Below, piece by piece: positions 1 to 33,968 of a DNA stretch of 33,968 nt (position 1 is the first letter of the stretch; each line of letters starts with the position of its first letter). Source of the stretch: an uncultured Verrucomicrobiales bacterium. GTDB lineage: Bacteria; Verrucomicrobiota; Verrucomicrobiia; Verrucomicrobiales; Akkermansiaceae. The translations under genes were made by a program, and so were the position numbers. The stretch is taken from the NCBI GenBank assembly GCA_937958875.1, contig CALGMJ010000127.1, forward strand, positions 1-33,968, read 5' to 3'. Below the pieces are notes generated by a model that worked only from the letters and a program-made list of their open reading frames with translations, did not search any database and had not been told where the DNA came from.

Positions 1-1091
1 AGATCATCATCGTCGTAGCCGGCTTCTTCGAGGGAGGAGGCTTTTTGGTATTCGGTGACTTTTCCTTCGAAGAAGTTTTGCTCTTTTTTGAGGTCGATGG
101 CTTCGGAGAGCCATGGGAATGGGTTGATGGTTTCGCCAGTGAGGGGCTCGAGGCGGCAGTTGACGAGACGACGATCTGCGATGTGATCGATGTATTGGTG
201 GAATTCCTGGACTGAAAGGCCGACGGAGGACACGGGGAGACAATCGGAGATGAATTCTTTCTCGAGACGAACGCCTTCGGCCATGGTCTGGCGGAGATCT
301 TCTTGAAATTCTTCCGTCCAGATTTCTGGATTCTCGGTTACGAGAGCATTGAGCAGATTACGGAAGACCTCGATGTGATTAGATTCATCTCGCAGGGTGT
401 AACGGAACATTTGGCCAATTCCGGGGAATTTGTTCTGACGGTAGAGGCTCAGGATCATGCCAAAGAGGCCGTAGAACTGAGTCCCCTCCATGACCTGACC
501 GAAAAGGAAGATATTCTTTGCGAGGGCCTGCTTGTCTTCGAGCTTCGTGAGGTCCAAATCACGGCGAAGACCTCGGGAGTTACTAACGACAAAGTTATTC
601 TTCGCTTTAATGGTGGCGATGTCCTCGAACATGGCTTCACATTCGTGCGGATTGAGGCCGAGACTGGAAATCATGTAGACGAGAGAATCTGCGTGAATGT
701 TTTCCTCGTGAGCGTGACGGCCGAGGACGAGCTTAAGCTCAGGCGCAGTCATGGCTTCACGGACAACGTGAATGATATTATCTCCGACAATGCCTTCAGC
801 AGCGGAGAAGTAACCGATGCCCATTTTAATAATCCAGCGCTCCACTTCGGGAATTTCACTGGACCGCCACTGCTCGATATCCTTCTGCATCTGGATGTCT
901 TCCGGCTCCCAATGGTTCGACTTCATCGTCTTGTAGAGGTCGTAGGCCCACTGATATTTAAGAGGCAGAATATTGAAGAACATGGTCTCTCGACCATTGA
1001 TGACTTTTTTAGAGGCAAGAGCGGCTTCAGCCTTGTCCTTATCTAGGACAAAAGTGCGATCTCCAAGGGTGATAGTGGTAGTTTCAGACAT
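1..1091 (-). CDS. nrdB: Ribonucleoside-diphosphate reductase beta subunit, class Ic-like (3' end outside window)
   Basis: This is the radical-generating small subunit of class I ribonucleotide reductase, which with NrdA makes dNTPs in the cytoplasm. About 363 residues are visible from ATG at 1091; the frame is open to the window edge, just after an acidic DDDD tail, so only a few residues are probably missing. Visible metal-site residues are E99 (FSAAEGIVGDN), E130 and H133 (EENIH), followed by later RDESNH and ADRRL segments. The position four residues after H133, where E. coli has the radical Tyr122, is L137. From memory of the family, the Glu at the Asp84 position and the overall wording match the Chlamydia trachomatis class Ic protein, which has Phe there. 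It is therefore likely to use a Mn/Fe-type cofactor instead of a tyrosyl radical; this is inferred. nrdA is not in the window and may follow. Confidence 0.95.
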   Translation of the reverse strand, partial: MSETTTITLGDRTFVLDKDKAEAALASKKVINGRETMFFNILPLKYQWAYDLYKTMKSNHWEPEDIQMQKDIEQWRSSEIPEVERWIIKMGIGYFSAAEGIVGDNIIHVVREAMTAPELKLVLGRHAHEENIHADSLVYMISSLGLNPHECEAMFEDIATIKAKNNFVVSNSRGLRRDLDLTKLEDKQALAKNIFLFGQVMEGTQFYGLFGMILSLYRQNKFPGIGQMFRYTLRDESNHIEVFRNLLNALVTENPEIWTEEFQEDLRQTMAEGVRLEKEFISDCLPVSSVGLSVQEFHQYIDHIADRRLVNCRLEPLTGETINPFPWLSEAIDLKKEQNFFEGKVTEYQKASSLEEAGYDDDD

Positions 1092-1201
1092 GGCAGAATC
1101 TGGATTGGGAGCGATGTGTTAAAGAGAAATGAAATAAGGTATGTATGCGCGTGCAGCGATCACCAGACTAAGTCAGGCGGCCTTTATTTCGCAAGCTCCA
1201 A

Positions 1202-1249
1202 CTTGCCCATATAGTATTCTCAAATTATTCACAATACTACATGTTGTGG
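1202..1249 (-). promoter_or_regulatory. NrdR-box-like dyad upstream of nrdB
   Basis: Two related arms face each other: CATATAGTAT at 1208-1217 and ATACTACATG at 1234-1243, matching at 9 of 10 positions as an inverted repeat with 16 nt between. The right element, read as 16 bp at 1234-1249, fits the NrdR-box pattern acaCwATATaTwGtgt well and the left one (1202-1217) only in half. Their centres are 32 bp apart, the spacing known for paired NrdR boxes (three helical turns). They lie about 110-160 bp upstream of the nrdB start. TTGTGA and TATATG on the minus strand, 15 nt apart, fall in the same stretch and could be a promoter. The repressor gene is not in the window. Confidence 0.45.
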
Positions 1250-1541
1250 TTGACCATCTACCGACGATTAGTGATTTTTCCTCTTGAAACTTCGGGAGGG
1301 CTAGAAATTTAGAGCAATTCGCGACCTAATTTGATTCATTAGACCTATGATCGAGGCACAAGGTTGCGGTCTAAAAAATTCCATTTTTTTTTCTGCTAAG
1401 GTCACTTTGATGAATTTTCAAAAAGTCAGAGCTCGCGAGACAAAATTTCAAAACTTTGACTCTTAATTTTTCTAAAATTTTAAGATCTGCATACTTAAGC
1501 TCCTCTCGATCAGGAGCTATGAAAGGACGATGCACCCAGAC
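1250..1541. other. Non-coding stretch between nrdB operator and upstream terminator
   Basis: This AT-rich stretch contains no convincing gene. A 61-residue minus-strand reading frame (1371-1556) runs through it but has no family resemblance and ends inside a terminator, so I do not call it. The one clear structure is a perfect hairpin with arms AGCTCCT (1498-1504) and AGGAGCT (1512-1518) around a 7-nt loop; it has no T-tract on either side. It could belong to a 3' UTR or a small RNA, but nothing else supports that. Confidence 0.4.
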
Positions 1542-1573
1542 AAAAAAAGAGAGCAAGGAATCCCCTACTCTCT
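1542..1573 (-). terminator. Rho-independent terminator of the SMP-30-like gene
   Basis: Read on the minus strand, AGAGAGTAGGG pairs with CCTTGCTCTCT around a GATT loop to give an 11-bp stem with two G-U pairs. Six further T residues follow directly. It lies 54 nt past the stop codon of the gene ending at 1627, so transcription of nrdB downstream needs its own promoter. Confidence 0.8.
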
Positions 1574-1626
1574 GAATCCTTCCTTCTAAATTAACAAAGA
1601 AAGGCTGCTGAACTCATCTGGCAGCA

Positions 1627-2475
1627 TTAGCCACTGAATGCATGAGCCGGAAGCCCCTTCACTCCGAGCCCTTTGACAACGAAGAGGCGCCCTGCCTCCT
1701 CCTCCTCAAGGGTTTTATGAATACCAGTGGTCACATACAGATCTGTAAGATCCTCACCTCCGAAAGCACAGGCTGTCGTTTCTAGGCAAGGAAGATCGAT
1801 TTGCCGAAGTTTCTCACCAGTCTCAGGAGAATAACACCTCACGCATCCACCATGACAAAAGGCAATCCAGAGATTCCCCTCTTCGTCGATAGCCATACCA
1901 TCTGGAGAAGCATCAAATGCTGCAGTAGAAATGACCTCCATTGGGTTAGTAAGTAATCCATCGGTATAATCAAAACGAAGGACCGCCTTAGTAGGAGTGT
2001 CGATGTAGTAAACAACATCACCCTCAGCTGTCCAAACGATGCCATTAGAATTTGTCACCGGACCATAGACTTCCTGAATGCTTAAATCTGGAGAAAGGCG
2101 ATATAAGGCCGCATCCCCTTCATTCTTCACAAGACTGATCGTTCCAGCAAAAAAGTGACCATCCGGGGAGCATTTCCCATCATTAAAACGATTATTCTCT
2201 TTTTCAGGCTCAGGATCTCCGATGGGGATAATTTCCTGACGCTCTGGAGTGAGAAAAGTAAACCCATGATCGCCAGCGATGACGAAGCCGCCGCTTTCCC
2301 GAGGAACGACGGTTCCTACTCGCTGCCCTACGCCCCACTTCTCTTCAAGCCCTGTCTCGGGATCGAAAGAGATGACTTTATGAGTCTCGATATCGACATA
2401 GACGAGGCGGCCATCCCACCAGATTGGTCCTTCGCCCCAGGTCGCTTGATACGTTCCAACTGCTTCGACTGTCAT
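1627..2475 (-). CDS. SMP-30/gluconolactonase/LRE-family sugar lactonase
   Basis: A 282-residue six-bladed beta-propeller of the regucalcin/gluconolactonase family, whose members hydrolyse sugar lactones in the cytoplasm using one divalent metal. The metal ligands of the family can be placed as E15 (GEGP), N144 (SNGI) and D192 (SPDGMAID), and the substrate-side residues as R96 and N98 in NNRFNDGK. Full length, no signal peptide. The ATG at 2475 puts the conserved GEGP motif at its usual position near the N terminus. No sugar kinase or dehydrogenase is adjacent, so the actual lactone cannot be named. It is transcribed alone, with its own terminator, and faces away from the glycosyltransferase gene at 2711. 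Confidence 0.88.
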   Translation of the reverse strand: MTVEAVGTYQATWGEGPIWWDGRLVYVDIETHKVISFDPETGLEEKWGVGQRVGTVVPRESGGFVIAGDHGFTFLTPERQEIIPIGDPEPEKENNRFNDGKCSPDGHFFAGTISLVKNEGDAALYRLSPDLSIQEVYGPVTNSNGIVWTAEGDVVYYIDTPTKAVLRFDYTDGLLTNPMEVISTAAFDASPDGMAIDEEGNLWIAFCHGGCVRCYSPETGEKLRQIDLPCLETTACAFGGEDLTDLYVTTGIHKTLEEEEAGRLFVVKGLGVKGLPAHAFSG

Positions 2476-2589
2476 TACAACTCAGAAGAAATCCTGCCAC
2501 GCTTAGCTTGTCGAGAATTTCATCCTCAAACAGTGAACATTCCTTAATTATTAACCCTTACTAACTATCTATTGGATTCGTGATCTCCC

Positions 2590-2617
2590 TTGACCCCGAT
2601 CCTTGACTTTGCATACT
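2590..2617 (+). promoter_or_regulatory. Candidate sigma-70 promoter for the GT2 gene
   Basis: TTGACC (2590-2595) and CATACT (2612-2617) are separated by 16 nt and would give a 5' leader of roughly 85-90 nt before the ATG at 2711. The -10 box is only a 4/6 match. The -35 CCTTGAC is repeated 13 bp further on. This lies in the 235-bp divergent gap 2476-2710, which holds no gene. Confidence 0.35.
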
Positions 2618-2710
2618 CGCGGTGGCAAGGCGCATTGCGCTGAGGTTTTGTCGCGGCCTGATTCCACTATCTCCGTAACAACATCAAAGCCAAAATCCTT
2701 TAAATAAATT

Positions 2711-4213
2711 ATGTCAGAAAACGTCACCTCATGGATGTGGTATATCAGCTACGTCACCGTTCTTCTTGGGTTAGCCGGCTACGGCTTTCACCGCCTGACA
2801 ATACTCTTTCTTTACTTCAAGCACGGTAATAAACGCCCGATGCCAGATCGTGAGTTTGAAGAAATGCCTGTGGTCACCGTGCAGTTACCTGTTTTTAACG
2901 AGATGCACGTTGTTGATCGCCTACTCGACTCCGTTGCAAAGCTCGATTACCCGCAGGAAAAATTACACATTCAGATTCTTGACGATTCTACGGATGAAAC
3001 GGTGGAGATCTCGATGAAAGGTGCCGAGCGGCTTCGCGACCAAGGTTTTGATGCTGAATGTATCCACCGCACTGATCGGACCGGCTTTAAAGCGGGTGCA
3101 CTCGAAAATGGCATGAGCAGCGCTAAGGGCGACTACATCCTCATTCTGGATGCAGACTTCGTGCCGAACCCTGATCTTCTACAAGAAACGATCCATCATT
3201 TCACCAATGACAAGATCGCCCTCGTTCAGACTCGTTGGGGTCACTTGAACCGGAACTACAACATGCTAACACGCGTGCAAGCGATGTTCCTCGACGGTCA
3301 CTTAGAGCTCGAACAAACAGCTCGAAATCGCTCTGGACGCTTTTTCACCTTCAACGGCACTGGTGGAATCTGGCGGAAGCAAGCCATCGTCGATGCCGGT
3401 GGCTGGGAACATGACACCCTCACTGAGGACATGGATCTAAGCTACCGCGCCCAGCTGAAAGGGTGGAAATTTATCTTCCTAAAAGAGGTCGAGACTCCAG
3501 CAGAACTCCCAGTCGATATGGCTGGCTTCAAGAATCAGCAGCATCGCTGGACGAAAGGCTCCATCCAAGTCTGCAAAAAGTGCCTCATGCCAATCATGCG
3601 GGCCGATATTCCTCTGGGCACAAAAATGGAGGCCTTCGCTCATTTGACAGCGAACTTTGCCTATCTTCTTTTACTCGCCCTCTGCTTCCTCATTTTCCCA
3701 AAAAATCAGTGGGGCCCTGAGCTGAGTGGATGGTCTCGCCTGATCGTCGATGTCCCAATCTTCTTCTTCGCCTCTCTTTCGGTGGTGATTTTCTACACCG
3801 TTGCTCAAAAGGCGATCAACCCGAAGACTTGGCTCAAGGAAATCCTCTACCTCCCTCTTCTCCTCGCTTTAGGAATCGGGATGGCAGTTAATAATGCTAA
3901 AGCAGTCATTGAAGCATTAGTGGGACATGAAACTGGATTCGTCCGCACCCCGAAGTATGGCATCGAAGGTCAGCAGAAACAGGAAATCAAGAAAAGCCGC
4001 TACAAAGCACTTAAGAGCCTCACTCCAGTGTTTGAATTTCTCTTTGGCTGCTTTTTCCTCTTCGTCGTGCTCGATGCTGCGATAAGTGGAAACTGGCCAT
4101 CAGCAATCCTGCTCATGCCTTTCCCAGTTGGTTTTTTCTACACTTCGCTGAATTCGCTTGGCCAAATGACACATTTAACGCAACTTCTTCCTGCGTTTCT
4201 TAGGAAAAACTGA
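2711..4213 (+). CDS. Membrane-bound processive glycosyltransferase family 2 (cellulose-synthase/CslA-like)
   Basis: A 500-residue integral inner-membrane enzyme expected to polymerise a polysaccharide from a nucleotide sugar. An N-terminal membrane helix (about 11-35) leads into a GT-A domain with VQLPVFNE (57-64), DDS (91-93), the DAD metal motif (147-149), TED (238-240, catalytic base region) and QQHRW (276-280, acceptor-site motif of processive enzymes). Several hydrophobic helices follow at about 310-330, 346-365, 378-398 and 440-480. The motif wording (LDDSTD, FNGTGGIWR, ED-MDL-YRA-LKGW) is closest to plant CslA mannan synthases and their bacterial relatives, so a mannan, glucomannan or related beta-glycan is a reasonable guess, not a proof. 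No PilZ domain is visible. The L,D-transpeptidase 33 bp downstream is probably co-transcribed. Confidence 0.88.
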   Translation: MSENVTSWMWYISYVTVLLGLAGYGFHRLTILFLYFKHGNKRPMPDREFEEMPVVTVQLPVFNEMHVVDRLLDSVAKLDYPQEKLHIQILDDSTDETVEISMKGAERLRDQGFDAECIHRTDRTGFKAGALENGMSSAKGDYILILDADFVPNPDLLQETIHHFTNDKIALVQTRWGHLNRNYNMLTRVQAMFLDGHLELEQTARNRSGRFFTFNGTGGIWRKQAIVDAGGWEHDTLTEDMDLSYRAQLKGWKFIFLKEVETPAELPVDMAGFKNQQHRWTKGSIQVCKKCLMPIMRADIPLGTKMEAFAHLTANFAYLLLLALCFLIFPKNQWGPELSGWSRLIVDVPIFFFASLSVVIFYTVAQKAINPKTWLKEILYLPLLLALGIGMAVNNAKAVIEALVGHETGFVRTPKYGIEGQQKQEIKKSRYKALKSLTPVFEFLFGCFFLFVVLDAAISGNWPSAILLMPFPVGFFYTSLNSLGQMTHLTQLLPAFLRKN

Positions 4214-4246
4214 TTTTCCCCGCATTAAAACTATCCAAATCGTCTG

Positions 4247-4873
4247 ATGATCAAGCCCCGCCATCTTATTGCCCTCGGTTTATCGCTGACTTCTTCTTTC
4301 TTTTTCAGCAGCTGCGGAAGCAGTGTTGATAACGCAAACCGCATGGTGGTGAGCGTGAGAGATCAAAAAATGCTTCTCATTAAGGATGGAAAACCGGTGA
4401 AAGCATATCCGGTATCAACTTCTAAATTTGGCCTAGGGACTCGCCGTGGCACCAATCGCACTCCTCTTGGAAAACTTGAAGTTGCCAAGAAGATTGGGAA
4501 AGGAGCACCAGCTGGCGCGGTCTTCAAAAGCCGTCGTCGCACTGGCGAAGTCTTACGCCCTGATACCCCTGGCCGTGATCCAATAGTGACTCGCATTCTC
4601 TGGCTCCGCGGAAAAGAACATCATAACCGCAATACCATGGGACGCTGCATTTACATCCATGGAACCCCTGCCGAGCGTCACATTGGACGCCCCGCATCCT
4701 ACGGATGTATCCGCATGAAGTCTCGCCATGTCATTGATCTCTACAAGCGAGTTGGTGTCGGGTCAGAGGTTAAAATTATCCGTGGATCTCTCAACAACGT
4801 CCCCGCGGGACGACGTTACTATGCTCGTAATGGAGGACCTCCAAGAGATAGAGCGACAGCCACCCGTTGGTAG
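4247..4873 (+). CDS. L,D-transpeptidase (YkuD family), lipoprotein
   Basis: A 208-residue cell-wall enzyme that would cross-link peptidoglycan (3-3 links) or attach proteins to it. The N terminus is a lipoprotein signal peptide with lipid-attachment Cys at C23 (FSSC, slightly non-standard because Phe stands at -3). The YkuD domain spans about 33-178, with catalytic motif H138 GT ... S151 YGC154 IRM; H138 and C154 are the catalytic pair. A lysine/arginine-rich insert lies before the motif and a short basic tail (180-208) follows. It is likely anchored in the outer membrane or at the inner-membrane surface. It follows the GT2 gene closely and is closed by a strong terminator, so the two genes form one envelope-biogenesis unit. 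Confidence 0.9.
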   Translation: MIKPRHLIALGLSLTSSFFFSSCGSSVDNANRMVVSVRDQKMLLIKDGKPVKAYPVSTSKFGLGTRRGTNRTPLGKLEVAKKIGKGAPAGAVFKSRRRTGEVLRPDTPGRDPIVTRILWLRGKEHHNRNTMGRCIYIHGTPAERHIGRPASYGCIRMKSRHVIDLYKRVGVGSEVKIIRGSLNNVPAGRRYYARNGGPPRDRATATRW

Positions 4874-4898
4874 AGCTGAACTTCTCAATTCTTTTTTC

Positions 4899-4935
4899 AA
4901 AAAGCTTCGATCTTCTTTAGATTGAGGCTTTTTTA
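4899..4935 (+). terminator. Strong Rho-independent terminator
   Basis: The arm AAAAAGCTTCGATCT (4899-4913) pairs over its whole length with AGATTGAGGCTTTTT (4919-4933), including two wobble pairs. The loop is 5 nt and the 3' arm itself supplies the T-run. It ends the GT2/L,D-transpeptidase unit and separates it from glnD. Confidence 0.9.
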
Positions 4936-5020
4936 TTTCCTGTATCTTCTCGGTGAAAGTTCAGCGAAGAATACGATGCTACTCTTGACCTGAGAGCATC
5001 CCTAGCGGCACTGTCCTTGA

Positions 5021-7729
5021 GTGCATTTCGATCTTAAGTCTGAGGACCTACGCCAGCTCGATCCCACAGAGCGCCTCCCCCTACTGAAAGATGCTCTGAG
5101 TAAGATTCAGGCAGACCTTCATGAGAAACATCTCCGAGGTCAGCGTGGGATTCATCACGCCCGGGAACGCTCTGCAATGCTGGATGAATTGCTAAGCTTA
5201 CTATTCAAAGTCACCTCTCCCGAAGCCGGAGCACCTGAGGAACTCGCCTTGGTCGCAAATGGAGGATACGGGCGAGAGCACATGAATCCGGGATCTGACA
5301 TCGATCTCCTATTTCTCGTAAAAGACTCCTCTCACCGCATTCCTGAAGAAGCCTCTGAGATGATCCAGGCGATTCAAATGGTGATCTGGGATCTCGGGTT
5401 TAAATTCCTCCCTTCTACTCGGTCGCTGCCTGAATGCATCAAGGAAGCTCGCAGTGAACCACAGTCTCGCACCGCACTTCTGGATGCCCGCTTGATCGTG
5501 GGTGACCCCCTGCTCTTTGAAACCTTTCGCTACCGTTTCCGAAAAGACTGCATCATTAAAGACCAAGCGGCCTTCTTTGAAGAAAGACGGCGGGAAATCT
5601 CCTCACGTCACTCAAAGTGGTCTTACACCGTTTTTCTTCAGGAACCGAATGTGAAAGAAAGTCCAGGAGGACTGAGAGACCACCATAACTTAGAGTGGAT
5701 CATCGATGCAGAAGCAGGCACCCGCTCCATGACAGAGCTGATCGAGCAGAAAATTCTTACCCCCATGGCTCGACGAGAGTTAAAGGATGCCTTTGATTTC
5801 CTTCACCGAGTACGAAATTCACTACACTACCATGACAAGGGAAATGACATCCTTACCCTCCGGCTCCAGGGAGTGGTAGCAGACGAATTCGGCTACCCTC
5901 AGAAAACTATTTTACGCCGGATCGAGTCCTTCATGCGGGACTACTATACTCATACGAGAAACATCCGGAATCACACTAAATCTGTCTTCGAGATCTTCGA
6001 AATCCAACATGATGAAGAAAATTCAAACAAGCGCGGTATGTTTGGTTTCCTACGGAAGACAGATGATGAACTCATTGAGCTTACCGATTACACCATCCTA
6101 AACGATCGTCTCTCGGCGAAACGCGAAGACCTTTTCACTGAAAATCCCACGCGTCTGATTCGGCTATTCCTATATTGCCAACGCCACGGAGCCCGCCCCG
6201 CACCAGAGCTACGGAAACTCATCAAAACGCATTGGCACCTCATTGATAAAGAGTTTCGCTATAGCGAAGAAAATCGCGATTCCTTCCGGGAAATTCTCGA
6301 GCATAAAGGACAGACGGCGCGCATTCTCCGGCTCATGCACCGCTCAGGAGTGCTGGGGCGCTACCTCCCTGAATTTGGCGCTCTGGACTGCCTCGTCCAA
6401 CATGAATTTTTTCATCGCTATACCGCCGATGAACACACTCTGCGCTGTATCGATCAGCTTGATGCTCTCGTGGATGACGACAATCTCGGCCGCAGCGTTT
6501 ATCGTGATATCTTCCTAAAGCATCCGGATCCATATGCGCTTTATCTCTCGCTTATTCTTCACGATGCAGGTCGGGCAAAAAATGTGCGCGAACACATTGA
6601 TGGCTCAGCCATTCTTGCGGCAGAACTCTGTAAACGAATGAAAGTCACTGGTGGACGACGGGCCCTGATTATGTTCCTCGTCGATCACCATCTGACGCTG
6701 TGGCGCTTTGCTACTAAAAAGAACATTGATGACCCGGAAGTGATTGAAGAGTTCGCCAGCCTCATGGGAGATCGACACCGCCTTGATGCCCTCCTCCTCT
6801 TCACTTTTGCGGATTCGAATGGCACCAATGAAGAAGCGTGGTCTCCATGGAAGGAAACCCTCATTCTTCAACTCTACCGGAATGCACGCGAGTTTCTCAT
6901 CGATGAAAATACGAGCCTCGTCCCGAAAGCTCCTCCTGAACTCGATGAAGTCCTGAGCGAGCTTAAAGGCGAACTAGAAGAGAAATACCACGCTATCATC
7001 GATGAACACTTCGACCTCATGCCTCGGCGTTACTTCCGTTACCGGACTCAGCGGAGCTTACGTAAACATATTCTAGCCCTCTGGCAGTACATCGATCGCC
7101 GCCAACGCCGCCCAGACACCCCCTTCGAGTGCGCCGTCCAGTGGGTTGAACACCCGAAATTCGGCTACACTGAATTCATCGTGGCAGCCCATGACAACCC
7201 ACGCCTTCTAGAAAAAATTTGCTGTGTGCTCGCCTCCCGACAGATCAGCATTTTATCCTCAGATGTTTATACGAGACCAGATGGCATCGTGCTCGACCTC
7301 TTCCGTGTCTGCACTGATGAAATGGCGGCGGTAGAGAGCCGTAGCCTTCAGCTTGATGTAGTCGCCGGCCTCTACAAGATCAACGAGCAAGAAAACTACG
7401 ATCCTGAAGAATGGCTCAAAAAGAAGGTAAACTTCCTAAAACCGGAAACAGAGCAAATCATCCAGTTCCCCGTCCGAGCGTGGGTGAGTAATGACCTCGA
7501 TCCACATCTGACAGTCATCGAAATCCAAGCTCTGGACCGCATCGGACTTCTTCATGATGTCTACCGCTGTGTCAACGACCACGACTTACGTATCGTCCAT
7601 GCTCGTATCTGCACCGAAAAAGGCGCGGCTTTAGACTCCATCTATGTGCTCACTCAGGATGGCAAAAAGCTAGAAGACCCTGAAAAAATGCAAGCTCTGC
7701 AAGACGATGTGCGGGAGCTCGTCGACTAA
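5021..7729 (+). CDS. glnD: PII uridylyltransferase / uridylyl-removing enzyme
   Basis: A 902-residue bifunctional nitrogen sensor that attaches UMP to PII protein when glutamine is low and removes it when glutamine is high. In order: nucleotidyltransferase domain with GGYGRE (81-86) and GSDID (91-95; D93 and D95 bind metal), GlnD helical linker, HD phosphohydrolase domain with LHDAGR near residue 514 (the removing activity), and two ACT domains near 710-785 and 828-900 that bind glutamine. All expected parts are present and the length is typical. The start is GTG at 5021, directly after an in-frame TGA, so nothing further upstream is possible; there is no Shine-Dalgarno sequence. No glnB, glnA or amtB lies in the window. 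Confidence 0.95.
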   Translation: MHFDLKSEDLRQLDPTERLPLLKDALSKIQADLHEKHLRGQRGIHHARERSAMLDELLSLLFKVTSPEAGAPEELALVANGGYGREHMNPGSDIDLLFLVKDSSHRIPEEASEMIQAIQMVIWDLGFKFLPSTRSLPECIKEARSEPQSRTALLDARLIVGDPLLFETFRYRFRKDCIIKDQAAFFEERRREISSRHSKWSYTVFLQEPNVKESPGGLRDHHNLEWIIDAEAGTRSMTELIEQKILTPMARRELKDAFDFLHRVRNSLHYHDKGNDILTLRLQGVVADEFGYPQKTILRRIESFMRDYYTHTRNIRNHTKSVFEIFEIQHDEENSNKRGMFGFLRKTDDELIELTDYTILNDRLSAKREDLFTENPTRLIRLFLYCQRHGARPAPELRKLIKTHWHLIDKEFRYSEENRDSFREILEHKGQTARILRLMHRSGVLGRYLPEFGALDCLVQHEFFHRYTADEHTLRCIDQLDALVDDDNLGRSVYRDIFLKHPDPYALYLSLILHDAGRAKNVREHIDGSAILAAELCKRMKVTGGRRALIMFLVDHHLTLWRFATKKNIDDPEVIEEFASLMGDRHRLDALLLFTFADSNGTNEEAWSPWKETLILQLYRNAREFLIDENTSLVPKAPPELDEVLSELKGELEEKYHAIIDEHFDLMPRRYFRYRTQRSLRKHILALWQYIDRRQRRPDTPFECAVQWVEHPKFGYTEFIVAAHDNPRLLEKICCVLASRQISILSSDVYTRPDGIVLDLFRVCTDEMAAVESRSLQLDVVAGLYKINEQENYDPEEWLKKKVNFLKPETEQIIQFPVRAWVSNDLDPHLTVIEIQALDRIGLLHDVYRCVNDHDLRIVHARICTEKGAALDSIYVLTQDGKKLEDPEKMQALQDDVRELVD

Positions 7730-7748
7730 CAGGTATTTTTTATTCTCA

Positions 7749-8546
7749 ATGACTGACTCACACTGCCATCTCGGCTCTCACCGTTTCACGAAAGAAGAAA
7801 TTCCGGATCTCATCGCACGCGCCCATGAGCGTGGAGTGACACGCCTCATCACGCTCGCCACTGGGGAAGACGATCTCATAGAAAATCTGGAGATCGCTCA
7901 GCATTCCCCTTCCGTCCATGCCTGTCTCGGGATTCACCCCTGCGATGTGCACGAGTGCCGAGATGACTTCGAATCCCTGCTCACCCCTCACCTCTCAGAT
8001 CCAAAAGTAGCAGCAATTGGCGAAACCGGCCTCGACTACTTCCATCCTGCTCCCGAAGGCTGGACTGATGAAGATTACCACGCTCGGCAGCGCGATTTCC
8101 TCCGCCGACATTTCCTGCTCGCTCGTGAATATGGGCTCAACATCGTCCTTCATACGAGAGATCGATCGGGCACTGGGAGCTTCGATGACTGCCTCAAAAT
8201 TTACGATGAATTCAAAGATGAAGTCCAAGCTGTCTTTCACTGCTTCCCTGGTCCCTACTCACTTGCGAAGCGCGTTTTTGAACTAGGAGGACTCATTTCT
8301 TTTACTGGCATCACCACTTTTAAAAATGCTCCCCTGGTCGTGGAAACAGCCACCCAGAGCCCTCCTGGCAGTTTTATGCTGGAAACAGACTCCCCTTATC
8401 TGGCCCCCGTGCCTCATCGAGGAAAACGCTGTGAACCAGCATACACTCGTGAAACAGCTGAAAAAATCGCGGAACTCCGTGACATCAGTCTAGAGCAATT
8501 ACGAACAGAGACAGAAGCCACTGTGTGCAGTTTTTTTCGCATTTAG
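7749..8546 (+). CDS. tatD: TatD-family metal-dependent hydrolase
   Basis: A 265-residue TIM-barrel metallohydrolase of the TatD family, which includes 3'-5' DNA exonucleases and D-aminoacyl-tRNA deacylase-like members; the activity here is not fixed by sequence. Metal-site motifs are all present: DSHCHL at the N terminus (H5, H7), GIHP, GETGLD, LHTRD, HCFPG and ETDSPYLAP. I start at ATG 7749 because the family begins almost directly with DSHCHL; a frame-compatible ATG at 7707 would overlap glnD and add 14 residues outside the family alignment. It follows glnD by 19 bp and is probably co-transcribed with it. Confidence 0.9.
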   Translation: MTDSHCHLGSHRFTKEEIPDLIARAHERGVTRLITLATGEDDLIENLEIAQHSPSVHACLGIHPCDVHECRDDFESLLTPHLSDPKVAAIGETGLDYFHPAPEGWTDEDYHARQRDFLRRHFLLAREYGLNIVLHTRDRSGTGSFDDCLKIYDEFKDEVQAVFHCFPGPYSLAKRVFELGGLISFTGITTFKNAPLVVETATQSPPGSFMLETDSPYLAPVPHRGKRCEPAYTRETAEKIAELRDISLEQLRTETEATVCSFFRI

Positions 8547-8650
8547 TTGAACAAACTGACTCACAGCCTCGTTACTATAGGTGAAAGCGACTGAATTGTT
8601 AGATTCAGAAACTAATTCACAAACCTTAACTAATCCACTATCTTACCGCG

Positions 8651-9112
8651 ATGAAAGCAATTACCCTTGCCCTTCTTCCAGTCGCTGCGCTGGTTTCTTG
8701 TACTCATAATAGCACAACTGCTCAACAACCTGTGGGACCAGCTCCGCAGGCGCAGACAGCGAATCCATACGGAATTCCAGGCCAAGCCGATGTCGGCCAA
8801 TACACGCCCGAAGCAGCTCCATATCAGCCAGTCCAACCCATTAATCCTCCTGCCTTACCTCCAGGAGCTTCGGTGCCGCCACCTGTGCTATCCTCACCAA
8901 ATTACCCTTCTCCACCATCGATAGCCCCTCCCCGCACGGTGCCAGGGATTCCAGCTGGAGCCGGCGCTAGCCACACGGTGGTCAAAGGCGACTCCCTCTG
9001 GGGACTTTCACGTAAGTATGGCGTCTCCGCGGATGCCATCCGCCAGGCCAATGGAATGGCTAGCGGTGATAGCATTATCCGCACTGGACAAACATTGCGG
9101 ATTCCACGCTAA
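8651..9112 (+). CDS. LysM-domain lipoprotein
   Basis: A 153-residue exported lipoprotein. The signal peptide ends in the lipobox LVSC with C17 as the lipidated residue. Residues 20-105 are a low-complexity linker rich in Pro, Ala and Gln, and a single LysM domain follows at about 108-151 (HTVVKGDSLWGLSRKYGV ... GQTLRIP), a module that binds peptidoglycan glycan chains. No catalytic domain is attached, so it is probably a wall-binding tether or a structural protein. It has its own terminator 26 nt after the stop codon. Upstream, 8547-8650 holds only a small CTGAAT/ATTCAG inverted repeat (8591-8608). Confidence 0.88.
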   Translation: MKAITLALLPVAALVSCTHNSTTAQQPVGPAPQAQTANPYGIPGQADVGQYTPEAAPYQPVQPINPPALPPGASVPPPVLSSPNYPSPPSIAPPRTVPGIPAGAGASHTVVKGDSLWGLSRKYGVSADAIRQANGMASGDSIIRTGQTLRIPR

Positions 9113-9138
9113 AGCTTCCCATCTTTTTCCATTTCGCT

Positions 9139-9174
9139 AAAAGCGGGCTGAAACAATTTCAGTCCGCTTTTTTT
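9139..9174 (+). terminator. Rho-independent terminator directly before the next start codon
   Basis: AAAAGCGGGCTGAAA (9139-9153) pairs fully with TTTCAGTCCGCTTTT (9157-9171) around a CAA loop, with a single G-U pair and a T-run to 9174. It ends the LysM lipoprotein gene. The ATG of the next gene is only 5 nt further on (9180), so the structure also sits in or over that gene's control region. Confidence 0.9.
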
Positions 9175-9179
9175 CGCTT

Positions 9180-10103
9180 ATGACCTTCGCCCGCTTTTTT
9201 TTCGCACTTTTCTTTCTGCTTCCGCTCTCGGTGAAAGCAGACCTAGAAGCACTCATCCGTCCACTCATGGAAGTTCGTGAACCTGAAGCTTTCGAAGCAG
9301 CTTATCGCGCGGCAGAAAAAGGAGGAGTCCCCCGACAAGCTCTCCTCGAAACACGCTTTCTCTATTTGGTCGATCAAGGCAATGACTCAAAGTTGGCCGC
9401 CTTTTCGAAAGAGCTCAAAGCACACCTCCCTGCGCTCAAAATCAAAGATTCAGTCATCTTTGCGGTCCCGGAAGATTTTCAATCCATCGTCGAATACACC
9501 CTTGCCTTAGCGGCTTTAGAAAACAATCAATCAGTGGATTTTGAAAAACACATTAAAGAAGCCTTCTGGCTGAGCCCTTCGCAGGCTCAAATCTACGCCC
9601 GTCATATCGATGAGGTGCGATTAAAAAAAGCGATGACTCAACTGAAGTTCGACTTCTCTCGTACGATTGAAAAGCAAAGTGATGATAAACGGATCACTCT
9701 CAAACAAGAAATCGGAGACGCTCCAGCGATTCTTTTTCACTTTTGGTCAGCATGGGCCCGGGAGTCACTTGACAGTATGCCTGATTTCTTTGCGACCGCA
9801 GTAGCTTTGGAAAAACATAAAATCCCAGTCGCAAACATTCTTCTAGCCGGAAATGCAGAGGCAAAAAAAACAGCCGATGAACTGCGCTCCGAATGGGGCA
9901 AAGAAGCCAAAGGCAGCTGGCTCATCGACTCAGAAAAAGGAGATCTCGCGAGTCTATTTCGGGTAAAAACTTTCCCAACAGTCGTTCTTCTCTCACGTGA
10001 TGGACTCGTCCTCTTTAACGGCCACCCAAGACAGCTAGAGCTGTGGGATGAGTTAAAGAAATTAAAGCCATCTCTCGTTCGCCCGCAGTCACCAGAGAAA
10101 TGA
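9180..10103 (+). CDS. Exported thioredoxin-fold protein lacking the CXXC motif
   Basis: A 307-residue protein with an N-terminal signal peptide (hydrophobic 5-18, likely cut after VKA20). Residues 21-155 are mostly helical and unrecognised. The C-terminal part (about 170-300) reads as a TlpA/thioredoxin fold: a beta strand with FHFWSAWARESLDSMP at 186-201, and the cis-proline segment FPTVVLLSRDG further on. In TlpA-type proteins the first motif is WATWCGPC; here both cysteines are replaced (A193 and S196), so it should not act as a thiol oxidoreductase. A binding or scaffold role in the periplasm is the natural guess. The stop codon overlaps the next gene's start (ATGA), suggesting coupled translation. 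Confidence 0.7.
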   Translation: MTFARFFFALFFLLPLSVKADLEALIRPLMEVREPEAFEAAYRAAEKGGVPRQALLETRFLYLVDQGNDSKLAAFSKELKAHLPALKIKDSVIFAVPEDFQSIVEYTLALAALENNQSVDFEKHIKEAFWLSPSQAQIYARHIDEVRLKKAMTQLKFDFSRTIEKQSDDKRITLKQEIGDAPAILFHFWSAWARESLDSMPDFFATAVALEKHKIPVANILLAGNAEAKKTADELRSEWGKEAKGSWLIDSEKGDLASLFRVKTFPTVVLLSRDGLVLFNGHPRQLELWDELKKLKPSLVRPQSPEK

Positions 10104-10771
10104 CCATCGAGCTAGGCCTCACCGAGATCACTCTCCTTCCTGAAAAGGCAGCCTACCTTCCAAAAAGCCGGACGTTGGTGGTAGCAGACACTCATATAGG
10201 CAAGTCTGCCACCTTCCGTACAAGAGGTATCCCAATCCCAGAAGGTGATACCTCAGCTGACCTCAACCAAATTTCAGAACTCGCCCAGCGGCTAGATATT
10301 TCTCAACTCGTCATCGCAGGTGATCTTGTCCATTCCCGAGATGGGCTCACTCAAGATATCTTAGCACACTTAGAAGAGTGGCTTTCTGCATTTCCCTTTC
10401 CCGTCATTCTGACCGAGGGTAATCATGATCAGCGCTCTTGGCTCGGCCATTTCCCCCTGAGTTTAAAAACTCAACCGGAACTTGAGCTAGAAAATCTCAT
10501 CATCACCCATGACCCGAATGATTTGAGCCCAGACAACTTTGGAATTGCAGGCCATCTTCACCCAGGGGTGCGGATTAAGGAAAGCTATCGACGGAGCCTG
10601 CGTCAGGCGGGCTTCTTCCTGAAAGCGGGAAAACACCTTATCCTGCCCTCATTTTCGGCATTTACGGGGATGCAGGAGATCCATTTTCAGGAAGAAGATC
10701 GCTTCTTTGCCCCTCTCAGAGATAGAGTTGCAGAGATTCCACGAAATTTGTGTGATAAATTGAAATACTAG
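10100..10771 (+). CDS. pdeM: PdeM-type metallophosphoesterase (ligase-associated DNA damage response endonuclease family)
   Basis: A 223-residue calcineurin-like phosphoesterase. Metal-binding motifs appear in order: ADTHIG (D30, H32), GDLVHSR (D75, H78), GNHD (107-110), THD and GHLHPG. The late segment LILPSFSAFTGM is characteristic of the PdeM family, which in other bacteria sits with an Lhr helicase, DNA ligase and an exonuclease in a DNA-damage cluster. None of those partners is nearby; instead it overlaps the thioredoxin-fold gene by 4 bp. There is no signal peptide, so it should act in the cytoplasm. Family placement is fairly firm, physiological role is not. Confidence 0.78.
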   Translation: MTIELGLTEITLLPEKAAYLPKSRTLVVADTHIGKSATFRTRGIPIPEGDTSADLNQISELAQRLDISQLVIAGDLVHSRDGLTQDILAHLEEWLSAFPFPVILTEGNHDQRSWLGHFPLSLKTQPELELENLIITHDPNDLSPDNFGIAGHLHPGVRIKESYRRSLRQAGFFLKAGKHLILPSFSAFTGMQEIHFQEEDRFFAPLRDRVAEIPRNLCDKLKY

Positions 10772-10836
10772 CTCTTTAGCCAGTTCGATAGCTTGTGGCG
10801 CTCTAAGAAACACCGTAACGTCATAAGACAAACACA

Positions 10837-13800
10837 ATGATCCGATTATTTTTCATACTATTGATGAGTGGAATCACCCTCATTGCAGCCCCTAACGACT
10901 CCCTCGTTTCGCTCTGGACTCTTGATGAAAGCGCAAATGATTCAGCCACTGCTGGTAACAGTAGTGATAATGGCACCTTCGTCGGCGCACCGTCTTATAC
11001 TCCCGGAATTTTTGGCCAAGCAGCCGCTCTGGATGGGACAAATTATATTTCAATTCCAAACTCGAGTGACGTTGATGGAAGCAGCGGATCCATCACAGTT
11101 TCGACCTGGGCTAGACTAAACGTTCCCGGTGAATTCAATACCTCCTGGCAAACTATCGCAGCTAAGGGTCAGGGCACCCAGTGGCGTCTTTCCCGAAACA
11201 GCTCATCTAATGGAGTTGCATGGGCGGGTGGAACAAATAGCGAGATCCGCTCTGGTGACATTAGCGATGGCGAATGGCATCATGTGGTAGGGGTGACGAT
11301 CGGCGATGAGGAAACACGCCTCTATCTCGATGGAGCCTTAATCGCAGTGGGCGATAATCCTACCATCAATCCTGGTAATGGCGATTTATGGATCGGTAAT
11401 AATCCAGGAGTTGTGACCCGCTTCTGGGTTGGAGCTATTGATGACGTAGGTATTTTCAACGAAGCTCTTACTCCTGATCAAATCTCCGCCATTCACTCAC
11501 TTGGCACGGATGATCGTTTCAACTACTCCCTCACACAACTCAACGAGCTTTTTCAAATTCATACCTGTGAACAGGAAACCGCAGTCACGATCGGCGACTA
11601 CCAATGGAAATTTCTAGCTCAGGCCCCAAACGATAATAGAACTTTCGTGCGTCTTAGCCCTGATGGATCAGGGGTGGTAGCCAGTATTGGACCAGCCATC
11701 ACCAGCTTTTCTGCCGACCACCCAGTCATTCCTGCAGGTTTACCAATCACATTAACATGGGCTGTCGATCCTTCCGCGACGAATCTCAGCATCGAGCCTG
11801 ACATTGGAGATGTAGGTTCTCTCACCGATGCTGCCGGTAATGGCAGCATCACTTTAAACCCCGGACCGAGTGTCACCACAAACTATATCCTCTCTGCAGT
11901 CTCCGCGATCGGAACAAATGAAAATAGCATTTCAGTAGAGGTGACTGATGATCCCATCATCGAAAGCTTCACCACCACTGCGGGCATTGTGCAAAGCGGG
12001 GAAAGCATCACACTTCAGTGGACAACATTGAATGCGACTGACATTACCTTAAACGGAAATACGGTAGCCGCATCAGGCTCACAAAGTTTTACAATTAACC
12101 AGTCGATGACCTTTACTCTGGAGGCATCAAATGGCGAAGGTCGCGAAACTTTTACGAGAACGATTAACCTTGGAAATCCTGGGGATCCTTTTCTGAACGA
12201 ATTCCTCACCAACAATAATAATGGTTTTCGAGATCTAAATGACCCTGAAGATTCCGGCGATTACGATTGGATTGAAATCTCAAACCCCGGGAACACTCCT
12301 ATCGAAATTAACGGTCAGTATTATCTCACTGACGACGCTGAAGACCTAACGAAATGGCAAATCCCGAATCAAACGATTGGAGTCAACGATTACCTCGTTT
12401 TCTTTGCCTCAAACGAAGACCCCGCTCCCTCGAATAGACATACCAACTTCGCTCTGAGCAATAATGGTGAATACCTAGCTCTGGTGAAATCCGAAGGCGG
12501 AACCACCACCATCCTTACAGAGTTTAATGAATACCCGCGCCAGTTTTTGAATACTAGCTTCGCCGCGACTTCAGACTACAGCGCTTTTGAATATCACCCC
12601 ACCCCGACCCCCGCAGCACCGAATACGGGAGAAGGTTTTATCGATTACGTTCGCGATATCAAATTCTCTATCGACCGCGGGATTTATGAAACTCCTCAGA
12701 GTATCGATATCACCTCAAAAACTTCTGGATTCGATATCATTTACACCACTGATGGATCTGAACCGAGTGCGGATAATGGCACCTTCCTCGCTGCTGGAAC
12801 TCCTTTCACAGCCTCCACCACTACCACCCTACGAGCGATCGGCATCAAGAGAAACTGCCTCCCGACTTCGGTAAATACTCAAACTTATATTTTCCTCGAC
12901 GAGGTCCTCGATCAACCACGCCGTCCATTTGGGTGGCCAGTGGCAGATATCAACACTCAGGTCTTTGATTACGAAATGAGGTCAGCCTCACGAATTGATA
13001 CCACAGACGAGAATTTAAAAAATGCCCTTCAAACAATCCCATCCATTTCGATTGTCACGGATCGGCAAAATCTCATTAACGAAAATACTGGTATTTACGT
13101 AAATCCACGAGGGAAAGGCCGAGACTGGGAACGTGAAAGCTCTCTCGAATTCATTTACCCTCCTGGATATGTCAGCCCTGATGGCATTCAAGAAGACATC
13201 CAGATCAATATGGGACTGAGGATCCGCGGAGGCGCTTCACGGAACCCGACTAACCCGAAACACGCCTTCCGCTTCATCTTCCGACGTGAGTATGGAGACT
13301 CGAAGTTCGAATATCCTCTTTTTGGGAACGAAGGAGTAGATGAATTTAATATTCTGGATCTCAGAACGCCTCAAAACTACTCATGGTCATTCAAAACACC
13401 AGGATCTAGCATCAACACCACCGGAGATTTCGGAAGAAAGAATACCTTCCTTCGCGAAGTCTCAGCCCGTGACACTCAGAGAGACATGGGCGTTCCCTAC
13501 ACGCGCTCACGTTACTATCACCTCTACCTCAACGGCCTTTATTGGGGACTTTTCATGACTCAAGAGCGAGTGGAGGAAAACTATGGCGCGTCATACCTTC
13601 CCGGTGGGGACGAAGATGATTTCGATGTCCTAAAATCTGCTGGAGGATCTGAGGGCTATGTCACGGAAGCCAGCGATGGAAATAATGTCGACTGGATGAT
13701 CACATATGACCTCACTGCAGATGTCTTCACTGCAGATCCTGACGACAACTCATTTTACTACCAACTTCAGGGCTTAGACAGTAACGGGCTGCGCGACCCT

Positions 13801-15588
13801 AATTTACCAGTTTATCTGGATGTCGATAATTTGATTAAATACATGCTGTTAGTCTTCCATAACGGCTCCTTTGATTCCCCCCTCTCGACTTTCATCGATG
13901 TATCAAACAACTGGTTCGCCATCAGAAACCGGGAACGAGATGATTTAGGGTGGCAATTTTTTGCCCATGACATGGAGCACAGCTTAGGATCATGGACGAG
14001 CAGCTTTAATGACAATGAGCGCGATGATCGGACTGGTCCATTTTGGCTCACTGGCTGGCCGGGACGAAAAGGTGACTTCTCACGGACTAACCCTCAATAT
14101 ATGCACCAGCATCTCCTCACGAACAATGAGTATCGCCTTCGCTTCTCAGATATCGTGCAAGCTTCCTTCTTCAATGATGGCGTCTTCGTGGAAGAAAATT
14201 ACCTCGAACGAATCGCAAAACGGAAAAATCTTGTCGCTCAGGTCATTGATGCCGAGGCCGCTCGCTGGGGAGATACACAAACCAGAGACAGCCTCGCTCG
14301 TAACGAGTGGGAGATTGCGGTAGAGAGTATGGAAAGCTATTTCGATGGGCGAATCGATAAAGTATTAGAACAACTCCATGGGGACGGACTCTTCCCAAGT
14401 TCATCAGAAAATAATGCGCCCATCCTTTCACAGCACGGTGGAGGGATCCTACCCGGGTTTACCCTCACACTGACAAATCCGAATCAGGATGCGAACAATA
14501 ATGGGGATCCAGATGGCACCATTTTCTATACCCTTGATGGTACCGACCCACGTGCTCCAGGCGGAGAAAATGTTGGGATTAATGGGGAATCCCCTATCAC
14601 TATCAATGGGCCAGTGACTGTCAAAGCACGCACCAGAATCAGTGCCTCGAATTGGTCCCCACTCAGTGAGGCGATTTTTGTCACTGGCGATACCCCGGCT
14701 CCTGGAGAGTTGGTCATCAGCGAGATTAACTATCACCCCGCTGATCCTACCAATGCAGAAACCGCAGCTGGGGCAGCCTTGACTCCTCCGGAGAACTTCG
14801 ATGATGAGGATTTTGAATTTATCGAAATCCAAAATGTTTCGGCAAAATCTCTCGATCTTAGTGAAGTCATCTTAGGCTCCACCAATATCAATCATGCCTT
14901 CATCGACGAAGAAAATGATCTTACCAACCTCGTCCTCGAACCTGGCAATCGCATCGTCATCCCAAGAAAAACAACTGCTTTCGAAATTCGCTATCCAAAC
15001 AGCAATTTCTTGAGTGATTACGCGGGCGAACTCTCAAATAATACCGACCAAGTCAGGCTCACCCTTCAAGATGGAACCGTCCTCTTCAGCACCACCTATC
15101 GTGATGATGATGGCTGGCCAGAAACTGCCGATGGCGATGGGCGTAGTCTCGTCTTAGTCGATGCCACATTACCAAATTCTCCTGACGGCTGGCGGATCAG
15201 TATCACTGATAACGGAAACCCTGCTGAGTCCGATAGCGAAAACTTTGTCGCTGCGGCAAATGGAGATGATAATGGAAACGGCATTGAAAACATTCTCGAA
15301 GCTGTCCTTCGTGACGCTAGTGGAAACTATGTCACTCCAATTCCGGGAACGATGAAAGATGGTGGGCAGACCTACTTCACGATTACCTTAGAGCGTTATC
15401 TCCCGTTGGATAATATCAAAGTGGAAATTCAGGAAAGCCAGAATGCAGAGAACTGGAGTACAAGCGCTCTCATTCTGGAATCTAGCGAAGCGCTCGATGG
15501 AGGAATCATCCGCGAGATTTATCGATCAGTTGAACCCACGACGACTCAGCAGCGTGACTTTGTGCGAGTGCGGGCGAGCTTGCGCTAA
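10837..15588 (+). CDS. Giant exported LamG-like/Ig-like/lamin-tail/CotH mosaic protein
   Basis: A 1583-residue secreted protein with a signal peptide (about 1-18). Approximate order: concanavalin/LamG-like domain (20-225, with DGEWHHVVGV and RLYLDGALIA), two Ig-like repeats (285-440), lamin-tail domain (450-575, YDWIEISNPG), chitobiase-like C-terminal module (625-690, IIYTTDGSEPS), CotH kinase-like domain (730-1175, GLRIRGGASR and FAHDMEHSLG near 1041), a second chitobiase-like module (1205-1286, FYTLDGTDP), a second lamin-tail domain (1288-1437, FEFIEIQNVS) and a C-terminal beta region ending RDFVRVRASLR. CotH proteins are atypical secretory kinases; whether this one phosphorylates anything is unknown. 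Such mosaics are common in Verrucomicrobiota and Planctomycetota and suggest a surface role. It has no obvious operon partner. Confidence 0.85.
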   Translation: MIRLFFILLMSGITLIAAPNDSLVSLWTLDESANDSATAGNSSDNGTFVGAPSYTPGIFGQAAALDGTNYISIPNSSDVDGSSGSITVSTWARLNVPGEFNTSWQTIAAKGQGTQWRLSRNSSSNGVAWAGGTNSEIRSGDISDGEWHHVVGVTIGDEETRLYLDGALIAVGDNPTINPGNGDLWIGNNPGVVTRFWVGAIDDVGIFNEALTPDQISAIHSLGTDDRFNYSLTQLNELFQIHTCEQETAVTIGDYQWKFLAQAPNDNRTFVRLSPDGSGVVASIGPAITSFSADHPVIPAGLPITLTWAVDPSATNLSIEPDIGDVGSLTDAAGNGSITLNPGPSVTTNYILSAVSAIGTNENSISVEVTDDPIIESFTTTAGIVQSGESITLQWTTLNATDITLNGNTVAASGSQSFTINQSMTFTLEASNGEGRETFTRTINLGNPGDPFLNEFLTNNNNGFRDLNDPEDSGDYDWIEISNPGNTPIEINGQYYLTDDAEDLTKWQIPNQTIGVNDYLVFFASNEDPAPSNRHTNFALSNNGEYLALVKSEGGTTTILTEFNEYPRQFLNTSFAATSDYSAFEYHPTPTPAAPNTGEGFIDYVRDIKFSIDRGIYETPQSIDITSKTSGFDIIYTTDGSEPSADNGTFLAAGTPFTASTTTTLRAIGIKRNCLPTSVNTQTYIFLDEVLDQPRRPFGWPVADINTQVFDYEMRSASRIDTTDENLKNALQTIPSISIVTDRQNLINENTGIYVNPRGKGRDWERESSLEFIYPPGYVSPDGIQEDIQINMGLRIRGGASRNPTNPKHAFRFIFRREYGDSKFEYPLFGNEGVDEFNILDLRTPQNYSWSFKTPGSSINTTGDFGRKNTFLREVSARDTQRDMGVPYTRSRYYHLYLNGLYWGLFMTQERVEENYGASYLPGGDEDDFDVLKSAGGSEGYVTEASDGNNVDWMITYDLTADVFTADPDDNSFYYQLQGLDSNGLRDPNLPVYLDVDNLIKYMLLVFHNGSFDSPLSTFIDVSNNWFAIRNRERDDLGWQFFAHDMEHSLGSWTSSFNDNERDDRTGPFWLTGWPGRKGDFSRTNPQYMHQHLLTNNEYRLRFSDIVQASFFNDGVFVEENYLERIAKRKNLVAQVIDAEAARWGDTQTRDSLARNEWEIAVESMESYFDGRIDKVLEQLHGDGLFPSSSENNAPILSQHGGGILPGFTLTLTNPNQDANNNGDPDGTIFYTLDGTDPRAPGGENVGINGESPITINGPVTVKARTRISASNWSPLSEAIFVTGDTPAPGELVISEINYHPADPTNAETAAGAALTPPENFDDEDFEFIEIQNVSAKSLDLSEVILGSTNINHAFIDEENDLTNLVLEPGNRIVIPRKTTAFEIRYPNSNFLSDYAGELSNNTDQVRLTLQDGTVLFSTTYRDDDGWPETADGDGRSLVLVDATLPNSPDGWRISITDNGNPAESDSENFVAAANGDDNGNGIENILEAVLRDASGNYVTPIPGTMKDGGQTYFTITLERYLPLDNIKVEIQESQNAENWSTSALILESSEALDGGIIREIYRSVEPTTTQQRDFVRVRASLR

Positions 15589-15612
15589 CGCATGAAAATT
15601 GCATTAAATAAA

Positions 15613-15650
15613 TTGACTCCTAAGGGTTTTAACGCGATTAATTCGCGTTA
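15613..15650 (+). promoter_or_regulatory. Promoter overlaid by a perfect palindrome before the zinc-uptake operon
   Basis: TTGACT (15613-15618) and ATTAAT (15637-15642) are 18 nt apart. Perfect 8-bp arms TAACGCGA (15630-15637) and TCGCGTTA (15643-15650) surround the 5-nt centre TTAAT, so the palindrome is centred on the -10 box. Transcription starting about 7 nt past the -10 would begin at or next to the ATG (15650), i.e. a leaderless or nearly leaderless mRNA. The position is that of a repressor operator. The sequence does not match the Zur boxes I know (E. coli or Bacillus), so the regulator is unidentified; a metal-responsive one is inferred from the genes controlled. Confidence 0.55.
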
Positions 15651-16807
15651 TGCCCGAATATAAAATCGTCCCCCTTAGCCTAGCGCTATTAACTCTGAAA
15701 GCTGCTGGCGAATTTACCCTCGACCCCACTCTTCATATTAATGGCGTGATTGGGGAAACCTCTGCCTCTTCTGTGGCAGATGTCGCGACTCACGAGCATG
15801 ACCCGAATAACAACTTCGCCCTTCAGGGAGCCGAAGTTGGCCTCAATCTAAAACTTGATGATTGGCTGGCTGGCTTTGCCAATATTAACACCTTCACCAC
15901 TGAGGACCATGAACTGGAGAGCGAATGGGAAGAAGGCTTCTTAAAATTCATTACCCCAATTGGTCTTGAGGTCAGAGGCGGACGTTTTTTGAATCGCGTC
16001 GGGCTTCAAAACCACATCCATCTCCACGGCTGGCGTTTCGTAAATGCCAACCTGACTACATCTACCTTTTTAGGAGAAGAAGGCCTTACCACTGAAGGCG
16101 GTGAACTCACTTGGAGTCGGGAATTTGATCAATCCCTCTTCGCCCTTACTGGAAGTTTTGGAAACGCAGCTCTTCACTCTGAAGAAGAAGGTGAAGAAGA
16201 AGAGGAAGAACATTCCGAAAGCCTCGAAAATGCTTTCTTTGCTGACGAAGTCATCACCGCAAGGATGCTCTACCGGTATCGCAATACCGACTTCCATCAA
16301 CATCAGTTTGGACTCAATGGAGCTTGGGGTGAAAATGGCTTTGGAGTCGGAAATGACACCTCTCTCTACTCCTTTGACTACACCTATACATGGCGTGAAA
16401 ATGGTCTCGAAGCCGGTGGTCGCGAACTCTCTCTTGGACTGGAGCTGACCTACCGGGATGTCGAATGGACCCATCCTGAAAATGCTCTCAACCAGGGAAG
16501 CACTGGCCAGAGCAGTATTATGGTATTTTCACAATACCGCTTCCATGAAGACTGGTCCATCGCGGCTCGTTTCGAACACCTCCAGGGCCGGCAGGCCGGA
16601 GCAGAACTTGATGACGGGGTGACTGAATACGCCTTCGACATCGAAGAAAGAGATCGCCTTTCCCTCGCCCTCACACGGGAATTCGAACTCGGAAATTTGG
16701 ACTCATACGCCCGCCTCCAGTATGACCATGATGATCTCGAAGGATCATCTGAAAATACAGTCTGGCTTCAATTCGGCTTCAACTACGGCGATCGCGAAAT
16801 TCGTTAA
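15650..16807 (+). CDS. Outer-membrane beta-barrel protein, probable zinc/metal entry component
   Basis: A 385-residue protein with a signal peptide (hydrophobic 6-19) followed by alternating amphipathic strands typical of an outer-membrane barrel, ending in a short strand WLQFGFNYG. It is rich in putative metal ligands: VATHEHD (46-51), NHIHLHGW (121-128), an acidic loop with two His at 176-191 (8 or more consecutive-type Glu) and DFHQHQF (214-220). No TonB box or plug domain is visible, so it resembles a porin-like barrel rather than a TonB-dependent receptor. It is the first gene of the zinc importer operon, 12 bp before the binding-protein gene, which makes metal passage or capture its likely job. 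I recall similar barrels beside ZnuA-like genes in other bacteria but cannot name a family. Confidence 0.7.
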   Translation: MPEYKIVPLSLALLTLKAAGEFTLDPTLHINGVIGETSASSVADVATHEHDPNNNFALQGAEVGLNLKLDDWLAGFANINTFTTEDHELESEWEEGFLKFITPIGLEVRGGRFLNRVGLQNHIHLHGWRFVNANLTTSTFLGEEGLTTEGGELTWSREFDQSLFALTGSFGNAALHSEEEGEEEEEEHSESLENAFFADEVITARMLYRYRNTDFHQHQFGLNGAWGENGFGVGNDTSLYSFDYTYTWRENGLEAGGRELSLGLELTYRDVEWTHPENALNQGSTGQSSIMVFSQYRFHEDWSIAARFEHLQGRQAGAELDDGVTEYAFDIEERDRLSLALTREFELGNLDSYARLQYDHDDLEGSSENTVWLQFGFNYGDREIR

Positions 16808-16819
16808 ATCTAATCCACT

Positions 16820-17689
16820 ATGAAAACGCTACTCTACTTTCTTCTCGCCCTTCCAGCACTCAGCCTGGAAGTCGCCTCCTTGCATCCCCTGCTGACGGAT
16901 GTCATTCGCCAGGTCGGCACTTCTCATGTTAAGATTGTAGAAGTAGCGAGACCGGGGACGAATATCCACAAGTTTGAACCACGCTCAAAGGACATCCGCA
17001 AAATCAGCAAGGCGAGCCTAATTTTTGCTTCAGGAAAAAATCTCGAGCCCTACCTCTCCGATCTCGAGGATAATCTGCTCTCTCATCAAGTGATCGTCCA
17101 AGTCGGCCGGACCATTCCATCTCAAAGAATTTCCTCAGAAGAGCAAATCTACGCTTGCTGTCCTCACCATGCGGTCGGTGGCATCGACCCTCACTGGTGG
17201 CATAACGTGCGTTTCATGCAGCGCGCTGTCGGTATCATCGAGAAGAGTCTCTCTGCTGCTGATCCAGCCGGAAAGGCACACTATAAGGCGAATGCTAAAA
17301 AAGCTTCTAGTGAGATGCGAGAGCTCGACCGCTGGGTCAAAGCCCAAGTAGCAACCATTCCGAAAGGAAAACGACATCTCGTGACCGCACACGCCGCATT
17401 CGGGTATTTTTGTAAAGCATACGGATTCAAGGCAACCTATGTGCAAGGACTCAGCGCTAAGGCTGAAATCCCAGCTAGGCAGCTGGCAGAATCAATTCGC
17501 CAACTTCAGGCAGAAAAAATTCCTGTTGTCTTCCCAGAAGAAAGTGCAAACCCTAAGATCCTCAAGCAAATCGCGAGCCAGTCAGGTGCCAAGATTGGTA
17601 AGCCTCTCAACGCAGATGGTTCTGCCAAAAGCTACCAGGCCATGATTCAACAAAATGTCACCCGCATCGTTCAGGGTCTGAAGCAATGA
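16820..17689 (+). CDS. znuA: Zinc (metal) ABC transporter substrate-binding protein, ZnuA-like
   Basis: A 289-residue cluster A-I metal-binding protein with a signal peptide (about 1-16). Metal ligands can be placed by the family pattern: H50 (GTNIHKFEPRSKD), H125 in DPHWWHN, H191 in TAHAAFGYF, and an acidic residue near E240-E241 (FPEESANPK). The His-rich loop that often marks zinc-specific members is short (ACCPHHAVGG, 112-121) and carries two cysteines, which is unusual. Zinc is the more likely substrate, manganese remains possible. It passes metal to the importer encoded by the two genes downstream and overlaps the small gene at 17686 by 4 bp. Confidence 0.88.
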   Translation: MKTLLYFLLALPALSLEVASLHPLLTDVIRQVGTSHVKIVEVARPGTNIHKFEPRSKDIRKISKASLIFASGKNLEPYLSDLEDNLLSHQVIVQVGRTIPSQRISSEEQIYACCPHHAVGGIDPHWWHNVRFMQRAVGIIEKSLSAADPAGKAHYKANAKKASSEMRELDRWVKAQVATIPKGKRHLVTAHAAFGYFCKAYGFKATYVQGLSAKAEIPARQLAESIRQLQAEKIPVVFPEESANPKILKQIASQSGAKIGKPLNADGSAKSYQAMIQQNVTRIVQGLKQ

Positions 17690-18105
17690 CCCGCTTCCCA
17701 CTTTTAAGCACTGTCTTTGCTATCGCCCCCCTTGCAGCGCTGGCGTGGCCTCTAGCGCAGGTTATACAGCCTCAGCTAAAAAAAGAAGTCACCCCAGATA
17801 TTATAGAGGCGAGTCCAATTCGACGTGCAGACATTGAAGTGCGTTCTGCCCACTCTTTTGAATCCTGTAAAATCACGATCGGTGATGCTTCATGGGATCT
17901 CACCACTGAAGAACCGTATGGGGAAATTCATTTCCCTCTGCCAGAATCTAAGGAACTCACCGTGCTAGTCGAAGTCGTGTGGGCAGCTGAAACTCCCGAA
18001 ACAGCCCTTCTTTTTGAAATAATCCCAGACAACTTAACCATGCGAAGCCATACTCTTTGGGGGCAGAAATCTGCAACCGAAGAACTCAATTTCAAATGGC
18101 CTTAA
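17686..18105 (+). CDS. Uncharacterised small membrane-anchored or exported protein in the zinc operon
   Basis: I do not recognise this 139-residue protein. It begins with a hydrophobic segment (about 5-27) that is either an uncleaved anchor or a signal peptide, followed by a basic linker and a roughly 85-residue region predicted by its alternating pattern to be a beta sandwich (SCKITIGDASWDL ... LTVLVEVVW). One cysteine (C61) and few histidines are present, so it is not an obvious metal chelator. The start overlaps the znuA stop (ATGA) and its end overlaps the ATPase gene by 10 bp, so translation is coupled on both sides. That tight placement argues for a part in metal import or its assembly. 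Confidence 0.65.
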   Translation: MTRFPLLSTVFAIAPLAALAWPLAQVIQPQLKKEVTPDIIEASPIRRADIEVRSAHSFESCKITIGDASWDLTTEEPYGEIHFPLPESKELTVLVEVVWAAETPETALLFEIIPDNLTMRSHTLWGQKSATEELNFKWP

Positions 18106-18848
18106 GCCACGAACATCATCAGCTTGACCTCTCAGGGGTCACCTTCAGTTATGGGAATAAAATGGTCTTAGATGGGATCACTTTTTCGACTCATTGCGGA
18201 GAGAGATTAGCCTTACTGGGGCCAAATGGTGCTGGTAAAAGCACTCTCATCCGTATTTTAGCGGGACTCCTAACTCATCAGGGTGGCGAGGTTAGTTGGC
18301 GGGAACGAGGAATCTCTGAAGCTCGACGAGAAATCGCTTATCTCCCACAAGTCGATAACCACCAGCGCCACTTTCCGATCCGGGTCCGAGACGTCGTCGC
18401 AATGGGACGCTTTCCTCACTTAGGACATTTTAAAATTTTTCGCAAAGCTGATCGAGAACAAGTCGAGCGAGCTATCGCAACAATGCATCTAGAGGAGATC
18501 GCGGACCGCCAGATCGACCAACTCTCTGGTGGACAACAACAACGAACTTACATTGCCCGCGCCTTAGCTCAGGAAGCGCATGTCATTCTTCTCGATGAAC
18601 CGTTTAATGGGCTAGATATTGAAAGCCGCTGTCACCTCTCCGAGAGCCTGCATGACCTCTCTAAAACGGGCCACTTGATCATTGCCTCCCATCACCAACT
18701 CGAGAGCGTCACCGAAATTTTCACCCATGCCCTCATCTTAGAACGGAAGCAAATCGCCTACGGCGAGGCTGCGGAAGTCATGAATAGCCAGGCGGTCAAG
18801 CACACCCTTCACTCCTGCCACCCTGAGAATCATGATCGAGCCTTTTGA
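18096..18848 (+). CDS. znuC: Zinc ABC transporter ATP-binding protein, ZnuC-like
   Basis: A 250-residue ATPase that powers the metal importer. All ABC motifs are visible: Walker A GPNGAGKST, Q-loop YLPQ, signature LSGGQQQR, Walker B VILLDEPFNGLD and H-loop ASHH. I start at ATG 18096 (MALSHEHHQLDLSG); an upstream in-frame ATG at 18057 would lie deep in the preceding gene and add 13 residues of no family character. The gene overlaps its upstream neighbour by 10 bp and the permease gene downstream by 17 bp. Confidence 0.9.
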   Translation: MALSHEHHQLDLSGVTFSYGNKMVLDGITFSTHCGERLALLGPNGAGKSTLIRILAGLLTHQGGEVSWRERGISEARREIAYLPQVDNHQRHFPIRVRDVVAMGRFPHLGHFKIFRKADREQVERAIATMHLEEIADRQIDQLSGGQQQRTYIARALAQEAHVILLDEPFNGLDIESRCHLSESLHDLSKTGHLIIASHHQLESVTEIFTHALILERKQIAYGEAAEVMNSQAVKHTLHSCHPENHDRAF

Positions 18849-19650
18849 TCTTCATATCTACCAGCGAGCGCTCGTTGCTTCGCTCATCATTGGATTTGTC
18901 AATGGCTACACCAGTGGCTTCGTCCTCCTACACCGGAGCCCGCTTAAGCTCACCGCTCTAAGCCACAGCCTTCTGCCCGGAGTTGCCATCGCCACCCTAC
19001 TCGTAGGCCTAGGTGTTCTAAGTGCGTTTTTCGGAGCCGTTACGGCAGCCGTGAGTATCGGCGTGCTTACCGTCCTACTCGCGCGTACGACAAAGATCGG
19101 AGACGAAACCATCCTCGCCGTTCTCTACACCGGAGCCTTCGCCGTTGGCATTATGGTCCTTAGCCGGATCGGCTCAAATCAAGACCTCGATGACTGGCTA
19201 CTAGGAAATATCCTAGGACTTTCTGATCTGGATCTCAGCATGAGCTTCTTTGTCGGCATCATTGCAGTCACGATGTTATCACTCTTCCGACGCTCGCTCA
19301 TCTTAAACCTCTTTGACTCCGAAGTCGCGGCGAGCTTAGGAATTCGCACTCGCCTACTAGACTACTGCTCTTTTGCGATTTTGATTCTGGTCCTAGTCAC
19401 TACCCTTCAGGCCGTAGGCTGTATTCTAGCCATTGGCCTGATCGTAACTCCAGCGGCCATTGTCCGCCCTCACATCACCTCCCCGAACTTACTTTTCCCA
19501 CTCAGTGGCATCGTCGGTGCAGCAGGTTCAGCAGTAGGTCTCTTTCTCAGCTATCGCTATGACCAGCCAGCAGGAGCAAGCATTGCTGCGACTCTGGCAG
19601 GGATTTTCCTGATCTCAGTCGCGATACGCGCCTTGTTCTCACGCGCATAG
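18832..19650 (+). CDS. znuB: Zinc ABC transporter permease, ZnuB-like (ABC-3 family)
   Basis: A 272-residue inner-membrane permease with about eight hydrophobic helices and the ABC-3 family features: an early LLHRSPLKLTALSHSLLPGVAIA segment, a central LLGNILGLSDLDL stretch near the ATPase contact loop, and a late GCILAIGLIVTPAAIVRP segment. It forms the channel of the metal importer with the ZnuC-like ATPase, whose gene it overlaps by 17 bp. gltX follows within 20 bp, so readthrough is expected. Confidence 0.9.
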   Translation: MIEPFDLHIYQRALVASLIIGFVNGYTSGFVLLHRSPLKLTALSHSLLPGVAIATLLVGLGVLSAFFGAVTAAVSIGVLTVLLARTTKIGDETILAVLYTGAFAVGIMVLSRIGSNQDLDDWLLGNILGLSDLDLSMSFFVGIIAVTMLSLFRRSLILNLFDSEVAASLGIRTRLLDYCSFAILILVLVTTLQAVGCILAIGLIVTPAAIVRPHITSPNLLFPLSGIVGAAGSAVGLFLSYRYDQPAGASIAATLAGIFLISVAIRALFSRA

Positions 19651-19656
19651 GGCGCT

Positions 19657-20952
19657 ATGACCCCGGACATGTCACAGACGGTTCGCACTCGTTTCGCTCC
19701 CTCACCTACTGGTTATCTTCACGTTGGTGGTGCCCGCACCGCACTCTTCAGCTGGCTCTTTGCTAAAAAGCATGGTGGTCAATTTATCCTTCGTGTTGAA
19801 GATACTGATGAAGCTCGAAATACTGAAGAAGCTCGAGCTGCCATCTTTGAAGGAATGGAATGGCTCGGCCTCGACTGGGAAGGCCCGGGAAATGAAGGTG
19901 ACTGCGGCCCCTACTTTCAATCTCAACGAACCGAAATTTACGATGAATGGTTTCAAAAACTCGTCGCTGCTGACCGCGTCTACGAAGATGAAGGCGCGTG
20001 GCGTTTCCGCTTCGAGCGTAAGCCCATTACGATGAATGATCTCGTCTGCGGAGAAGTCACCATCGACTACCGAAATGAGGAAAATACTCCCGACATGGTG
20101 ATACGTCGATCAGATGGCTCCTTCGTCTTTCACTTTGTGAACGTGGTCGATGATCTTACCATGGGAATGACGCATGTCATCCGGGGAGAAGACCACCTCA
20201 TGAATACCCCGAAGCATCTTCAACTGATCGAAGCCTTCGGTGAAAAACCACCCGTCTACGCCCACCTTCCTCTGATCCTCAACGAGAACGGCTCTAAAAT
20301 GTCGAAACGCGATAAGGGGGCAGCAGTAGGAGATTATCTCACCCAAGGGTTCACCGCCGAGGCTGTCGTGAATTTCATCGCTCTTCTTGGATGGTCCCCG
20401 AAAGATGATCAGGAAATCTACTCCCCTGCCGAGCTTATCGAGAAATTCTCACTCGAATCTGTCAATCGTGCGCCTGCGCGCTTCGACTCGGAAAAATGTC
20501 GTTGGGTGAACCAACAGCACCTTCTCAAATTGAGCCCAGAAGAATTCGCTGCCGCTTGCGATTGTGAAGCTTCAGTCGAAATTCTCGCCTCCGTTCAAGA
20601 AAAGGTCACCCTCTTATCAGAAGTTCCAGAAGCGATCTCCTTCTACCTAGACCCAGAATTTCCAATCGACGAACAAGCACTCAGTAAAGTGAAAGGGAAC
20701 GAAGTGGCTACTCCCCTTCTCACCGCTTTAATCACTACTCTAGGAAATTTAGAAGACTGGACTACAGCCAAGGCTACCGTGATGTCGACCGCTAAGGAAA
20801 ACGGAGCGAAACCCGGTCAACTCATGTTCCCTCTCAGAGTCGCGCTTTCCGGTAAAGCGGGAGGCCCTGATCTGGATGCTATTTTACAGATCCTCGGCAA
20901 AGAGGAATCTGTCCGTAGAATCGAGCGCCTCACTCAGGCCCTCAGCGCTTAG
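19657..20952 (+). CDS. gltX: Glutamyl-tRNA synthetase, compact form
   Basis: The enzyme charges tRNA with glutamate (431 residues here; usual forms are about 465-500). The class I signatures are present: FAPSPTGYLHVGGART (HIGH-type) and KMSKRDKG (KMSKS-type), then the helical anticodon-binding region from WSPKDDQEIYSP onward. The shortness comes mainly from the region after LVAADRVYEDEG, which runs straight into RFRFERKPITMNDL; the usual stretch with a CxC...CR zinc-type motif is missing. The anticodon region is present, so this is not the truncated Glu-Q enzyme. The start could equally be ATG 19669 (MSQTVRTRF), nearer the family's normal beginning. It is only 6-18 bp behind the zinc permease gene. 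Confidence 0.93.
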   Translation: MTPDMSQTVRTRFAPSPTGYLHVGGARTALFSWLFAKKHGGQFILRVEDTDEARNTEEARAAIFEGMEWLGLDWEGPGNEGDCGPYFQSQRTEIYDEWFQKLVAADRVYEDEGAWRFRFERKPITMNDLVCGEVTIDYRNEENTPDMVIRRSDGSFVFHFVNVVDDLTMGMTHVIRGEDHLMNTPKHLQLIEAFGEKPPVYAHLPLILNENGSKMSKRDKGAAVGDYLTQGFTAEAVVNFIALLGWSPKDDQEIYSPAELIEKFSLESVNRAPARFDSEKCRWVNQQHLLKLSPEEFAAACDCEASVEILASVQEKVTLLSEVPEAISFYLDPEFPIDEQALSKVKGNEVATPLLTALITTLGNLEDWTTAKATVMSTAKENGAKPGQLMFPLRVALSGKAGGPDLDAILQILGKEESVRRIERLTQALSA

Positions 20953-20988
20953 GTAATCTCCCTTAAAAACGATCATCCTTCCTTTCCT

Positions 20989-21903
20989 ATGACTCACTTC
21001 ACTCTCGATACTCTTTCCCAGCTGAATGATGGCTATGATCAACCTGCTCGGTATGCCGTGATTGGAAATCCGGTAGCTCATTCACTTTCTCCTCAGCTTC
21101 ATCAGCCTGCATTGGATGCGCTAGATCTCGGTGTGCGCTATGTCAGAGTCGAAGTGCCTGTGGGACGCGTGCGAGAAGCATTTGAAAAAATGCGGGCAGC
21201 GGGAATTGAGGGGATCAATGTCACCGTTCCCCATAAACTCGAAGCACTGGAAGCCTGTGATGAAGTCCATCCCGGAGCGAAGAAAATGGGTGCAGTCAAT
21301 ACCATCGTCTTTGATGGCGATCGTCTTCTCGGATTCAATACAGACGGTCCCGGCTTTGTTCGCGCGATCAGAGAAGACTTCCAGATGGATCTTGGGGATC
21401 TACGCGTTGCCATCATTGGTGCTGGTGGTGGTGCGGGCCGAGCAATCGCGACTCAGTGCACGCTGGAAGAAACGCCACAGCTCATTCTCGCAAATCGTTC
21501 TCTTGGGAAGCTGGAAACAATGAAATCAGAACTCAGCTTACAAAGTGATAAACTAGAAGGCCCAGGTGATCGGCTTCAAATCTATGCCCTCGATGACCCT
21601 GCCCTCCAAGAAGCTTTGGCCCAGAGTGAGCTGATTATCAATACCACCTCCGTCGGCCTAAAACAGCATGATCCCGCTCCCATCCCATCAGGATGGATCG
21701 AGCCACATCATCTAGTTTACGACACCATTTATAATCCTGCCCGGACCCGCCTACTAAGAAATGCAGAGTCACAGGGAGCGAGAATTTCAAACGGACTCTC
21801 ACTCTTACTCCACCAAGGAGCACTCTCACTAGAATATTGGCTCGGCCGCGAAGCGCCTATCGAAGCGATGCGGAAGGGGCTTCGAGAGACGATTCAGGGT
21901 TAA
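20989..21903 (+). CDS. aroE: Shikimate dehydrogenase
   Basis: A 304-residue cytoplasmic enzyme that reduces 3-dehydroshikimate with NADPH on the way to aromatic amino acids. The shikimate-binding serines lie in AHSLSPQLH (S32, S34); catalytic K83 is in NVTVPHK and D119 in FNTDG; the nucleotide-binding loop is GAGGGAGRA (144-152) followed by ANRS, which carries the Arg typical of NADPH users. It is complete, with about 20 extra N-terminal residues before the core. It lies 36 bp after gltX on the same strand. Its last 47 bp overlap the end of the convergent membrane-protein gene. Confidence 0.95.
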   Translation: MTHFTLDTLSQLNDGYDQPARYAVIGNPVAHSLSPQLHQPALDALDLGVRYVRVEVPVGRVREAFEKMRAAGIEGINVTVPHKLEALEACDEVHPGAKKMGAVNTIVFDGDRLLGFNTDGPGFVRAIREDFQMDLGDLRVAIIGAGGGAGRAIATQCTLEETPQLILANRSLGKLETMKSELSLQSDKLEGPGDRLQIYALDDPALQEALAQSELIINTTSVGLKQHDPAPIPSGWIEPHHLVYDTIYNPARTRLLRNAESQGARISNGLSLLLHQGALSLEYWLGREAPIEAMRKGLRETIQG

Positions 21904-23035
21904 CCCATCCTTCGTGCTTAAAGCCGACAATCTCAAAGCGATCTTTCCCGACGGCTTTCACCTCAAGCACAACAGGTTCATCATGCTTTAGGTGCATCAC
22001 AAAGCGACCATACTGAAGCACTTCCTTAAGCTGGTGATTTAGCTCTCTTTTCTTATCAGAATTCAGCGGAACAAAAGCGAAAATAAAGTTTCCCGTCTCC
22101 GGCTCAGTGAGGAGGAAACCAGAATGATCGACGTCACCAAATTTTTGATCAAACCTCGCTTTTTTATCAATAAGGCAGCGAATTTCCTTCTTCTCGCGTG
22201 GGCGGTAAGAGCGTAAATCAGAGAGCGACATCTCGCTCCAACCTGTAGTCGCATCCCAGTCGAGTTGGAAATCAAGCCCCTCTTTAACAAAGTATGCAGT
22301 GAAATTCGATTGATCCTGACGGCGACCGGAAACGGCAATCACCCCTCGGGAAGTATCCTTTTCACCTTCTGGACTAGCAATTTCAAGAGCCTGCCATGTA
22401 ATTTGATTAATATTTCCTACTAGGGCTGGAGAATCCCAGTGACCAGCTACGAGAGGGTTTTTCTTCCGGTAAGGCGATGGGCGAACAAATTCAGCAAACT
22501 CATCAGGAGATCTTGCAGTGTCCAATAAGCTGATAATTTCACGAGCCTTGGTGAGATAGTTCACGGAATCAACCGTAAACCATGCCAGAGATCCTTCCTC
22601 AGTAATCGTGTCTTTGACCTTCTCAACCTGGATAAAGTCGTTTTCCTGATCACCTTGATCAATCTCTTTAGCATCGTTGAAGTGTTTCAACCCCAAACCA
22701 ACAACGACTAAAGGTAAAATAATCCCAAGTAAGCTCACCCAAAGCCATGAAGTAGAGCGCTTTTTCGTCCCCCAAACCTCATCGAGTGGACGGTCATCTT
22801 CATCATCAGACTGCAGGCGGCGCATCTGCTCAGCCACCCCCACGTGTCCGTAGCTCTCACCCTCTTCGGGCTTCTGCATTTTTTCGAGAAGCTCTTTCCC
22901 TTGATCTAGCAGAGATTTCACCTCGGCCTTCGGCTTATCGATCTTGCGTTTCCGACGGACGCGGCGCACACGTTTCTCCATCCCATCTGGAGTGGGTGTA
23001 TTATCGGGCTCTGAAGATTGGTCAGAATCGCTCAT
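21857..23035 (-). CDS. Single-pass membrane protein of unknown function, paralogue of its upstream neighbour
   Basis: I do not recognise this 392-residue protein. Residues 1-96 are a charged cytoplasmic tail with a basic cluster (KRVRRVRRKRK, 21-31) and an acidic patch (77-86); a membrane helix follows at about 97-117, then a roughly 270-residue outside domain. The outside domain has no cysteine-based motif except one Cys. Its layout matches the neighbouring 447-residue protein: an ALEIASPEGE...F-LDWD segment parallels VVEFAEGK...W-IDWE, and the C-terminal strand sets end in similar IVGFKHEGW / EIIEPSWY stretches. It is the last gene of the run headed by the Hsp70 gene, 23 bp after its partner, and its 3' end runs 47 bp into aroE on the other strand. 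Confidence 0.75.
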   Translation of the reverse strand: MSDSDQSSEPDNTPTPDGMEKRVRRVRRKRKIDKPKAEVKSLLDQGKELLEKMQKPEEGESYGHVGVAEQMRRLQSDDEDDRPLDEVWGTKKRSTSWLWVSLLGIILPLVVVGLGLKHFNDAKEIDQGDQENDFIQVEKVKDTITEEGSLAWFTVDSVNYLTKAREIISLLDTARSPDEFAEFVRPSPYRKKNPLVAGHWDSPALVGNINQITWQALEIASPEGEKDTSRGVIAVSGRRQDQSNFTAYFVKEGLDFQLDWDATTGWSEMSLSDLRSYRPREKKEIRCLIDKKARFDQKFGDVDHSGFLLTEPETGNFIFAFVPLNSDKKRELNHQLKEVLQYGRFVMHLKHDEPVVLEVKAVGKDRFEIVGFKHEGWVNPESSLEAPSASLR

Positions 23036-23058
23036 GATGTTATGCTTAGGAGATTGTG

Positions 23059-24402
23059 CTATTGAAGAGCTTCTGGCAAGGGACCAACTGAGCTTTTAAT
23101 AGAAATCTCAGGCGGGAATTTTTGATGAATCTCCTGCACTCGTTTACCATACCAAGAAGGTTCAATAATTTCGAGAAGGCTTAAAATATTATCACCACGT
23201 TCATCAATTGACCAACCTAGGGTAGCCGTGATTCGCATATATCCCTTCGGGTCACGTTCTGGGAATTTTGAATCATATTGTGTGAGACCAGCCTCATAGT
23301 CAGCCCAGAGACGATTGAACTGCACACCTAGATCATCCGTCGTAGAAAAAACAACTTCAGGAGTGGAGCGATCAAGAAGGTTTTCAGCCTCAGGACGCCC
23401 AGGACGACTTGGCATATAAAAGACGACCTCTGTCTCTGTCTCATTCGAAATCGTCGTTTTACGAGCGAGGAGTCTAAAGGTCCCTTTTTTCGAACTTCCA
23501 ACCCCTAAACGGAACAAGGCCCATGGCTCAGATCCATAGCGAACAAGATGCTCCCAATCGATCATCCAGGCACTGCCATTCCAAACACTTAAAACTTCGA
23601 TATCGTGACCTTCACGAGTTCTCCAAATCATTTCAATTCCAGGAGTGGCTTTCCCTTCAGCAAACTCAACAACTTGGATATCGACGGGATGCAATCCAGC
23701 GGTCGGAAACAGAGGGGCCTCGTAATTATAGAAACGTCCAAATTTTGTCGCAAGTTGTGACGAATAGTCGATCCTCTGGATTCTTCCATCATCTTTTGGA
23801 GTATTCAAATAGCGGGAGAAGGAATCTACCGCCGCAACCCGATGCTCCTTGAGGAATTGAATATGCCGGGCCCTTCGAGCTGCTTCCTCAGAATCATCTA
23901 CGATCGGCTCATCCGCCTGATCATCCTTAAATTTAGGCATCATGAAAAATGCCACAATCGTGATAACCACGAGGAGCCAGGACCCAAGAAAAAGGTAAAG
24001 CGTTTTATTTTTCTCCTTCCGTCTCTTTTTTCGACGACGCACCTGACGAGTGCCATCAGGTAAAATCACCTCTTTTTCGTGGAATTCGCTATCCCGCTTA
24101 ATTTCCGGCTGAGATTCCTCGGCCTCCTTAGGTTCGGGAAGCTTAGCCTTTATCGGTGCAGGCAAGGGCTTTCCTGGAAGTTCGGTTTTTGAAAGTATAG
24201 CTGTCTTACCAATATCTCGCGACACCAGTGTTTTGCCAGCATTTGGCAAATCAGGGAGACGAGCATTCCCCGGTAAGTTTACCGATTTTTTCGCCCCAAG
24301 TTCAAAGCCACAGGCACCACACACGAGGTCTTCTCGTTTGCGCCCTTCGGAACGAATCACTTCCTGACAGGAAGGGCATAGGTAGACAGACGATTGGGAC
24401 AT
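23059..24402 (-). CDS. Zinc-ribbon single-pass membrane protein next to Hsp70
   Basis: A 447-residue protein of unknown function. It starts with a four-cysteine zinc ribbon (C9-x2-C12 ... C28-x2-C31), then a proline-rich linker (45-105), a strongly basic segment (RRRKKRRKEKNK, 122-133), a membrane helix at about 134-156 and an outside domain of about 290 residues. The basic cluster before the helix places the zinc ribbon in the cytoplasm. The outside domain shares its pattern with the 392-residue protein downstream (a W-IDWE motif and a C-terminal EIIEPSWY strand), so the two are diverged tandem paralogues; only this one has the ribbon. It follows the Hsp70 gene by 42 bp and is probably co-transcribed. 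A docking platform for Hsp70 at the membrane is a guess from context. Confidence 0.75.
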   Translation of the reverse strand: MSQSSVYLCPSCQEVIRSEGRKREDLVCGACGFELGAKKSVNLPGNARLPDLPNAGKTLVSRDIGKTAILSKTELPGKPLPAPIKAKLPEPKEAEESQPEIKRDSEFHEKEVILPDGTRQVRRRKKRRKEKNKTLYLFLGSWLLVVITIVAFFMMPKFKDDQADEPIVDDSEEAARRARHIQFLKEHRVAAVDSFSRYLNTPKDDGRIQRIDYSSQLATKFGRFYNYEAPLFPTAGLHPVDIQVVEFAEGKATPGIEMIWRTREGHDIEVLSVWNGSAWMIDWEHLVRYGSEPWALFRLGVGSSKKGTFRLLARKTTISNETETEVVFYMPSRPGRPEAENLLDRSTPEVVFSTTDDLGVQFNRLWADYEAGLTQYDSKFPERDPKGYMRITATLGWSIDERGDNILSLLEIIEPSWYGKRVQEIHQKFPPEISIKSSVGPLPEALQ

Positions 24403-24444
24403 AAGTTAAGCTGAGGAGACTCTGCGAAAGTCCTGCCCCTTCCG

Positions 24445-26226
24445 TCAATCTTGGGGAGTGGAAAAAAGAGCGCTAGAGGCCTTTTCCACCAAAAGCGCGG
24501 CAAGTTCCTCAGTTGCCTCATCGAGAATCTCTACCGCGCCCTTAAGCCCAGCCGCATTTCGCTGTTCGATAGCCTCTTCGACTGTAGATTTCGCCTGCGC
24601 GATTTTTTCCCTCTCTGATGGTGCGATTTCCTCACCAACCTGGCTCAGAGCCATCTCTACTGCTGGTAAAAGCTCCTCAGCCTTCAAACGAGCTTCCTCA
24701 AAAACACGCGCATTCATATCCTCAAAAGCATGCTCTACGCTCTCAGACACCATTTGTTCGACCTTAGTCTCCGTGACATCGACTGCAGCACTGCCAACCT
24801 CCAATACCGTATCTTTTCCCGTAGCAACATCACGTGCCAACACGGTTAAAATACCATCGGCATCGATTCGAAATTCGACTCCAACACGAGCTTGGCCACG
24901 TCGCTCAGGAGTAAAATTCACGGAAAACTCCCCCAGTTCCCAATTATCTCCTGCTAATTCACGCTCACCCTGAAGCACTCTGATTTTCATGACCTCCTGA
25001 CCATCGACAGCATTGGTAAACATCTCCCCCGCCTTACAGGGAATAGTGGTATTTCGAGAAATAAGGACATTCATCAGCCCCCCCATCGTTTCTAACCCCA
25101 AACTCAAGGGCGTCACATCAAGCAGAAGAACCTCCCGCACGACCCCCGCGAGAATACCAGCTTGAATGGCCGCCCCTCGAGCAATGGCTTCATCAGGATG
25201 CTGGCTCAAATCTGGCTCCTGCTCGAACACTTGCGCTACACGCTTTTTCACCGCAGGAATACGACTACTCCCGCCGACCATGACCACCGCATTGAGTTCA
25301 GAAACTTTTAAATTTGCATCCAAAAGTGCACGTCGACAGCAGCCTTCCATCCGGCTCAAAAAAGGCTCCATCAGGGTATCAAAATCATCTTGAGAAATCG
25401 ACGCCTCGCCAATAAAAGGCAGACGAAATTCAACTTCATCTTCCTCTGTGAGAGCGTGTTTCACCCGGCGAGCCTCCGTGAGCCAGCGGACTTTTTCTTG
25501 TGAGTCACGATTTTCTAAATCGACTCCCATCTTCTTCGCCGCGACCTGGGCCAGCGCCTCATCAAAGTCATCTCCACCCAGACGAGTGTCGCCAGCGGTC
25601 GCAAGGACCTCGAAGACACCCTCCTTCATTTCTAAAATAGAAACATCAAAAGTGCCGCCCCCAAGATCAAAGACCGCTACCTTTGAGGCTTCTCCTAGAC
25701 GATCTAAGCCGTAAGAAAGTGCAGCTGCGGTGGGTTCACTCAGAATCCGAACCACTTCAAGTCCGGCAAGCTCTCCCGCCTTCTTCGTTGCCGCTCGCTG
25801 CGCATCATGGAAGTAAGCTGGCACGGTGATGACCGCTTTCGAAACCGGTTTCTCGAGACGAGTCTCGGCTACAGTTTTAAGAGCCTTGAGAATCTCTGCC
25901 GATACTTCTTCAGGACTTATCAGGCCCGCTTCAGTCTTAACAGACACAGCCCCATCAGTTTCTTGGGCGCCTATTTTCTCATCATCTTTAAGCTCTGAGA
26001 AACGACGGCCCATGAGACCTTTCACACTAGTAATAACTCGCTGACTGCCAGCACGGCGAAGCGCTTTATGACCGACTTCCTTTTCCCCAGCCCCCCCCTG
26101 CCAGAAAGCACTCGGAGTGAGGGTCTTGCCATCACCATCAGCTAATAGAATCGGAAACCCTGAATCGACCACTCCCACAGCGGACTGGGTCGTCCCCAGA
26201 TCGATGCCAATGATTATCTCGCTCAT
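24445..26226 (-). CDS. Hsp70-family chaperone, HscA-like
   Basis: A 593-residue ATP-dependent chaperone. The nucleotide-binding domain has the phosphate loops GIDLGTTQS (7-15) and [11 protein letters not shown], and the adenosine motif [14 protein letters not shown]. The substrate-binding domain follows ([26 protein letters not shown]), then a short helical lid (about 490-593) without the DnaK-style EEVD-like tail. Wording such as [18 protein letters not shown] and the length are nearer HscA or secondary Hsp70s than the main DnaK (about 638 residues). No iscU, hscB, dnaJ or grpE lies nearby, so an Fe-S role is not supported. Instead it heads two tandem membrane proteins, one with a zinc ribbon. 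Confidence 0.88.
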
Positions 26227-26292
26227 GCGTCTTCCGTATAAGCCCGGAGAAACAAAACAAGAATCATTTCCAAAAGCCGATTTTCACAACGA

Positions 26293-27393
26293 TCACCCGT
26301 TCAGCTTTTCAAGATTCTTCGGAAGAAAGACTCCGTCTTTTCGAATCAGCTTGCCGTCAAAGTAGATCTCTCCACCACCCCAGTCTGGACGTTGAATATT
26401 GACTAAATCCCAATGAACGGTTGAACGGTTTCCATTATCAGCTTCCTCGTAAGCCTGACCGGGAGTGAAGTGAAAACTACCTGCGATTTTTTCATCGAAG
26501 AGAATATCGCGCATCGGCTCACGGATAATAGGGTTAAACCCGAGCGCAAATTCTCCAACGAAACGCGCGCCCTCATCACTATTGAAAATTTTGTTGAGTT
26601 CCTTGGTCTTCCCTCCTGCCGCCGTCGCTTTTTCGATCCGGCCTTTTTCAAAAGTTAACTCAATGCCATCAAACGAAATACCACGGTAAATCGTAGGAGC
26701 ATTGTACGAGATCTTCCCTTCTACCGAATTTTTCACCGGAGCAGTGAAGACCTCACCATCAGGAATATTATAATTCCCACCACAGATAATGGCTGGAATG
26801 TCTTTAATGGAGAATTTCAAGTCCGTCCCAGGGCCTACTAGATGAACTTGATCTGTGGCTTCCATTAACTTCTTAAGATTCCGCATTGCAGGTAAAAGCG
26901 CCTTATAATCGAGCAAGCACACGTCGAAGTAAAAGTCCTCAAACGCCTCCGTGCTCATCCCTGCCTGCTGAGCCATTGCCGGGTGCGGCCAGCGCAAAAC
27001 GCACCATTTCGTTTTCTTCACCCGGTGATCAATCACTTTACGCATATGCTTCATCGCAAGCCCCATCTTCTTTGAGGGAATGTCACTATTCTCGGTGATA
27101 TTATGAGAACCTCGGATAGCGATATAAGCATCCATATCCATCATCTCAGTGAGGAGATGATGCGCGCTGGTCTCAAACTGAGCATCCGTGGCACCGAGCA
27201 TCAGCTCACGGGTGACACGATTCGTCCCCAGTCGCACAAAGGGTTCCGCTTTTTTAGCCCTCACTTCACGGATGAGAGCCAAGGCCATCTCCTCGGGAGT
27301 ATCGACGAGATCGAGGAGAATTTTTTCGCCTTTTTTAAGCGAGGTTGAGTAACGGATGAGCTGCTTGGCTAATTCTGCGTAACGGGGATCCAT
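26293..27393 (-). CDS. M29-family metal-dependent aminopeptidase
   Basis: A 366-residue cytoplasmic peptidase of the thermophilic-aminopeptidase (AmpS/aminopeptidase T) family that removes N-terminal residues from peptides. The expected metal and active-site residues are visible: E214 in [10 protein letters not shown]281 in [10 protein letters not shown]308 in FHFTPGQAY with Y315, and H327/D329 in TVHWDLV. Full length for the family (about 360-415). It lies 66 bp before the Hsp70 gene and 47 bp after a small lipoprotein gene, all on the same strand, so a shared transcript is likely, but a joint function is not evident. Confidence 0.9.
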
Positions 27394-27440
27394 GCCCCGA
27401 AAATGTCACAGGCTCTCCATTGCTCAATCCTGAATTTCAC

Positions 27441-27635
27441 CTACTCCTCACGCCACTGCTCGAAGGAAGTCGGCACACTATTGCTCTCCAGAGGAGTGTT
27501 AGCATCCAGCTTACGCCCAAGTTCGGAATCACTAAAAGCAGCCCCACCTGCCTTATGGCTATCAACAGATTCGCCGCAAGAGGTCAAAAATACGAGCAGA
27601 AGAGAACAGAAACTAAGTGAGGCAACAGCTTTCAT
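27441..27635 (-). CDS. Small lipoprotein
   Basis: A 64-residue protein with a clear lipoprotein signal peptide: basic start (K2), hydrophobic stretch, and lipobox LTSC with C20 as the lipidated residue, which supports it as a real gene despite its size. The mature part (about 45 residues) is hydrophilic and has no known domain. It sits between bioD and the aminopeptidase gene with gaps of 51 and 47 bp. Small outer-membrane lipoproteins of this sort are common and function cannot be assigned. Confidence 0.65.
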   Translation of the reverse strand: MKAVASLSFCSLLLVFLTSCGESVDSHKAGGAAFSDSELGRKLDANTPLESNSVPTSFEQWREE

Positions 27636-27686
27636 GAAAATTATTCTGACTCACTTGTTAGAATCTCGCAAGAGTGGACTTTTAAA

Positions 27687-28322
27687 TCAAAGCCAATCGA
27701 TCTGTCCTCCATCAGTGAGCACCTCCGCGACCACGGGCACGGGAGAAAGCTCATCAAGCATTGCTTTATTGGTAACTGCCGCAACATTTCGCTCCGCCTC
27801 GAGATGATTGAGAATAATTCCGAGACAAGGCAAGCCCGCAGCATGAATCGCCTTTACGGTGAGCAAGGTATGATTAATCGCACCAAGCCGATTGTCAGCA
27901 ACGATAAGAATTGGCATTTCTAAAGCTTTGGCAAATTCAGGAATGCCAAACCCCTCTCCAAGCGGAACCTCCCAGCCTCCAGCACCTTCCACGAGGGTGA
28001 AATCTACTTCAGCTCGCACCCGCGCAATATTCGCTACCATTTCATCAAGGTTCAGCGCGCGTCGCTCAATCCTACCCGCAGGTAAAGGAGCGATTGGAGT
28101 CTTATACCAGTATGGATTAATCGTATCGATATCGACCGTGCCTCCAGCCGCCTGCCAAAGACGCTCAGCATCATCCCGCTCGCCACTACAAACAGGCTTC
28201 AGCCCGACAGCATCAGCTCCAGCTTTTCGCATCTGCTCCACGATGAGCGCCGAGACATAAGTCTTCCCCACCCCGGTATCAGTACCAGTGACAAAAACAG
28301 AATTCTGATGATTCAGGATCAT
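27687..28322 (-). CDS. bioD: Dethiobiotin synthetase
   Basis: A 211-residue cytoplasmic enzyme that closes the ureido ring of dethiobiotin from 7,8-diaminopelargonate, CO2 and ATP, the step before BioB. The Walker A-like loop GTDTGVGKT is at 13-21, the substrate lysine K42 is in LKPVCSG, D51 follows, and the magnesium-site motif VEGAGGWEVP is clear. It is full length (E. coli about 225). No other biotin gene is in the window. Its ATG overlaps the stop codon of the 38-residue microprotein gene (ATGA), which ties its translation to the cdaA unit. Confidence 0.92.
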   Translation of the reverse strand: MILNHQNSVFVTGTDTGVGKTYVSALIVEQMRKAGADAVGLKPVCSGERDDAERLWQAAGGTVDIDTINPYWYKTPIAPLPAGRIERRALNLDEMVANIARVRAEVDFTLVEGAGGWEVPLGEGFGIPEFAKALEMPILIVADNRLGAINHTLLTVKAIHAAGLPCLGIILNHLEAERNVAAVTNKAMLDELSPVPVVAEVLTDGGQIDWL

Positions 28323-28435
28323 AAATTACCCGCGAGATGGAGTTTAATCAGATACCAGATCGCGATCGCGATCGCGAGAGCCAGAATCTTCGCCAGCCAA
28401 TTTCTCGCGAGCCACTTCTTGAGGAGGTTGTGCAT
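28319..28435 (-). CDS. CdaR-anchor-like microprotein (38 aa), overprinted on the cdaA 3' end
   Basis: A 38-residue frame (ATG at 28435, TGA at 28321-28319) in a different frame from cdaA. It encodes a short basic N terminus and one membrane helix, RNWLAKILALAIAIAIWYL, at residues 11-29, then a short polar tail. The pattern R-N-W-x-x-K-I-x-A-L-x-x-A-x-x-x-W/Y is that of the N-terminal anchor of CdaR/YbbR, whose gene normally follows cdaA directly and whose product binds CdaA and tunes c-di-AMP synthesis. The YbbR domains are absent, and there is no room for them: the stop overlaps the bioD start (ATGA). The first 92 bp overlap the last 30 codons of cdaA. There is no Shine-Dalgarno sequence; translation by coupling to cdaA is likely. 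Confidence 0.7.
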   Translation of the reverse strand: MHNLLKKWLARNWLAKILALAIAIAIWYLIKLHLAGNL

Positions 28436-29201
28436 GAGATGATAGGAAAATTTCGTTTAATCGTTTTCGGAAAGCTTTCTCAGATAAATCACGCTCCATC
28501 TTTCCATCGATACAAATCGAAAGCGCTCCCGTCTCTTCACTAACGATAATTGCAACGGCATCGCTTTCCTCCGAGACGCCTAGTCCAGCCCGATGTCTCA
28601 GCCCAAGTGATCGATCACTCAACTGCTTTTGGCTCACCGGGAAGACGCACCCTGCAGTCTGGACACGCTCATGAGCGATAATCATGCCTCCATCATGGAG
28701 TGCCGTTTTGTGATGAAAGATCGTCGCGGTTAGCTCTTTACTGAGAACCGCATCAATTGCGACCCCCGTTTCCGCAAAATTCTTTAACTCGATGGTTCGT
28801 TGAACCGCAAAGAGAGCGCCGAAACGTTTTTTTGAAAGCTGAATCGCCGAGTCTGCTAAAAGATCAAGAAATGCTTTCTGCTCGCTCGTTGAAAATCGAA
28901 AGAGTCTCGTACTACCTAACCGAGCGAGCGCATTACGGAGTTCAGGCTGGAAGATAATGAGAAGAGCAAAAGCCAAAACGGTAGCTACCCCTTTTAGAAT
29001 CCAGCCAATGACCTCTAGCTCAAGCAGCTTAGAAGTCAGAGTCAACGCAATCATCACTGCGGATAAGCCGATCAAAATGCGCGCTCCTCGAGTTGCACGA
29101 AAGACGCGGTAAATTTGATAGATCAGGATCCAGAGCACCAGAATCTCAGCCCCTGCGCGCCAGTGGACCTTTGCCTGCTCTAGTAATTCGATCAAATTCA
29201 C
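28344..29201 (-). CDS. cdaA: Diadenylate cyclase, membrane-bound (c-di-AMP synthase)
   Basis: A 285-residue enzyme that joins two ATP into cyclic di-AMP at the inner-membrane surface. Three N-terminal helices (about 18-34, 40-60, 64-86) precede the DAC domain (about 100-240) with the active-site motifs DGG (170-172; DGA in most relatives) and RHR (202-204). The start is GTG at 29201. The last 30 residues are a hydrophilic tail with RDRDRD that lies beyond the catalytic domain and is encoded by the same DNA as the microprotein in another frame. c-di-AMP commonly controls potassium and osmolyte uptake and wall homeostasis; no such target gene is adjacent. CdaR and GlmM, the usual neighbours, are not present as full genes. 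Confidence 0.93.
   Translation of the reverse strand: MNLIELLEQAKVHWRAGAEILVLWILIYQIYRVFRATRGARILIGLSAVMIALTLTSKLLELEVIGWILKGVATVLAFALLIIFQPELRNALARLGSTRLFRFSTSEQKAFLDLLADSAIQLSKKRFGALFAVQRTIELKNFAETGVAIDAVLSKELTATIFHHKTALHDGGMIIAHERVQTAGCVFPVSQKQLSDRSLGLRHRAGLGVSEESDAVAIIVSEETGALSICIDGKMERDLSEKAFRKRLNEIFLSSHAQPPQEVAREKLAGEDSGSRDRDRDLVSD
28358..28377. repeat. Hexanucleotide tandem repeat (GATCGC)3
   Basis: Three exact copies of GATCGC plus two further bases lie inside the overlap of cdaA and the microprotein gene. In cdaA the repeat gives RDRDRD; in the microprotein it gives AIAIAI inside the membrane helix. Because the unit is 6 bp, gain or loss of a copy would keep both frames. Confidence 0.85.
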
Positions 29202-29226
29202 CCTGTGGGCTGGATCTTACCTCGCA

Positions 29227-30492
29227 TCAAGAAGCGGTGCAAGGCACCAAGATCCCATCACGCATTCCATGGATCTTTTTCTTATCTGCAGGAACAATCG
29301 TCGCGAGGCAGCCCTTCAAATTCGTCCGCCCCTCACCGTCAACAAAGTAGTATGGACAAAGCCGAACCCGCCCTTTCATGATAAGTCGTTCTCCCGTCTC
29401 AGGATCAAAGTATGGATGCTCAATGACTTTTGCCTCCGCAAACTCCTGGAGAACCCACGGTTGATAGTCGAAATTTCCCTGCGCAGAAGTCATAGCCGAC
29501 TGCCATTCAGATCCAGAGACGTCGTGTCCAATGACCACTCCACGTGATCCCCAAGCCAGTTCGTGAAAGCCACTCACCTTCAACACCAAGCGGCGCATTT
29601 TTTGACTAAATTCACCGACTTCATCCCAAGATCCGACCTCTAAACGCGGTAAGGCAGCATGTGGTGGAATTTCACTCGGATCAACCACCCAACCATAAGG
29701 AATGAGATCTCGAAGACGCTTGAGGTGACTCCCCCGCAGCTCCTTTTCCCAGATCTTCTTCATTGCGGGAGACCAAAACAGAGCCAGCCACATTTTCTCT
29801 TCTAAATGAGGCTTAAAAGGTGGCGTCACGCTGCCACGCTGAGCAAGCTCCTTCGCTCTCGGAATCGCCTCCCAATCAAAACACTCAAAAAAACGATAAA
29901 CCTCCTCTTCTCCGCCAGCCCATTCCTCCGCGGAAATGACTCGATAACGCTCCCCTAATTGAGTGGCAAGCCACTCCATCTCAGGCCGATAGTCAGCTGA
30001 TTCTTCTGAAACAAGAATTTCTCCTCCTTTCGGAAGAAGCGATTGAAAACCATCTAACATCCCCTTCTCCCCGCCGAAAATTTCAAACCCCGCCTGAGCG
30101 TAGCATTGTGATAGCCAAGCGAGCACCCCAATCCCACCAGGAACTGAATCTAACTCTGAAACAGCAAACCCATCTTCAGTCAGCAACAGGTCAGGACGGA
30201 TGACATTTGGCATTTCATTACGATTTTCACGCTGTAGATCCACCATCCAGCTTGGTTTTCCCGCATCCAGGACCTCTGAAATCCATCTAGGTAATTTTCC
30301 CTCTCCACTCTGCCGATAAATTTCATCGCTAGCCTCCTGAAAGCGACGCAGAGGATGTCCTAAGCCTTCTAAAACCTTACGTTGCCCCTTTGCCAAAGGA
30401 AAGGGCTCAGGAGACCAAAGCCACTCGCGGTCTGCGAAAAGCCCATCGGCAGGCATAGCCTCACGGAGATCATTGATCGTTAGCGCTGACAC
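29227..30492 (-). CDS. Hypothetical protein, possibly a circularly permuted ATP-grasp enzyme
   Basis: A 421-residue soluble protein that I cannot place firmly. Several stretches suggest the glutathionylspermidine-synthase-like type of ATP-grasp fold: RPDLLLTEDGFAVSELDSVPGGIG near residues 118-141, a lysine-containing strand RLVLKVSGFHELAWGSRGV followed by WVLQEF about 30 residues later, and a late KGRVRLCPYYF segment. These could be the metal and ATP-binding parts of a ligase that joins an acid and an amine. The start is GTG at 30492. It stands 25 bp before cdaA on the same strand and heads the nine-gene run. The substrate is unknown and the fold assignment should be treated as tentative. Confidence 0.6.
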   Translation of the reverse strand: MSALTINDLREAMPADGLFADREWLWSPEPFPLAKGQRKVLEGLGHPLRRFQEASDEIYRQSGEGKLPRWISEVLDAGKPSWMVDLQRENRNEMPNVIRPDLLLTEDGFAVSELDSVPGGIGVLAWLSQCYAQAGFEIFGGEKGMLDGFQSLLPKGGEILVSEESADYRPEMEWLATQLGERYRVISAEEWAGGEEEVYRFFECFDWEAIPRAKELAQRGSVTPPFKPHLEEKMWLALFWSPAMKKIWEKELRGSHLKRLRDLIPYGWVVDPSEIPPHAALPRLEVGSWDEVGEFSQKMRRLVLKVSGFHELAWGSRGVVIGHDVSGSEWQSAMTSAQGNFDYQPWVLQEFAEAKVIEHPYFDPETGERLIMKGRVRLCPYYFVDGEGRTNLKGCLATIVPADKKKIHGMRDGILVPCTAS

Positions 30493-30606
30493 GCAGAAAC
30501 TCTAACCATCATGCGATTAGATGCAAATCTTGTGAGCTTCGGATCGTAGATCATTCATCTTTGCCATTGTCCTCTGAGATTTCCGGCTTATTCACATGCG
30601 CAGCAA

Positions 30607-31914
30607 ATGTTCTTTCTGAATAAAATGTTCCAACTCCGGGATAAGGCGAACCCGGACGCCGAGAAGCCCTTTCTGGATCACTTGGAAGATCTCCGAGTCA
30701 TGGTAACCCGGGTAGTCTTGACCCTGCTGATTGCCACCGTTGCTTGCTTCGCCTTTCGCAATGACTTGATGGATATTCTAAAAAAACCCATCACCGAAGT
30801 CTGGGAAAATCGACATCAAGCAGCTCTCCCCAGTGATATCGCCCTAGAAGATTGGGAAAAAGCTCTCGCCTTTGCCGACGTCGCTCCACAGCTTGAAAAC
30901 AATCATCCGCATTTAGCAGAAAACTGGTGGCAGGAACTTGATAAAGGACGTCTCCGCCCCCTTACCAGAGCTGCTATCGTCTACCGCGCGGCAGAGCTCC
31001 TACCGGAAGAAAAGCGGGAAGATTTCCTTAAAAAACTTCCCGAAACCGAGCAAGAAATCAAAGATCTCACGCTCCAACTTCTGGAAAAAAAACCTGCCAC
31101 CGATCTCAACGCCTCCGGAAACCTCCGGCTTATGAGCTCACTGAAGCCTACTGAGACTTTCATGCTCACCATGAAACTCGCCTTCTTCGCTGGTATTGTC
31201 GTCTCCTTTCCCTTCCTTCTCTACTTCATCCTCCAATTTGTCATCCCCGGCTTAAAAGCAGAGGAACGGCGTGCCCTCTGGCCCGCCATGGCAATTGGCT
31301 TTGGCCTTTTTCTCGGAGGAGTTCTTTTTGCCTATTACCTCGTTCTCCCTGAGGTCCTGAATTTCTTCTACGACTGGGGAAGCGAAATCGGCGTCTCCAA
31401 CGATTGGCGCATTGGTTACTACATTTCCTTCGCCACTCAGTTCGTGCTCATCTTTGGCCTCTCCTTCGAGCTCCCAGTCATCGTCATGACACTCGTTCAT
31501 CTCGAAATTCTGAGCCATACCATGATGAGGGAAACACGTTCCTACGCCATTCTAGCCATCGTGATCATCGCCGCGATCATCACCCCGACTCCAGATGCTT
31601 TCACCCTCATGCTACTCGCTGGCCCCATGATCTTCCTCTACGAGGTATGTATCTGGCTTTCCTACTTCCATGAGAAAAAGCGAGACCGTCGTGAACAAGA
31701 AGAAGAGGATGAACACCTTCGCCGTCTCCTAGCAGATCCCGACCCTGAAGATGAACTTCATGGAGATGAAGAAATCGACGATGGTGAGCCCATCACCGAC
31801 GATGATGACTACATGGACTACCCTGGCGAACACCAGAATCCCGAAGAAGATCCTGATTACGACCCTCTTGATCCAGACGACGACATTCCCGAAGAGGAAA
31901 AAGATCGTAAATGA
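30607..31914 (+). CDS. tatC: Twin-arginine translocase TatC with enlarged P1 loop and acidic tail
   Basis: This is the inner-membrane receptor of the Tat pathway, which exports folded proteins. Core features are present: FLDHLEDLR (22-30; E27 matches E. coli E15) before TM1 (33-50), ETFMLTMK (183-190) leading into TM2, EERR (219-222; E. coli E103 region), FELPVIV and TPTPDAFT before the last helices. The protein has 435 residues instead of about 250. Roughly 105 extra residues (66-172, helical, charged, with WW) enlarge the first periplasmic loop, and a strongly acidic cytoplasmic tail of about 75 residues (360-435) is added. The start may be ATG 30607 or 30625. No tatA or tatB is adjacent. 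Confidence 0.92.
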   Translation: MFFLNKMFQLRDKANPDAEKPFLDHLEDLRVMVTRVVLTLLIATVACFAFRNDLMDILKKPITEVWENRHQAALPSDIALEDWEKALAFADVAPQLENNHPHLAENWWQELDKGRLRPLTRAAIVYRAAELLPEEKREDFLKKLPETEQEIKDLTLQLLEKKPATDLNASGNLRLMSSLKPTETFMLTMKLAFFAGIVVSFPFLLYFILQFVIPGLKAEERRALWPAMAIGFGLFLGGVLFAYYLVLPEVLNFFYDWGSEIGVSNDWRIGYYISFATQFVLIFGLSFELPVIVMTLVHLEILSHTMMRETRSYAILAIVIIAAIITPTPDAFTLMLLAGPMIFLYEVCIWLSYFHEKKRDRREQEEEDEHLRRLLADPDPEDELHGDEEIDDGEPITDDDDYMDYPGEHQNPEEDPDYDPLDPDDDIPEEEKDRK

Positions 31915-31927
31915 TATCTGAAACCAG

Positions 31928-31947
31928 CTGGCTGCCCCCTCAGCCAG
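31928..31947. terminator. Hairpin between convergent genes, possible bidirectional terminator
   Basis: CTGGCTG (31928-31934) and CAGCCAG (31941-31947) form a perfect 7-bp stem around a 6-nt C-rich loop, 13 nt after the tatC stop and overlapping the stop of the convergent oxidoreductase gene. No T-run follows on either strand, so intrinsic termination is doubtful. Confidence 0.35.
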
Positions 31948-32851
31948 TCCACTCTAACTCTGAATCCAGCAGCTTTCCCTCAAGAAGATGATCAGCGAGA
32001 CGGCGGGCTGTGCCCGGAGCATAAATCACCCCCTTGGAACCTAAGCCATTAAAAATCCACTCCTTTGGCTTCCGCTGGAAAAGCACAGGTTGACTCCGGC
32101 GCACGATAGGTCTCACACCTGAGACATGATCGACGATCTCGAATGGCTTTCTCGTAAACCCCTCTAATATTGCAACCACCTTCTCACGCCCCTCAGACGT
32201 CGGGCCTCGCTCAAAACCATCCCAATCATAAGTCGCACCAACTCGGTATTCATGCTGCCCAATTGGAATCAACCACCCACCACCAGTGAGAATATTTTCC
32301 TGCTGCCAGTCGGTGATTCGGACTTTCAGCATCTCTCCTTTTGCACACCGATGGCTCAAGCCCTTGGCATCATCTTTCATCAATCCCCGTGCTCCAGTGC
32401 AGGAAATTTTCACCTCACAGCTTCCCTGCTCGAAACGAACGCCTAATGCCAGCAAAGCCTGCCGAGCCTGCTCTAAAAATCGACTCGTATCAAGCCACCC
32501 CCCTCCGCGCCAGAACACCCCCTCGGCACTAATCGATTCGACCCATGGTCTTACCAGAGCCTCTTTCTTTTCAAACTTAGCCTGATCTGAAAGCCATTTT
32601 CTAAAAATAGGCATCGGCTTAAAAAGACTCACATCGAGAGACTCGTAAAAACGCAATGCTTCTGGCCAGAAATCGTTAATCCTCCAGCTAGGTTGAAAAT
32701 TCTTCCCCGCCACCGGATTTACCAAACCGGCAGCGACCCTCGTACTTCCGCCCAGACCATCATCATGGACAAAAACTTTCGCCCCGCGATGAGCAAGGGC
32801 GAGAGCAAGACAGGCTCCGGCTAAGCCGAAGCCCTCAATCTGAATCGTCAT
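31940..32851 (-). CDS. FAD-dependent amino-acid-oxidase-like oxidoreductase (DadA/MnmC C-domain type)
   Basis: A 303-residue flavoprotein of the D-amino-acid oxidase superfamily. The FAD-binding Rossmann motif GFGLAG (7-12) is at the N terminus, followed by STRVAAGLVNPVAGKNF, which is typical of glycine-oxidase and MnmC-like members, and a late GLGSKGVIYAPGTAR segment for the second FAD contact. The substrate could be a secondary amine or, as in MnmC, a modified tRNA base; the MnmC methyltransferase half is absent, so no specific activity is claimed. It ends convergent with tatC and starts only 10 bp after the stop of the exported-protein gene upstream. Confidence 0.75.
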   Translation of the reverse strand: MTIQIEGFGLAGACLALALAHRGAKVFVHDDGLGGSTRVAAGLVNPVAGKNFQPSWRINDFWPEALRFYESLDVSLFKPMPIFRKWLSDQAKFEKKEALVRPWVESISAEGVFWRGGGWLDTSRFLEQARQALLALGVRFEQGSCEVKISCTGARGLMKDDAKGLSHRCAKGEMLKVRITDWQQENILTGGGWLIPIGQHEYRVGATYDWDGFERGPTSEGREKVVAILEGFTRKPFEIVDHVSGVRPIVRRSQPVLFQRKPKEWIFNGLGSKGVIYAPGTARRLADHLLEGKLLDSELEWTG

Positions 32852-32861
32852 GCCTGAAGCA

Positions 32862-33968
32862 TCACTGCTCCCGCACCCGATAGAAGCCTTTTTCTTCAGT
32901 AGTTGGCAGAGTCACCGTGGCAGTATAAATCCCTGCATTTTCAGTCACTGGTGAAGCCGCAACTACTTGCCAAGTCGGGTTTTCTAGAACTGGACTAAAA
33001 TCCACAACAAAGGAGAGCCCCTCTTCCCAAGCCCAAGTAAGGGTAAACTGTCCAGGTGTCGAAGTCGGAGAAATCGCGACCGATGGCCGATCACCCGTCA
33101 TCGGTGGATTTACCACTGCTGGAGCCGCCTGCTCGAAAATCTGAAGATCAAAAACAAGATCAGAACTATCTGCAGCAGCATTGTGCACACTCACGGCCAC
33201 TTCCACAGGTTGATTTGCAGGCAAATTCAGACCACCGATAATGGCCCCTTGAGGATGCTTCTCTGTCTGAAGATTTTTCGGTCGTGGATTTTCAGCCAGT
33301 AACTGCCAATCATCAGCATCTGCCCCAGAAGCGACATTGATACGTGACCGTTCTTCGCCATTAATATAGATAATCGCACCATCATCAATAAGCCCATAGA
33401 CTGCCAGATCTGAAATGGTTTTGGTAGGCGTGAAGGTAGTTCTAAAATAGGCCGTATAACGGGTCCCAGATGGAGGAAGATTCACATCACCTCGCATCGC
33501 CCAGATATTAGAATCCGTAGATACCGATCCTGTTTCGAGTGCATCAATCCCTCCGTACCCCAGCGGCGCTGTTGCTGTTGTAAAGTCAGGTCCATTATAT
33601 CCAGCCTCAATTTGCCAACCTGGATTCCCATTTGCCCCAAAGAAGTCAGGATCTCCAGAACTTGGATCTGCGGGAGCATCACTCCCGTCCGTGAAGAGTA
33701 AATAATCCCACTGAGATCCAGGACTCAAAAGCTCATCGATTGGATTAATCCCTTCAAAAACTGCGGCACTCTCTGGCTCAGAACTACGGGGACCTCTCCC
33801 AGTAAAAGCATTTCCATAGCGAAGCTCCACATCTCCAGAATCACCACCTATCCCATCCACTGCGATGTAATAAGTCTCGCCTGCGACAGCATCAAACTCT
33901 ACCGAAGTCCCCTCATAAAAAGGCTCCTCTCCAGCCGAACTTGAAGCAAATGGCGAATCCGACCAATT
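32862..33968 (-). CDS. C-terminal part of an exported multidomain protein (5' end outside window)
   Basis: The frame is open to the window edge, so the gene begins upstream; 368 residues are visible. It starts with a repeat-like segment (EFDAVAGETYYIAVDGIGG) common in large secreted proteins of this phylum. Next comes a galactose-binding-like domain with GYGGIDA, AYFRTTF and DDGAIIYINGEE, the pattern of a carbohydrate-binding or surface module seen in lamin-tail/CotH proteins, and finally a beta region ending EKGFYRVREQ. This end resembles that of the CotH protein (RDFVRVRASLR). An inner GTG at 33858-33860 is not the real start because the coding pattern continues upstream of it. Confidence 0.75.
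   Translation of the reverse strand, partial: NWSDSPFASSSAGEEPFYEGTSVEFDAVAGETYYIAVDGIGGDSGDVELRYGNAFTGRGPRSSEPESAAVFEGINPIDELLSPGSQWDYLLFTDGSDAPADPSSGDPDFFGANGNPGWQIEAGYNGPDFTTATAPLGYGGIDALETGSVSTDSNIWAMRGDVNLPPSGTRYTAYFRTTFTPTKTISDLAVYGLIDDGAIIYINGEERSRINVASGADADDWQLLAENPRPKNLQTEKHPQGAIIGGLNLPANQPVEVAVSVHNAAADSSDLVFDLQIFEQAAPAVVNPPMTGDRPSVAISPTSTPGQFTLTWAWEEGLSFVVDFSPVLENPTWQVVAASPVTENAGIYTATVTLPTTEEKGFYRVREQ

Follow-up and report, generated by a model that had tools for sequence, protein, structure and literature searches.

A 38-codon gene at the cdaA-bioD junction of an Akkermansiaceae genome is probably a CdaR reduced to its membrane anchor

We analysed a window of 33,968 nucleotides on a contig of an uncultured Akkermansiaceae bacterium (genome G000 in our sample; a 2.9-Mb assembly, 77% complete), at the junction between cdaA and bioD (Table 1). 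The cdaA product scored 220.8 bits against the TIGR00159 cut-off of 188.8, and both the transmembrane CdaA_N domain (PF19293) and the DAC domain (PF02457) are present; its first codon is GTG, and the start is uncertain. The end of cdaA, which in its own frame reads as a charged tail (...SRDRDRDLVSD), overlaps a small ORF, hereafter the anchor ORF, whose translation is MHNLLKKWLARNWLAKILALAIAIAIWYLIKLHLAGNL. The first-pass annotation had proposed this out-of-frame ATG-to-TGA frame without giving its strand; we confirmed it on the minus strand, and both the claimed 92-bp overlap with cdaA and the stop shared with the bioD start were exact. As had also been claimed, one hydrophobic helix was predicted in the product. 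The net charge is +4 ahead of the helix and 0 behind it, so that, by the positive-inside rule, its predicted orientation is N-in/C-out. A search of Pfam and NCBIfam with the 38 residues identified no recognised family. Shine-Dalgarno-like sites were absent from both the anchor ORF and cdaA in the window and were found at 3/76 anchors and 5/76 cdaA starts in the wider set of loci; since anchor and cdaA alike do without such sites, this scoring was uninformative.

Table 1. Features at the cdaA-bioD junction, in window coordinates
Feature	Position	Strand	Details or basis
Putative anchor-only CdaR gene	28319..28435	minus	ATG at 28435, TGA at 28321-28319, 38 codons
CdaR-anchor motif N-W-x-x-K-x3-L-x2-A-x3-W-x2-I	28346..28402	minus	N12 to I30; MAFFT register and profile-profile comparison
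cdaA, CdaA-type diadenylate cyclase	28344..29201	minus	TIGR00159, PF02457, PF19293
Out-of-frame overlap of anchor ORF and cdaA 3′ end, 92 bp	28344..28435	minus	Sequence; stop position and substitution pattern in relatives
ATGA junction of anchor stop and bioD start	28319..28322	minus	Sequence
bioD, dethiobiotin synthase, next gene	27687..28322	minus	TIGR00347, 152.6 bits

Two further genes of the window were noted in passing. Directly upstream of cdaA and on the same strand lies a gene for a 421-aa protein (29227-30492, minus) that has no Pfam match above cut-off. The gene at 30607-31914 on the plus strand encodes 435 aa resembling TatC; as judged by eye from the translation, the first helix is followed by an insert of about 110 residues, and the C-terminal tail is long and acidic.

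When the cdaA tail was randomly recoded with synonymous codons, the anchor frame was open in 46% of the draws, and open as well as membrane-like in 21%, indicating that in a single genome such a frame is not beyond chance. The anchor ORF might then be an accidental open frame that looks hydrophobic because the cdaA tail is written in charged, DR-repeat codons. The comparison of relatives speaks against this. A short gene behind cdaA was found in nearly all Akkermansiaceae and in most of the Verrucomicrobiales examined. Within the same genus the anchor frame was intact at every locus whose contig extends past cdaA, with its ATG 80-92 nt upstream of the cdaA stop. The same place is taken, throughout the Akkermansiaceae and in the majority of the order's other families, by a short frame that encodes one helix and the motif N-W-x-x-K-x3-L-x-L-A-x3-W-x-L-I. 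In 83/98 loci the distance from the anchor W codon to the cdaA stop is exactly 53 nt, and the anchor ATG of many relatives is immediately preceded by an in-frame stop (at W minus 39 nt). The ATG, the motif and the length of the anchor persist across relatives while the cdaA tail drifts, and in other families the same gene is free or nearly free of the cdaA overlap. At locus L188 the two genes share just 23 nt.

The gene is also kept away from cdaA. In G180 (locus L181) and G191 it lies about 760 and 1280 nt from cdaA, respectively, and, being retained despite these gaps, it persists there as a free-standing gene; L181 was scored 'none' in our anchor tally because of this distance. At locus L048 an anchor-like stretch lies within a longer frame. 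In family f3 of the order (L050, L051, L052 and L054) and at L049, CdaA is kept and no anchor ORF was seen, so that the anchor has been lost altogether at these loci; since f3 keeps CdaA without it, the anchor is not indispensable. Among the side observations, the tryptophan W13 of the anchor (28397-28399), three residues ahead of the conserved lysine, is present in 53/58 anchor-only proteins and variable in YbbR-bearing CdaR.

We then examined which of the two frames is under selection in the overlap. With 76 distinct loci placed on a tree, parsimony changes per site in the overlap amounted to 4.5/2.4/12.1 at anchor codon positions 1/2/3. Read in the cdaA register, the same overlap gave 12.1/4.5/2.4, a pattern opposite to that in the core of cdaA (6.1/2.7/20.5), and a difference of this size was reached in 0/20,000 draws of a position permutation. 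Since the substitutions track the codon positions of the anchor and not those of cdaA, the anchor frame is the coding frame of the overlap. A pair test over 29 disjoint close pairs agreed with this: the dN/dS-like ratio was 0.29 for the anchor frame (0.34 when conditioned on the cdaA frame), and that of the cdaA tail was 1.5. When the anchor frame was conditioned on in turn, the tail gave 1.27 at anchor-nonsynonymous sites and about 0.39 at anchor-synonymous sites, the latter from an observed-to-expected comparison of 1.93 vs 5.01 with just 12 events; these data leave room for a weak constraint on the cdaA tail. Comparison of the junction in both frames, which the first-pass annotation had proposed as a check, thus places the anchor frame under selection and shows it kept across relatives. 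The frame, the ATG and the motif are kept across about 90 loci and, together with the codon-position pattern, take the anchor ORF beyond chance. We judge an accidental frame to be extremely improbable, the codon-position test having already refuted it. On this comparative evidence the anchor ORF is taken to be a genuine, conserved protein-coding gene, presumably translated into a free peptide.

The same results reverse the polarity of one earlier claim. The first-pass annotation had described a microprotein overprinted on cdaA; here the small frame is constrained and the tail hardly so, and therefore it is the cdaA tail that overprints an older anchor gene.

The resemblance of the anchor ORF to the N-terminal anchor of CdaR, claimed in the first-pass annotation, was examined with profiles. 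A CdaR N-terminus profile was built from 25 sequences, all from outside the class of the window organism, and searched against the six-frame translation of G000. The anchor ORF was the top match (E 0.0034, 19.4 bits), ahead of a runner-up within a 274-residue frame (E 0.034); the score is modest, and short transmembrane helices are prone to chance matches. An anchor profile built from 22 anchor-only proteins identified the window locus in G000 at an E-value of 4.8e-15, with the next place at 0.95. Aligned with hhalign, the CdaR N-termini and the anchor-only profile matched with a probability of 97.4% (E 1.5e-11, 34 columns), and the motif register was identical in the MAFFT alignments of CdaR N-termini and of anchor-only proteins. 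The YbbR domain (PF07949) was looked for in the anchor ORF, in G000 and in 113 genomes of its order and was absent from all of them, so that by domain definition the anchor ORF is not a member of the YbbR family. This search also bears on whether a full-length cdaR lies elsewhere in the genome: the 77% complete G000 held no YbbR match.

Intermediates between a full CdaR and a bare anchor were found at the same place. In a sample of the phylum, YbbR was detected in 110/195 genomes, all belonging to classes other than that of the window, and outside the class a CdaR of 310-350 aa stands behind cdaA, usually with an ATGA-type overlap. A denser sample of the class placed 21/141 genomes above the YbbR cut-off. 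Two reduced states were seen there behind cdaA: the same anchor with two YbbR units (about 220-230 aa) and the same anchor with one (about 125-150 aa). In the remaining families, just 46-70 residues are left behind cdaA. Four Akkermansiaceae loci (L030, L093, L110 and L112) carry, after the anchor, a charged and helical-looking tail of about 70 residues with no YbbR match, possibly a new extracytoplasmic extension. As a separate observation, families f9, f7, f14 and f58, among others in the class, showed no CdaA-type cyclase. All that was found in them is a protein about 455 aa long whose match to the cyclase profile is confined to a small part (positions 169-239); this protein may be a cyclase of another type or unrelated.

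In a CdaA tree with 125 rows and SH-aLRT support, most of the anchor-only loci fell into a single 65-row clade (SH-aLRT 95), and a second, separate anchor-only group comprised three rows (L260, L265 and L267). Since anchor-only loci fall in two separate clades, the bare anchor has at least two origins. The one-YbbR and two-YbbR loci formed clades of their own; L030 and L110, tallied as 'one' within the 65-row clade, have a non-YbbR tail. As read from this tree, the clade in the anchor-only state comprises many families and includes Akkermansia. The earlier attribution of the state to 'this lineage' thus holds in that the lineage is anchor-only, and was too narrow in scope, as the state extends over many families and arose more than once.

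The match to the CdaR profile and the graded series at the same place together lead to the reading that the anchor ORF is a CdaR cut down to its transmembrane anchor, that is, the CdaR anchor by descent as judged from sequence. The claim that the lineage keeps the CdaR anchor alone beside CdaA was well supported by the profile matches, by the one- and two-YbbR intermediates and by the lack of YbbR in G000 and the 113 genomes. The same data bear on convergence, in which an independent small membrane protein came to resemble the CdaR anchor and acts as an unrelated accessory subunit of CdaA. Short helices converge easily, and the invariant tryptophan ahead of the motif (53/58) is mostly missing in YbbR-bearing CdaR. 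However, the two kinds of protein have in common their place behind cdaA, the start region and the register of the motif, and the intermediates with one and two YbbR units occupy that place as well. We therefore regard convergence as improbable and retain descent from CdaR as the preferred reading.

The neighbouring genes and two natural fusions bear on how the peptide is made and what it is made for. Directly after the anchor, glmM was found in 24/58 anchor-only loci, compared with 16/20 for one-YbbR cdaR, and in the window bioD takes its place. The ATGA overlap with bioD could mean that the frame is a translational device that couples bioD to cdaA, with a peptide useless in itself. Yet selection acts on the amino acids, and the motif is retained where glmM lies downstream and in fusions with CdaA; we consider such a device very unlikely. 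The fusions were found in G052 and G080, both draft assemblies, in which CdaA and the anchor are joined in one frame; both lie inside the 65-row clade. G080 belongs to the same genus as the gut-type Akkermansia of locus L188, and the tail of its fusion (...EIRRSHP) matches that of the free anchor in L188. A further candidate fusion, L185, was rejected, as the anchor and cdaA are in separate frames in G212. Prediction by AlphaFold2 of the natural G052 fusion, with an alignment of CdaA rows only, gave a C-terminal helix (residues 266-317) after a low-confidence linker; the mean pLDDT was 78.9, and the output carries no contact information.

With two relatives encoding an in-frame fusion and an overlap that would permit frameshifting, the helix could also be made mainly as a CdaA-anchor fusion through ribosomal frameshifting in the overlap. 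Other families, however, have the gene without any overlap, and free initiation is the simpler explanation because the ATG is conserved and an in-frame stop lies just ahead of it in many relatives. Frameshifting as the main route thus seems quite improbable, and we favour an anchor made as a free peptide.

Conserved residues of the helix fall on one side. With intervals of 4-3-4-3, K16, L20, A23, W27 and I30 share a single helix face. The phase of the conserved face was 349 degrees in anchor-only proteins and 346 degrees in YbbR-bearing ones, with permutation p values of 0.0075 and 0.005, respectively. This test is partly circular because the sequences were registered on the motif itself; the MAFFT alignments recovered the five face positions without that registration.

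Earlier work places the contact between the two known proteins in the membrane: CdaR contacts CdaA via transmembrane parts (PMC10243994, PMC6368335), and two-hybrid work located the CdaR contact at the transmembrane region of CdaA (PMC6368335, PMC8573169). CdaR can be an activator or a repressor, which of the two varying with species and condition; the mechanism is described as unknown (PMC8573169, PMC9259658), and so is its mode of action on CdaA (PMC8573169, PMC10243994).

Based on the above results, we propose the following course of events. The ancestral state would be that of Verrucomicrobiota outside the class, with cdaR behind cdaA encoding a membrane anchor and several extracytoplasmic YbbR domains. 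Within the class, the extracytoplasmic part would have been cut stepwise from two YbbR domains to one and then to none, and the lineage of the window would be left with the single anchor. In the Akkermansiaceae, the cdaA frame would then have extended into the older anchor gene, and the charged CdaA tail would be a by-product of reading over that gene. The helix would sit N-in/C-out in the inner membrane with its conserved face (K16, L20, A23, W27 and I30) packed against the membrane helices of CdaA. By analogy with CdaR, the anchor would bind CdaA and, we infer, affect c-di-AMP. A one-helix, constitutive subunit of CdaA is the most likely role, one that would assemble or stabilise the cyclase or set its output with no outside sensor.

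Taken together, we give a probability of about 0.82 to the reading that the anchor gene descends from cdaR, was stepwise reduced to the transmembrane anchor and most likely serves as a minimal partner of CdaA. We also lean towards the wider view that the functional core of CdaR is its transmembrane helix by itself; the whole clade, gut Akkermansia included, would then regulate or assemble its cyclase with a one-helix subunit of 35-60 residues, and the YbbR part would be dispensable, having been lost at least twice.

The natural series that leads from a full CdaR to the anchor alone, the repeated loss and the two fusions point to the indispensable part of the regulator and offer a minimal system. 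The case also illustrates how a conserved regulator may escape gene callers, and it corrects the usual assumption about overprinting, the small frame being old and the tail of the large gene the newcomer. In the relatives of Akkermansia muciniphila that were examined, the anchor was the sole CdaR remnant found. The A. muciniphila version of the anchor has 50 residues. In cancer therapy, the c-di-AMP of A. muciniphila is reported to act as a signal that stimulates the immune system (Lam et al. 2021, as cited in PMC10243994). The searchable literature, in which few subscription papers are covered, yielded no earlier description of an anchor-only CdaR.

Among known systems, CdaR (YbbR) of Firmicutes and others is the closest. 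It is likewise encoded right behind cdaA, and its N terminus forms a single transmembrane anchor in which the motif register and the N-in/C-out charge pattern are those of the window anchor, and the classical order cdaA-cdaR-glmM is retained in many anchor-only relatives. CdaR has been described with three or four YbbR domains (PMC10243994). The window anchor has none and measures 38 aa against more than 300, and it differs further in overlapping cdaA out of frame and in being followed by bioD instead of glmM. CdaA-CdaR fusion proteins are known in some streptococci (PMC10243994) and, as in G052 and G080, join CdaA to the transmembrane part of CdaR. In G052 and G080, however, only the anchor and a short tail are attached, and in the window the two genes are separate. 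Small single-helix subunits of membrane enzymes, such as KdpF and CydX, resemble the anchor in being tiny, conserved one-helix proteins encoded beside a presumed enzyme partner. To our knowledge these subunits are not remnants of a larger regulator, whereas for the window anchor both a larger ancestor and the intermediates are visible.
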